NCBI GenBank assembly: GCA_009843815.1 | Contig: VYCS01000041.1 | Location: 1-51,811, forward strand | Origin: Cenarchaeum sp. SB0675_bin_21 | GTDB taxonomy: Archaea > Thermoproteota > Nitrososphaeria > Nitrososphaerales > Nitrosopumilaceae | Direction of reading: 5' to 3' | Length of the DNA stretch: 51,811 nucleotides | In this document: one piece after another, positions 1-51,811 of the stretch | Position numbering within the stretch: the first letter of the stretch is position 1 | How the letters are laid out: each line of letters opens with the position of its first letter | Translations under genes and position numbers: made by a program | The notes under the pieces: generated by a model | Seen by the model: the letters and a program-made list of their open reading frames with translations, nothing else | Database searches by the model: none | What the model was told of the DNA's origin: nothing

Positions 1-120
1 TGGTTCAGGCATTAACTCTCAGAATCGGGGTTGTGTACTTTTGTATATAATTCCCAAAAGATACTACAAAACGCAGGTGGATTAAGCTTTTAGGATGTAA
101 TTTGTACAATATGTAACATA

Positions 121-495
121 ATGGTCACCCGAACAGAGTACCTTCAAAGCATGCTCGAAAAGATACAGGGATCGTACAATGTCATAAATGGACTAAGCGA
201 CAAACCTGGTGACATCGCCATCATCCGACTAGAGTTACTCCGGGCAAAGGGCATAATGCAGGTGGTAGTCAACAAGATAAATCCACGAGATTATCCAAAT
301 GTCGATATTCCAGGCCTTGTATCACGATTGTCCATATTTTTGGATGGCTATTACTTTGAGAGGGAGTTAGATATAATGGAGCCATTATACGGCGATGATC
401 CTGGAAGAATTCGGCATCTACGCCTAAAAATACTAGATTCAATGCGAAGTAAAGATTTAACAGTGAAGATAGAGGAGATCCTCTCGGAGCTATAG
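121..495 (+). CDS. hypothetical protein, 124 aa, mostly helical
   Basis: I do not recognise a family. The protein has no signal peptide, no membrane segment and a single Cys-free chain rich in Leu, Ile, Asp and Arg, so it is probably a soluble, mostly helical protein. The ATG lies directly after an AT-rich stretch with a TATA-like element (around 90-100), consistent with a leaderless start. A 35-aa cysteine-rich ORF begins three bases after its stop, so the two are probably co-transcribed. Being a real gene is supported by uninterrupted length and ordinary codon use; function is unknown. Confidence 0.65.
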   Translation: MVTRTEYLQSMLEKIQGSYNVINGLSDKPGDIAIIRLELLRAKGIMQVVVNKINPRDYPNVDIPGLVSRLSIFLDGYYFERELDIMEPLYGDDPGRIRHLRLKILDSMRSKDLTVKIEEILSEL

Positions 496-498
496 ATT

Positions 499-606
499 AT
501 GAAGTGTGTCATATGTGGGTGTAAAGATCATAGACTCATCGGTTGTGCTCGACATTTTGCAAAAAAGTGTAGCTGTTATGCCGACGGGAACCATACCGAC
601 AAGTAG
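499..606 (+). CDS. very small Cys/His-rich protein, 35 aa
   Basis: A 36-codon ORF starts three bases after the stop of the 124-aa gene. It holds nine possible metal ligands in 35 residues: C3, C6, C8, H11, C16, H19, C24, C26 and H32, giving CxxCxC and CxC clusters. This density is hard to get by chance and suggests a zinc-binding mini-protein. Role unknown; nucleic-acid binding or metal buffering are guesses. Similar tiny Cys-rich ORFs occur at 1058-1216 and 16048-16209. It falls below common gene-calling length cut-offs. Confidence 0.55.
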   Translation: MKCVICGCKDHRLIGCARHFAKKCSCYADGNHTDK

Positions 607-778
607 GCGACATCCAATGCTTGGAGGTCTGGCCATACGTTTTTTGGTGTGGCAACATAATATCATGCCGTCTTGAAGACATCACAGTGAAAGTGATCTA
701 TTAAGACACACCATCATACAACAGTAATTCTAGCTCGACCTCCAGCGTTTATTTACAGCATCATAAACTACAGCATAT

Positions 779-937
779 TCAGATGATTCTCTTGTGGTAA
801 TCTCTTTTTTTGTACATCTTGGTCCACTTAGAAGGGTTAGGGTCCTCAAATGAGCTATGTTTGCCATCTAGAAATTTTTCTCTCCGTCCATACACTGTTT
901 GTGGGACCAAGATGTGCTCACAATACAGCTTGACCAT
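779..937 (-). CDS. possible small basic protein, 52 aa
   Basis: An uninterrupted minus-strand ORF of 53 codons begins at the ATG ending at 937 in an otherwise empty stretch (607-1057). It starts MVKLYCEHIL and ends with a Lys/Arg/Tyr-rich tail. No motif is recognised. It is listed because composition looks protein-like and nothing else explains the region, but it could be chance. Confidence 0.35.
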   Translation of the reverse strand: MVKLYCEHILVPQTVYGRREKFLDGKHSSFEDPNPSKWTKMYKKRDYHKRII

Positions 938-1057
938 ACTAGGTTGAAGGTTGAGTTGTACTATATGGACTGTTCCATACGTACCATGTGATTTTTTGTT
1001 TATTATATTGTGTATTGATGTTCGGTCTTATTTTAGTACAACCTACTCTACCAACTC

Positions 1058-1216
1058 TCACAAGTCTCGCCGACCAGGTCCAGACCGTATATGAAAGTTA
1101 AAACAGCAAGGACACTCTTTGCGTATACATTCTTCGGCATCACGATGACCACAAATTCCACATTGACAACTTTGCATGGATTTACTCTTCATTCCAGAAC
1201 TTTTAATCGCTACCAT
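1058..1216 (-). CDS. small zinc-finger-like protein, 52 aa
   Basis: The ORF starts at the ATG ending at 1216 and encodes a cysteine-rich core: C17-x-C19-x2-C22-x-H24, then C30-x4-C35-x-C37-C38-x3-H42. That gives two clusters of four or more ligands, so two zinc sites are likely. The tail is basic (RSGPGRRDL). A later in-frame Met at residue 9 or 14 is an alternative start. My impression, unverified, is that short proteins with this Cys pattern are common in Thaumarchaeota; their function is not known to me. The dense Cys/His spacing is strong evidence that this is coding. Confidence 0.65.
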   Translation of the reverse strand: MVAIKSSGMKSKSMQSCQCGICGHRDAEECIRKECPCCFNFHIRSGPGRRDL

Positions 1217-1304
1217 ATATTTAATATACAAGCAAGTGATTTAAACTTCACCAATTTAATGTGTCAATGACACTATTATAATAGCGTGGTTCTGTGCCGT
1301 ATAC

Positions 1305-1616
1305 CTAACGCTTCCGCCTACGTTTACGAGTCACCTGTTTATTCATCTCAGCTTTTCGGTTATCAACGGTGGTGATTATCTCTTGAATCACACCATCCAA
1401 ATCGTTGTCGGAGGCAGGAGGTTCGATTGCGGCCGCAATATTTGATATGGTGCCTGCAATATCGGAGCTGATCTGCTCAAATGCTTCAGGATCATCATAC
1501 GCCTGACTATACAGGTTTTTGAGTCTGTCAACTTGACTCAAAACTTGGCCTGTCAGCGTAAATTTGTAAAGGCTACCATTCACTTCTACTTCTTTTACTA
1601 TCATAATGATATTCAT
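1305..1616 (-). CDS. hypothetical protein, 103 aa, basic C-terminus
   Basis: No family recognised. The first 30 residues look like short beta strands (VKEVEVNGSLYKFTLTGQ), followed by helices and a strongly basic C-terminal tail (KQVTRKRRRKR) that could bind nucleic acid. A second ATG four codons in (1604) is an alternative start. It sits downstream of the acidic 202-aa gene on the same strand with a 100-base gap, so the two may be expressed together. Confidence 0.6.
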   Translation of the reverse strand: MNIIMIVKEVEVNGSLYKFTLTGQVLSQVDRLKNLYSQAYDDPEAFEQISSDIAGTISNIAAAIEPPASDNDLDGVIQEIITTVDNRKAEMNKQVTRKRRRKR

Positions 1617-1716
1617 TTAGTGTATGCAATATAGGTTTTAAGATGATGCAGGTGGCGTAACTCCTCGACTGGCCAGCATATGTCTATTTCATAGGGCTGG
1701 CCAATCACGACACCAT

Positions 1717-2325
1717 CTAGAATACTATATAATCAAGCGCCACAGCATCGCTAATCAGCGATGTATGTCTACTTCCAACAACATATCCGTTCTTGATATC
1801 ACTGGTTGGAACCCAGCGATTGGTAGATGTATAGTGGCGCTTCTCTGCCAACTCTCGTTCTATGGCCTCTATATCAAACTCACCTTCTTCCACCTCTTGA
1901 GTGGAGAGGTGTTTTATGGTGACTAGTATCTTTGTTATCTTTATACGGTCACCAAACCTCCATTGTACTGGTGGGTGTTCATCAGATACATCCAAAACCT
2001 TGATCTTCATCTGTTTGTTACCCAAGGCATCCATGCTCACCAGTAATCGTTCATCCACAAACTCCTCAAATTTGGTGCGGCGCTGTGAGGGCTCGGATTC
2101 GGAGACTGTAGACAGTATACTCTTGACACCACTACTGATATTGTCCTCTTGTATCACTTTTGGTGACTCCTCGGTTGGCTCGTCGTACTCGGTTGGCTCT
2201 TCATCCTCTACTGGTTCAGAGTCTTCGGGTATGTCATTATCATCGAGTTCAGGCTCTTCATCCTGTGGTATGTCGTCTGGCATGTTACTTTTATTATCTT
2301 CTGCATCCTTGCTGAATATACTCAA
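1717..2325 (-). CDS. hypothetical protein, 202 aa, acidic N-terminal tail
   Basis: Residues about 10-60 form a very acidic low-complexity segment dominated by Asp, Glu and Pro; residues about 80-202 look like a compact alpha/beta domain (for example QWRFGDRIKITKILVTIK). The acidic tail suggests a protein partner with basic character or a disordered linker. The longest reading begins with TTG at 2325; the first in-frame ATG is residue 15 (2283). The end is 100 bases before the basic 103-aa gene, and the start is 31 bases after Hjc, so an Hjc-led transcript is possible. Function unknown. Confidence 0.65.
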   Translation of the reverse strand: MSIFSKDAEDNKSNMPDDIPQDEEPELDDNDIPEDSEPVEDEEPTEYDEPTEESPKVIQEDNISSGVKSILSTVSESEPSQRRTKFEEFVDERLLVSMDALGNKQMKIKVLDVSDEHPPVQWRFGDRIKITKILVTIKHLSTQEVEEGEFDIEAIERELAEKRHYTSTNRWVPTSDIKNGYVVGSRHTSLISDAVALDYIVF

Positions 2326-2356
2326 TAAGTATGCCTAATGCACATCTCTTAAAAAT

Positions 2357-2848
2357 TTAATTGAAAGCGTAGTCTTTGAGTGGCATATCAATCCTTACTT
2401 TGTTGGTCAGTGTATATGTGTGGCCATCATATAAGCACACACAGTCTTTGGGCTCAACAGCAGGATCCCATATCTTGTAGTATTCATGTAAGGTACGAGA
2501 TTGGTACTTGTCTGTTCCTATACGTTTCTTTGATAAAAATTTGAACGCTAATATCACCTGCCGATTCTCGTACACTCCAAGAATATCACACCAATCCCGA
2601 CATCGAGTTATTTGAGTTGCCGGTACCATGAGGCTAGTATTTGCACCAGACTTGGCCTCAATAACAAGAACAGAGCGTTGATCATTGTTTACTGCCAATA
2701 CATCAGGCAATGCAACGCTAGGGGAGCCCAGTCTAAATGCACGCCATCCATCCATACAGTTGAATCGCTTTACCAGTAAGTCTTCCCAATTGTAGCCACG
2801 TCGCCGCCGCAATCTGGCGCTCTTGACTTTTTGCTCAGAAGACATCAT
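2357..2848 (-). CDS. hjc: archaeal Holliday junction resolvase Hjc-like nuclease
   Basis: Hjc cuts four-way DNA junctions symmetrically during recombination. The sequence shows the archaeal resolvase pattern: a basic N-terminus, then RGYNWE with catalytic E22, LPD with D49, and V-I-E64-A-K66, the PD-(D/E)XK core. At 163 aa it is somewhat longer than the usual 120-140 aa; the extra length is C-terminal, after about residue 125. The first two codons are both ATG. It is the last member of a minus-strand series after DUF35 (97-base gap) and is followed by the acidic 202-aa gene. Family assignment is good; whether it prefers junctions over other DNA is inferred. Confidence 0.8.
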   Translation of the reverse strand: MMSSEQKVKSARLRRRRGYNWEDLLVKRFNCMDGWRAFRLGSPSVALPDVLAVNNDQRSVLVIEAKSGANTSLMVPATQITRCRDWCDILGVYENRQVILAFKFLSKKRIGTDKYQSRTLHEYYKIWDPAVEPKDCVCLYDGHTYTLTNKVRIDMPLKDYAFN

Positions 2849-2945
2849 ACCATATTGTATATAGTGTTAATTTATCAATATTTGTGTAGTAATGTTGCAT
2901 TTGTGATTAATATCCATACTATTGCAAGTGTTGCATGTATTATGT

Positions 2946-3263
2946 TCAGGTTTGTTCTGGGGTAAACTCAAAGAATGGAGCATTATCACGCATGCCACAT
3001 CTAGACAAGTATACAGGTGAGCCTTCGGCGCATTGTGAGAGTAGCCGTCCCATGACATCCATATCCCCCATGCGACAGACACAAAATATCACACCGTTCT
3101 GAGAAGAGTACTCCAAGAGTGTACCGTGTTTGGTAGATGGTATCAGTCGAGTATTTAAGAAACATTTACTGCAGAGGGAAGAGTGTGGCCACATAACAGT
3201 GTCGCAATTGTTACAGTATGCGACACAAAATTCACCCTGTTTTAGACGCTCTTCAAAACTCAT
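2946..3263 (-). CDS. DUF35 OB-fold, acyl-CoA-associated zinc protein
   Basis: This is the small partner that commonly accompanies archaeal thiolases and thiolase-like enzymes. It has a rubredoxin-like zinc ribbon at the N-terminus (C17-x2-C20, then C31-x2-C34), followed by an OB-fold-like beta-rich half ending near SPVYLSRC. At 105 aa it is a little shorter than the typical 120-140 aa. Its ATG overlaps the stop of the thiolase by four bases, so the two are translationally coupled and very likely form a complex. In characterised systems the DUF35 protein binds the thiolase and helps channel the acyl-CoA. Confidence 0.85.
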   Translation of the reverse strand: MSFEERLKQGEFCVAYCNNCDTVMWPHSSLCSKCFLNTRLIPSTKHGTLLEYSSQNGVIFCVCRMGDMDVMGRLLSQCAEGSPVYLSRCGMRDNAPFFEFTPEQT

Positions 3264-4360
3264 CTTTGCATCACCGCCACCAGAGATGATGTACCTGCTG
3301 CGGACATTCCCTGGGTAACTCCTGTATATGCGTCTGGAACTTGGCGGTCTTTGGCCTCGCCCCGCAGTTGTCTAAATATCTCCACCATCTGTGATATTCC
3401 CGTGGCGCCCAATGGATGGCCCGAGCCCAAGATGCCACCACGGGGATTTACTTTGCGACTCTCTGTAACGTACAGGTCATGTGCGTATGCAGCGCCCTGT
3501 CCATACTCGACCATTTGAAGTGACTCTGTTGCCATAATCTCACATATAGAGAATGCGTCGTGTACTTCCACCACATCTATCATGTCAGATGTGATATCAG
3601 CCATTTTGTAGGCATCACGAGCAGCCCTCCCGGCAGACTCTATTCTGTCATATGTGGAATATCTTCCAAATGTTGCCGATAGTACACACTGAGAGATGCT
3701 CCGAATCCAGACTGCGTCATCTGTCACTGTACGACATGTGTCAGCATCAGATATCAGTATGGCAGATGCACCTGCGCATGCCCTAGAGCAGTCCAAAAGA
3801 TGTAGATCAGCAGTTATCTCTTTGGACTGCATAATATCTCCGGGTGTGCACCTATACCCATATAGGGCATCAGGGTTGTCTGCTGCAAGAGAGTGATTCT
3901 TTGCTGCAACTGTCGACACAGATTCATCAGATATATCATATCTGCGCTTGTAAGACTTTGTGAGTATCGAACCCCAGTATATGGGGCTTTGAAATTGTCC
4001 TCTGGACATATCCCATTTTAGTATGCCGCCGGGACTGTTTGGTAGTTCGGCGCCCACCACTAGAATTGATCTGGCCAGGCCGGATTTTATGTGAGAGTAT
4101 GCAGACATTATGGCGTTGCCTCCAGACCCGCACATACTCTCAACTGTATGAGATATGCGGGGTTGTATTCCACACATCTCAGAGAGAATGACTCCCAAAT
4201 AGCGATGTGTATCATTTGTAGAGACCAAGATGCCATCAATGACTGTGCTATCCAAGTCAGTCAGAATGGTTCTGGCCGCATCAAATAATATATCGTGAAT
4301 AGGACGAGATTCCATTGTAAATTTGATCTGTCCTGCTGCAGCTATTCCCACGTCAGTCAT
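3260..4360 (-). CDS. thiolase family acetyl-CoA acetyltransferase (SCPx-like)
   Basis: Thiolases join or split acyl-CoA thioesters. The nucleophilic cysteine is C77 in ESMCGSGG, the histidine motif appears as VHDAFSICE, and GSGHPLGATG near the C-terminus is the classic active-site loop. Length, 366 aa, fits the archaeal SCP2/SCPx-type thiolases, which are shorter than bacterial ones and pair with DUF35 as here. In Thaumarchaeota a beta-ketothiolase is required to split acetoacetyl-CoA in the 3-hydroxypropionate/4-hydroxybutyrate cycle; this gene is a candidate, but there may be paralogues elsewhere. Start overlaps the LLM gene stop by four bases. Confidence 0.88.
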   Translation of the reverse strand: MTDVGIAAAGQIKFTMESRPIHDILFDAARTILTDLDSTVIDGILVSTNDTHRYLGVILSEMCGIQPRISHTVESMCGSGGNAIMSAYSHIKSGLARSILVVGAELPNSPGGILKWDMSRGQFQSPIYWGSILTKSYKRRYDISDESVSTVAAKNHSLAADNPDALYGYRCTPGDIMQSKEITADLHLLDCSRACAGASAILISDADTCRTVTDDAVWIRSISQCVLSATFGRYSTYDRIESAGRAARDAYKMADITSDMIDVVEVHDAFSICEIMATESLQMVEYGQGAAYAHDLYVTESRKVNPRGGILGSGHPLGATGISQMVEIFRQLRGEAKDRQVPDAYTGVTQGMSAAGTSSLVAVMQR

Positions 4361-5304
4361 TGTATAGTCGCCAACAGTTTAAACGACTCACGCACATCAC
4401 CCACGGGATTAAACTGCATTATGACCTCGGTTAGCCCGGCTCGTTGCGCAGACTGTATGGTAGATTTACATTCTCTGGGAGTTCCGCATGCCGTAAGGGC
4501 ATGTAGCATATCATCTGGTACAAGTTGCGCTACGCGCTTTAGGCCACTGGTTCTGTATTCGTTGTATATGCGATCAGTTATGTCACGATATCCGTGCTGG
4601 GCCAAGAACTCTCTGTACACATCCCCCACAGATATGTAAAAGGCCAAGGTCTGCCGGGCACGCCCGTATGCAGCCTCGGCATCATCAGAGACTGCGGTAA
4701 TAATCTGATAGGCAGTCTGAATGCGACGTCTCTGTTGCATTGTATTTATTGTATGGTGCAGTTCATCCAGAGGTCTCAGATAAAAGAGTACACCATCTGC
4801 AACCTCCCAGGCTAGATTTATCATCTTTTTATTTACAGCCGCCAGATATAGTGGTATATGTTTGCTATACTTGTAGACTAACAGCGAAAAGCCTTCAGTG
4901 TCATATATGCTGCCGGTATGATTAATCTTCTTGCCATCCAGTGCATATCGTATAATTTGTATTGATTCACGTATTCTATGCAGTGGCGTATCGTACGACT
5001 GGCCATGTAAACCTTGGACAATCTTTGGGCTACTGACCCCCAGACCCAGGACAAATCGACCTTTTGATATAACATCCATGGTTACAGCTCCCATTGCAAG
5101 CACGGCGGGGCTGCGCGAATATACATTCAGTATGGATGAGCCAATCCGTTTACAGTTACTAGTATGTGCTATGGCAGACATCACACTAAAACACTCCATG
5201 CCCCAAGTTTCAGGTATCCAGATTGAGTCATCTCTGCTTACGTTGGATGCGCACCACAACAAATCATCTATAGAAAGTAGAGATCCCAGTCCGTATGATG
5301 CCAT
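4357..5304 (-). CDS. LLM-class F420-dependent oxidoreductase
   Basis: This 315-aa protein belongs to the luciferase-like monooxygenase family, in the branch of coenzyme F420-dependent 5,10-methylenetetrahydromethanopterin reductase-like enzymes. Visible hallmarks are a TIM-barrel pattern with SIWIPETWG near residue 28, the segment LAMGAVTMDVISKGRFVLGLGVS (typical A-x-x-x-x-x-D-x-x-S-x-G-R), and HRIRESIQIIR. Thaumarchaeota make F420. The substrate is unknown. The gene overlaps thiolase downstream and follows aRF1 by 48 bases. The link to thiolase suggests a role in acyl-CoA or one-carbon chemistry, which is inference. Confidence 0.8.
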   Translation of the reverse strand: MASYGLGSLLSIDDLLWCASNVSRDDSIWIPETWGMECFSVMSAIAHTSNCKRIGSSILNVYSRSPAVLAMGAVTMDVISKGRFVLGLGVSSPKIVQGLHGQSYDTPLHRIRESIQIIRYALDGKKINHTGSIYDTEGFSLLVYKYSKHIPLYLAAVNKKMINLAWEVADGVLFYLRPLDELHHTINTMQQRRRIQTAYQIITAVSDDAEAAYGRARQTLAFYISVGDVYREFLAQHGYRDITDRIYNEYRTSGLKRVAQLVPDDMLHALTACGTPRECKSTIQSAQRAGLTEVIMQFNPVGDVRESFKLLATIQ

Positions 5305-5352
5305 GTCATATATGACATGTACCGTTTATTCTAGTGTTGTGTTTGGATTCTG

Positions 5353-6627
5353 CTAGTGACCGGGATTATATCGCAGCATGGCGGCAACTCTGCCCAAGCT
5401 AGACAGCATGGCGCCATGTTCGCTCTTACCAGATATCACCTCAACGGTTGCACCTATCTTACTACATACTAGTGACAGATAATCTATAATATCCTGCTCT
5501 GTGACCTGTATATCTTCGGACTTACATGAAGGACATGGGCTGGACACAAATCCATTCTTTGTGGAGATTACCTTGACTCTCTCCACCATGGCTACCTGTT
5601 CAGCGTTGCACCGCCGGCATGTAGCAACAATCCTGTGTAGGTCTATATCATCAGCTACCAATACTGTCTGTGCCACGTTGTTTGATATGTGATTTAAAAT
5701 ATCCTTCATGCCATACGCGGCCAAACCTGATCGTCGATTTATGTCCCGAAATAGATTCTCGACGAACTTCTTCTCCTCCATGAGCCTAAAGTCAGATAGT
5801 ACATCAGAAGATTTTGCAAACGCTTCGCGGACACCTTCTGCGCCAGAGTACGACGAATCGATTGTGGAGAGTATCATATCCTTGAGCCTATACTCCAAAT
5901 GGTTTCCCTTGATGAACTCTTCTTTGGTAGGGCCGGGACCAGACACAATTATACCCTTTACTTTGTGTATATCTAAAAACAGCTCCTGTGTAGTCTTGGC
6001 CACACGGTTAAAGTAGTATGTCAGCTCCATCTCACGAAGTTTTTGAAATCTTTTTGCCGACTGGCCGCCCTGCCTATGCTTGCCGGCCACGCCCGAACCA
6101 GTTTGGGATAGCACCTCTAGTCTATCACCGCGTAAAAGGCCCCATCCGCAGTCCTTGGCATCAATAGCTAGAAACCCTATGGCATTATCATCGCGAAGCA
6201 TGTCCTTTAGTATGTCAGTATGAAAGTGATCATCGCATCGATACAGGTACTGCCTAAGGTCCTTTATTGGATCTATCTCGTATATTTCAAGAACCTCACT
6301 GCCTATAGGTGCACCCTCATCAGGAGGTAGTGCACCACAAAATACTACAAGTCCACGCTCGGGTGTCTTTTTGTATAATTTTAAGCGTTGTACCACCTTT
6401 GCCAGTGAATCTACAACATGAGTCCGAGTCAAGTCAGACTTTATGTTAGAAGCAGTACCCTGCTCAGACTGAAGCGTGCTAATAACCTCATGCAGTTGTC
6501 TATTTTTTGGTATATAGACAGATATGAGTTCGGTACCGCGTCCGCGCTTTCTGGACAGCTCCGCGAGGAGTTTGCGTATACGATACATCTTGACCGAATC
6601 GCGTTTGTCTACTTTTATTGCGCCCAT
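5353..6627 (-). CDS. prf1: archaeal peptide chain release factor 1 (aRF1)
   Basis: aRF1 recognises all three stop codons and triggers release of the finished protein. The codon-recognition motif NIKS lies near residue 61 and the catalytic GGQ near residue 187 (AGKHRQGGQSAKR). C-terminal domain 3 contains a Cys-rich zinc-ribbon (CRRCN ... CPSCKSED), as in archaeal aRF1. Length is about 424 aa, normal. I start at the ATG ending at 6627 (MGAIKVDKRD); an upstream ATG three codons earlier is possible. A HemK-type methyltransferase that could methylate the GGQ glutamine is at 13228-13746. Confidence 0.93.
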   Translation of the reverse strand: MGAIKVDKRDSVKMYRIRKLLAELSRKRGRGTELISVYIPKNRQLHEVISTLQSEQGTASNIKSDLTRTHVVDSLAKVVQRLKLYKKTPERGLVVFCGALPPDEGAPIGSEVLEIYEIDPIKDLRQYLYRCDDHFHTDILKDMLRDDNAIGFLAIDAKDCGWGLLRGDRLEVLSQTGSGVAGKHRQGGQSAKRFQKLREMELTYYFNRVAKTTQELFLDIHKVKGIIVSGPGPTKEEFIKGNHLEYRLKDMILSTIDSSYSGAEGVREAFAKSSDVLSDFRLMEEKKFVENLFRDINRRSGLAAYGMKDILNHISNNVAQTVLVADDIDLHRIVATCRRCNAEQVAMVERVKVISTKNGFVSSPCPSCKSEDIQVTEQDIIDYLSLVCSKIGATVEVISGKSEHGAMLSSLGRVAAMLRYNPGH

Positions 6628-6659
6628 GAAATACAAGTCTCAATACACTCAATATGTGG

Positions 6660-7292
6660 CTATCTAACGATACTCTGTATTGTATTGACAAATGTCTCAT
6701 ATGGTTGATTGCCTACTATTTTGACATGATAAGTACCATTTGTAATAATAAACGATGGTGTGGCATCTATGCCTATATTTTGTGACTCAGTATATGATTT
6801 TTGGACATATTCCAGATGTTGTTCAGAGTTAATGCAGTCATTATACAAAGATATGTCAAGACCCGCATCGAGCGCAAAACCATACAGAGATAGTGGAGTT
6901 ATCCATCCGGTCCTCTCACCAGCCCAATTGTCATACAACACATCATGGTATTTCCAGTATAATCCCTGATCTGCTGCGCAGTGGGATGCCTGAGCGGCCA
7001 AGGCAGAATCCTCGCCATTTAAAGGAAAATCGTAGAATATTATACGTAGTGTGCCAGTATCCACATACTGCTCTTTTAGTGTGTTCAGTGTACTTTGGTG
7101 AAATCTATAGCAGTACGTACATTGGTAGTCGCCCCACTCCAATAGGGTTAGTGGCGCATCTGCATCTCCCAAAGGGATTGAACCCTGCAAATCAATGATA
7201 TCACTTGTGGGCGGGTTATCTTGTGTAGTTAAATTTAGTACATATATTACAGGTATGATGGCAGCAATCGCCACTATGATGTATAATCGCAT
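6660..7292 (-). CDS. membrane-anchored DsbA-like thiol oxidoreductase
   Basis: Residues 4-21 form a hydrophobic signal-anchor, placing the rest outside the cytoplasm. The thioredoxin-fold active site is C58-T-Y-C61 in WGDYQCTYC, followed by the cis-Pro loop IDATPSFIITNG. This matches the DsbA/thioredoxin_4 family, which makes or shuffles disulfides in exported proteins. Thaumarchaea carry many such genes. Length, 210 aa, is usual. It could serve the secreted proteins encoded nearby, such as the metalloprotease at 9489-11144; this is inference. Stop lies 33 bases before aRF1's start. Confidence 0.85.
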   Translation of the reverse strand: MRLYIIVAIAAIIPVIYVLNLTTQDNPPTSDIIDLQGSIPLGDADAPLTLLEWGDYQCTYCYRFHQSTLNTLKEQYVDTGTLRIIFYDFPLNGEDSALAAQASHCAADQGLYWKYHDVLYDNWAGERTGWITPLSLYGFALDAGLDISLYNDCINSEQHLEYVQKSYTESQNIGIDATPSFIITNGTYHVKIVGNQPYETFVNTIQSIVR

Positions 7293-7370
7293 GTATAATT
7301 GATAGAAAAAAGAGAATAAATTCCCTTGTATTTAATTAAGAATATAACTATGATTAGATAATGAAAAAAC

Positions 7371-8045
7371 ATGACGCAGGCTTTGATTTTAGCTGGAGGT
7401 AGGGGGGAGAGGCTTCGCCCAATTACAGATTATGTGCCAAAGCCTCTGGTACCATTAGACAACATACCATTACTGGAGTGGCAGTTGCGATACCTACAAC
7501 AATTTGACATATACGATGTTGTAATATGTGCCGGATACAAAACAGAACTAATTCAAAACTTTTTGAATCGGGGCAGATATAGTCAAGTCAACATATCAGT
7601 AGAGAGTGAACCGTTGGGGACGGGCGGCGCCATAAAAAATGCAGCCAATTACATACATGATGAATTTTATGTATTAAATGGCGATATTATAACAGATATT
7701 GATATTAATTTAATAAAACATAATCATGTTGCATCAGTTCCTTTGCGCACGCAATTTGGCACATTAAATATCAAAGGTGACAGCATAGTCGAATTTAATG
7801 AGAAACAGATAATTAAAGACAGATGGATAAATGCAGGAATATATCATTTTGGAACTGATGTCTTAAAAGATCTTCCCATTAAAGGAGATATAGAAAGGAC
7901 ACTCTTTCCTGTATGGGCTCAAAAAGGCAAATTAAAAGTAGCTAAATTTCCCAATGCCAAATGGTATTCAATAGACTCCTTCAAGGACCTGCACAAGTGC
8001 TCAAGTCATGTAAGAGATATAATAACGCCTAAAAGTCCATATTAA
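7371..8045 (+). CDS. sugar-phosphate nucleotidyltransferase (GT2-like NTP_transferase)
   Basis: The N-terminus carries the nucleotidyltransferase signature LILAGGRGERLRPIT, then KPLVPL, and a later GTGGAI and NGDI metal-binding segment. It makes an NDP-sugar from a sugar 1-phosphate and a nucleoside triphosphate, such as GDP-mannose, for glycan or S-layer glycosylation. At 224 aa it holds only the catalytic domain and lacks the left-handed beta-helix extension found in longer relatives. The substrate cannot be read. Codon use is somewhat more A/T-rich than neighbours. Its 3' end overlaps by 17 bases with a small membrane ORF on the other strand. Confidence 0.85.
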   Translation: MTQALILAGGRGERLRPITDYVPKPLVPLDNIPLLEWQLRYLQQFDIYDVVICAGYKTELIQNFLNRGRYSQVNISVESEPLGTGGAIKNAANYIHDEFYVLNGDIITDIDINLIKHNHVASVPLRTQFGTLNIKGDSIVEFNEKQIIKDRWINAGIYHFGTDVLKDLPIKGDIERTLFPVWAQKGKLKVAKFPNAKWYSIDSFKDLHKCSSHVRDIITPKSPY

Positions 8046-8178
8046 GATCTCTCTTAATTTGAGATATTATGGATTTGCCGTTACGCTTCCATTTGCGAAT
8101 TTTATAGAGTGCCAGACCTATAGGCAGACCAAAAAATACCGTCATAAAGATTGTATGCAGCTGCCAAATCTCCACCAT
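8029..8178 (-). CDS. small single-span membrane protein, 49 aa
   Basis: A 50-codon ORF starts at the ATG ending at 8178. Residues about 8-24 (HTIFMTVFFGLPIGLAL) form one hydrophobic span followed by a very basic stretch (YKIRKWKRNGK), so the C-terminus is probably cytoplasmic. The 3' end overlaps the nucleotidyltransferase gene tail to tail by 17 bases, like several other convergent pairs in this window. No family recognised. Confidence 0.5.
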   Translation of the reverse strand: MVEIWQLHTIFMTVFFGLPIGLALYKIRKWKRNGKSIISQIKRDLNMDF

Positions 8179-8658
8179 ACGTATGGTTAGAGTATTTTCA
8201 TTAAAAAGATTGCTGATTTAGATGTGTGACCTTATGGTGTGTCGTGTAGTTACAGTCCCAGACCGATAACATCTTTAAACATTGGCATATGTAATTATTT
8301 TTTTAGAGCACTGTAGATATACAGGAATTATAAACATCAAACAATAAAACGCCAAAAGTATTTAGGTAGATCTTGGAGCAATGTTAAGTGATTTTTTCTG
8401 CACATCTACCTAGATGTTAATCTTTACAGGTTGCAGAGTTTGGCATCTGTTACCAATGTACCTGCAGTATACAGTATGTCTTTTGTTTGTATTAAAGAGT
8501 AAATTGCGCATAGTATTTTTAGTTCTGATCTTGCTGGTCGATATATGTGTAGATTTATTTTTTGGGAGGGTGTAAATTAAAGATTGAATGTGTGATGTAT
8601 TTTAAGCTGGTTTTAATTTGCAATATAATATTTTAAGGTGAACAGTTTTAAAATATAC
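8179..8658. other. 480-base gene-poor AT-rich stretch
   Basis: I find no convincing ORF. It contains a 9-bp inverted repeat (8363-8371 with 8404-8412) and, near its right end, a TATA-like element (about 8618-8630) that could serve the DUF922-like gene. Otherwise nothing is recognised. Confidence 0.5.
8363..8412. repeat. 9-bp perfect inverted repeat
   Basis: TAGGTAGAT at 8363-8371 is mirrored by ATCTACCTA at 8404-8412 with a 32-base spacer that contains a run of six T. It could be a hairpin, a terminator-like element or an operator pair; nothing decides between these. Confidence 0.4.
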
Positions 8659-9195
8659 ATGGCACAGGATAATATCATAGATTGGTCTGCAGACACCACA
8701 CTACATTGGGACGACTTTGAGGCAGAGCCTCATCCGGGAGCATACCAAGACGCCATGGCCACCATCAGATACGGTTGCACATGGAATGTAGAGTCACATG
8801 ATATCGATGATACATTATCGTTTAGTATACGCAACATACGACTGAATACTGTCTTTGTAAAGAACTTATCCTGGGCTCGAATGAATATAGTTGATGAGTG
8901 CCTTTTAGTCCACATGCAGGGGTGCTTTGATCTCGCCGAATACATACGAGCAGACATGGAGTTCATGCTGACTCAAAAGTTTGAGGGTAAGATGTATCCG
9001 GTACGAGGAGCCACACCTGAAGAACAGAAGCAAAACTCGATGTATGACTCAAGAATCGTGCTAGGAGCACTACAGCAGATACACAGTACATTAGATGCAA
9101 AGATTGATGAGTACCAGCGGGATACCAGATATGGAGAGGATGAATCAAGTCAAGCAACATACAATCAAAGATTCAGCAGTATCAAGTCAGTGTAA
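8659..9195 (+). CDS. DUF922-like protein with a degenerate HExxH-type motif
   Basis: The order LHWDDFEAEPHPGAYQDAMATI near the N-terminus and a LLVH-Q-FDLAEY segment in the middle match the DUF922 family, whose members usually carry LLxHEQxHFDI and are suspected zinc proteases. Here the motif reads HMQGC: the Glu is Met and the second His is Cys. The protein may have lost catalysis or use other ligands. There is no signal peptide. I prefer the ATG at 8659, about 30 bases after a TATA-like box; a GTG at 8638 would add seven residues. Family call is from memory of the motif and is moderate. Confidence 0.55.
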   Translation: MAQDNIIDWSADTTLHWDDFEAEPHPGAYQDAMATIRYGCTWNVESHDIDDTLSFSIRNIRLNTVFVKNLSWARMNIVDECLLVHMQGCFDLAEYIRADMEFMLTQKFEGKMYPVRGATPEEQKQNSMYDSRIVLGALQQIHSTLDAKIDEYQRDTRYGEDESSQATYNQRFSSIKSV

Positions 9196-9268
9196 AGAGT
9201 GCCCAGCCAGTAACAATGGCGACCATGGCAATCAGACTTATAGCTAGTGCTTTAACATCGCCGTTCAC
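9182..9268 (-). CDS. possible tiny membrane protein, 28 aa
   Basis: A 29-codon ORF with a GTG start encodes one hydrophobic span (ALAISLIAMVAIVTGWALF). A TTTTAATAA element lies about 26 bases before the GTG. It overlaps the end of the DUF922-like gene tail to tail by 14 bases. The composition is typical of a single membrane helix, but the length makes the call weak. Confidence 0.35.
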   Translation of the reverse strand: MNGDVKALAISLIAMVAIVTGWALFTLT

Positions 9269-9488
9269 ATCTGCAATACTTGAGGCAAGTTATTAAAATG
9301 TTAGTGGTGTCGATGGACTCGGCAAATGTATCACAAATAGGCAGTCAGTAAATTCATCCAGAGTTATACGCTCATCATGTATGATAGTCGACCCACATCT
9401 CTGTTGAACCAATCTTTTCTAATTATCAAAATGAGATCAAACTACTAAAATCATTTATCTTACATCTGTAAAAGTAATTCAAATTTAA

Positions 9489-11144
9489 TCAGTGCCCTGG
9501 CGGAGCTCCATCATACATGCAGTTTAACTCATCTATTTTGAGATTATGCTCATCAATCTTGTCTACATACGTATGGTACAACTTGTTGTACTCATCAACT
9601 AAATCGTTGTACTGATCAACGGTCTGTTGCGAGTCAAAGTATATTGTGTTACCAAAGGTACTGCCATATGTGGAGGCAAAGTCAGCTAGGCGCGCCTTGT
9701 ATACAGTGAGATCAGATTCTATGCTTGTCAGATCCCTTTTCAGTACATCTATACTATACATCAAAGCCTCCTCTCCCACAAACATATCTGGTAGTCGTTC
9801 TGGTATGGTATAGCCTAGCGTATCAAATGGAATCTGTTGGTGCGTATCATTACCATACATCAAGTGATCTGGGTCGGCATGATGTTCCAGTCCCAGAATA
9901 TGACCCAACTCATGCGCTATTGTATCTTGTATAGTCTCTGGCGTGTATGAAATGCGGCGTCCGTTGCAGTCATACCCGTATGGCACCACCTCCATGGTAG
10001 CATCAAACCCTAGGCACCAGATGCACGCCAGTCCTATATATGCAGGATGGTACTCCGCCCACTCAATGTATACAGTGGGGTTGTGCTCCACCCAAACAAA
10101 GTTTAGTTCAGGGTTAAGATCTGACCATGACTCAAATGCCGCATGTACTGCATCAAGGTATCTGGGAGGGTCCGGAGTGTATACATCCAGTAAAAATTCG
10201 TTAGAACCATACGTGATGGTACACTTATGATCCCCGGATGGCCGTCCACCGACCTCTTCAAGTGGTATTTCGCTGTAAGATGCTACTTCGCCATTTTGCA
10301 TATTAAGCCCGCCCTCATGTACAACCACATATGGGCTACGCATTCCGGCCAGTGAGTCACGCTGATACGATGTGGTGTTGATTACAACTGTAGTGGCGCT
10401 GCTCTCACGTAGTAAGTGCTGGGTCCGAGTAAACTCTATGCCACAACGGCCATCATCTATTATGCGTATAAATGAGGCATCCACAGACAGCCTTGGCTGT
10501 TCAAGCTCCAATACCAGTGTACCAGTACTCCAATGAAATATAGCATCAGACACAACCGAGTCGGCATATGTATTTGGGAGTGTATTATCGGGCCGGTCAA
10601 TAGAGGACATGGTCTCAGAGGGGTTCAAATCCGCTATACTGGAAAGACAGTGCTCACCATGACTATTCTCGCAATATAACACCTCACTGCCAAGCGGGAC
10701 ACCATAGCGTTCCACATATGCCACACCTGTAGAAGAGGTGCTTGTGACCAATATACCAGATACGCCTTCATGTCTGTTAACATGCGTGCTGCCACCTTCA
10801 GTTTGGACGTATTTTGTAATATCATGGGTGCAGTTATTTAGTACTGCAGTTTGATTAGGTGATATGATCTGTTCTACACTGCACTCATCAACATCAACAT
10901 ACCCATATGGTACGGCATCCTCATCCACGATATAGCGGGTCAGATCAATGACAGCATGAATGTTGTAAACACCTACGTTTTGTATGGTTATATTGTAGCC
11001 ATTTGAATGCCATTCAAGATTCAGCAGTTGTATTAGATTATCACCATCATGAGCATGGAGGCCAAATGCCATTGGTGTGGCCAGAATAAAGAGGCCAAGC
11101 ACCCCTATAGACATGATGGTTCCAGAATCAATAAAAGTACGCAT
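9489..11144 (-). CDS. secreted matrixin-like zinc metalloprotease
   Basis: The N-terminus has a signal peptide (hydrophobic residues about 10-28). The catalytic zinc motif is HELGHILGLEHH at residues 411-422, the HExxHxxGxxH pattern of metzincins, followed by DPDHLMY with the Met-turn, as in matrixins. Residues 30-390 look like one or more beta-rich domains with several Cys, possibly substrate-binding or surface domains. Residues about 455-540 look like a coiled coil (repeated Y-N-D-L-V-D-E-Y). The gene has no operon partner and runs against the DUF922-like gene. Role: digestion of extracellular proteins or cell-surface processing; substrate unknown. Confidence 0.8.
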   Translation of the reverse strand: MRTFIDSGTIMSIGVLGLFILATPMAFGLHAHDGDNLIQLLNLEWHSNGYNITIQNVGVYNIHAVIDLTRYIVDEDAVPYGYVDVDECSVEQIISPNQTAVLNNCTHDITKYVQTEGGSTHVNRHEGVSGILVTSTSSTGVAYVERYGVPLGSEVLYCENSHGEHCLSSIADLNPSETMSSIDRPDNTLPNTYADSVVSDAIFHWSTGTLVLELEQPRLSVDASFIRIIDDGRCGIEFTRTQHLLRESSATTVVINTTSYQRDSLAGMRSPYVVVHEGGLNMQNGEVASYSEIPLEEVGGRPSGDHKCTITYGSNEFLLDVYTPDPPRYLDAVHAAFESWSDLNPELNFVWVEHNPTVYIEWAEYHPAYIGLACIWCLGFDATMEVVPYGYDCNGRRISYTPETIQDTIAHELGHILGLEHHADPDHLMYGNDTHQQIPFDTLGYTIPERLPDMFVGEEALMYSIDVLKRDLTSIESDLTVYKARLADFASTYGSTFGNTIYFDSQQTVDQYNDLVDEYNKLYHTYVDKIDEHNLKIDELNCMYDGAPPGH

Positions 11145-11240
11145 TATAGAGTCACCTGCAGCTTATAGACGACATGATTACATATGTATACATAACTAAT
11201 TATTTATGTACAAATTTTTACACATTGCTCATATCAAAGG

Positions 11241-11248
11241 TTTATTAT
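11241..11248 (+). promoter_or_regulatory. TATA-like box for the 11270 transcript
   Basis: TTTATTAT is centred about 26 bases before the ATG at 11270, the spacing expected for a leaderless archaeal start. Confidence 0.5.
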
Positions 11249-11269
11249 CCAGAGTGCGTTCGTATAATT

Positions 11270-11350
11270 ATGAGATGGTGGTGGGTAGCCATGGTTATAA
11301 CCGTAGGATTAACATATGTAGGAGCAAACTATCTGGTCCCGTGGAGATAA
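11270..11350 (+). CDS. tiny membrane protein, 26 aa, ahead of rpl21e
   Basis: A 27-codon ORF starting MRWWWVAMVI encodes one hydrophobic helix ending in a basic residue (LVPWR). A TATA-like box lies at the right distance before its ATG, which supports expression. The stop lies 41 bases before the L21e start, so it may be the leader gene of the L21e-RpoF-DUF655-KsgA-HemK operon. No family recognised. An alternative is that the TATA drives L21e with this as an untranslated leader. Confidence 0.45.
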   Translation: MRWWWVAMVITVGLTYVGANYLVPWR

Positions 11351-11391
11351 AGCCACGTTAAAATATAGCATATTCAAAGTTAGAGAGTATA

Positions 11392-11697
11392 ATGGCTACA
11401 AAGAAATCCTCGGGGCGTTCGCATGGTTTTCGTCATAAATCCCGCTCTGTAATGACAAAGCGTGGGCCGCGGGGCGTCTCGTTTATGCTTAGAGAGTATA
11501 ATGTAGGAGATCAGGCACTGGTAATCATAGATCCGCGCCAACACAAGGGACTTCCACATCGTCGCTATCACGGAAAGGTTGGACGGGTCATCGAAGCTGG
11601 ATATCGCATGGTGACATTGCATGTAAAACTGGGTAAAAAGACAAAAAAGTTGATAACACGGTATGATCATATAAAGCCATTTGGAGTGCAGGCATGA
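11392..11697 (+). CDS. rpl21e: 50S ribosomal protein L21e
   Basis: The sequence matches archaeal/eukaryotic L21e along its full length of 101 aa: a basic N-terminus (SSGRSHGFRHKSRS), the SH3-like core YNVGDQALVIIDPRQHKGLPHRRYHGK, and GRVIEAGYRMVTLHVKLG. It binds 23S rRNA in the large subunit. Its stop overlaps the ATG of rpoF by four bases. L21e next to rpoF and DUF655 is a conserved archaeal gene order. Confidence 0.95.
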   Translation: MATKKSSGRSHGFRHKSRSVMTKRGPRGVSFMLREYNVGDQALVIIDPRQHKGLPHRRYHGKVGRVIEAGYRMVTLHVKLGKKTKKLITRYDHIKPFGVQA

Positions 11698-12017
11698 AGG
11701 ACATAACTCGTAGCGAGCCCATCACAATATCTGAGGTTCGCGAGATATTCTCCAAGATAGACCCAGATCAGTTGGATCAAATACAGAGATGGACGTTTGA
11801 CTATACTGCCAAATTCGCCAAGATAGATCCCGATAAAGCCAGAAGTATGAGAAAGGCTCTAGTTGAGGAGTGTGGCCTGACCGATGTTGAAGCTGTGGAG
11901 ATTGTAAATATAGCACCACAGACAATAGCCGAGATTCGCTCTTTTACGTTTGGTTGGAAGAAGCTCATACTAGCTGAAACATTATCAAAGATACTACGCA
12001 TAATAAAGGAAACATAG
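11694..12017 (+). CDS. rpoF: DNA-directed RNA polymerase subunit F (Rpb4-like)
   Basis: RpoF pairs with RpoE to form the stalk of archaeal RNA polymerase. The 107-aa protein is helical, starts with SEPITISEVREIF and has the HRDC-like C-terminal half (EECGLTDVEAVEIVNIAPQTIAEIRSF), as usual for the family. The overlap with L21e upstream and the position before DUF655 match the conserved order. The downstream DUF655 reading frame starts within a few bases of its stop. Confidence 0.88.
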   Translation: MKDITRSEPITISEVREIFSKIDPDQLDQIQRWTFDYTAKFAKIDPDKARSMRKALVEECGLTDVEAVEIVNIAPQTIAEIRSFTFGWKKLILAETLSKILRIIKET

Positions 12018-12018
12018 T

Positions 12019-12582
12019 ACGGGTGAAAAGCCTCTGCGGGAGAACAGATACAAATTACGCGAGAATCGCGCATACATACTAGATGTAAGGAGTCGCTCAC
12101 GCTCCACAATATACAAGTCACAAGAAGGAATAATTCTGACCGCCATGGGCGATATGAGATTTACAATTTTAGAGATGCTGGGTAAACCTGGTGTGACATA
12201 TACGATAGGTGAGAGTGTAGATATAGAAGAGTCTGTAGACTCTGTAATTGGCAGACTAAATTACAACAACTTATCATCTGTTGCAACAGACGAGATCCCA
12301 TTGGCAATTCAAAAGATTGTCGAGGTATGCGAGGACCGTTTCGTTCAGTATGTCAACAGTGCCGTATTGGTGACTGCACAGTTTCATCCTTTAGGCGTGA
12401 TGCCCGGCGTGGGCAAAGCGGCATTAAAGAGCATTCTGGAGAGACGTGACATTAAAAAGTTTGAAAGTTTTAAAGATATATCGACAAGTACCCGCTGGCG
12501 AAACCCTGCCGAATCAATCATACAACGCATACATGATGAGGTTAGGGGAAATACAAGCACGTACATATTTGTCAGGCGATGA
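12019..12582 (+). CDS. DUF655 family protein, start codon unclear
   Basis: The C-terminal half has the helix-hairpin-helix signature of DUF655 (HPLGVMPGVGKAALKSILERR). The first ATG in frame, 12145, would remove the conserved N-terminal part: codons before it read NRAYILDVRSRSRSTIYKSQ, which resembles the family's usual start. Upstream in-frame stops sit at 12001-12006, and no ATG, GTG or TTG lies between them and 12145; the candidates are ACG at 12019 and CTG at 12034. I list from 12019. A base error or a non-standard start is possible. The 3' end overlaps ksgA by four bases. Function: probable nucleic-acid binding. Confidence 0.75.
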   Translation, partial: TGEKPLRENRYKLRENRAYILDVRSRSRSTIYKSQEGIILTAMGDMRFTILEMLGKPGVTYTIGESVDIEESVDSVIGRLNYNNLSSVATDEIPLAIQKIVEVCEDRFVQYVNSAVLVTAQFHPLGVMPGVGKAALKSILERRDIKKFESFKDISTSTRWRNPAESIIQRIHDEVRGNTSTYIFVRR

Positions 12583-13238
12583 ACCGGCAAAAGTCATACG
12601 GCCAACATTTTCTTACATCAAAGAGGGTTGCGCAGCAGATAGTCAAAATGGCGCGCATCTCACATAATGATACGGTATTAGAGGTTGGTACAGGTCATGG
12701 AATACTGACGCGTATTATGGCACCTCTGGCCAGACGCGTGATATCCATAGAGTTTGATCACACGCTATACAGGAGTGCGCAGGGTGTATTGGGTGAATAC
12801 GACAATGTCACACTACAGCAAGGTGATGCGTTTGGAGAGTCTCCTGTATTTGATGTCTTTGTCTCGAATCTACCGTATAGTCATAGTCGTCGCGCAGTGG
12901 AGTGGATGTCATCTTTGGACTTTAGGTCCGGAACCATAATGGTACAAAGAGAGTTTGCGCAGAAACTTACAGAGACCAAAAGGGCGCGTCGAGCCATATC
13001 AGTCATATGGCAGGAGGCATTCCGCATAAAGGAGCAGTTCAACGTAGGGCCTCATAATTTTGAGCCGCCTCCAAAGGTCGACTCTGTTGTTATACACTTT
13101 GATAAAGTACGTGTAATACCCCAACATACGATACGGCGTATTCACAGCCTGTTTTCGGGTCGTCGGCGGCTTGTACCAGACACCAACAGACGGTTGGATG
13201 ATATGACCAGCCATGAAATACTAGACCATGTCAGCTGA
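12579..13238 (+). CDS. ksgA: 16S rRNA dimethyladenosine transferase
   Basis: KsgA/Dim1 dimethylates two adjacent adenines near the 3' end of 16S rRNA, using S-adenosylmethionine. Visible motifs are SYGQHFL at the N-terminus, the SAM loop LEVGTGHG (residues 34-41), acidic IEFD, and NLPYSHSR at 97. At 219 aa it is shorter than the usual 250-270 aa, mainly in the C-terminal helical domain, which ends with RRLVPDTNRR. It overlaps the DUF655 stop and the HemK start, so translation is coupled. Confidence 0.9.
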   Translation: MNRQKSYGQHFLTSKRVAQQIVKMARISHNDTVLEVGTGHGILTRIMAPLARRVISIEFDHTLYRSAQGVLGEYDNVTLQQGDAFGESPVFDVFVSNLPYSHSRRAVEWMSSLDFRSGTIMVQREFAQKLTETKRARRAISVIWQEAFRIKEQFNVGPHNFEPPPKVDSVVIHFDKVRVIPQHTIRRIHSLFSGRRRLVPDTNRRLDDMTSHEILDHVS

Positions 13239-13746
13239 GTATACACCTGCAGAGGATACGTTTCTGTTGTGTGATTATATAGATACCATATACGGCAAGA
13301 GTGCCTTGGAGATTGGTAGCGGTTCTGGTTTTGTGACAAAGTTGTTAGAGAGTCGATTCGACTTTGTCGTATGTACGGATATTGATTATACGACATTATA
13401 CAATCAGACGTATGCGGCGCAGAATCGCATATGCTGCAATGCTGCAGATGCCATACATCACAAGTTTGATGTAATAGTGAGCAATCCGCCATACTTGGAT
13501 ACCAAAACAGTACAGTTTTTGGATACTGATGGCGGGCCCGGTGGCATAGAGGTGCCAGTCAAATTCTTGCGCTCGGCCACACCGCTACTGCACAGAGATG
13601 GCCACATTGCAATGGTGATGTCATCGTTGTCCAGATATGATCTATTCGTGCAGGAGGCATCCGCAATGGGCCTCCACTCAGAGATTGCCATAAAGAGACG
13701 ACTCTTCTTTGAGGAGATATACATAGTAAAGATGTACTATCTGTGA
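13228..13746 (+). CDS. HemK-type protein N5-glutamine methyltransferase
   Basis: A SAM-dependent methyltransferase with ALEIGSGSGFVT (residues about 26-37), DIDYT and the catalytic SNPPYLD tetrad with NPPY at 86-89. At 172 aa it lacks the long N-terminal helical domain of bacterial PrmC and so resembles archaeal/eukaryotic Mtq2 (HemK2), which methylates the glutamine of the GGQ motif in the release factor. aRF1 is encoded at 5353-6627. It overlaps ksgA by 11 bases and its 3' end overlaps the downstream minus-strand dehydrogenase by 10 bases. Confidence 0.85.
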   Translation: MSAEYTPAEDTFLLCDYIDTIYGKSALEIGSGSGFVTKLLESRFDFVVCTDIDYTTLYNQTYAAQNRICCNAADAIHHKFDVIVSNPPYLDTKTVQFLDTDGGPGGIEVPVKFLRSATPLLHRDGHIAMVMSSLSRYDLFVQEASAMGLHSEIAIKRRLFFEEIYIVKMYYL

Positions 13747-14768
13747 AGTAATTTAGTGGCGTGTCGTACTATCTCGTCGGTCATGGCAGTAGTGGTGGAC
13801 TGGCCGCCTATATCCCAGGTTGTAACATCGCCTTGATTTATGACTGAATCTACAGCCTCAAATATGGCATTCTGAATGTGGCTCTCGCCCAGATATCCTG
13901 CCATCCAGGCACCAGATAGTATTGTCGCGGTTGGGTTCACCTTGTTTTGACCTGCAAATTGTGGGGCGCTACCATGAGCTGCCTCAAACATTGCAAAGTC
14001 ATCACCCATGTTTGCAGAGTATATTAGACCAATAGACCCCACCAATGCAGATGCTAGTTCAGATATTATATCCATAAAGAGATTCGTGCTTACCAGTACG
14101 GATTTGTCAAATCGTTCTGTATCTATTACCATCTGTTGCGCCATATTATCTATGTATATCTCAGACAGTGTCATGTCGGTGTTCTTTACGGCGGCCTGTG
14201 CCTCTTCCCAAAAGATACCATCTGTAACTTTTAGTATGTTCCTCTTTGTGATACAGACCAGTCTCTTCTTGTCATCTTCGAGTCCCCACTTTACTGCCGC
14301 CTCCAAGAGTCGCCGGGAGCCGCGACGGCTTATCTTACGAATGGCTATTGCAGCATCATCGGTTATACGCGTCTCTATACCAGTGTATAGTCCTTCAGTA
14401 GCCTCACGAAAACAGACACAGTCCAATGAATAGTCTGGTGTCAGTCTTTTGTATGTCTTTGTGGGTCGTATGTTTGCGTACAGGTCAAACTTTTGTCGCA
14501 GTGTTACTGCCACACTTCGTGGTGCGTTGGGCACGGGTAGCGTGGTTGTGGGACCCTTAAAACATGCATCACAGTCTTCTAGCATATTCATTGTATCATC
14601 AGGGATATAGCTGGCATCGCGACGACTATTCTTATCCCATTGCTCAGAACCGGCCTCACACAGTACTATTTCAGACTGCAGATTGCACTGTTTTAGTACA
14701 TCTAGCATGCAGTCAACCACCTCAGGGCCTATGCCATCCCCCCGGATTACAACCGCTTTTTTGCCCAT
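13737..14768 (-). CDS. isocitrate/isopropylmalate dehydrogenase family enzyme
   Basis: The 343-aa protein fits this NAD(P)-dependent decarboxylating dehydrogenase family: VIRGDGIGPEV at the start, VTLRQKFDLYANIRP with substrate-binding Arg, RITDDAAIAIRKISR, DNMAQQMV, and HGSAPQFAGQNKVNPTATILS near the end. Candidate roles are isocitrate dehydrogenase (TCA-type) or homoisocitrate/isopropylmalate dehydrogenase. Homocitrate synthase at 33801-34973 makes the lysine route possible, but sequence alone does not settle it. The start uses ATG at 14768; the region up to 14866 is probably a shared divergent promoter with the phosphoesterase gene. Confidence 0.85.
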   Translation of the reverse strand: MGKKAVVIRGDGIGPEVVDCMLDVLKQCNLQSEIVLCEAGSEQWDKNSRRDASYIPDDTMNMLEDCDACFKGPTTTLPVPNAPRSVAVTLRQKFDLYANIRPTKTYKRLTPDYSLDCVCFREATEGLYTGIETRITDDAAIAIRKISRRGSRRLLEAAVKWGLEDDKKRLVCITKRNILKVTDGIFWEEAQAAVKNTDMTLSEIYIDNMAQQMVIDTERFDKSVLVSTNLFMDIISELASALVGSIGLIYSANMGDDFAMFEAAHGSAPQFAGQNKVNPTATILSGAWMAGYLGESHIQNAIFEAVDSVINQGDVTTWDIGGQSTTTAMTDEIVRHATKLLHR

Positions 14769-14865
14769 GTGTCATATCATATATCTAATAATTTATTCTT
14801 TGAGTTGGCACATTACGAAATTCGTATAGTCATTTTTTATTAAGTACATGGTTTAATCATGTGTG

Positions 14866-15612
14866 ATGCTGATTGTACAGATATCGGATTTGCATGTGGG
14901 TTCACAATTTTTAGAATCTAGGTTTCATCAGATGGCCACCGAAGTCAACAGTATGCGTCCTGACGTGGTCGTAGTTACTGGAGACTTGACCAACGAGGGT
15001 ATAGTCGGCGAGTACGAAAGATGCTCCAAACTACTATCTACAATAGAAACAAAAAAATTGATAGCCGTCAGTGGCAACCACGATTACCGGAATACCGGCT
15101 ATCTGTTGTTTAGAAAGTACTTTCCATCAGACAACATAAACGAGCTTGACGATGATGTTGTACTGGCCACCATTGGAACGGCTCGCCCTGACCGTAACGA
15201 GGGCGAGGTCGGATACCGGCAGAATTTATGGCTCGAAAACACGCTCAAAAAATTTCATTCCAAAATCATACTTGTGGCCATGCACCATCACCTAATAGAT
15301 GTACCCGATACGGGTTCGGACCACCAGACTGTTCGGGATGCGGGGGATGTACTGCGAACTGTCTTGAATTCAGGAGTAAGTTTGGTATTGTGTGGGCACA
15401 ACCACAGACCCTGGATGTGGGACTTTGGCAGATTAAAGGTGGTGAATGCCGGGACTGCCACCTCGGAGCGGCCCAGAGGACTCTTTGAGAATAGTTACAA
15501 CATAATAACAATACAAAACGGCCAAGTCGATGTCGACTTGAAGATAGTGGGAGGTACAAGGATGCCTCTATCAGAGATGGTACAAAGTTACTCTTTATTC
15601 GACTCTCCCTGA
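14866..15612 (+). CDS. calcineurin-type metallophosphoesterase
   Basis: All five two-metal motifs are visible: ISDLHVGS at the start, VVTGDLTNEG, VSGNHDYRN, VAMHHHLID and CGHNHRPWM. These bind the two metals that activate water to attack a phosphodiester or phosphomonoester. The 248-aa length and layout fit cyclic-nucleotide-phosphodiesterase-like members (CpdA group), but the substrate is unknown. I use the ATG at 14866; a GTG directly before it is an alternative. A TTTTTTATTAAG box lies about 30 bases upstream. The tRNA-Ser follows 130 bases after the stop. Confidence 0.85.
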   Translation: MLIVQISDLHVGSQFLESRFHQMATEVNSMRPDVVVVTGDLTNEGIVGEYERCSKLLSTIETKKLIAVSGNHDYRNTGYLLFRKYFPSDNINELDDDVVLATIGTARPDRNEGEVGYRQNLWLENTLKKFHSKIILVAMHHHLIDVPDTGSDHQTVRDAGDVLRTVLNSGVSLVLCGHNHRPWMWDFGRLKVVNAGTATSERPRGLFENSYNIITIQNGQVDVDLKIVGGTRMPLSEMVQSYSLFDSP

Positions 15613-15742
15613 GTACATGGTCAGGTCACGCCTATTTTTTCAAGTGAAATACTGTTTTTCATGCCTAGATATTGCCAGTACCTGACCAAGTACCTCCCTG
15701 AAAACCATGACTTATTTACCGAGTTTGCAGATGTCATATTAT

Positions 15743-15826
15743 GCGGGGATCGCCTAGCCTGGTAGGGCGTGGGATTGCTAATCCCATGTCAGCAATGACA
15801 CGGGGGTTCAAATCCCCCTCCCCGCG
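15743..15826 (+). tRNA. tRNA-Ser (GCT)
   Basis: Acceptor stem GCGGGGA (15743-15749) pairs with TCCCCGC (15819-15825), with discriminator G. The anticodon stem TGGGA/TCCCA encloses loop TTGCTAA, giving anticodon GCT. The long variable arm is a perfect hairpin (TGTCA, GCAA loop, TGACA), the class II feature of tRNA-Ser. The T arm is GGGGG-TTCAAAT-CCCCC. There is no encoded CCA and no intron. Confidence 0.95.
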
Positions 15827-15877
15827 CTTCAAATAATATGGAAATGCGCAATACCCGCTCGAATGTATATATGGTAT

Positions 15878-15999
15878 GGACATGCAGCTGCCGAAATTAC
15901 TGGACGCCAAGTGCGAGCCCGTAAGGTAGCTCCTCAAGGGGCTCCATAGCGAGGTGACCAGAGGTCTACGCCAAGATCTCGCAGTTCCTGCAATGGTCC
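15878..15999 (+). ncRNA. candidate structured RNA downstream of tRNA-Ser
   Basis: Unusually G/C-rich for an intergenic stretch, with nested stems. The outer stem pairs GGAC (15878-15881) with GTCC (15996-15999) and TGCAG (15883-15887) with CTGCA (15988-15992). Inside are AGCTCC/GGGGCT (15928-15943, loop TCAA), an alternative GAGCCC/GGGCTC (15915-15944), GCGAG/CTCGC (15949-15982) and GACC/GGTC (15956-15966). I cannot match it to 5S, SRP or RNase P RNA. A TATATATGG element lies at 15866-15874, but the stem starts too close to it, so processing from the tRNA transcript is also possible. No homologue check was possible. Confidence 0.45.
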
Positions 16000-16047
16000 C
16001 GGATGCCCGCGCTTTGTTTAATATACACCATATGACACATTATGTAA

Positions 16048-16209
16048 ATGGGAAGAAGAAAAACTCAAAAGATAATACGTACTACGCAGCGTAACTCCAC
16101 CATAGGACGTTGTCCCCACTGTCGCACCATAGGTAAAATATTTCTGCTGGGAAAGCCTGGTCAGGAGAGATGTAAGTGTGACAAGTGCAGAGCAGAGTTT
16201 GACATTTGA
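16048..16209 (+). CDS. small zinc-ribbon protein, 53 aa
   Basis: A 54-codon ORF between the structured RNA and tRNA-Arg. The N-terminal half is very basic (GRRKTQKIIRTTQR). A C22-x2-C25 pair and C42-x-C44-x2-C47 form a zinc-ribbon knuckle pair, typical of small nucleic-acid-binding proteins. The last residues are AEFDI. It is too short for most gene callers. The function is not known; ribosome or RNA association is a guess from basic charge and the tRNA surroundings. Confidence 0.65.
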   Translation: MGRRKTQKIIRTTQRNSTIGRCPHCRTIGKIFLLGKPGQERCKCDKCRAEFDI

Positions 16210-16217
16210 TAATTTAG

Positions 16218-16292
16218 AGGACTCGGAGGGCTTCGATCCCCCGACCTGATGATCCGGAATCACCTGCACTATCCAGGCTGTGCTACAAGTCC
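16218..16292 (-). tRNA. tRNA-Arg (CCG)
   Basis: Read on the minus strand: acceptor GGACTTG pairs with CGAGTCC, the D stem is GCAC/GTGC, the anticodon stem GGTGA/TCATC encloses TTCCGGA, giving anticodon CCG, and the T arm is GGGGG-ATCGAAG-CCCTC. The mature length is 75 with discriminator T. No intron and no encoded CCA. Confidence 0.95.
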
Positions 16293-16350
16293 GCCCTCAC
16301 CTATCGTTTTGTAACATAAAAATCCTAACTCTGATTTTTATATCAGGCAT

Positions 16351-16596
16351 ATGATACGATACAGTGTGGGCCTTCTATACACCACTAGCTATGTGGACTT
16401 TGATGAGAGTGATTGGAGACAGATAGCTGTAAATCCACCTGTATTTGAGGCCATCAACAATGTGGTGTCATTGGATATCTTTGATGTGTCACAAAAATCC
16501 TACAAAATAAAGTTCCGGAAAGGTGCTCAGGTAAAGTCATTTCGGGTGGTAGGAAAATTTCGACTCACATGGGATGACTCATTTGTGGCAGAGTAG
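16351..16596 (+). CDS. hypothetical protein, 81 aa, beta-rich
   Basis: No family recognised. Alternating hydrophobic residues suggest mostly beta strands (SVGLLYTTSYVDFDES, YKIKFRKGAQVKSFRVVG). No Cys, no signal peptide, no membrane span. The ATG follows a short hairpin-forming CTGAT/ATCAG sequence that overlaps an A/T-rich box (about 16330-16345). Ordinary codon use supports coding. Confidence 0.6.
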   Translation: MIRYSVGLLYTTSYVDFDESDWRQIAVNPPVFEAINNVVSLDIFDVSQKSYKIKFRKGAQVKSFRVVGKFRLTWDDSFVAE

Positions 16597-16727
16597 ATTT
16601 ATGCGTACAGTGGCTTTGTCGTATGGTTGGTTAAAAGTCCAAATCTCATACAGATAGATTTTAGGTGGCCTCAAAGATACCTGTTGTGTAATAACACACA
16701 ACTACATCGGCAAGAATATACATCTAG

Positions 16728-18059
16728 TTACCTGTCGCGATTCCTCGGGGGACGGGCAAATCGGTTGGATGGGTCATTGTGATATTGTACTGGTAACATC
16801 GAGTCCTTTTGACGCCCGGTGAGTATGCCCACAACAACATCGTCCTTTTTAATCACTTCAGACTCCATCAACTTTTTTATGCCGGCCAAAGAGGCTCCCG
16901 ATGCCATCTCACAGTCAAAGCCATTTAAGCCTACTACGGCCATGGCATCAAGCATCTCTTTGTCAGATACGGTAACGACTACACCGTTTGTGGCATCTAG
17001 CGCCCGTAGACACTTTAGTATGTTTGCAGGCTTGCCTATCTGAATGGCAGAGGCGTGTGTGTGGGGATCAAGGCCCCGGGAGCCCATTTTATCATAATAG
17101 TCATCGATTAGTGCAGTATCTACATCACCATCATTCCATCGGAGTTTGGGACCGAATTTACCGTTGTACAGGTTGTATAATGTGGACGCACCTTGGGCAT
17201 TTATGACGGCTATACGAGGCATCTTTTTAATCCAGCCCCATTTGTATAACTCCAAAAGTGCCTTGCCGCAGCTGGAAGTATTGCCCAATGCACCACCGGG
17301 ATATACAATCCAGTCAGGCGCCTTCCATTCTAGATGTTCAAGCAGTCTATACGGAATTGTCTTTTGACCCTCAATACGGAAAGGATTTATCGAGTTTACT
17401 GTGTAACCATCATTGTCCACATCTTGGAGTGACTGTTCAAGGGCATCATCAAAGTTGCCATCAACCTCTATAATCTGAGCTCCAAATTGGTACGCCTGAC
17501 TTAGTTTTCCCGGAGCTATCTGGCCGGCCGGAATATACACATCACATTCCATTCCCTCGTTGGCGGCAAACATGCCCGCCGAGGCAGATGTGTTTCCCGT
17601 GGATGCGCAGATTAGTCTCTTGGCGCCCACCATCTTGCCATGAGTCACAGCAGTAGCCATGCCATTATCCTTGAAAGAACCGCTGGGGTTGTATCCCTCA
17701 GGTTGCAGCCACAGCGACTCACCCTCGGCTCCGGCAAACTGCGCCGCCCGTTTCATATGATATGGTTTGGACAGGCGACCTTCCGACCCATCTAGTGACA
17801 CAAAGTGGTTTGCACACTCTATCGTGTCAAATGTATCTATCTGGCAAAAGTTCAACAACTCTCTAAATCGCCAGACTCCACTCTCATCAAAGATATTGCC
17901 GTGGTGATCGCGTCTCTTGTAAAATGTCTCCTTAAGGGATGTAGACGGGGTCTTATCATATACAACATCAGTGGGATGGCCATGTTCACAGCGAAACGCC
18001 ACACTACTCACAGGATATTCAAGTCCACACTCTGAGAATATGCACTTAAGGTAAGCCAT
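16728..18059 (-). CDS. thrC: threonine synthase
   Basis: A PLP-dependent enzyme that converts O-phosphohomoserine to threonine. The PLP lysine is in NPSGSFKDNGMATAV, and the phosphate-binding region ASTGNTSASAGMFA and a late ASGASLAGI segment are present. The N-terminus has a small Cys-containing region (CIFSECGLEYPVSSVAFRC), a zinc-ribbon-like feature of archaeal ThrC. I choose ATG at 18059 (MAYLKCIF); the ORF opens six codons earlier. Length about 443 aa is normal. Confidence 0.9.
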   Translation of the reverse strand: MAYLKCIFSECGLEYPVSSVAFRCEHGHPTDVVYDKTPSTSLKETFYKRRDHHGNIFDESGVWRFRELLNFCQIDTFDTIECANHFVSLDGSEGRLSKPYHMKRAAQFAGAEGESLWLQPEGYNPSGSFKDNGMATAVTHGKMVGAKRLICASTGNTSASAGMFAANEGMECDVYIPAGQIAPGKLSQAYQFGAQIIEVDGNFDDALEQSLQDVDNDGYTVNSINPFRIEGQKTIPYRLLEHLEWKAPDWIVYPGGALGNTSSCGKALLELYKWGWIKKMPRIAVINAQGASTLYNLYNGKFGPKLRWNDGDVDTALIDDYYDKMGSRGLDPHTHASAIQIGKPANILKCLRALDATNGVVVTVSDKEMLDAMAVVGLNGFDCEMASGASLAGIKKLMESEVIKKDDVVVGILTGRQKDSMLPVQYHNDPSNRFARPPRNRDR

Positions 18060-18163
18060 CAATATAATGTACAACATTATGTTAATTTAAATGTGGAAGT
18101 TGTTCGGGTGTTTAGACGTGTGACATCTTGGGCTTTTATACTCATAGACTCTCATCCCATAGG

Positions 18164-18360
18164 TGAGTGATGATCTAAGTTGGACAATATCAGAAAAAAC
18201 ATCTACGCATAGCGTACAATGACAGAGTCGCAATAGTATTTTTGTGCGTTATGAATAATTTTTGTACAAAAGATCTTTGTATTCATGGTCAGACTTTGTT
18301 ATTAGAACTACTCAGATAATCTCAAAGTCGCCCATATTGTACAATTTAGATCATCACTCA
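18164..18360. repeat. 27-bp near-perfect inverted repeat pair enclosing 143 bases
   Basis: Positions 18164-18190 and 18334-18360 are inverted copies of each other, 25 of 27 bases matching. The core is TGAGTGATGATCTAA. Similarity may extend a few bases outward (CCATAGG against CCAGAGT). Between them lie a perfect 12-bp palindrome, TTTTGTACAAAA (18260-18271), and AAAGATCTTT (18269-18278). No transposase is inside. The pair sits just upstream of the PQQ-type dehydrogenase, in a gap (18078-18406) that is otherwise empty. Confidence 0.75.
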
Positions 18361-18406
18361 ACTCTGGAAGGGAAGCCTTATCTCATAAAAAGATAAACCA
18401 AATGTA

Positions 18407-19996
18407 TTGTATGCTGCGCTCATAGTTGTATGTACCGTATTATTTATGGTATATACTGCAGCGGCCGAGCCAGTAATATATGATGATGAGCTCTCACTAG
18501 AGACGTACGTTACGGGGTTCTGTTGTCGTCTCACCGGCATGGAGTTTATGCCCAATGATGACTTGTTGGTACTACAGCAGAATGGAGATGTCCGACTAGT
18601 CAAGGACGGACAGTTGATGGCGGATGCAGTACTAACTGTAGACACAATTCCGTTCCGGGAGATGGGGCTTTTGGGCATAACCCGGTCTGGAGAGTCTGTA
18701 TATCTATACTATACAGTTCCAGACGAGCATGGCGATCCCATCTACAACCGTATAGAGCGATACACATGGGATGGACAGTCTTTGATTGATCCTGTTGTGA
18801 TGATCGATATTCCAGTCAACCTGTACCATAACGGTGGAGCAATGGTTACCGGTCCTGACGGCCAAGTATATGCAGTAGTTGGAGATACGGGAAGATATGG
18901 ACTCTTACAAAACAAGGAACCGGGAAGTTATTATCCTTCAGATATGACTGACTATCTTGATACCAGTGTCATACTGCGGGTAGATCCACCTGGCGAATAC
19001 TATGCGGTGGGAATCAGAAACAGTTTTGGTCTTGCATTTGATCCTGTTACCGGTATGATGTGGGACACGGAGAATGGTCCTGACAACTTTGATGAGATAA
19101 ACATTGTACAGGAGGGTTTCAACAGTGGATGGGAGGTTGTGATGGGTCTGGCAACAAAAGATGACCTGTCGCACATGACAATGAGTGAGAGTTATCAGTA
19201 TGAGGATCCCAAGTTTACATGGTATCATACTGTGGCGCCAACGGGAATTGGTTTTGTAGACTTTGCTGAGACTGACAAGTACAACAACTCAATATTTGCA
19301 GGCGACTGCAATCATGGACGGCTCTACATCTTTACAATGAATCAGAACAGAGATGGGTTTGTGTTTTCATCTCCAGGTCTGCAAGATACAGTTGCGGATT
19401 CAGGGGATTCCCTAGAGGAGATAATACTAGCAGAAGGGTTAGGATGTATCACCAATATACGCACCGGGCCTGACGGCTACCTGTACATAGCAAGCTACTC
19501 GCACGATACAATATACAGAGTACTTCCCGCATCTGCGGCATCTGCCCAGCAGACCAACACAGAATCACCACAGGAACAACATACCCAAGAGGGTGGCGGG
19601 TGCCTCATAGCCACTGCAGCGTATAACACCGAGCTTGCATCACAAGTACAGACGCTACGCGAGATTCGGGACAATACAATACTTTCAACCGAGTCAGGAA
19701 CCGCATTCATGTCTTTGTTCAATACATTCTACTACTCTTTCTCTCCAGCAGTGGCAGACATTGAAAGGGAGAGTCCAACTTTGCGTGCCATAATACGTGG
19801 CATCATCACACCCATGATATACTCCCTTTCACCTCTATCTTTGATTGATGGGGATTCAGAGATTCAAGTTATATTCTTGGGTGCTGCCATAATCTTGTTC
19901 AATGTTGCAGTGTATATAGGATCTCCGATCATTATTACGTACAGGGCGCGAAGGTTTGTAATGCAAAGGACCCGATCATATTCAATTTTTACCTAA
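18407..19996 (+). CDS. secreted PQQ-dependent sugar dehydrogenase-like protein with CFI-box tail
   Basis: A signal peptide (residues about 3-18) precedes a six-bladed beta-propeller of the glucose/sorbosone dehydrogenase family, with repeats such as GMEFMPNDDLLVLQQNGDVRLVKDG, NGGAMVTGPDGQVYAVVGDTG, ENGPDNFDEINIVQEGFNSGW and LGCITNIRTGPDGYLYIASYS. Such enzymes oxidise sugars outside the membrane, using PQQ and passing electrons to an acceptor. The C-terminal 130 residues carry a thaumarchaeal CFI-box (GGCLIATAAYNTE, Cys 399) and a final membrane helix that anchors the protein. The start is TTG; the first ATG would cut the signal peptide. No PQQ-synthesis gene is in the window. Confidence 0.8.
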   Translation: MYAALIVVCTVLFMVYTAAAEPVIYDDELSLETYVTGFCCRLTGMEFMPNDDLLVLQQNGDVRLVKDGQLMADAVLTVDTIPFREMGLLGITRSGESVYLYYTVPDEHGDPIYNRIERYTWDGQSLIDPVVMIDIPVNLYHNGGAMVTGPDGQVYAVVGDTGRYGLLQNKEPGSYYPSDMTDYLDTSVILRVDPPGEYYAVGIRNSFGLAFDPVTGMMWDTENGPDNFDEINIVQEGFNSGWEVVMGLATKDDLSHMTMSESYQYEDPKFTWYHTVAPTGIGFVDFAETDKYNNSIFAGDCNHGRLYIFTMNQNRDGFVFSSPGLQDTVADSGDSLEEIILAEGLGCITNIRTGPDGYLYIASYSHDTIYRVLPASAASAQQTNTESPQEQHTQEGGGCLIATAAYNTELASQVQTLREIRDNTILSTESGTAFMSLFNTFYYSFSPAVADIERESPTLRAIIRGIITPMIYSLSPLSLIDGDSEIQVIFLGAAIILFNVAVYIGSPIIITYRARRFVMQRTRSYSIFT

Positions 19997-20118
19997 TTAT
20001 TATATGATATCAAGAGTCTCTTTTGGTGCAAGATCTTTAGACAGATACAACACTATATCGACATATAGAACAATATTTTGCCACGTAGTATATATTCAAC
20101 CGCTCCTAATCCAGTAAT

Positions 20119-20766
20119 GTGGCGCGCAGGCGAAGGCAGAAAATTCAGAGCAAGCGCAACCGCTCCAATCTAACCCACAAGAGTAGGATGCAGACCAATA
20201 CCAAAATTCATAGTGGTAGAGACTCAGGTACGTACATAACACAAGGCATGCGTTTTTTATATGATGATAAGTTGGAGCTGGCAATTGAATATTTTGAGAA
20301 AGCCATTATTGCAAACCCAGAAGACGCAAGAAGTTATAGTTGCATAGGTGCGGCACTAGAGCATTTGGGCCGGCCTGGTGAAGCCATCAACCATTTTAAA
20401 AGAGCAATAAAGTTAGACTCACAGAATGCTGACTTGCATGCTGAGATGGGAGCAGTCTTTTGGGATTTAGGCAAACATAGGGATGTAATAGACTGCTTTA
20501 ACAGGGCGGTGGAACTTAATCCGACAAATCTCTCCGTCCGCAGCAGTATGGGGATGGCGCTTTTCATGTCTGGTAGACACAAAGAGGCTATCGCCGCCTA
20601 TGACGATATCATACGTATGGACCCTCAAAACTCAGATGCATACTACGGTAAGGCCATAATACTTTCTCAGTTGGAAAGATACTCAGAAGCCTCGGAGTGT
20701 TTTGAAAAAATGATTAAGATTGATCCTAAAAACGTTGAAAAGCTCGGCCAGATGATAGCGAGTTAA
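20119..20766 (+). CDS. tetratricopeptide repeat (TPR) protein
   Basis: The first 40 residues are very basic (ARRRRQKIQSKRNRS), then about five 34-residue TPR units run from residue 41 to 205, for example AIEYFEKAIIANPEDARSY and AINHFKRAIKLDSQNADLH. TPR arrays form protein-binding scaffolds. No catalytic domain, signal or membrane segment is seen. The start is GTG at 20119; an ATG at 20188 would remove the basic tail. The downstream 20805-21023 ORF holds further TPR-like units in another frame, so this gene may once have been longer. Confidence 0.75.
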   Translation: MARRRRQKIQSKRNRSNLTHKSRMQTNTKIHSGRDSGTYITQGMRFLYDDKLELAIEYFEKAIIANPEDARSYSCIGAALEHLGRPGEAINHFKRAIKLDSQNADLHAEMGAVFWDLGKHRDVIDCFNRAVELNPTNLSVRSSMGMALFMSGRHKEAIAAYDDIIRMDPQNSDAYYGKAIILSQLERYSEASECFEKMIKIDPKNVEKLGQMIAS

Positions 20767-20804
20767 AGACAACATGATGTGGGCGCAAGCAAGACGCTGA
20801 AAGT

Positions 20805-21023
20805 ATGTTGCACGAGGTGTGTATACATGATGAGGCCATTATCTGCCATAACAGGTCCACATTGTATGATCCTCAAGACATGGAGGTGTACCGATGCAAG
20901 GGTTTGGTGCTCATGAAATTTGACATGATCTCTGAGGCCTTGGACTGTTTTGAGATGGCCGTCTGCCTAGACCCTCAGAACAGTACATATCGGTATGGCC
21001 AACACGCTGGACAGTCTAGATAG
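20805..21023 (+). pseudogene. remnant of a TPR gene
   Basis: The 72 codons hold two TPR-like units (DEAIICHNRSTLYDPQDME and SEALDCFEMAVCLDPQNS) but no proper array and a ragged C-terminus. The frame differs from the intact TPR gene 38 bases upstream, and an in-frame stop sits shortly before its ATG. It looks like the decayed end of a duplicated or longer TPR gene. It may still be translated. Confidence 0.55.
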
Positions 21024-21177
21024 ACATAGAGATTGTCATGACTAAGAGAAATATTTGAAATTCAAACTAGAATGTCAAAAAATAGTCCATAGCCCTGAAC
21101 TATTATGACTTTCATACACAAAGAATGACTAAATGTATATTCTACAGACACAAATTGGTCCAATACACTACAATAGC

Positions 21178-21190
21178 TTTTTAAATAAAT
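21178..21190 (+). promoter_or_regulatory. TATA-like box for the 21208 ORF
   Basis: TTTTTAAATAAAT is centred 25 bases before the ATG at 21208, which favours that start over the upstream one at 21133 and implies a leaderless transcript. Confidence 0.5.
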
Positions 21191-21207
21191 ACAGATTTCA
21201 CATACAT

Positions 21208-21354
21208 ATGAGCGAAGATACCATTTACGAACGCATAGCCAGACTAGAAAATGAGATCAAGTCCATACGCAAAGATCTAGACATTATAATGACGTTCCAC
21301 AAGAACAAGCTGGTGAAGTTGCAGGTAAAACGTGTAAAAGACGGTAAGATTTAG
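21208..21354 (+). CDS. small coiled-coil protein, 48 aa
   Basis: Starting at the ATG that a TATA box supports, the protein reads MSEDTIYERIARLENEIKSI and continues with a heptad-like pattern of Leu/Ile at a and d positions for about 25 residues, then a basic end (KLQVKRVKDGKI). It is probably a short homo-oligomer. No family recognised. Confidence 0.55.
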   Translation: MSEDTIYERIARLENEIKSIRKDLDIIMTFHKNKLVKLQVKRVKDGKI

Positions 21355-21373
21355 TCGGTATCTAAGAAATCAA

Positions 21374-21561
21374 CTAGGTTTGCCACATTGCCGAGTTGTC
21401 TGCGTGATGGTTCTCCCCAAGTTTTTTAACCATCACATAGTTTTTGGGGACCGGGTCCGATACAATCTTCAAATCCATATGATCCGCAGATGAACTTTGA
21501 TACTCACAGCCACATCAATACAAATCGGGGCGTTCTCATATTGTGCCATCGCATTATACAT
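21374..21561 (-). pseudogene. frameshifted small Cys-containing gene
   Basis: Frame 1 from the ATG ending at 21561 reads MYNAMAQYENAPICID, then drifts to a stop. In another frame, from about 21516 on, an ORF reads CGCEYQSSADHMDLK through to a TAG at 21374. One added T near 21511 would join them into a 61-residue protein with C-x2-C-x-C and a HH motif in its tail. Either a real disabling deletion, a sequencing error, or recoding. Filling the 21355-21675 gap makes the coding reading more attractive. Confidence 0.4.
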
Positions 21562-21675
21562 CCTGATACTGCAAGCATATGGCGTATTATCTGAGTCTTA
21601 GATAGTTTTAAACTCACACCAAAACATGATGTTATATCACTTGTGATATTTACACAAAAAAATCCTTACCACAAA

Positions 21676-22860
21676 TCAAGGATTGACTCGCCGAATATAC
21701 TTTGCAGGATCCTTTAATTCGGCAGTACTAGGAGGAGTATCTAGCATCTTTGCAAATGATGCATCGCCCATACTCTTCACCAAGTATTCAACAAACTCCG
21801 TTCCCATATCTTTACGGACCTGATATGTTGTGGTACTTGCAGGCATGAATGTATTTTTATACTCCAAATAATCTGAATCATTCTCCAAAATATTCTTCAG
21901 TGTATAGGCTGCCATACCCTCCATCACAGTGAATGCGGCATGATGTCGCTGTATGTGAGGAAGCCATTCCATGTATAGGTCAGTGAGTTTTGGTACATAT
22001 TCAGATATTTTTGCATCTACGTTTACATGTGTAAAAGTCATAATGTCCGGGCCAATCTGGTTATGCAGAAAGTGATCCGGATTTAAAAAGAAGAATAAAT
22101 TAGCTTTTTGCGCAAAAGGAAACTCATCCGGAACAGGTTGTAGTTTCAGATATGCAGATAGTGCCTTTACGTCGTTACCGTCCATATCTAGTATTGTTTG
22201 AGCAATCTTTTCATTGATTATGTTAACGCCAATTGCCGCCTGACGGTTCTGCTCATACAGTGATCTCTGCATCGAGTGGATAGACTCTTCGAGAACTGTC
22301 ATCTTTACGGCTCCAATATATCCAGAGCGTACGCGTTCATAGTTGGATTGTGCACTCCCCATCTTGTAAAGTATTATTCCAGGATATCGTTTTAGTATGA
22401 ATTTATTGATAAATATGACATCATCCATATAGTCTCCATACGTGGTGGTTATTTTGGATATGTATTGTATGGCATATGTGGAATATACCAAATATTTAGC
22501 CGGACTTGTTTCAATTAATTTTATAATACGACCAGCATCAAATGCAGATACGGCGCCAAACAATTCAGCAACAAATTGTTTAGAATCTGCATTACAGAAT
22601 ACTTTTCTGCCCTTTATGGTCTTTAATTCTGCCAACTCTGGATATTCTAAACGAACGTTCTTGTTTGGAGGCAGTTGTAAAAAGTCGGCAGCTTGTTGCT
22701 GCATAGTCGGGAATACTTGGCCTGCTACGGATTCGAGAGTCTCAAATGTGGGCGCATCATCAGGTATACTCTCGTAGATTTTACTAATTTCAGACTCCTC
22801 GTTTAGTTCTACATGCATCTGATCAAAGAGCGCCTCTACAAAATCTTCATACTCTGTCAA
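21676..22860 (-). CDS. hypothetical protein, 394 aa
   Basis: No family recognised. The first 60 residues are acidic; the rest looks alpha-helical with a few beta parts. A possible metal-site pattern is TVLEESIH (Glu-Glu-x-x-His) near residue 190, and NPDHFLHNQ and HIQRHHAAF add histidines, so a metalloprotease-like fold is conceivable but not shown. No signal peptide or membrane span. The gene is alone between a 300-base gap and a divergent methyltransferase. Confidence 0.7.
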   Translation of the reverse strand: MTEYEDFVEALFDQMHVELNEESEISKIYESIPDDAPTFETLESVAGQVFPTMQQQAADFLQLPPNKNVRLEYPELAELKTIKGRKVFCNADSKQFVAELFGAVSAFDAGRIIKLIETSPAKYLVYSTYAIQYISKITTTYGDYMDDVIFINKFILKRYPGIILYKMGSAQSNYERVRSGYIGAVKMTVLEESIHSMQRSLYEQNRQAAIGVNIINEKIAQTILDMDGNDVKALSAYLKLQPVPDEFPFAQKANLFFFLNPDHFLHNQIGPDIMTFTHVNVDAKISEYVPKLTDLYMEWLPHIQRHHAAFTVMEGMAAYTLKNILENDSDYLEYKNTFMPASTTTYQVRKDMGTEFVEYLVKSMGDASFAKMLDTPPSTAELKDPAKYIRRVNP

Positions 22861-22885
22861 TTATCACACATGACATTCTGCCACA

Positions 22886-22893
22886 TTTATTAT
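22886..22893 (+). promoter_or_regulatory. TATA-like box for the methyltransferase gene
   Basis: TTTATTAT is centred 27 bases before the GTG at 22916 and supports that start. Confidence 0.45.
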
Positions 22894-22915
22894 TATCCGT
22901 GCAAAATTAGATGCA

Positions 22916-23710
22916 GTGTGGGAATTAAAGTGTGTAAAATGCCATAATGTATTGATCGCGCGCCATACATCAGACTTTTTGTTGTGTGATCATTGCCATA
23001 CATTATACCCCATAATATCTGGTATCCCCATTTTAATAGACAATCTAACGTCTTACTTATCAAGCAGACATTCGGTGGGCCTACAGATGATGCGACTATG
23101 TACGGGAGATACTCAAAGATTTATTGCCAAATGCATGCCAGCGGACTGCCAAGACAACATGGGCGCCGCAGAACGCCGCTGGGCGGCAATATACGCGGCC
23201 AACTCGACATCAAGTATGTACAAGATAATTCTAAAACATATACCAAAAGGATTCAGCATACTAGAGATGGGGTGCTCGGCCGGTAACCTACAGCACGATA
23301 ATATGTTGATGGGGGTCGACATGTCGTTTCCTGCTTTGACATACGCAAAGAGAAAGTCTCCAAACGTCAGATATGTACTGGCAGATATCAGTCAGGGCAG
23401 GTTTAGTACACATGATGTTGTGGTTGCACTCAACATGCTAGATGTGGTGGAGCCACACGTGCTGCTGAAGAGTATGATATCACATGCAACAAGGTATATC
23501 GTGCTGTCTGACCCGTACGACTATAGCCGGGGAGAGAGTACTGTAAAAACACCCATGGACAGCATTACTATACGGGAGCATATACAACACTTGGGCTTTC
23601 AGATTTCAGATGATACTGCGCAACCATCATTTGTACCATGGGAGATACGCATCAACTCCCGCACATCGGTCAGATATCTTGTAGACATCATAGTAGCAAA
23701 AAGAGTATAA
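22916..23710 (+). CDS. SAM-dependent methyltransferase with Trm112-like N-terminus
   Basis: Residues 6-33 contain C-x2-C (KCVKC) and C-x2-C (LLCDHC) followed by TLYPIISGIPILI, a Trm112-like zinc-ribbon segment. A methyltransferase domain follows (ILEMGCSAGNLQ around residue 119, VVVALNMLDVVEP). The mid-section is short of a typical SAM fold but motif I is clear. The target is unknown. The start is GTG at 22916, supported by a TATA-like box. The stop abuts the tRNA-Met 3' end on the other strand. Confidence 0.7.
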   Translation: MWELKCVKCHNVLIARHTSDFLLCDHCHTLYPIISGIPILIDNLTSYLSSRHSVGLQMMRLCTGDTQRFIAKCMPADCQDNMGAAERRWAAIYAANSTSSMYKIILKHIPKGFSILEMGCSAGNLQHDNMLMGVDMSFPALTYAKRKSPNVRYVLADISQGRFSTHDVVVALNMLDVVEPHVLLKSMISHATRYIVLSDPYDYSRGESTVKTPMDSITIREHIQHLGFQISDDTAQPSFVPWEIRINSRTSVRYLVDIIVAKRV

Positions 23711-23817
23711 TGCCGGGGGCGGGTTTCGAACCCGCGACCTCCAGATTATGAGTTTTACCTTTGGAGGGGAGTTCTTGACACCAAACTGGCACTCTAACCA
23801 GGCTGAGCTACCCCGGC
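23711..23817 (-). tRNA. tRNA-Met (CAT) with a non-canonical 32-base intron
   Basis: Acceptor GCCGGGG pairs with CCCCGGC, discriminator A, T arm GCGGG-TTCGAAA-CCCGC. The exons join to CCAG+ACTCATAATCTGG, giving a perfect anticodon stem CCAGA/TCTGG and loop CTCATAA, the usual loop of archaeal elongator tRNA-Met. The intron lies between positions 30 and 31, not the canonical 37/38. A bulge-helix-bulge can be drawn: outer GAG/CTC, bulge AA|A, central TGCC/GGTA, bulge AG|T, inner TTGG/CCAA. Reading GGT as the anticodon would force a T-T mismatch at the base of the loop. Confidence 0.88.
23754..23785 (-). other. tRNA intron (position 30/31)
   Basis: 32 bases, from TTTGG at its 5' end to TAAA at its 3' end on the minus strand. 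TTTGG can pair with CCAAA inside the intron, forming the inner helix of the bulge-helix-bulge motif recognised by archaeal tRNA splicing endonuclease. Confidence 0.8.
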
Positions 23818-24043
23818 ACTACATTATGTGTATTATAACAGAAATTAAATGATTCTTTTTTGGTACGCATCAGGGGCCGATAACCCAGACATTCAAAGGC
23901 AAGCACGCATGCTGATAGTATTCCAGCACAGACATGCATACTGTACAAAGAATGCAGGTATGGTCTGACTGTAGATAGAATGTACGGCGTTTTTGATGTA
24001 TAGTTTGGATGTCCATCAAACAATACTGCATTATAGAAACACA

Positions 24044-25726
24044 TCAGTCTGCATTATACACGCCACTCTTTACTTTACGCCAAGATGTCTTCTCCTTTCC
24101 AACCCACAAAAACTTCTTTTGTAATGCAGTTGTGTACATCCTCTCCCATTCCATACTCATCTCATCGGTCCAGGCCTTTAGAATTCGTGGGTCGATATAG
24201 TTGCGGAGTGATGTTCCAAGGTTATAGTCCTTGGTGTTTTGTGTCAAATTGATCAGGAGAGACTGTTTCTCCACACGTTCGCTGTGTTTTTGTCTTCTCT
24301 GTTTTATTAGTGCGCGAAGGCGTTTGAGTCGCTCACGCCGCCTCTGTTTCTGTTTTTCAGTCTTTGGATTGGCGGCTTTTATCTTTTTTATGGTTTCTTC
24401 AGTCTTTGCCCAGGTATTTTGTGCTTTTATTTTTTTAAGGTTGTCTTTCTTCTTCTGCAGAGACTGGTTGAACGTCTTTGGGATGGCCCGCTTGTGGTTA
24501 CACCGTATGGCCGCTTGCAGATTTGCCATCTTAGCATGGTATAGTTTTTTGGGTGCAGATGCCTTTTTCAGATCATCGTGTTCAGATAGATATTTGGCGA
24601 CTACTCTTGTGGCCAGATATGTCCTGAATACCTTGGCGGTAACACCATCTATCACACCCGAGAGATACTTGTTTACTGTCTGGGATTTGATTCCATCAAA
24701 TATTTCATCAGTTTCTTTTTTATTGCTAATTAAATCCAGTAGATTATCCTTGAACTGTACCTCATGGTCTTTTAATAAAATCGTCTCTTGCCAGCGGACA
24801 CTATCCTTACCTAGAAAATCTAATTTTATTGTATTTTTATCTATTTTGACATGTTCTTTACGCAGTGTAGTTGCCCCTACGGTATCGGCCTCTTCTTCGT
24901 TCTTTTCGTCCCCTACCCGCATGGCAGTACGATATATCAGATAACATACAGTGGCTATCTTTGACTTTTTTTTGTCAGACATGTCACGGTATAATGACTC
25001 TTTTATTTTATCAATATTATTTGCCAGCATTATTGCTTTCTCATACTTTACTTTGTCCATATTCTGTTTCTGTTTTGATGTGTCAGCTAACCAAACATAC
25101 TTTGTCTTGCCAGTCAATTTGTCTGTCCATTTCGCCACCCAGACACCACTACGTTCATGTACAATCCCACCCCAATCACCAGGTGGCAATTTGGCTTTTT
25201 TGTCTAGATTTAAAGTTACATCCTTCTGTGATATTCGGGGTTTCCATTTGCCTCGGAAAGGATGCTTCCCCCGACCAATAAATATTCCCGGCGGCTCAGC
25301 CATATAATTTCCCAGTTCCACCTCCTCGCCATCTATGACTGCCGTTCCATACTTTTGTTTGAGTTCCTCACGCTTTGCTTTGCGTCTAGCAGCCAACTCT
25401 TTTCTCTCCTCTTTTGTCAAGAGAAGTTTCATCTCCTTCTCCTGGTCTACTAGTCTGAATGCATCTTCAAAGTCCAGATCTCTATGTCTAAATTTTATTT
25501 TTTTATCGAATGTACCCATGAAATCATTTACAAAATTTTTGCGGAATTCAGTATCCAATACGTATGGCGTGTCCTTCTTTTTGGCCCACTGGTATACCAT
25601 CTCTTCTTGTATATCGTTTAATTCCACAGACTTTCCTTTTATTTTAAATTTAATATTTTGACGTACATATGGTGGAGGCAGCAGTATGCCGTTGTGGCGC
25701 AGTGTCTTCCACTTTGGAGGATTCAT
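24044..25726 (-). CDS. eukaryote-type DNA topoisomerase IB
   Basis: Topoisomerase IB relaxes supercoils of both signs by cutting one strand through a 3'-phosphotyrosine. The N-terminal core (PPYVRQNIKFKIKGK, IFIGRGKHPFRGKWKPRI) matches eukaryotic Top1. The catalytic pocket includes KYEKAIMLANNIDKI, YLIYRTAMRVGDEKNEEEADTVGATTL and HAKMANLQAAI. The active-site tyrosine is Y510 in LGTSLRNYIDPRI. A basic helical linker (residues about 430-485) precedes it. 560 aa is the size expected for the thaumarchaeal enzyme; among archaea this family is known mainly from Thaumarchaeota, so it is a lineage marker. Confidence 0.93.
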   Translation of the reverse strand: MNPPKWKTLRHNGILLPPPYVRQNIKFKIKGKSVELNDIQEEMVYQWAKKKDTPYVLDTEFRKNFVNDFMGTFDKKIKFRHRDLDFEDAFRLVDQEKEMKLLLTKEERKELAARRKAKREELKQKYGTAVIDGEEVELGNYMAEPPGIFIGRGKHPFRGKWKPRISQKDVTLNLDKKAKLPPGDWGGIVHERSGVWVAKWTDKLTGKTKYVWLADTSKQKQNMDKVKYEKAIMLANNIDKIKESLYRDMSDKKKSKIATVCYLIYRTAMRVGDEKNEEEADTVGATTLRKEHVKIDKNTIKLDFLGKDSVRWQETILLKDHEVQFKDNLLDLISNKKETDEIFDGIKSQTVNKYLSGVIDGVTAKVFRTYLATRVVAKYLSEHDDLKKASAPKKLYHAKMANLQAAIRCNHKRAIPKTFNQSLQKKKDNLKKIKAQNTWAKTEETIKKIKAANPKTEKQKQRRRERLKRLRALIKQRRQKHSERVEKQSLLINLTQNTKDYNLGTSLRNYIDPRILKAWTDEMSMEWERMYTTALQKKFLWVGKEKTSWRKVKSGVYNAD

Positions 25727-25738
25727 GGGTACGCCCTG

Positions 25739-26563
25739 TTATTGAGGAAATACCTCTCTTTTCATGAACTCTTCAAACTCAGCATCGGTTCTGGAACTTT
25801 TAGCATTCATAAACATTTCAGCATCCGCGCCGGCCACATACCGAGGTTGCATCTTCTCCTGATGTAGGGCATCAACTATTATATCTGCAACCACTTTTGG
25901 GTCAGTGCCCATCTGTACCATCATCTGCAGACCGGACATTATATGGTCCAGCATCTTTGCATATACTTTATCGTTAGATTGGGTCATCTTCATAGAGTCA
26001 AAGAATGATGTCTTTATCACCCCCGGCTCTATTATTGTGGTCTGTATGTTGAACTGATCCAGCTCATACCTGAGACATTCAGTCAGTCCCTCTAGGGCAA
26101 ATTTTGTGCTTATATATGCCGGTGAGCAAGGCAGGCCCATGCGTCCGACTACTGAACCTATATTTATAATTCTGCCCGACTTTTGGGCGCGCATATACGG
26201 TAAGACCTTCTGTATAATCGATACAACACCAAAGTAGTTGGTGTCAAACTGGCTCCTGAAGTCCGATAGTGAGGTATCCTCGACGGTGCCAAACTGGCCA
26301 AAGCCGGCATTATTTACCAGTACATCTATTGTACCTGACTGCTCTATTATTGAACTTATGGCAGAAGATATGGAATCCTCATCGGTAACATCTAGTTGAG
26401 AGACCAAAATTTTTACCGACTCTTTGCTGGCAACGCTTTTAATTTTGTCATCTTTTGTAGTATCTCTCATGGTGGCATGTACAGTGTAGCCATCCTTGGC
26501 CAGAGCAATGGCTGTGCATAGTCCTATACCAGATGAGCATCCTGTGATCAGTGCAGTCTTCAT
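25739..26563 (-). CDS. short-chain dehydrogenase/reductase (SDR)
   Basis: A classical SDR: nucleotide-binding TGCSSGIGLCTA (residues about 8-19), NNAGFGQFG, IINIGSVVGRMG, and the catalytic Y-x-x-x-K in SPAYISTKFALEG. It oxidises or reduces an alcohol/carbonyl group with NAD(P)H. Substrate unknown. Length 274 aa is usual. It lies 12 bases before the topoisomerase gene on the same strand and 47 bases after the helicase, so the three may share a transcript. Confidence 0.88.
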   Translation of the reverse strand: MKTALITGCSSGIGLCTAIALAKDGYTVHATMRDTTKDDKIKSVASKESVKILVSQLDVTDEDSISSAISSIIEQSGTIDVLVNNAGFGQFGTVEDTSLSDFRSQFDTNYFGVVSIIQKVLPYMRAQKSGRIINIGSVVGRMGLPCSPAYISTKFALEGLTECLRYELDQFNIQTTIIEPGVIKTSFFDSMKMTQSNDKVYAKMLDHIMSGLQMMVQMGTDPKVVADIIVDALHQEKMQPRYVAGADAEMFMNAKSSRTDAEFEEFMKREVFPQ

Positions 26564-26610
26564 GAAAAATCAAACAATTGAGCCATATTTATCCCCATGC
26601 GCGGCATACA

Positions 26611-29277
26611 TCACATATCATACAGTTGATTGCCAAATCCATCCTCTAGACGACCTCTATCGCCATGCATAATACTCTCTAGGACCTTTAGGGCTCCAAG
26701 TTTATTGAGCTGTTCGTTGTTAAGGCCACAACGGTACGAATATGTACATTGGGGACAGCCCGAATCACTCTCACATGGACATTGTCTTAGTATCTGAGCA
26801 CTTCGCTCTATCACCATCTCTATCTTGTCGTATAATGTTCGGGTAGCACCGTTTCCACCAACGGCACCATCATACACAAATATTGCACCTGTACCACCCA
26901 GAGATATTCCGCCCATATCTTGCGCAACACCGCCGATTATCATATTACCACCCTCTATAATGACATGTTCAACGGCATGACATGCAGATAGACTGTATCT
27001 GCCAGATGTATCACTGGAGGGCGATATCTCATCGGAGGTGGATGTATCATGCATGGGTACGCAGAACACCAGGCCCTTGGTGATAAAATCGTACGAGTGG
27101 GGCGTATCCAAGAGTATTAGTTCTTCCTTGCCAGATCTATCTTTTGTGTAGTATCCACTAACAGTCTGGAGTATACTCAGTGTGCAGTGAGCTATCTGTG
27201 TATTCCACATGGTTTTGGTATCATGTATCTTTACAATCGTGGGGTTTTTTGTGGAATGTGGGTGTGTGCTGGGTCGGGACATAGTTGTCGTCTTTAGATG
27301 CGCCATCTTTGAGGCGGATACATCTAGATTTATCACCTCATATGGTAGACCACTCATGTAATATGTAGCGCCGGTATGCAGTTCGTTCAGAGCCATGGGG
27401 AGGGCGCGGGTACCTTGAGCCCTACCATCTATTATTATCCGTATACTCTCACCCATACCACGTATGCTGTACTCTTCAAGTTGGCGGTATATCTTGTCAC
27501 GCATTGGAATAATGTTTCCGTCACGATTCTGTACCAGTCCCGCATCAGCACATCGCTGTATGGCCGGACGATGTTCCAGAGGCACGTCACTTATGCGTAG
27601 AGGTGCATCAAGAGACATGGCTGCCATATGATACTCTTGTACTATGGGATTTGTGGGATCTATATACAGCAGTTCAGCATCCTCAAAGTAGTCTTGGGGA
27701 TTACGCTCATAGTATGTAGACATGGGATCATTGCCCAGTGCCAGTACAGCATACCCACGACGGTCTCGGCGGGCAGCCCGTCCGACTCGCTGTAGCAGTC
27801 GATTTACAGGGACCAGTGATGATACTACTCCATCCACTGCACCAATATCAATACCCAGCTCCAAGGTAGGAGTGCAAGAGATGGCCATCAAGCCTCCGTT
27901 CTTGAATCTGTCTTCAATTTTGTGGCGTTCCTGCACTGGTATGCCAGAGCGATGCACAGATACATCAAGGCCACTCCTTTTGGCATTCAACGAAATCAAC
28001 TCTGCTCCGCGGTGTGAGTTGCTAAACACAAGTGTTTTGTGTTTTTGTGAGATGAGTTGTCGAGTCACGTGTAGTATCATATCACGCTTATTTTCATCTG
28101 ATGCAGACATCATTATGATGTCTATACGGCCCCGTCTTTGATCTGTCTTAATTAGTTCTACATCACGGTCCAAAAGGGCAGAGCAGAACCGAACTGGTTC
28201 ATTTATTGTAGCGGATGCAGCCACCATCTGTAACGGATGCATACAGACACGATCAAGTCTTTTAATCAAGTGGTGAACGTTACTGCCAAATATTCCAGAG
28301 TACGTATGAACCTCATCTACCACCAATATACGGACATTATACAACAACTCTGCAAATCTAGATTGACGTGGAAGGTGATAGTTTATGACATCAAAGTTCG
28401 TTATCAAGATGTGAGGTGGGGATTTTAGTATACGCTCCCGGGTCACATATGGTGTATCACCATCAAAGATTGCGACTCTCACTCCCACCGATGCAGCCAT
28501 GGTCTGTATTTTGGCAAGTTGGTCTTTGGCTAATGCCTTTGTTGGATATACAATCAAGGCAAACATTGGACTCTTTACCTCGGAGGACATCTGTATAATT
28601 GGGATCAAAAACGACTCGGTCTTGCCAGATGCAGTGGGGGCAACCACGACAACATCCTTCCCGCTTATGATAGCACCATACGACTCTTGTTGAAATTTAT
28701 ACAGATTCGATATGCCATTATTCTCAAGATACTCTGCGAGTTTTGGATTAGTCGTTAGCTGGTGTGGTGTTTGACCAGGTTCAGGTCCAGAGGAATCAGA
28801 TACAACATATTGACAGACATAGTATTTTTGTGTAAACAGAAGGTTTCGAGTTATTTTATCTGGATTTTTGCCCTTTATCATCGCTACAATATCGGCTTTG
28901 GGACGGCATCTGGGCGGGTCTGTTGTAGTAGCCAGCTGTCTCTGTGATACATCAGTGATGGTGTTGGGTTTTTGCGTTACAGTGGGCTCTACCGGTGTAG
29001 TAGGTGTTGTGGTAGACGATATCTGGGTGGCGGATGTCTTTGTTTGTACTGCTTTGAGGGGTTTTGCTGTACCAGTGGATTTGTCTCTTTTGTCATGGCC
29101 AGTATCTTTTGTGCGTCTATCCATTATGTGTAAGAATTTTAAAAATGCAGTGTTTGGTTCACCCGCATCATCAGGTATAGCATGCGAAATTCCACAGGCA
29201 CAAGATATGAAACATCTTCCATGGCTGGACCGCACAACCATGGACGAGCCACATTCGGGGCAAGCGTATTTGACCAT
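26611..29277 (-). CDS. DEAD/DEAH helicase with DUF1998-type C-terminus (MrfA/Hrq1-like)
   Basis: SF2 helicase. Zinc ribbon at the N-terminus (C6-x2-C9, C22-x3-C26-x-C28), then a low-complexity Ser/Thr/Pro linker (about 60-125). Motif I is APTASGKT (213-220), motif II DEVH, motif III SATINEP, motif VI QRVGRAARRD. The C-terminal DUF1998-type region ends in a four-cysteine cluster (CPCESDSGCPQC, then YRCG), as in MrfA/Hrq1, which unwinds DNA for damage repair. At 888 aa it is slightly longer than usual owing to the N-terminal zinc ribbon and linker. Role in DNA repair is inferred from the family. Confidence 0.87.
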   Translation of the reverse strand: MVKYACPECGSSMVVRSSHGRCFISCACGISHAIPDDAGEPNTAFLKFLHIMDRRTKDTGHDKRDKSTGTAKPLKAVQTKTSATQISSTTTPTTPVEPTVTQKPNTITDVSQRQLATTTDPPRCRPKADIVAMIKGKNPDKITRNLLFTQKYYVCQYVVSDSSGPEPGQTPHQLTTNPKLAEYLENNGISNLYKFQQESYGAIISGKDVVVVAPTASGKTESFLIPIIQMSSEVKSPMFALIVYPTKALAKDQLAKIQTMAASVGVRVAIFDGDTPYVTRERILKSPPHILITNFDVINYHLPRQSRFAELLYNVRILVVDEVHTYSGIFGSNVHHLIKRLDRVCMHPLQMVAASATINEPVRFCSALLDRDVELIKTDQRRGRIDIIMMSASDENKRDMILHVTRQLISQKHKTLVFSNSHRGAELISLNAKRSGLDVSVHRSGIPVQERHKIEDRFKNGGLMAISCTPTLELGIDIGAVDGVVSSLVPVNRLLQRVGRAARRDRRGYAVLALGNDPMSTYYERNPQDYFEDAELLYIDPTNPIVQEYHMAAMSLDAPLRISDVPLEHRPAIQRCADAGLVQNRDGNIIPMRDKIYRQLEEYSIRGMGESIRIIIDGRAQGTRALPMALNELHTGATYYMSGLPYEVINLDVSASKMAHLKTTTMSRPSTHPHSTKNPTIVKIHDTKTMWNTQIAHCTLSILQTVSGYYTKDRSGKEELILLDTPHSYDFITKGLVFCVPMHDTSTSDEISPSSDTSGRYSLSACHAVEHVIIEGGNMIIGGVAQDMGGISLGGTGAIFVYDGAVGGNGATRTLYDKIEMVIERSAQILRQCPCESDSGCPQCTYSYRCGLNNEQLNKLGALKVLESIMHGDRGRLEDGFGNQLYDM

Positions 29278-29311
29278 TACAGTATGTTAAGACATGATGC
29301 ATCTATTTAGA

Positions 29312-29644
29312 TTAGTTGTCATCAGGTTTAGATGGTCCTCCAATCTTGTCTTGTATGGCTTTTTTAAGATCGATAGTGGAGAGATTTGTATAATCAATAT
29401 TCAGCGACTCGGCCATGGCTTCAAGTTTTTGACGTTCTGTCTTTACAGGTCCACTCATTCGAATAGTAAGGTCGGGGCGTGCCTGCTGTATAATGTCATT
29501 TTTGGCCTTCTCTATGTCTGCGGCTACACGGCCCATCTTTTTAGCGGCGGCGGGTAGCTTGCCGGTTCCCAACAAAAGTACAAGTGCAGCAAAGACAACT
29601 ATGATCCACTCAGTCCCTATAATGTTAAGATAAATCTGTTCCAA
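29312..29644 (-). CDS. tatA: Sec-independent translocase TatA/B-like protein
   Basis: A short N-terminus, one membrane helix (TEWIIVVFAALVLLLG, residues about 11-26), a hinge with GTGKLPAAAKKMG, and an amphipathic helix. This is the TatA/MttA pattern for exporting folded proteins. At 110 aa it has a longer charged C-tail than the minimal 60-90 aa. The start is TTG at 29644. No tatC is seen in the window. Confidence 0.85.
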   Translation of the reverse strand: MEQIYLNIIGTEWIIVVFAALVLLLGTGKLPAAAKKMGRVAADIEKAKNDIIQQARPDLTIRMSGPVKTERQKLEAMAESLNIDYTNLSTIDLKKAIQDKIGGPSKPDDN

Positions 29645-29940
29645 GCAGATACAGATATCATTGTTTCAAAATTAAATTTTGCCACAAGTTTAGGAGAATT
29701 ATATCAAAAAGTAGTCACAGCCAGCCCAATACATAAGAGTTTATGCGTAATCGAATCATGATGTATAATACCGTACATATAAAGACCACAAACTCTAATC
29801 ATATGTATGTGTGTAATAGTATACACCATCTATACAACACATGACAGTGGATATCTTTTAGGTGGCTTGCTACATTATGTCCTTAACATCATGCGGTTGT
29901 TAGAGGGCCGTAGTGCAGATGCTAAATGGCATCTGTCGGG
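29645..29940. other. intergenic stretch between tatA and repeat copy 1
   Basis: No ORF that I trust. It is A/T-rich up to about 29880, then G/C content rises sharply toward the repeat at 29941. Confidence 0.4.
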
Positions 29941-30068
29941 GGCGCACAAACCGGAACGCCAGAATTTCGTCGGTGATGAGTCGATGGGCTGTACCGGGGT
30001 GGGCGGTGCCGGTCAGAACGGGCCGGGACCACCCAATGCTGCCAAGTTGTGCAATTACGCATAAACTC
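29941..30068 (+). repeat. dispersed repeat copy 1, with possible gene remnant
   Basis: This 128-base, G/C-rich segment can be aligned by hand to 33574-33700 with about two thirds identity; most differences are transitions. Both copies end in frame with a similar reading, PNAAKLCNYA here and PNIAKLCNDR there, followed by a stop. Copy 1 has an open frame back to 29807 but no recognised domain. It overlaps the 3' end of the UbiE-like gene. Confidence 0.6.
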
Positions 30069-30756
30069 TAGATTTGTATGCAACCACCATTACAGCTCCG
30101 CCCATCATGCCCTTTTGAATTTGTACAGACTCATACTTTTCTAGTAATATATCTTTGAGTGAGTTGTTTGTGGGCCATTTTTTGTAGGTATCATATAAGG
30201 CCGCGAACTTTAGGCCCAACCGACCTCCTGCCATCAGTGCCAATACAGGCAATATCATTCGAAGATAAAACGAGACGCCAGTACGAATTATAATATTATC
30301 GGGTTTGCCCAAATCCACCACTATAAGTCGACCCCCATCCTTTGTCACACGATGCAGTTCACCGACAGCCACGCGAAGATTGATGGCGTCACGTAACGAG
30401 TAACCACACATTACAGCATCAAAGGTCTTGTCACGAAATGGAAGATGCTCAAATATCCCATTTGTCATGTCAGGAGCAGTATCAAACATATTCAAAGTGT
30501 TGCGCAGCATTGGAAGGAGCGGATCATACATCACAATGGATAGATTGTTGCACAGTTCCATGGCAGTCTTTGACATATTGCCAAATCCAGAACCAGCATC
30601 AAGTATGATATTATTATCATTCACTTCTCCCCGTATGCCATTGCGCCGATACTCCTTATCATGGCCCAAAGAGATGTACGCATTTACTTTGTCATATACT
30701 GGGATTATATCTCGTAAAATATCAACAACATGGCCCCATCGCTCCTCTAGGCCCAA
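30055..30756 (-). CDS. UbiE/COQ5-like methyltransferase
   Basis: Class I SAM methyltransferase: YDKVNAYISLGHDKEYRR at the N-terminus is the UbiE signature region, followed by LDAGSGFGNMS (motif I), FEHLPFRDKTFDAVMCGYSLRDA and LHRVTKDGGRLIVVDLGKPDN. UbiE methylates quinone precursors; thaumarchaeal relatives could act in menaquinone or plastoquinone-like metabolism, but many homologues have other substrates. The start appears to be TTG at 30756, six bases after the proteasome alpha stop, so both are co-transcribed. Length 233 aa is normal. Confidence 0.8.
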   Translation of the reverse strand: MGLEERWGHVVDILRDIIPVYDKVNAYISLGHDKEYRRNGIRGEVNDNNIILDAGSGFGNMSKTAMELCNNLSIVMYDPLLPMLRNTLNMFDTAPDMTNGIFEHLPFRDKTFDAVMCGYSLRDAINLRVAVGELHRVTKDGGRLIVVDLGKPDNIIIRTGVSFYLRMILPVLALMAGGRLGLKFAALYDTYKKWPTNNSLKDILLEKYESVQIQKGMMGGAVMVVAYKSRVYA

Positions 30757-30762
30757 TCTGTA

Positions 30763-31473
30763 TCAAGTTCCAGAATTTTTCACAAAGGAGCTCAGTTCAG
30801 CGTCGGGTATTCTTTCAAACGTCTTTGATTTTGCAGTTATCTTTGCCATCTTGATGTTGGTCACATTATCCATATCCTTGCGCTTCTGAGTTATTGCAGA
30901 TATGGTGAGTGCAGCTGCCGCGTCCAGTGTGATATCAAATGTATAGTTCTTCTCCAAAAACAGGTTGACATCATCAGATCCTGCACCAATGGCCACTGCA
31001 GCATATGATACAAATGTTCCACTGGGATCTGTCACGTAGACTGCCTCTTTTTGATCAACGCCGGCTATAATGAGAGATACGCCGTTGGGTCTCACTCCCG
31101 AATACTGCGTAAACTGGTGAGACTGATCCGCCAAATACTTTGCTATGGAATTTATGCTGGCTTCCTCATCATACGCCAATCTATTATTCTGCGCAAAGAG
31201 GCGTGCATTGTCCACCATTATACGGGCATCAGGAATATAGCCAGCCGCAGCCACGCCTATGTGGTTGTCCACCTGGAATATCTTTTGTGTCTTGTCTAGG
31301 GTCTGTAACGCACGACTCTTCTCCTCGACGGCCATTACAACACCTTCAGAACTGATCAGACCTATTGCCAGTGTTCCTCGCTTGACAGTCTCAATGGCAT
31401 ACTCAACCTGATATATACGACCATCCGGCGAATACATGGTAGGTGTCATATCATACCCACGTGAAGCCATCAT
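30763..31473 (-). CDS. psmA: 20S proteasome alpha subunit
   Basis: The alpha-subunit signature RGYDMTPTMYSPDGRIYQVEYA forms the conserved N-terminal H0 region that gates the chamber. The chain ends after about 236 residues. It assembles in outer rings of seven around the catalytic beta rings. I use the ATG at 31473; two codons upstream another ATG pair is possible. No beta subunit gene is in the window. It is followed by the UbiE-like gene at six bases. Confidence 0.93.
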   Translation of the reverse strand: MMASRGYDMTPTMYSPDGRIYQVEYAIETVKRGTLAIGLISSEGVVMAVEEKSRALQTLDKTQKIFQVDNHIGVAAAGYIPDARIMVDNARLFAQNNRLAYDEEASINSIAKYLADQSHQFTQYSGVRPNGVSLIIAGVDQKEAVYVTDPSGTFVSYAAVAIGAGSDDVNLFLEKNYTFDITLDAAAALTISAITQKRKDMDNVTNIKMAKITAKSKTFERIPDAELSSFVKNSGT

Positions 31474-31702
31474 GCTCTTTATCATTATTGAAGTTAATTT
31501 AAGGGTTCATACTTGAGATGTATCCCACAAAGATGTCTACACTCCAAGATAGTATATCAGTCTCCTGTCGTATAACCATGATAAAATTAGTGTTTAACGC
31601 ATACTCTTATGATAAATCCTAATGGTATGAAGCATTTCCCACACAAGGAATACTGCCATTTCAGCGAGTGAATGATAAGAGGGATACCCACACAACATAG
31701 TA

Positions 31703-32461
31703 GTGAAGACTATTACGTATGTAATTTTAATTGGTATGGCCTTTACGGCCATACTGTCAAACGCCTTGTATGGTCATTACATTTATGGCTCACCACATGA
31801 GCAGGCGCTCTCCAAATATGCAATATACGTACACCTAGATGCTCAGGGACCAAACACATCAGCAAACATACTGTACGATGTGACTATATCATGGGATGGT
31901 ACGCCGATACAGAATGACACTACACAGTACAACAGTAATAGTGTACAAAACATAGGAGGTCGTCAGGTAGTCTCACTACAACATGGCTTTTCAGACTGTC
32001 AGATTGGCTGGAGTCCGCCATTATATCGATATGGTGTAGACTGGTTACGAAGCACCATAAACTACATCCAAGGGACGCAGTTGAATCAGGAGCCATATAC
32101 TCCCATATTCGCAGATATACAGGGTGCTGCGCAGAGTATGGAGTCAAAGAGTCATGTTCAATTCATTCCCGTATGCACCAATGCAGAGTCAACATCGTTC
32201 CGCTACTCTGTATCGACGGATGCGTCATTTGATGTATACTTTGTACCATCAGAGAGATATCTGGACAGATATATGGAACGCGACGGTACGTTTGATGCAT
32301 ATTCAGGATGCCACGCACTAAATAGACAGAGCCATACCGGGCTGTGTGATAACGTAGGTCCCAATTCAGGGATAATAATAGCACTCTCAGAGAATCCCAA
32401 GCATGTATTGACACGAGTGTTGGTTAGTTTGCACGAGATCACATCCAGCCCAGACGTCTAA
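31703..32461 (+). CDS. secreted hypothetical protein, 252 aa
   Basis: A signal peptide at residues 5-20 (ITYVILIGMAFTAILSN) precedes an extracellular region rich in Ser, Thr and Tyr with four Cys. No known domain. A GTG at 31703 starts the frame. Composition and predicted beta structure suggest a cell-surface or secreted protein. Its 3' end overlaps corA, in convergent orientation, by 23 bases. Confidence 0.6.
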   Translation: MKTITYVILIGMAFTAILSNALYGHYIYGSPHEQALSKYAIYVHLDAQGPNTSANILYDVTISWDGTPIQNDTTQYNSNSVQNIGGRQVVSLQHGFSDCQIGWSPPLYRYGVDWLRSTINYIQGTQLNQEPYTPIFADIQGAAQSMESKSHVQFIPVCTNAESTSFRYSVSTDASFDVYFVPSERYLDRYMERDGTFDAYSGCHALNRQSHTGLCDNVGPNSGIIIALSENPKHVLTRVLVSLHEITSSPDV

Positions 32462-33425
32462 AGTATATGGCCATGATGGTTGCAGGTATAATTGAGGCCA
32501 ACACTATAAGCAGAAAGGCGCTATAGTCGCCAGGTATAATGGCATCCACTCCAGGTAGGTATACATTCATGCCGTAGAATGTACCAATGACCGTGGCAGG
32601 AATTGCCAGGGCAAAAATTATTGTAAGAACAGCCAGTACCTTGTTGGTCTTTTCAGTACTGAGCATAAAGTCCGTATCTTTGTATATATCCATGGTCTCT
32701 CGAGACTCTTCTAGCGTCTCAAGTACCTTATCAATATGATCTATGACATCATCAAAGTATAGCTCCAATGACTTTTCGCTCTCGAATCGTTCAATATCAT
32801 CAGATATGGAGTTAACCAAGTTTTTCAGTGGTCTTACCATCCTGCGCAATTTGTTGATATCACGACGCAGAAAGGATATTTCGCGCGCTACAGATATGGA
32901 ATCATTAAACACCTGCTCTTCTAGGTCTTCTAAATTGGCAATTATCTTTCTAGACATGTGTAAGAGATCATCCACCAAGACATCAACGATATCATGAACC
33001 AAAAATCCTGTGGATTTTATACTACGACTTGTCTTTGGATCTTGACATGTCAAAATCAAGTCGTTGAGTGGTTGCAGATCACCTTGATGTATCGTAACTA
33101 GGTAATCAGAACCCACGAACATAGAGAGTTGTCCATAACCCATTCCGTTCTTACCATCTATTGGCGGAAAGCTTAGTATGACAAAAAAATGATCATCATA
33201 ACTGTCCAATTTGGGAAGTTCAAATTTGGCTAAGCAGTCTTCCACATTGAGAGAATGAAAGCCAAACTCAGCAGCTAATGACTCCACATCCTCGCGCTGG
33301 GGGTTTAGCACATCAATCCATCGAAGTCCGTCTCCGGGTATGGTTTGAATTTTAGTCGGCAGATACTCTATTTTTTGATCCTGCCGTCCAGAGAACAGTC
33401 TCTTGGGGATAAAACCTCTCCTCAT
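32439..33425 (-). CDS. corA: CorA-type Mg2+/Co2+ transporter
   Basis: The C-terminus has two membrane helices with the GMN signature between them (TFYGMNVYLPG). A long N-terminal cytoplasmic domain and a coiled-coil region (residues about 150-240) precede them. It forms a pentameric channel. 328 aa is typical. Convergent overlap of 23 bases with a secreted protein gene. No partners in the window. Confidence 0.9.
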   Translation of the reverse strand: MRRGFIPKRLFSGRQDQKIEYLPTKIQTIPGDGLRWIDVLNPQREDVESLAAEFGFHSLNVEDCLAKFELPKLDSYDDHFFVILSFPPIDGKNGMGYGQLSMFVGSDYLVTIHQGDLQPLNDLILTCQDPKTSRSIKSTGFLVHDIVDVLVDDLLHMSRKIIANLEDLEEQVFNDSISVAREISFLRRDINKLRRMVRPLKNLVNSISDDIERFESEKSLELYFDDVIDHIDKVLETLEESRETMDIYKDTDFMLSTEKTNKVLAVLTIIFALAIPATVIGTFYGMNVYLPGVDAIIPGDYSAFLLIVLASIIPATIMAIYFRRLGWM

Positions 33426-33573
33426 TCATATAACATGAATATACATTCATATAATTTTGGCGAAAAAAGTGGCTGATTCTACTCATCTGTCAGAGTCTGG
33501 CTAATGGTTATAAGTGAACAAATCACATGCATGACAGAATCGCATAACAGCGTCCAATTAAACCCGACACATA
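33426..33573. other. intergenic stretch upstream of corA
   Basis: No ORF found. A likely promoter for corA lies between 33426 and about 33460 (AT-rich, reading minus). Confidence 0.4.
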
Positions 33574-33700
33574 GGCGCACAATCTGAAAAACTAAAATCT
33601 CGCCAGTGGTGGACTAGTGGTGAATTTGGGGCGGGCGATACTGGCCGAAGCGGACTAAGATCGCCTAATATAGCCAAGTTATGTAATGACAGATAAACTC
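33574..33700 (+). repeat. dispersed repeat copy 2
   Basis: 127 bases, A/T-richer than copy 1 at 29941-30068. Last third is the most alike (GCCAAGTT, then ATAAACTC). The reading frame ending at 33696 runs open from about 33555 without a clear start. See the related finding. Confidence 0.6.
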
Positions 33701-33800
33701 TGTGGCCAGAAATAATACAACTATATCACATACGTCTTTGAGATCAGTATTACAGATAATGCCAAGTTGTAATAACAAATGATTTAGACATGGATTAAAT

Positions 33801-34973
33801 CTATACGGTCTGAGGATCTTTTGTCTTAGATATGCGTTGCTCCAACGAGTCAGGCAGTGGCATCTCTAACAAATCCCCCATCCGTAATCGCTTCAAGCCT
33901 GCGGCCACATCTTTGGCCTGTTGTTCGTCACTAGTCAGACCCAGTATAGACATCAAGTAACCAGCTCCGGTCTTGCCAGACAGTTCTCCAAACACAATAG
34001 TACGCCTATTACCCACAACATTAGGCGGAATAGGCTCATATGCTGCCGGATTCCGCAATATGGCTGCCAAATGTGTTCCAGCCTTGTGTTTGTATGCGGA
34101 TGAGCCTACAATAGGTTTGGATTCGGGTATTGGAATCCCGGTATACAACTCTACATGTTTTGAGAGATCCCGTAGTTGGAATAGTTTAAAACGGTTAGGT
34201 GACTTGTAAAGTTTTGATATAACTACAGCAACTTCGGCCAAAGCTGGTATGCCAGTCCTCTCGCCAATACCATCTATTGTTGTATGTATCTGGGTAGCTC
34301 CAGCATCTATACCGGCCATGGCGTTAGCCAGTGCCAGACCCATATCGTTGTGCGTATGCACATCTAGTGGCGTATCAACAACATCGTGCACCATCCTGAC
34401 AAAGTTTGCCATCCCCGATGGTCGCATCACACCTACAGTGTCCGGTAGACTAATTCTGTCCACTCCAACATCCCGTATGGCTTTACACATATCTCGAACA
34501 AAGTTAGGATCCGCCCGGGAACCATCCTCTAGAGTGAATCGTATCTTTAAACCATGAGCCTTTGCATACTCTATGGTCTCTACAGCCCGTCTCATCGCCT
34601 CCTCGGGAGTTATGCGTAGTTTATCCTTCAGGTGCACTTCAGATATTCCCAAGTATGCAGCACACCATGTTGCACCACAATCTATTGACACATCGATATC
34701 TTCCTTTAAAGATCTTCCGTGCGCAACTATATCAGCCTGTAGGCCCAACTTTATTATCGTCTTTGTAGCTTCACGATGATCCGGTGAGACAACCGGCGAT
34801 ATCTCAATTTGATCCACTCCAAAGCTGTCCAGTTCCCAGGCTATCTGAATTCGCTGTTTGTTTGTGAATGAAACGCCAGGGTGTTGCTCGCCTTCTCGTA
34901 GCGTGGTATCCAAGACACGTACGTGCTCAGGTCCATCTCCATTGTATTGTTCAGCGTATACGTTGGGATTCAT
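33801..34973 (-). CDS. homocitrate synthase family (LeuA/LysS-like)
   Basis: A DRE-TIM metallolyase of the isopropylmalate/homocitrate synthase family: LDTTLREGEQHPGVSFT near the N-terminus, DVHTHNDMGLALANAMAGIDAGATQIHTTI and GIGERTGIPALAEV in the barrel, HKAGTHLAAILRNPAAYEPIPP in the latter half. That last run is characteristic of archaeal/Thermus LysS (homocitrate synthase) for alpha-aminoadipate lysine synthesis. It condenses acetyl-CoA with 2-oxoglutarate. 390 aa lacks the C-terminal allosteric domain of bacterial LeuA. ATG at 34973. Role in lysine rather than leucine is likely but not proven. Confidence 0.82.
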   Translation of the reverse strand: MNPNVYAEQYNGDGPEHVRVLDTTLREGEQHPGVSFTNKQRIQIAWELDSFGVDQIEISPVVSPDHREATKTIIKLGLQADIVAHGRSLKEDIDVSIDCGATWCAAYLGISEVHLKDKLRITPEEAMRRAVETIEYAKAHGLKIRFTLEDGSRADPNFVRDMCKAIRDVGVDRISLPDTVGVMRPSGMANFVRMVHDVVDTPLDVHTHNDMGLALANAMAGIDAGATQIHTTIDGIGERTGIPALAEVAVVISKLYKSPNRFKLFQLRDLSKHVELYTGIPIPESKPIVGSSAYKHKAGTHLAAILRNPAAYEPIPPNVVGNRRTIVFGELSGKTGAGYLMSILGLTSDEQQAKDVAAGLKRLRMGDLLEMPLPDSLEQRISKTKDPQTV

Positions 34974-35053
34974 GTATGGAAAAAAATAATTAAACTGTTT
35001 ATAAACTATGTGGATTTTACTAAACTATTTTGTTCAAAAAATTAACTAAAAAA

Positions 35054-35074
35054 TACTAAAAAAATTATTTAGTA
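35054..35074 (-). terminator. possible terminator hairpin
   Basis: TACTAAA (35054-35060) pairs with TTTAGTA (35068-35074), in an AT-rich stretch. On the minus strand it is followed by T-rich sequence. It lies between the frameshifted small gene and the homocitrate synthase start, and may end the former. Confidence 0.35.
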
Positions 35075-35087
35075 ATAAAAATAATCA

Positions 35088-35248
35088 TTAGACATACGGA
35101 AGATCTGTCATGTGCTCTTGAAACTTTTCTATATACTCACAAGCAGGTTTGTAATGTATAGCCATCCAAAGCCTATTGATTTTTTGTCAATTTTAGAGTG
35201 GCACCTAAACATAAAATCAGCTGTTTCAATTGGTTTTGGTAGAATCAT
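35088..35248 (-). pseudogene. frameshifted small gene (53 aa if repaired)
   Basis: Reading from the ATG ending at 35248 gives MILPKPIETADFMFRCHSKIDKK, then the frame breaks at a run of six A (35180-35185 on the plus strand as T). One added A joins it to INRLWMAIHYKPACEYIEKFQEH, ending at the TAA at 35088. The joined protein has a helical, DNA-binding-like look but no family I know. Either a true frameshift, a homopolymer sequencing error, or slippage. Confidence 0.5.
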
Positions 35249-35291
35249 ATAATACATTATAGATATGTGTTAAAAGATTTTCAGTGCAGCA

Positions 35292-38267
35292 TCACTCAGA
35301 TAAAACTGATGGACAGATATTCCTGTATGGACAAAACATACACACACTCTTACTAGGTTTGGCAGTAAAGTCTTCGGCGATTATACTCTTAGCGGCATCT
35401 TGTACTATCTCAAGGCCGCTTTGTAGTGACTGCTCATCTACCATATAGTCCCGAAATGTATCTTTTTCCAGATAGTAGAGTGAGACTTTGGTTGGCAATG
35501 AACCATACTTATCTTTGATAGCAGCTGCATAGATGTTGGTCTGTGGATGAGTTGTGATCTCTTTTTTTGATATTATACTTTTGCCAGTCTTGAAGTCCAC
35601 TACGATATAATTGCCGTCAGCATCAGTCTCAATCCTGTCTATTCTGCCCGTGTACGTTATTTTGTCTATTATAATCTTAAACTTAACTTCGGAGCCAATC
35701 AGTGTATTTTTAGAACTGTCATTCCAAGCGACATAACGGTCTATTATATCATCCAATGTACTATAGACATTCTCAAATGTTGGTCTGTCATGCATGTAAC
35801 GAACGGCATCCATCTTCTCTTTGACTTTAGTTTTAATCTTGGCGATATTAGGTTCACGTTTATCTAGTTGATCATTTGCCAGTTGCTCTATGGCGTCATG
35901 TATTATACTCCCTTTGGTCAGATGTATGGAGGGTTTTTGGGGTACCTTTAAGATTTCACGATACTTGAACTGCAGTGGACATTTTTGATATGGCTCTATA
36001 GTAGTGGCAGACAGGGTTAGGTTGTTGCCATAAACTAATCGACCCTTGGGTTGCGGAGGTAGACCCATCCTGGGCATGTTCACGTCTAAAAGCAGGCCAG
36101 GATCAAAACCATCATTGGTGCCGTTCTCTCTTAGATGTAACATTTCAGCCATATGTAGTACATTATGGATGGCCGCCCCCGGACGGGATTCACGTATGGC
36201 TTTACACGCATCTTCCTGAATGCGAAATATCTCTGCATCAAGTTCATCTTTGGGTGGCAGGCTGTTTTGTAGAGTTCCTACATGTTCTATCATATCGATA
36301 TACGGATTGCTCCGAAAAGAGACATCATCCAAGAATACAGACGGCAGTCTCTCTTTTTTGGCGTCCTTGGCTTGTTTAGGATACGTCAGGTATAGCATAT
36401 CTTTTGCCCTAGTCATTGCCACGTACAATAAATGCCGTTGCTCAAGCATGTACGCCTCTTCTAGGTCCCGTACTCGTCCTTTACCCTTCAATAATTCTTG
36501 TGGTATTTCAAATTCATCAGGTTTGTATTTGCCAGGTAGATTATCATCGTACAGGCCAGTCACAAAGACAACATCAAACTCTTTGCCCTTGCTCTTGTGT
36601 ATGGTCATGATATTTATCGCATCAGCAGTGTCCACATAGTCATGTTCTCCATCACCCGTAGAGTCATCAGCAAGATCCAGATACGCTATAAAGTCTGACA
36701 GTCCAATGTTATAGTGCTTGGTGTAATCTTCTGCTATATGATATAGTCTATTTAGTATGTTCACATTTCTGACAGAGTCCGCTGATTCAGTGTTGGCATT
36801 TTTTTTATAAACGTCTGTATACTCGATCATTATTTTGTATAACACCTCCAATACTGTTGCCGATTTTGCCTCATCTGCCAATCTGTGTAGTCGGGATCCA
36901 ATCTCTTGAATTTCGGCATCCTGGTCCGAACCCGAATAGTCCTCAAGTATAGAGAATACGCCATCGGTGGATTCATCTTTGTTGTAACGAGCTTTTGTAT
37001 TCAAGGCGCGAATATTATGTTCGTATATGCCATCAATCTTTAGTATGTGGGATATCTCAAGTCCGGATGTGTGTGGCGAGTTAGCTATTTTGAGTAGAGA
37101 TATTATTTGGGCAACCAATGTATTGTGTAGTATATTGCCAATACCCGCCAAAGTAGTGGGAATTCCATTATACCTAAGTGTCTCGGCAAATTTTTGACAT
37201 TGCAGATTGGTTCTGCACAGTATGGCTATACTTTTGGATGATACGTCTAGCCCTTTGATGGTATCTGCAACAAATTGATGCTCGGCCTCCTCGTTGAATG
37301 CGGCCACCACCATAACCGGCTCACCCTCGCCTTTTGTTACGTGCATATCTTTGAGTTTTGTTGCCGCATCTGCCTTCAACAGTTGAGTCGATACAGCAGA
37401 TATATTATCAGAACATCTGTAGTTTTGAGTCAGCATGACAGAGTTCTGGTTCTTGTATCTGTCAGTGAACTCTTCAAATATGCCACCAAAGGCTCCCTGA
37501 AAGCCCATTATGGATTGGTCTTCATCGCCTACAACTGTAATGTTGTCAGAGGTAGCAAGTAGACTTGCCAGCATAAACTGCGCATAGTTATTGTCCTGAA
37601 ACTCATCAACCAAGACGTATCGAAATTTTTCCCCATAGTATTTCAGCATTTGAGAGTCTTGTTCTAAATATTTGACTGTCATTACCACCATATCCTCATA
37701 ATCGATAAGATTCTTCTCTAGTTTGTATTTGTCATAAGCGCGATACACCTTTAGTAGTTCTTTGAGTTGTGGAGCATCGTTATCTTTGATATGCATCTCC
37801 AAGTCTTCATCAGATATCATCTCGCGTTTTGCCAAACGGATGGCATTTAGTATCTTTAAGCATGTCTTTTGGAGACTTCGGCTCAGATTTATTACGTCTT
37901 CATCAATATTCAGGCTCTCTATATTTCGATAACACCAAGCCAATCGGGCCATCTCACCAAATATTATAGTGTCATCGGATATGCTGGTTGTGATACTATT
38001 ACTTTTTAGTATCTCCAGGCAGAGAGCATGCATCGTGCCAACCCAAACGTCACCCACACCTTTTTCGTGTAGTCGCCGGCGCATCTCATCGGCGGCCTTG
38101 TCAGTAAACGTCATGCAGAGTATCGAATCCTGGGAAACACCCTGCTCCACTAGTGCGACCACCTTTCCAACTATTACACGTGTCTTTCCAGAGCCCGGGC
38201 CGGCCTTTACCTGTAGTGGTCCATACAGATGTGAGACTGCAACTCTTTGGGAATCATCAAGTTCCAT
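35292..38267 (-). CDS. UvrD/PcrA-type helicase fused to a RecB-like nuclease
   Basis: SF1A helicase with AGPGSGKT (residues 22-29), DEFQDNN, GDEDQSIMGFQGA, VMLTQNYRC, then VFVTGLYDDNLPG and LLYVAMTRA. The C-terminal 220 residues form a RecB-type nuclease: HDAIEQL, GRIDRIE, VVDFKTGKS, and a final four-Cys cluster (CPLQFKY, CMFCPYRNICP) that probably holds an iron-sulfur cluster, as in AddB and Cas4. So unwinding and end processing sit in one chain. I use the ATG at 38267 (MELDDSQRVA); the ORF opens 30 codons upstream. No RecC or partner gene nearby. Confidence 0.85.
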   Translation of the reverse strand: MELDDSQRVAVSHLYGPLQVKAGPGSGKTRVIVGKVVALVEQGVSQDSILCMTFTDKAADEMRRRLHEKGVGDVWVGTMHALCLEILKSNSITTSISDDTIIFGEMARLAWCYRNIESLNIDEDVINLSRSLQKTCLKILNAIRLAKREMISDEDLEMHIKDNDAPQLKELLKVYRAYDKYKLEKNLIDYEDMVVMTVKYLEQDSQMLKYYGEKFRYVLVDEFQDNNYAQFMLASLLATSDNITVVGDEDQSIMGFQGAFGGIFEEFTDRYKNQNSVMLTQNYRCSDNISAVSTQLLKADAATKLKDMHVTKGEGEPVMVVAAFNEEAEHQFVADTIKGLDVSSKSIAILCRTNLQCQKFAETLRYNGIPTTLAGIGNILHNTLVAQIISLLKIANSPHTSGLEISHILKIDGIYEHNIRALNTKARYNKDESTDGVFSILEDYSGSDQDAEIQEIGSRLHRLADEAKSATVLEVLYKIMIEYTDVYKKNANTESADSVRNVNILNRLYHIAEDYTKHYNIGLSDFIAYLDLADDSTGDGEHDYVDTADAINIMTIHKSKGKEFDVVFVTGLYDDNLPGKYKPDEFEIPQELLKGKGRVRDLEEAYMLEQRHLLYVAMTRAKDMLYLTYPKQAKDAKKERLPSVFLDDVSFRSNPYIDMIEHVGTLQNSLPPKDELDAEIFRIQEDACKAIRESRPGAAIHNVLHMAEMLHLRENGTNDGFDPGLLLDVNMPRMGLPPQPKGRLVYGNNLTLSATTIEPYQKCPLQFKYREILKVPQKPSIHLTKGSIIHDAIEQLANDQLDKREPNIAKIKTKVKEKMDAVRYMHDRPTFENVYSTLDDIIDRYVAWNDSSKNTLIGSEVKFKIIIDKITYTGRIDRIETDADGNYIVVDFKTGKSIISKKEITTHPQTNIYAAAIKDKYGSLPTKVSLYYLEKDTFRDYMVDEQSLQSGLEIVQDAAKSIIAEDFTAKPSKSVCMFCPYRNICPSVLSE

Positions 38268-38394
38268 CACATGGTGCTTAAAAAGACAGCATATTAAACA
38301 CGTCGATGTGTAGTGTAGTAGCATCAAGAGTGTAGATACTAATTTCTTTACAACCAATAGGTTTTTAAGGAAAGTATAATGCGATTAAGGCATA

Positions 38395-38559
38395 ATGAGT
38401 AGTAAAAAAAGTGCTCCGCTACCGGCATCAAGCGGCGGCTTGATGAGATTCTTTGAGGATGAGACTAAGGGGTTTAAGGTTGATCCGCTCATAGTGGTCT
38501 CCATTCCAGTAAGTTTGATTACGGTATCATGGATGATACACATATTCCTGGCGCCCTGA
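38395..38559 (+). CDS. secG: preprotein translocase subunit Sec61 beta
   Basis: The 54-aa protein has a short Ser/Pro/Lys-rich N-terminus, a GGLMRFFEDETKGFKVDP segment typical of archaeal Sec61 beta, and one C-terminal membrane helix (PLIVVSIPVSLITVSWMIHIFL). It is the small third subunit of the SecYEG translocon. It is too short for most gene callers. The DUF2070 gene starts six bases after its stop. A TATA-like box (GTTTTTAAGG, 38361-38370) lies about 29 bases upstream. Confidence 0.85.
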   Translation: MSSKKSAPLPASSGGLMRFFEDETKGFKVDPLIVVSIPVSLITVSWMIHIFLAP

Positions 38560-38565
38560 CCTAAG

Positions 38566-40293
38566 ATGCAAACATCAACTGACGATGTATCAAAGCTGCA
38601 AGGGCGTTACTCCCTTACTCTGCTGACTCCTTCATCAAGATACTTTTCACTCTGTCTATCCATAGGAATGGTAGGAGCGCTGGTAGTCATATCGACAGTA
38701 TGGTATATGAACCTGCAAGAATATTGGCGCATAGGTGCGGCGATTGGAGTACTGCTGGTAACACAGTATGTTGACTCTAGATTTATCAAAAACAAAGAGT
38801 ACTCAAAGGCGCTACACGCCTCGGCATTTGGATGTTGTGTTTGGATGTTATCTTTATTGATGGGAGTTGTGACATCAGCCATAACTGGAAAGGAGCTACA
38901 GTCTTTCTTTGTGGTGATGGGGATGTTGCTATTTGCTAGTTTTCGTATAGGGATATACACCACAGTGCTGGGATGCTCAATTGGTCGCGCGTGGGCCATC
39001 TGTCTGATACAGCCTCTGGCCATATTTGCTGTCATGATACCTCCAGACATGTGGGGGGCAGTATTGTCTGATCCCGCATCTTTAGGGTATGGTATTACAT
39101 ATTTGGGATGTGCCACGGCATGGTCGGTACTCACCGATCGCTCTGGGAGGCCTGACTTGAAGAGTACACATGTAATGGTGCAGGCATATGTAGCATCGCA
39201 GGGTGGTCGACAGCAAGACATAGAGAGCATGATGGAGGAGAGCTCAAACAAGTCAAGCGTGCGGACTACGCTTCTTCGGTTTGGTGGTACAGATGGGTTT
39301 GCGCTTGTATTTCCAGAGATACATCCAGGTCCATATCATCCCGTCGGAGGCAGCAACATCACCTACAAAATATACGAAAAGTTAAACTCACGAGCCATGG
39401 TCATGCATACGATATCAGATCATGCACTCAATCTACCATCCCAGTTTCAAGTAGACGCATACCTAAAGAGTCTTGACAGTATGCAGATACAAAATAGTGG
39501 AGACAGGTGCTCAGAGCCTGTTGTGATATACAAAGGCAAGACACGAGTGACAGGTATAGCTTTTGGGAAGAACCCCGTGTTGTTCATGTCCATGTCGCCA
39601 TACGGTATGGAAGATTTGCCCAGTATAATCAAGACTGAATCAGACAAGTATGCTCAGGCGATGGGATTTGGTCATGTCATGTTGGTGGATTGCCATAATG
39701 CCATGGGTCCTGTAATACCAGACAAAGAGTTGGAGAATATGTTAGATGCGGCTAGAGAGTGTCTAGAGCAGTTAGCAAAGAAAGAGCAGTATCCATTTGA
39801 GGTGGGCTATAGTAACGCAGATGATACGAAGGTTCAATCTGAAGATATGGGTATGGCAGGGTTGGGCATGGCATGTATAAGACTTAATGATGCACGGTAC
39901 TATATCGGATGGGCCGATGCAAACAATATGAATAATGGTACGCGGGAGAGGGTGGTTGCCGATTTTGCAAAGGCCAAACGCGACCTGTTGGAGGTGTGCA
40001 CATCGGATACGCACTTTGCACCAGTTAAGGCAAAGAACAGTCAGGGATACTATCAACTTGGTTTAATGGCCGGTGATGAGAAGGTATCAGGATGGTTTCT
40101 GGAGATGGCCAAAAAAACAGATAAGGATGTATCTGCTAAAAAGTTTGACATATTCAGCAGTGATACTGAACTGTTACTGATGGGCTCAAAGATATTTGAG
40201 TCATATTCAAAGGCCATGGACAAGTCCATGAATCTGGTAAAGATATTCATGATTGGATGTTCGGCACTGTTCCTGACTACTTTATTGATTTGA
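38566..40293 (+). CDS. DUF2070 membrane protein
   Basis: DUF2070 is an archaeal family of uncharacterised membrane proteins; this 575-aa chain fits it. Six or seven hydrophobic segments lie between residues 25 and 200. A long soluble domain from about 220 to 550 contains FPEIHPGPYHPVGGSNITYKI and VDCHNAMG, with a final membrane helix at the C-terminus (NLVKIFMIGCSALFLTTLLI). His-rich, metal-binding loops are suggestive of an enzyme active site on the outside or inside. It directly follows Sec61 beta, so it may be tied to export or envelope assembly. It overlaps by 17 bases, convergent, with the nuclease-like gene. Confidence 0.8.
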   Translation: MQTSTDDVSKLQGRYSLTLLTPSSRYFSLCLSIGMVGALVVISTVWYMNLQEYWRIGAAIGVLLVTQYVDSRFIKNKEYSKALHASAFGCCVWMLSLLMGVVTSAITGKELQSFFVVMGMLLFASFRIGIYTTVLGCSIGRAWAICLIQPLAIFAVMIPPDMWGAVLSDPASLGYGITYLGCATAWSVLTDRSGRPDLKSTHVMVQAYVASQGGRQQDIESMMEESSNKSSVRTTLLRFGGTDGFALVFPEIHPGPYHPVGGSNITYKIYEKLNSRAMVMHTISDHALNLPSQFQVDAYLKSLDSMQIQNSGDRCSEPVVIYKGKTRVTGIAFGKNPVLFMSMSPYGMEDLPSIIKTESDKYAQAMGFGHVMLVDCHNAMGPVIPDKELENMLDAARECLEQLAKKEQYPFEVGYSNADDTKVQSEDMGMAGLGMACIRLNDARYYIGWADANNMNNGTRERVVADFAKAKRDLLEVCTSDTHFAPVKAKNSQGYYQLGLMAGDEKVSGWFLEMAKKTDKDVSAKKFDIFSSDTELLLMGSKIFESYSKAMDKSMNLVKIFMIGCSALFLTTLLI

Positions 40294-40894
40294 TGTGTTC
40301 TATATTACCAAAGAAGTCTTCTGTGAATGATCTAAACTTCGATATCGGTATTATGGGAACATCATGCATGGTAAAGCGTTCTTGATGTATTGTAACTATG
40401 ACTGGTACGGCAGTCATTTTGTGAAGGGTGGTCCACTGTTCTGCCCGAAGGGTCTGTTTTGTTGCTACTGTATATGGCACATCTCGCCGCCAATGTTTAC
40501 AGTCTATCAGTAAGGCAGTGTTCATCTTTATGCCAACAACATCAATCTCTGAGCGTGGACTCTTCATCATGAGATTATATTGTACATCAAAACCCTCAGA
40601 TTCAAGTATACATCCGGTCAATCCCTCAAAGTCTCGCCAGTCAAGATATGTTGTCACATCACGGATGGATATTCCTCTCTGTATGAGAATTATTCCGGCC
40701 TCCAATCGGCTACCTGTATTGTATACATAATTACAATCATCGCATACATCTCCGACTCCCCGCTGATGCCACCACTCCATCATGTTGATGGCAGAGTTTG
40801 TGGATACTTTTGTTGTGTCTGCAAACTCTTCGGACGATATCTTGCCCGGTACAATTCCACCAAGGCTGGACAGTAAGTTTATGTCGGTTATCAT
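40277..40894 (-). CDS. PD-(D/E)XK nuclease-like protein (Mrr-like)
   Basis: The core is SEIDVVGIKMNTALLIDCKHWRR: an E-I-D strand, a short spacer and D-C-K, the PD-(D/E)XK layout as in Mrr-type restriction endonucleases. The N-terminal half has a winged-helix-like SSEEFADTTKVSTNSAINMMEWWHQRG. It may have a Cys pair (VCDDCNY). 205 aa. Possible roles: restriction, DNA repair or transcription control; not decided. It ends against DUF2070. Confidence 0.65.
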   Translation of the reverse strand: MITDINLLSSLGGIVPGKISSEEFADTTKVSTNSAINMMEWWHQRGVGDVCDDCNYVYNTGSRLEAGIILIQRGISIRDVTTYLDWRDFEGLTGCILESEGFDVQYNLMMKSPRSEIDVVGIKMNTALLIDCKHWRRDVPYTVATKQTLRAEQWTTLHKMTAVPVIVTIHQERFTMHDVPIIPISKFRSFTEDFFGNIEHIKSIK

Positions 40895-41062
40895 GTGTGT
40901 GACAGTATGATTTTGGGTTTTATATCATTGTGGCGTACATCTAGCCAGACTCTACAAATACAGGGTATCGCTCTTCCAAAGTCCAACTATCAATTGTACA
41001 ATTAAAAGTAGTTTAGATCATAATATAACTTAGGAGTACTCACCGCACAAGAACAATAAAAG

Positions 41063-41070
41063 TTTTATAG
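41063..41070 (+). promoter_or_regulatory. TATA-like box for the solute-binding protein gene
   Basis: TTTTATAG, centred about 25 bases before the ATG at 41092. Confidence 0.5.
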
Positions 41071-41091
41071 ATAGCATATATCATCGTACTC

Positions 41092-43530
41092 ATGTTGCAT
41101 TACGCCATACCCATTGTATCGGTAGTGGTGTTGTTTTCAGGTGTGGCATACGCAGATACAAACTTTGATACGGTACGATTCATACAGTATCTGGACGAGG
41201 ATACTGCATTAGAAGAGGTCCGGAAAGGCAATATCGATATGTACTTTTGGAGGATTCCATCTGAACGGTTGGCTGAACCTGAAGATCGTGAGGGATTAAA
41301 GGTGTATGCATCTAGTGGAAACTCATACAGTCTACTGGTGAATCCGGCAGTTGCAGATACGTTCAATCCATTCTCCATACAAGAGATACGTTTTGCACTA
41401 AATTACATGGTGGATCGTAGCCTGATAGTGAATGAGTTGATGGGTGGATATGGCAGTATAATGATGTCATACTACGGGCCGCATGATCCCGAATACATAT
41501 CAGTGTTGGAAGAAATAGAATCATACAACTTTGTATATAATCCAATACTTGCAAATACAATGATACATGAGGCAATGACCAATGCAGGCGCCATAAAAGA
41601 GAACGACATGTGGATGATGAATGGCTCATCAGTGGAGATAAAGGTGGTAATTCGAAGTGATGACCCCACACGTAAATCCATAGGTGAGATACTATCATTT
41701 GAGCTGGAGAAGGCGGGCTTTATAGTACACAGGGACTATGGTGATCTGAACAAGGCATTTGTTGCTGTGTATGGCGCCAATCCGGCAGATTTAGGTTGGC
41801 ACATATACACAGAAGGATGGGGCCGTAGCGGCTTTGTCAGGTATGACTCTACAGGTCTGGCGCAGATGTACTCCCCGTGGTTCTCATTGATGCCCGGATA
41901 TAACGACCCCACCTTCTGGAACTATGAGAACCCACGTCTGGACAACTTGACACAGGCCATATACACAGGTAGTTTTGCATCTGCAGAGGAGAGAGTCGGG
42001 TTGATTCGACAGGCAGTATCAATAGGTGTAGACGAGAGTGTGCGTATATTTTTAGCTGGACGGACGGACCAATATGCAGTACATGAAGGTATAGATGGAG
42101 TCATAAACGACTTTGGTGCAGGCGTACCCACAAGATTCACACCCATAAATGCACGTGCCGACAAAGACACTCTAGATATAGGGGTCAAGCAGATATATCA
42201 GGGTTCATGGAATCCGGTCGGAGGGCTCAGTGACATCTACAGCAGACACATATGGAATACAGTCTGGGATCCTGCAATATTCAGACACCCATATTCAGGA
42301 GAAGCCATGCCCATAGGAGCCACATGGGAGGTAGAGACTGCAGGTCCGCATGGCACAATGGATGTACCTGCAGATGCCATACTGTGGGATGTTTCAACAC
42401 AGTCGTGGGCAGATGTGGGGGAAGGAGTGAACGCAACCAGTTATGCCACCATACATTATACATTTGGTAGTTGGCACCATGGCATTGAAACAAGTATGGA
42501 GGACGTACTATACTCGGCTTATTTTCTAGCCGAGTGGGGCACACAAGAAGGAGAAGATGACAGATCCTTTGATCCAGACTATACACCTAAGGCATCTCAA
42601 GCACTGGACAGCATAAAGGGGATTCGAGTCATAGACGAGAATACACTAGAAGTATACGTAGATTATTGGCACTTTGATGAGGGAGAGATAGCAGACTGGT
42701 CAGTCCTGGGACTGGCCATGCCGTGGGAGATATACTATGCCATGGAACAGGCAGTCATAGACGATAAGACCGCCTTCTCCAGATCAGCTGCTACTGTAAA
42801 GGAGGTAAGCTGGCTATCAGTATTGATTCCCGATGATGCGGCCATACTGTTACAGTATCTAGAGGAGTTTCAAGAGAACAATGTTACGCCTGTAGCACTA
42901 TCAGGTATCACTAATACTCACACAGAACGATATGACGCGGCCATATCATGGATAAAAGAGTACAATCATGCCGTCATCAGCAATGGCCCATATACTGTAC
43001 AGGGATACTCGCCAGAAGCTCGCACTATAACCATACAGCAGTTCCAAAGTGACAACTACCCGTTTGCAGCAGATGAATGGTCGCATTTGGAGAATGTAAG
43101 CATACCCCGCATTACAGACATATCAGTTCCAGAGACGGTCAGCGTCAATAGCCCCATGGAAGTGGTCGTAAATACAATGCATGCAACCAACCTCAAATAC
43201 TTTGTAACAGATTCAACTGATAGTGTTGTGGCATCTGGAGATGTGATACCCCAGCCCCAAGGAAATACAATACTTGTAGATACCACATCATTGACAGAGG
43301 GTGTTGCCAACTTTAAGATATTTGCATTATCCGATACAGTGTTAAGGCCGGACTCATACTCCAGTGGCTTTTTCGTGACAGATGCCCAATTACCTACCTC
43401 AGAAGAAGTGGAGGTTCAGGCAATGCCTCAGGATAATGAAGCGTGGTGGGTCGTAATTCCCATAGTAGCCATACTGATTGGTATTGGCATATCGTACAGA
43501 TATGTCAGATCAAGGCAAAAGTCTGTATGA
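41092..43530 (+). CDS. extracellular solute-binding protein (family 5), membrane-anchored
   Basis: A signal peptide (residues 3-20) leads into a large SBP_bac_5-type peptide/nickel-binding protein: RFIQYLDEDTALEEVRKG, LNYMVDRSLIVNELMGGYG, and a later domain with YTFGSWHHGIETSMEDVLYS typical of the family. Residues about 660-770 form an Ig-like beta domain (PETVSVNSPMEVVVNT), and a C-terminal membrane helix (WWVVIPIVAILIGIGISYRYV) anchors it. At 812 aa it is longer than most SBPs (500-600 aa) because of the Ig-like part. It is without a permease or ATPase gene nearby. Substrate unknown: oligopeptides or a metal complex. Confidence 0.8.
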   Translation: MLHYAIPIVSVVVLFSGVAYADTNFDTVRFIQYLDEDTALEEVRKGNIDMYFWRIPSERLAEPEDREGLKVYASSGNSYSLLVNPAVADTFNPFSIQEIRFALNYMVDRSLIVNELMGGYGSIMMSYYGPHDPEYISVLEEIESYNFVYNPILANTMIHEAMTNAGAIKENDMWMMNGSSVEIKVVIRSDDPTRKSIGEILSFELEKAGFIVHRDYGDLNKAFVAVYGANPADLGWHIYTEGWGRSGFVRYDSTGLAQMYSPWFSLMPGYNDPTFWNYENPRLDNLTQAIYTGSFASAEERVGLIRQAVSIGVDESVRIFLAGRTDQYAVHEGIDGVINDFGAGVPTRFTPINARADKDTLDIGVKQIYQGSWNPVGGLSDIYSRHIWNTVWDPAIFRHPYSGEAMPIGATWEVETAGPHGTMDVPADAILWDVSTQSWADVGEGVNATSYATIHYTFGSWHHGIETSMEDVLYSAYFLAEWGTQEGEDDRSFDPDYTPKASQALDSIKGIRVIDENTLEVYVDYWHFDEGEIADWSVLGLAMPWEIYYAMEQAVIDDKTAFSRSAATVKEVSWLSVLIPDDAAILLQYLEEFQENNVTPVALSGITNTHTERYDAAISWIKEYNHAVISNGPYTVQGYSPEARTITIQQFQSDNYPFAADEWSHLENVSIPRITDISVPETVSVNSPMEVVVNTMHATNLKYFVTDSTDSVVASGDVIPQPQGNTILVDTTSLTEGVANFKIFALSDTVLRPDSYSSGFFVTDAQLPTSEEVEVQAMPQDNEAWWVVIPIVAILIGIGISYRYVRSRQKSV

Positions 43531-44007
43531 CTTGGCTATATCATACATTTGGTCTTTAGTGTGGGCACCTGAGTACTCTTGTAGTGGGCCGGCGTTCAGC
43601 TCTAAAAATGTATGACCCCATCGAAACTTATCTAACAGCAAGATGGCTCTATCCATAAATCCAGTTATGTATAGTGCGGCAGATATCGCCTCAACTGTAC
43701 TAAGTTTGCCTATCTTTGCGTAGTTTGTGGGATTGCCTGCCAGTAATGGAGGCAGATGTCGCCCATGACTATACATTATACGGGTGAACTCTTGTGATGC
43801 CAGTCTCCAGGAGCAGTCAATTGCGCATATGTTACGATTATTATCCCTAGGAAGGAGGACCTCATCAGCGTATGGATGTAACAGCATGCTGTTGACAGGT
43901 ATGCGTCTTACGGGTATAGCCATCTTGAATTTTACCAACTTTGCAGCTGTACATTTTTTAGGATCATCCTGACCCATCATAACAATCTGTACTATATCAT
44001 ACGTCAT
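43510..44007 (-). CDS. tsr3: Tsr3, 16S/18S rRNA aminocarboxypropyltransferase
   Basis: Tsr3 adds the aminocarboxypropyl group from SAM to a hypermodified nucleotide in the small-subunit rRNA. Matching features: DPKKCTAAKLVKF at the start, ICAIDCSWRLASQEF, RHLPPLLAGNPTNYAKIGKLSTVEAISAALYI and FRWGHTFLELN. 165 aa is typical for archaea. It overlaps the solute-binding protein gene convergently by 21 bases and is preceded by a membrane-anchored gene overlapping by four bases. Confidence 0.9.
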   Translation of the reverse strand: MTYDIVQIVMMGQDDPKKCTAAKLVKFKMAIPVRRIPVNSMLLHPYADEVLLPRDNNRNICAIDCSWRLASQEFTRIMYSHGRHLPPLLAGNPTNYAKIGKLSTVEAISAALYITGFMDRAILLLDKFRWGHTFLELNAGPLQEYSGAHTKDQMYDIAKSYRLLP

Positions 44008-44498
44008 GGTCTTGCAGATGCAGACATCTCAATATAGTCATGGGTGGTAGTATTCAATTGCGCTATACGATTTAGAGTATCCACACTCTGCATATCATCC
44101 ATCAATATGACAGATTCGCGCAGCATGCTGTTAAATGCACGTAATGACTCGGTATACGCCGAGTAGCTCTCAGACCACTCTGCTGGCGGGCCAGTCGTGG
44201 CCAGTATGGATATCTGACCTACAGTCTGGTCCGACAACACCTGAGCTGCCTGGACATACTCGTCTACGGTTATTTGCCCGCTTAACACCATCTCGTACTG
44301 TTCTTGAAAGGATATCTGTAGTGTGTTGTGTATGTTTGAGACAGAGTCAAGTTGGGCCGCATAATCTGTAGTTACAAAGATGGTACCAGAATTTTGCGGT
44401 ACCACATATACAATAAAGCTCGCAGCAGTTATGGCTGCTAGTATGATAACGGTCAGTATAAGGCCCCTCTTGCTGAATCTGCCACGCCCTTTGGTCAT
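44004..44498 (-). CDS. hypothetical membrane-anchored protein
   Basis: From the ATG at 44498 the chain has a short basic N-terminus (MTKGRGRFSKRG), one membrane helix (LILTVIILAAITAASFIVYVV) and an outside helical part of about 120 residues with few hydrophobic runs. The longest reading opens 44 codons upstream, but the ATG here is a better start and lies near the divergent gene at 44569. No family. It could tether or sense; the stop overlaps tsr3. Confidence 0.6.
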   Translation of the reverse strand: MTKGRGRFSKRGLILTVIILAAITAASFIVYVVPQNSGTIFVTTDYAAQLDSVSNIHNTLQISFQEQYEMVLSGQITVDEYVQAAQVLSDQTVGQISILATTGPPAEWSESYSAYTESLRAFNSMLRESVILMDDMQSVDTLNRIAQLNTTTHDYIEMSASARP

Positions 44499-44568
44499 CA
44501 CATCGATATACAATACGTATGATATAAGCGCTAGAGGTTTAATTATACGACAAGTGTCATTGTATGTG

Positions 44569-44736
44569 ATGGACAAGTATCTGATGGTGATTCTTGCTTT
44601 GTTGGTAGGAGGGATGATAATAATGGCCACTCAAGAGAGATGGCTTCCGTTCTACGGTATGCTCGCAGGCGCCATCATTGTCATAATGTACTCATCGTAC
44701 AAAAATAGAAGAGAATACAAAAGGAAAAGAAGATGA
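44569..44736 (+). CDS. small two-span membrane protein, 55 aa
   Basis: MDKYLMVILALLVGGMII and a second hydrophobic helix (FYGMLAGAIIVIMYSSY) with a very basic C-terminus (KNRREYKRKRR). It is divergent from the membrane-anchored 44004 gene, so the 70-base gap (44499-44568) is probably a shared promoter. No family recognised. The longer reading from 44380 is a shadow. Confidence 0.6.
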   Translation: MDKYLMVILALLVGGMIIMATQERWLPFYGMLAGAIIVIMYSSYKNRREYKRKRR

Positions 44737-44743
44737 TTATACG

Positions 44744-45025
44744 TTACAGTTCAAGCCCAAACGACTCTGCAATCTTGGAGAATCGTTCATACGACTCCAA
44801 GTACTGTCGTCCTCTAGGGGTAATTACAAATGTGTGTCTGCCGTCATACTCTATCTTCGTGACCAAGCCAGCACCGGTAAGGTTATCCAGAAATTTTCCT
44901 AGTCTGGAATGCGAAAGATTTGCCCTGGTCAACAATGAAGTAGTTCCAATACCCTTCATACCTGAATCTTGGGTTACCGTCAGCAGATCTGCTATTATCT
45001 GCATACTAGTTCTATATGTGGCCAT
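44744..45025 (-). CDS. winged-helix transcription regulator
   Basis: A 93-aa protein with an N-terminal helix and wing pattern: QIIADLLTVTQDSGMKGIGTTSLLTRANLSHSRLGKFLDNLTGAGLVTKIEYDGRHTFVITPRGRQYLESYERF. This is a typical archaeal winged-helix DNA-binding domain, with no sensor domain. Target unknown; the divergent aquaporin at 45223 or the neighbour at 44569 are candidates. Confidence 0.75.
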   Translation of the reverse strand: MATYRTSMQIIADLLTVTQDSGMKGIGTTSLLTRANLSHSRLGKFLDNLTGAGLVTKIEYDGRHTFVITPRGRQYLESYERFSKIAESFGLEL

Positions 45026-45192
45026 TACAAGATATATAACATATATCCTTATATAACTTTGTTAGTTTTGGGGTACCGTGATGACTTGCCCGACATATGT
45101 AGCAGAGCATTCACTCCTAACAAGCTGGACAGAACAGGAATGATTCTTCGCAAAGACAACTCTCTAGGCTAACTACCGGTCCCCTTAACAAT

Positions 45193-45200
45193 AAATATAT
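45193..45200 (+). promoter_or_regulatory. TATA-like box for the aquaporin gene
   Basis: AAATATAT is centred about 26 bases before the ATG at 45223, the archaeal leaderless arrangement. Confidence 0.55.
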
Positions 45201-45222
45201 GGCCATAGCGAAGGTTTAGTGT

Positions 45223-45918
45223 ATGGTTAATCCTAGAGCATGGCTGGCAGAAGGCATATCTACATTTGCCTTGGTCTTCTTTGGGCCTTTAGCCATAATA
45301 TTGGCGATAGCTTACTTTGGTGAGGGTTTAGACACCATGTCAGTCTTCTTCATATCACTGGTCCATGGTGGAATAATTGGTATAATGATATATGCATTTG
45401 GTCACATATCAGGAGCACACATCAATCCAGCTGTAACGATTCCAATGATGATAGTGCGTCAGATTCCCATCAAAGATGGAATAGGGTATGTGATATCACA
45501 GATAGTTGGTGCCGTTATAGCATCACTCACGTTACTGACAATATTCCCAAAGTTGGGTATGGATGTAAATCTAGGAACGCAGCCAGGGCCTTCAGAGATA
45601 ATCAACAGCAGTGCAGCATCAGGTTTTGCCGTAGAGGCGATACTGACATTCTTCCTGCTGGTCACAATATGCATGACTGCTGCCCACAAAAAGGCTAGTG
45701 CTGGATGGGCAGGATTTGCAATAGGTGGGATGGTGTTTTTGATACACATGGTTGGAATACCATTAACGGGCGCATCAGTAAACCCGGCCAGAACATTTGG
45801 TCCAGCACTTGTCTCAGGATTCTGGGAGTTTCACTGGATGTATTGGGCAGCGCCCATAGTTGGCGGTATAATTGCAGTGGTCATAATGAAGTACATCTAT
45901 CTGAACAAAGAAGACTAG
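45223..45918 (+). CDS. MIP family aquaporin/glycerol facilitator
   Basis: Six membrane helices and both NPA boxes are present: GAHINPAVT and GASVNPARTFG. The chain is 231 aa, as usual for aquaporins. The pore selectivity (water or glycerol/small polyols) needs residues I did not model. A winged-helix regulator gene is divergent. A TATA-like box fits the start. Confidence 0.9.
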   Translation: MVNPRAWLAEGISTFALVFFGPLAIILAIAYFGEGLDTMSVFFISLVHGGIIGIMIYAFGHISGAHINPAVTIPMMIVRQIPIKDGIGYVISQIVGAVIASLTLLTIFPKLGMDVNLGTQPGPSEIINSSAASGFAVEAILTFFLLVTICMTAAHKKASAGWAGFAIGGMVFLIHMVGIPLTGASVNPARTFGPALVSGFWEFHWMYWAAPIVGGIIAVVIMKYIYLNKED

Positions 45919-45974
45919 AATACAAAAAACATACCCCCAATGAATAAAAGGTTCGCACCATCAGGTATCATATA

Positions 45975-46916
45975 ATGAAAGCAGTACATTTTGATGGGAC
46001 ATCGTTGGGGTTTAATCCAGAGTTTCCAGATCCCACAGATGGTACCATAGTACGCGTGGATCTTGCAGGAATATGCGGAACTGATATAGAGATAGCATCT
46101 GGCTACATGGGATACAAAGGTGTTCTAGGGCACGAGTTTGTGGGTACTGTAGTTAAGTCAGAGAGTGCAGCCTTGGTGGGTCAGCGCGTAGTAGGAGAGA
46201 TCAATGTTGCCTGCGAAAGGTGTCATACATGCGCAGCGGGTCTGACTCGTCACTGTCCACACAGGTCGGTCTTGGGCATACTAAACAGGAATGGAGCGTT
46301 TGCAGAGTACCTATCGCTGCCGGAGAGAAACCTACATGTCATACCAGATTCAGTATCAAATCATCAAGCGGTCTTTGTGGAGCCTCTCGCAGCTGCTTTT
46401 GAGATTTTAGAGCAGGTTCCATTGCGCCCAGAGTGGCGGGTAGCGGTTCTGGGCGATGGTCGGTTGGGACAACTGATATCCATGGTGCTGGACAGATATT
46501 CAAAGGTGAAATGTTTTGGAAGGCATCAAGATAAACTGGACAGACTAGAGAATCTTGGTGTGAGTGCCAGCATGTGTATAGAGTCAGCGGATATTGGCAG
46601 ATTCGATGTTGTGGTCGATGCAACCGGGAGTAGTTCTGGATTGATAGATGCCACAAAGCTGGCCCGGCCCAGGGGTACCATAATACTAAAGTCCACTACC
46701 GCCTCTGGCAGCAACCACAATCTCACACAGACCATAATAAACGAGTTTACCTTGGTGGGTTCGCGATGCGGTCCGTTTGCACCAGCAATAGATGCCTTGT
46801 CTTCAGGTATCATATCAGTAGAGGATATGGTGGACTGCACGTACAGTCTGGATAGATATGGGGAGGCGTTTGAGCGCGCCAAGAGTGGGGCGCTAAAGGT
46901 GCTGTTTGCACCATGA
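45975..46916 (+). CDS. zinc-containing alcohol/polyol dehydrogenase (MDR family)
   Basis: Medium-chain dehydrogenase: GICGTDIEIASG and GHEFVGTVV form the catalytic zinc site, CERCHTCAAGLTRHCPH the structural zinc site, and VAVLGDGRLGQLI is a nucleotide-binding loop. It resembles sugar or sorbitol-type dehydrogenases. Length 313 aa is slightly short of the usual 340-360 aa. Substrate unknown. It lies 57 bases after aquaporin on the same strand, so transport and oxidation of a polyol is a tempting but unproven link. Confidence 0.82.
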   Translation: MKAVHFDGTSLGFNPEFPDPTDGTIVRVDLAGICGTDIEIASGYMGYKGVLGHEFVGTVVKSESAALVGQRVVGEINVACERCHTCAAGLTRHCPHRSVLGILNRNGAFAEYLSLPERNLHVIPDSVSNHQAVFVEPLAAAFEILEQVPLRPEWRVAVLGDGRLGQLISMVLDRYSKVKCFGRHQDKLDRLENLGVSASMCIESADIGRFDVVVDATGSSSGLIDATKLARPRGTIILKSTTASGSNHNLTQTIINEFTLVGSRCGPFAPAIDALSSGIISVEDMVDCTYSLDRYGEAFERAKSGALKVLFAP

Positions 46917-47050
46917 CTCTTTTGAAGACAATACACAAATTTGTATGTTAAATTTAGTATTAGTGTGCAAACTTGCACCACAAGATACACGCCATGTTGC
47001 GCAAAAGTCAAAGAATCAACTCTTATATGAAAGATAAAAGTCATCGAAGT

Positions 47051-48109
47051 ATGAAATCAGCACGAATACCAGGTCCAAATGAACCTCTAAACCTGGTAGA
47101 GTCTGAGACTCCATCTCCAAAAGAGTCACAGGTATTGATCAAAGTTCTGGCTACAGGTGTATGCCACAGTGATCTCCACTTGTGGGAGGGCGGATACGAT
47201 ATGGGAGATGGGAACTTCATGAAGGTCACAGACAGAGGAGTAAAGTACCCTGTTACGCCAGGTCATGAAGTTGTAGGCACCATACATCAGACTGGTCCAG
47301 ACACAGGAGGGTACACGGTGGGCGAAAAAATTTTGGTATATCCATGGATTGGGTGCAGAAGATGTCCTGCATGTATGGCGGATAATGAGAATTTGTGTGA
47401 TACACCCCGTTCCTTAGGAGTCTTCCAAGATGGCGGATATGCAGATTATATGCTAGTTCCGCACCACAGGTATCTGGCAAGACTAGGTAATGTGAATGTA
47501 GAGGCGGCCACATCCTTGGCTTGTTCTGGTCTTACAGCATATACAGCAATAAAGAAGGCCAATGCTAACTCACCTCGTTATATAGTGATTGTGGGGGCAG
47601 GAGGTCTAGGACTCATGGGCGTGCAGATAGCTCATGCCATAACAGATGCCACCATAATTTGTGTAGATTTGAGTGAAAAGAAGTTAGAGACGGCTAGAAA
47701 GATGGGTGCTCACCATACGATAATATCCAAATCAGAGAATGCCGTAAAGGACATCATAAAGATATGCGATAACATGGGCGCAGATAGCGTTGTAGACTTT
47801 GTAAATGCATCTGCCACCGCCAAGTTGGGCATGGATGTTCTACGTAAACGGGGCAATATGGTGCTAGTGGGGCTATACGGAGGGCTACTAAACATATCGT
47901 TGGTCACCATACCATTAAAATCCATCACCATACAAGGAGCATATACTGGAAGTTATAATGATATGATAGAGTTACTAGATTTGGTCAAAAAAGGGCACAT
48001 AAACCCCATGATATCCAAGAGATATTCATTGCCAGAGTCGAATGACGCACTAATCGATCTGAAAAACCGTAAAATAACTGGTCGAGCCGTCATTACGCCA
48101 AATGTATAA
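47051..48109 (+). CDS. zinc-dependent alcohol dehydrogenase (MDR family)
   Basis: ATGVCHSDLHLWEGG and TPGHEVVGTIH form the catalytic zinc site; CRRCPACMADNENLC the structural zinc; IVIVGAGGLGLMGVQIA is the NAD(P) loop. Length from MKSARIPGPNEP is 352 aa, which is normal; the ORF opens 26 codons upstream but that part is not conserved-looking. It is the second MDR enzyme in a row. Its stop overlaps scpB by one base. Confidence 0.85.
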   Translation: MKSARIPGPNEPLNLVESETPSPKESQVLIKVLATGVCHSDLHLWEGGYDMGDGNFMKVTDRGVKYPVTPGHEVVGTIHQTGPDTGGYTVGEKILVYPWIGCRRCPACMADNENLCDTPRSLGVFQDGGYADYMLVPHHRYLARLGNVNVEAATSLACSGLTAYTAIKKANANSPRYIVIVGAGGLGLMGVQIAHAITDATIICVDLSEKKLETARKMGAHHTIISKSENAVKDIIKICDNMGADSVVDFVNASATAKLGMDVLRKRGNMVLVGLYGGLLNISLVTIPLKSITIQGAYTGSYNDMIELLDLVKKGHINPMISKRYSLPESNDALIDLKNRKITGRAVITPNV

Positions 48110-48621
48110 TGGCAGATGATACAGAACCCATTGCCAGACTTGAGGCAGCACTATATGCAGCAGGCAGGCCATTAGAGATATCTGAGTTAATACGTGTGTC
48201 AGGTACGGGATCAAAGACACGTACCATCAGCATGCTCAATGAGATAATGAAGAGGGTCAACAAACAGATGATGGCGCTAGAGGTGTCTCGGCTTCCTGAT
48301 GAGACATATGTTTTACAGCTAAAGCACGAGTATAGTGAAGTCATACGTAAGTTTGCCTCACAGCCACTGCTGTCCCGGGCCATGCAAAAGACGCTATCAT
48401 ATATTGCATTTATGCAACCCGTCTCCACTAAGCAGTTGGTTGAGACTCGAGGAAATGGCGTATACGCACATCTCAAGGAGCTAAAGCGGCTGGGTTTTGT
48501 AACGTATCAGGATGCAGGTAGACTAAAGATATACAACACCACAGACAAATTCGGTAGTTACTTTGGCATACATGACTCCCAAGAGCTAAAACAGAGACTC
48601 TTCAAAAAGATGAGAACGTGA
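48109..48621 (+). CDS. scpB: segregation and condensation protein B (ScpB)
   Basis: 170 aa, with two winged-helix halves: LEAALYAAGRPLEISEL and KTLSYIAFMQPVSTKQLVETRGNGVYAHLKELKRLGFVTYQDAGR. ScpB joins Smc and ScpA in condensin. No smc or scpA lies in the window. It follows the alcohol dehydrogenase directly with a one-base overlap and precedes S8e by 33 bases. Confidence 0.85.
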   Translation: MADDTEPIARLEAALYAAGRPLEISELIRVSGTGSKTRTISMLNEIMKRVNKQMMALEVSRLPDETYVLQLKHEYSEVIRKFASQPLLSRAMQKTLSYIAFMQPVSTKQLVETRGNGVYAHLKELKRLGFVTYQDAGRLKIYNTTDKFGSYFGIHDSQELKQRLFKKMRT

Positions 48622-48654
48622 CGCTTTAAATTAGAGGTATGTAGTCTTGTACAC

Positions 48655-49041
48655 ATGCGAAAATCTGTAGAGAATCTGGCTACCAGTAAATTGACAGGTG
48701 GGCGTAGGCATCCACTGCGCGTACGTCGCAAGTACGAGATGAATAGATACCCAAATGAGGCTTTAGCCAAGGATGCTCAGGTGACAGTTACCCGAAGGAC
48801 TCGAGGAGCCCACTCCAAGACTGCTCTAAAGACTGCCGAGTTTGTGAATTTGTCCGGGGTCGGCGATACCGTCATAAAATCAAAGATAGTCAAAGTCTTG
48901 TCGAATCCCACAAATAATGACTACCAACGCCGAGGTGTCATAACACGTGGAGCAATTCTGGAGACAGAGGAGGGAACCTGTCGCGTGGTATCAAGACCAG
49001 GGCAGGACGGCGTTGTCAATGCCATATTCATAAAGGAATGA
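48655..49041 (+). CDS. rps8e: 30S ribosomal protein S8e
   Basis: Full-length match to archaeal S8e: KSVENLATSKLTGGRRHPLRVRRKYEMNRYP at the N-terminus, and GVITRGAILETEEGTCRVVSRPGQDGVVNAIFI near the end. 128 aa is the usual archaeal length. It binds 16S rRNA. The aspartate dehydrogenase gene follows by four bases. Confidence 0.95.
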   Translation: MRKSVENLATSKLTGGRRHPLRVRRKYEMNRYPNEALAKDAQVTVTRRTRGAHSKTALKTAEFVNLSGVGDTVIKSKIVKVLSNPTNNDYQRRGVITRGAILETEEGTCRVVSRPGQDGVVNAIFIKE

Positions 49042-49045
49042 TATA

Positions 49046-49873
49046 ATGTCGCGGCCGCTCAAGAAAGTTGCCATACTAGGCTGTGGGTTCATCGGTACAC
49101 AGTTGGCATTAGCAATAGATTCAGGTGCAATACCCGCCAAGCTAGAGCGCGTATATGATTCATCAAAGTCAGCATCAAATGATCTGGTGGCACGACTAAA
49201 GTCAAAACCAGAGATAAGCCAAAATGCCCATCTACTGTCCTATCCGCCTGTTGATATCGTGGTAGAGGCTGCATCGCAGGATGCCGTTAGAGATATAGCA
49301 TTAAGTGTCATACAGAACCGTCGGGACATTATAATAATGAGTACTGGTGCCCTGCTGGACAGCACCATAAGTGAGGTATTATCTCAAGCATCCGAAGAGT
49401 TTGGTAGTAGAGTATACCTGCCCTCAGGGGCCATAGGAGGTCTGGACGCCATATATTCGGTGCGAGATCATATAAGAGAGATATCCATTACAACCACAAA
49501 GCACCCAACATCACTAAAAGATGCGCCATACTTTGCGCAGTCAGAGATAAATGTAAACGACATTGTCGATGATGTAGTAACATTATTCCAAGGTAGTGCC
49601 GCCGATGCAGTAAAACTCTTTCCAGCCAATGTGAATGTGGCAGCATCAGTATCTATGGCAGCAGGACAAGACGTCTCCGTCATAGTAAAAGCTGACCCAC
49701 ATATTACAACCAACACACATACTATACACGTACAAGGGAGTTTTGGTACAATGCAGTTTACGTTACAAAATTCCCCAGATCCTGACAATCCAAAGACCAG
49801 TAGATTGGCCGCCCTCTCGGCAATCAATACATTGTACAAATATTGTGCCCATGGAATTATTGTAGGTTCTTAG
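49046..49873 (+). CDS. L-aspartate dehydrogenase (NadX-type)
   Basis: An NAD-dependent dehydrogenase with VAILGCGFIGTQLALAID at the N-terminus and the family's GAIGGLDAI, VNVAASVSMA and DP-rich C-terminal parts. It converts aspartate to iminoaspartate, the first step of NAD synthesis in lineages that lack NadB. 275 aa is typical. It is closely coupled to S8e (four bases). Confidence 0.85.
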   Translation: MSRPLKKVAILGCGFIGTQLALAIDSGAIPAKLERVYDSSKSASNDLVARLKSKPEISQNAHLLSYPPVDIVVEAASQDAVRDIALSVIQNRRDIIIMSTGALLDSTISEVLSQASEEFGSRVYLPSGAIGGLDAIYSVRDHIREISITTTKHPTSLKDAPYFAQSEINVNDIVDDVVTLFQGSAADAVKLFPANVNVAASVSMAAGQDVSVIVKADPHITTNTHTIHVQGSFGTMQFTLQNSPDPDNPKTSRLAALSAINTLYKYCAHGIIVGS

Positions 49874-50435
49874 GCAAAAATACCAAAACACTTACCAATG
49901 GTTACCAAACACAAAATACTCATTATAGTAAATTAAATTTTAATATCTGTCTACTAAAAGTGGGAAAATCAAACATCATGTATGTAGTCCAAATCTTTCT
50001 GTCCAGACATATTCGACAAGACTACAATTCGATTGGGCTAGACCTCAATATGGACATGTGTAAAAAAACTGTATTTTATACATCTATAGATGAATTAGAC
50101 GTGAGGTTGAAGGCAGGATGCTATACAAAGAAACACAGCTTCAAACCACCACAATAGCAAAACCTTACTCCTGACCGAATATACGCCACAACACACAGTT
50201 ACTAATTCTCAATACAACTAGTCCTCAATATGACAAGTCCTCAATGCAGCAAGGATTAGAAGATATACTAAACATTAAATGTTTTTTTAATGACTAAAAT
50301 CTGATCATAGTTGTTTTAATATATTTTGAATATTATTTTTAGATAAATAAAAAATATAGTTTTAATGCCCATAAAGAGACCAGTCAAGTGAATTTAAATA
50401 ATATTTATTTATTAAATTTTATAGTGTGAACATCT
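49874..50435. other. AT-rich intergenic stretch, no convincing gene
   Basis: A 104-codon ORF (49843-50157) overlaps the end of the aspartate dehydrogenase gene and has an unlikely composition, so I leave it out. The strongest structure is the 16-bp tandem repeat at 50206-50253. The stretch from 50270 to 50430 is very A/T-rich. Confidence 0.5.
50206..50253. repeat. three imperfect 16-bp tandem repeats
   Basis: Units at 50206-50221 (TTCTCAATACAACTAG), 50222-50237 (TCCTCAATATGACAAG) and 50238-50253 (TCCTCAATGCAGCAAG) share the core TCAAT and a final AG. Candidate binding sites or a small slippage array. No matching repeat elsewhere in the window was seen. Confidence 0.6.
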
Positions 50436-50579
50436 TTGAGTCTCCTATCACTCTACATAGTTATTACAGCCTCTGAATTTGGTCATCAATTCAGGAAGGA
50501 TCTATTAAAAATGCCAGTACTGGCCTCCATCTCTGCCCTCGTATCTACAAAACTTTTGTTTGGACAAAAAGCGCCTTAA
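50436..50579 (+). CDS. possible small protein, 47 aa, TTG start
   Basis: An open frame begins with TTG at 50436, about 25 bases after an AT-rich box (TTTATTTATTAAATTTTA), and ends at 50579. It is moderately hydrophobic (LLSLYIVITASEF, VLASISALVSTKLLFG). The evidence is only frame and promoter-like spacing. Confidence 0.25.
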   Translation: MSLLSLYIVITASEFGHQFRKDLLKMPVLASISALVSTKLLFGQKAP

Positions 50580-50597
50580 AATATGTCATGATTAAAG

Positions 50598-50888
50598 ATG
50601 GGTGTGAGAGTAGATTTCTGCTTTCTGAGTATAATAATGGTATTTTTATATTACACAAGCATTATTCAATATATGGCTGTATCACAGGTGGTTGACAGTA
50701 ATAACATGATAACAGTGTCCAAAAACAGTATGGTCCCAGCTGTTGAAAAATTTCATCTTATACATTCGGAAAGTTTTGCATTACATGTTAATACACAAAA
50801 GTGTCATAATATGGATTTGTTAAGAGCCATACCATATGATTTTAATGGATATTGGTGGTTATTAGATACAATGAGGAGGTCGTATTGA
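50598..50888 (+). CDS. hypothetical protein, 96 aa, coupled to the MNT gene
   Basis: Begins with a hydrophobic stretch (FCFLSIIMVFLYYTSII), then a soluble part. No family. Its stop codon overlaps the ATG of the nucleotidyltransferase gene by one base, and a strong Shine-Dalgarno-like AGGAGG lies inside its end. So it is probably the first gene of a three-gene operon with MNT and HEPN. Codon use is A/T-richer than the core genes. Confidence 0.5.
   Translation: MGVRVDFCFLSIIMVFLYYTSIIQYMAVSQVVDSNNMITVSKNSMVPAVEKFHLIHSESFALHVNTQKCHNMDLLRAIPYDFNGYWWLLDTMRRSY
50874..50879 (+). promoter_or_regulatory. strong Shine-Dalgarno site for the MNT gene
   Basis: AGGAGG eight bases before the ATG at 50888. 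It decides that start and shows reinitiation inside the operon. Such clear sites are uncommon elsewhere in this window, where leaderless starts prevail. Confidence 0.7.
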
Positions 50889-51286
50889 TGGTAAATACCA
50901 AACAGCACTCCATGTATTCATATGGTAGCGTGGATGAAAATGGTAAAAAACGCACATCACAGGATTTTACAAGATTGGCAAGGCCGTTTATTGATAGAGC
51001 TGTTAATAAAATTATAAAAAAAAATAATCCCCAAAAAATTATATTATTTGGGTCGTATGCACGTGGTACCCCCAACTTTCACAGTGATGTTGATTTGTTG
51101 GTAGTATTAGATGAGGTGAAAGACCAAATTGATGATGTGGCAAGAATATTAGGTACAATTGACCCTGCAGGTATTGCAATAGATGTCATAGTTGTCGACC
51201 CAAAAGAGTTGGAGCGTGTAAAACACGACACAGGGTATGTATACTATTATGCGCTAAAAGAGGGTGTCATGCTATATGAGCGCTGA
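50888..51286 (+). CDS. MNT-type nucleotidyltransferase (minimal NTase)
   Basis: Pol beta-like minimal nucleotidyltransferase: GS at 55-56 in LFGSYARGTPNFHSD and the metal-binding pair D67-x-D69 in SDVDLLVV. These partner with HEPN proteins, and in MntA-HepT systems the NTase acts as antitoxin by AMPylating the toxin. 132 aa. The upstream ORF starting at 50852 is only a longer reading. The HEPN gene follows with an 11-base overlap. The A/T-rich end and pairing point to an accessory module. Confidence 0.8.
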   Translation: MVNTKQHSMYSYGSVDENGKKRTSQDFTRLARPFIDRAVNKIIKKNNPQKIILFGSYARGTPNFHSDVDLLVVLDEVKDQIDDVARILGTIDPAGIAIDVIVVDPKELERVKHDTGYVYYYALKEGVMLYER

Positions 51287-51671
51287 ATCAGCTAGAAAGT
51301 GGCTGCAATATGCTGAAGGTGACCTGAAAATGGCAACATATGCAGAGACCATCGGCGACATAAACAACATGAGACTCCATATTCAGCAATGTATTGAAAA
51401 ATCACTAAAAGCGGTGCTAATTTACGAGAACAGGGAGGTGCCGCACACACATAATCTGCTAGAGATATACGGTGCAATATCTTCCGATTGGTCAGTTAAG
51501 GATGTACCCTGTGATCTAAAGAGAATATCGACATGGGTCATTATTGGCAGATATCCGGTGTCATATGATGAGATACCCGCAGAGCCCGATGCAAAAACAA
51601 GCTTAGCTGAAGCACGCACTATACTATATGCTGTAAAATCTGAGATAAAAAGACGAGACAGCACACATTAA
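51276..51671 (+). CDS. HEPN domain protein
   Basis: The 131-aa helical protein (ESARKWLQYAEGDLKMATYA, HIQQCIEKSLKAVLIYENREVPHTHNLLEIYG) matches the HEPN fold. R53 with H59 fits an RX4-6H ribonuclease motif, so it may be a toxin. It overlaps the MNT gene by 11 bases. Neither activity is shown. The stretch 51672-51811 after it is AT-rich and without a gene. Confidence 0.78.
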   Translation: MSAESARKWLQYAEGDLKMATYAETIGDINNMRLHIQQCIEKSLKAVLIYENREVPHTHNLLEIYGAISSDWSVKDVPCDLKRISTWVIIGRYPVSYDEIPAEPDAKTSLAEARTILYAVKSEIKRRDSTH

Positions 51672-51811
51672 AAATTAAATGTAATCAAAAGTTGGAAAAT
51701 AGTTTTATGATTTTAATAGACTATATACGACCAAAATTACACAATATTAAAAACACAAAAGACAGTACAGTCATAAAGAGGTCCAGGTAAAATTTAAAAA
51801 CATATCTGAAT

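Follow-up and report, generated by a model that had tools for sequence, protein, structure and literature searches.

Related mobile elements

Prokaryotic miniature inverted-repeat elements (MITEs) are short and geneless, carry terminal inverted repeats (TIRs), lie dispersed between genes, share their ends with larger elements and show the target duplications of their family (reviewed in PMC10969869); archaeal cases have been described in Haloquadratum (PMC3119063). The window analysed here is a whole stretch of 51,811 nucleotides from a sponge-symbiont archaeon of the genus Cenarchaeum, contig C20 of a 1.61-Mb genome in 48 contigs. It contains an element at 18147-18377 that, together with its relatives, resembles prokaryotic MITEs in all of these respects. 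It differs from them in that the larger elements sharing its ends encode a TnpB-like protein and no recognisable transposase.

Members of the IS6 family generate 8-bp repeats and have given rise to MITEs of 227 and 336 bp (PMC7986276). The Cenarchaeum family resembles IS6 in its 8-bp duplications and in ends that begin with GG tips and contain CAAA; in contrast, the TGT motif conserved at IS6 ends is not present, nor do these ends flank the genome's IS6-like genes. The 8-bp duplication expected of an IS6-family MITE is perfect in six members of the family, but not at the window copy.

The TnpB carriers described for prokaryotes are IS200/IS605 or IS607 elements. The larger relatives of the window element share a TnpB-like gene with the IS200/IS605, IS1341 and IS607 groups, which are without TIRs and target duplications (PMC3119063, PMC6188088); the Cenarchaeum elements have both, and so do not look like IS200/IS605-type derivatives. 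In eukaryotes, Fanzor1 and some Fanzor2 elements combine a TnpB homologue with TIRs and target duplications (PMC3627910, PMC10711439). As in the Cenarchaeum elements, the TnpB homologue is the sole protein of Fanzor1 elements, and in one IS4-type case the duplication is 8 bp (PMC3627910, PMC10711439). The hosts of Fanzor1 are eukaryotic or viral, however, and the likeness drawn here is one of element architecture.

Structure of the window element

An earlier note on this DNA had described a pair of 27-bp inverted repeats 143 bases apart. This pair is real: when 27-bp arms are required to be complementary at 25 or more positions and to lie no more than 250 bp apart, the window yields one pair and none of 10 randomised (first-order Markov) windows yields any. 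The 27-mer is the best-matching core of longer arms of 45 nt at 18146-18190 (plus strand) and 18334-18378 (minus strand), which are 80% complementary at the same spacing of 143 nt; at a threshold of 36 or more matches, 45-bp arms were found once in the window and not at all in five randomised windows. These arms are themselves portions of longer homologous ends of approximately 85 bp each, and with this homology the element approaches one long imperfect palindrome.

The element (18147-18377, no assigned strand) is 231 bp long with a G+C content of 36%. Its outer tips lie at about 18147 and 18377. The 143-bp interior (18191-18333) is AT-rich, and no credible gene lies in it; the 40 bp of it next to either arm extend the homology between the two ends.

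The terminal repeats of the element consist of a degenerate GGTTCCYCCYRCAAAGTYGRGTGATG continuing into GATCTAAATTGTACAAT. Against family end sequences, a set that included a consensus derived partly from this genome's own copies, position 18147 scores 20/26 and position 18377 scores 22/26. When only ends from other elements are used, 18377 is still the top site of the window with 20/26; the runner-up scores 17 and randomised windows reach at most 18. The termini of the window element thus coincide with the end position of the family.

The flanks on either side, TTATACTCATA (18136-18146) and TTATCTCATA (18378-18387, both plus strand), have CTCATA in common. A shared 6-mer or longer is seen in 0.8% of random flank pairs at the same spacing. 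The flanks may be an eroded target duplication of the window element, although the match is imperfect. The statement that no target duplication is evident was therefore partly right: what is visible is at best an eroded one. The accompanying statement that there is no transposase holds for the element itself.

The locus in Cenarchaeum genomes

The element lies between two divergent genes, a threonine synthase gene on the minus strand (ORF start at 18077 or 18062) and a gene of the glucose/sorbosone dehydrogenase (GSDH) family on the plus strand, from 18407. No credible gene was found between them, and the gap is gene-free as first described. The dehydrogenase carries a CFI-box-CTERM domain (window 19601-19819, residues 399-471, NCBIfam 73 bits). 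Relatives of its C-terminal part, at approximately 50% identity, occur in up to dozens of copies across genomes of the archaeal family; the whole protein has seven matches in this genome. None of the genome contigs searched yielded a named relative of the dehydrogenase.

Two congeners were available for comparison, Cenarchaeum sp. SB0662_bin_33 (G002) and a second genome (G001). The G002 locus can be aligned, at 81%, over threonine synthase and the bases just ahead of it, as far as window position 18103. Past this point the alignment ends, and G002 has neither the inverted repeat nor the dehydrogenase at this locus. A relative of the dehydrogenase in G001 is 70% identical; its neighbour on the upstream side is a different gene, and it is not preceded by such a repeat. 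Neither congener has the inverted repeat pair ahead of its threonine synthase gene. Since both congener loci are without the repeat, the pair is no conserved regulatory site of either gene. The TATA-like stretch TTTAAATTAAC ahead of threonine synthase is common to the window, G002 and G001 and lies outside the element; the putative core promoter of this gene, as predicted from sequence, does not depend on the element.

Absence from the congeners is not a simple presence/absence test, because the neighbouring genes differ there too. No clean empty site can be demonstrated between this genome and G002, as the flanks and the gap sequence have diverged. Synteny with G002 (stretch L146) is broken across window 18104-21170, where the dehydrogenase and a TPR gene are replaced by approximately 1.2 kb with a different gene; the miniature element stands at one edge of this block.

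Dispersed copies and target duplications

When the region and its core motif were used as queries, many sites in the genome showed similar sequence, above reversed-pattern controls. A sequence-only profile, R1, was built from 13 copies. On the minus strand it matches the left end of the window element at 18147-18229 with 39 bits (E 6e-10), and on the plus strand the right end at 18291-18378 with 48 bits (E 1.5e-12); both ends belonged to the training set. At E<=0.01 there are 23 matches in this genome, both window arms included, 5 in G002 and none in G001. Matches outside the training set, on contigs C44, C24 and C30, have E-values of about 1e-5 or better. Most R1-type copies in this genome keep one end only. 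A second, weaker copy of this one-ended kind is located in the window at 40983-41035 on the plus strand (18.7 bits, E 0.0016), ahead of another plus-strand ORF.

In G002 copies, the conserved block recurs in inverted orientation some hundreds of bases away, like the ends of a transposon. An end pattern built from these G002 ends has 33 matches in G002 and 14 in this genome; it has none in the remaining 198 of the 200 genomes of the archaeal family that were searched, and a reversed control pattern gave 0. The elements enclosed by paired ends measure 213 to 1617 bp. Perfect target duplications flank seven family elements (8 bp in six, 9 bp in one), and another matches at 7/8; at an element on contig C31 a one-base shift of one end is needed for the duplication to match, while four other paired-end elements have no target duplication at their flanks.

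Two chimeric deletion derivatives in G002 (L150, 654-1234; L149, 1502-2030) combine one R1-like end with either the 3' or the 5' end of a TnpB element, which suggests recombination between family members. A second inverted-repeat motif, AAAGTGTTTTGCTTTTTGA, is nested inside G002 elements (L222, at C21:3208-3420; also L150 and L148) and is possibly another small mobile element.

The 18147-18377 stretch is thus short, has no credible ORF, is bounded by TIRs and has multiple dispersed relatives, as is characteristic of a MITE. Because its ends match those of the family, sister elements have target duplications, the congeners lack it at this locus and the putative threonine synthase core promoter lies outside it, the miniature element suggested at the outset is supported. 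The earlier note had named the lack of any second copy, with conservation of the region in relatives, as grounds for favouring a local regulatory site; similar ends were instead found dispersed across the genome, and the region is not conserved. The stretch is very probably an old non-autonomous MITE of a family spread in two Cenarchaeum genomes, presumably mobilised in trans, which inserted between the threonine synthase and dehydrogenase genes and then decayed.

No earlier description of this MITE family was found in the open-licence literature. The genus type genome, C. symbiosum A, has been reported to be without IS-like transposons (PMC6563490). Relatives of the window element show that small transposons have moved in Cenarchaeum recently enough to keep perfect target duplications.

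Larger relatives with a TnpB-like gene

Taken alone, the window element is one worn miniature element, ordinary in kind; its TnpB-carrying relatives raise the interest. At least six elements of approximately 1.6 kb in this genome share ends with it (L213-L219). They are located at C45:6440-8036, C8:17634-19241, C17:14657-16272, C36:9071-10681, C31:8871-10487 and C30:18291-19904. All have terminal inverted repeats, and several have perfect 8-bp duplications. Each contains one sizeable gene of approximately 520 codons, which is open in five elements and split over two frames in the C8 copy; the five open genes are 85-90% identical to the first.

The predicted protein matches the Pfam TNB domain at E 1e-5, slightly below the gathering score, and NCBIfam Cas12f2 at E 2e-8, far below the cut-off. 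It has the motif order GVDIN, EDLT, CxxC, DRDVNA. Sequence comparison found no relative in the PDB. These features support a TnpB/Cas12f-like product, at scores below the database cut-offs. No tnpA was seen inside the approximately 1.6-kb elements, so that the ends of the window element are shared with elements that encode a TnpB-like protein and no known transposase.

Within the open-licence literature, TnpB-like genes bounded by TIRs and 8-bp duplications are described for eukaryotic Fanzor and not for prokaryotes. The window element may belong to an archaeal lineage of transposons that have TIRs and 8-bp duplications, encode nothing but a TnpB/Cas12f-like protein of the RNA-guided nuclease type, are mobilised in trans and are surrounded by miniature derivatives. 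Such a lineage would be a prokaryotic counterpart of Fanzor1; the proposal is tentative, with chances a little short of even. With these relatives it can be tested whether archaeal DDE-type transposons, too, carry TnpB nucleases and keep them.

Transposase and proposed mechanism

Fixed-length 8-bp duplications beside terminal inverted repeats are the usual product of a DDE transposase. The family duplications therefore point to mobilisation in trans by an enzyme of this type. The terminal repeats (GGTTCCYCCYRCAAAGTYGRGTGATG into GATCTAAATTGTACAAT) would be the recognition and cleavage sites for the trans-acting transposase, which would insert the element by a staggered cut and so produce the 8-bp (once 9-bp) target duplication. 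The element would have arrived in this way in the gap between threonine synthase and dehydrogenase and decayed thereafter.

No transposase bearing these ends was found in the sequence examined. Three IS6-like DDE transposase genes with an N-terminal SWIM zinc finger (L163, L166 and L168, on contigs C26, C13 and C26 of this genome) were rejected as the mobiliser, as the ends are not shared; the two longest have 423 and 478 codons, and the element ends were not found at them. A divergent relative of these genes lies approximately 0.35 kb inside an end on G002 contig C129, which stops after it. Two other candidates were rejected. A helix-turn-helix transposase-like gene beside a G002 copy (L152) is outside the element. 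An IS1595-like gene in G001 has GGTTCCTCCTAC upstream, but the similarity stops after 12 bases.

Alternative explanations

A MITE could have been exapted after insertion, so that its origin is mobile and its retained ends now tune neighbouring promoters. The mobile origin and the bias of retained single ends towards gene starts fit this explanation. However, the same bias may be survivorship, since insertions persist best in intergenic gaps. Exaptation is unlikely as an account of the window element, with perhaps one chance in several. A secondary regulatory role of the weaker one-ended copies, many of which face gene starts, is possible. Regulation by R1 copies would be at most secondary, because some copies are flanked by convergent ORFs or sit at an ORF's 3' end and because R1 in the congener covers little past the transposon end itself.

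The same observations speak against the arms being paired operators, that is, activator or repressor sites each serving the gene it faces, in a regulon with an approximately 90-bp upstream module at a dozen or so promoters. Each arm does face outward, toward its own gene; 11 of 17 R1 copies are in divergent gaps (on rough ORF calls), many have a gene start ahead of them at no more than 200 bp, and one stands ahead of a superoxide dismutase gene. In contrast, the conserved ends belong to elements with target duplications, and the TATA-like stretch of threonine synthase shared with both congeners is outside the element. A promoter or operator module, based on the outward arms and TATA-like stretches, was dropped as the main explanation once the ends proved to be transposon ends. 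Paired operators are now very improbable, and the paired regulatory site offered as the original alternative gives way to the miniature element, for which a later regulatory role is possible.

That 18147-18377 is an inverted repeat formed by chance, or a gene for a structured RNA, has a negligible probability: the AT-rich composition would suit either and nothing further does, while the pair is absent from randomised windows and has many copies across the genome, an Rfam search gave no match at the element, and the R1 copies share no meaningful consensus RNA fold.
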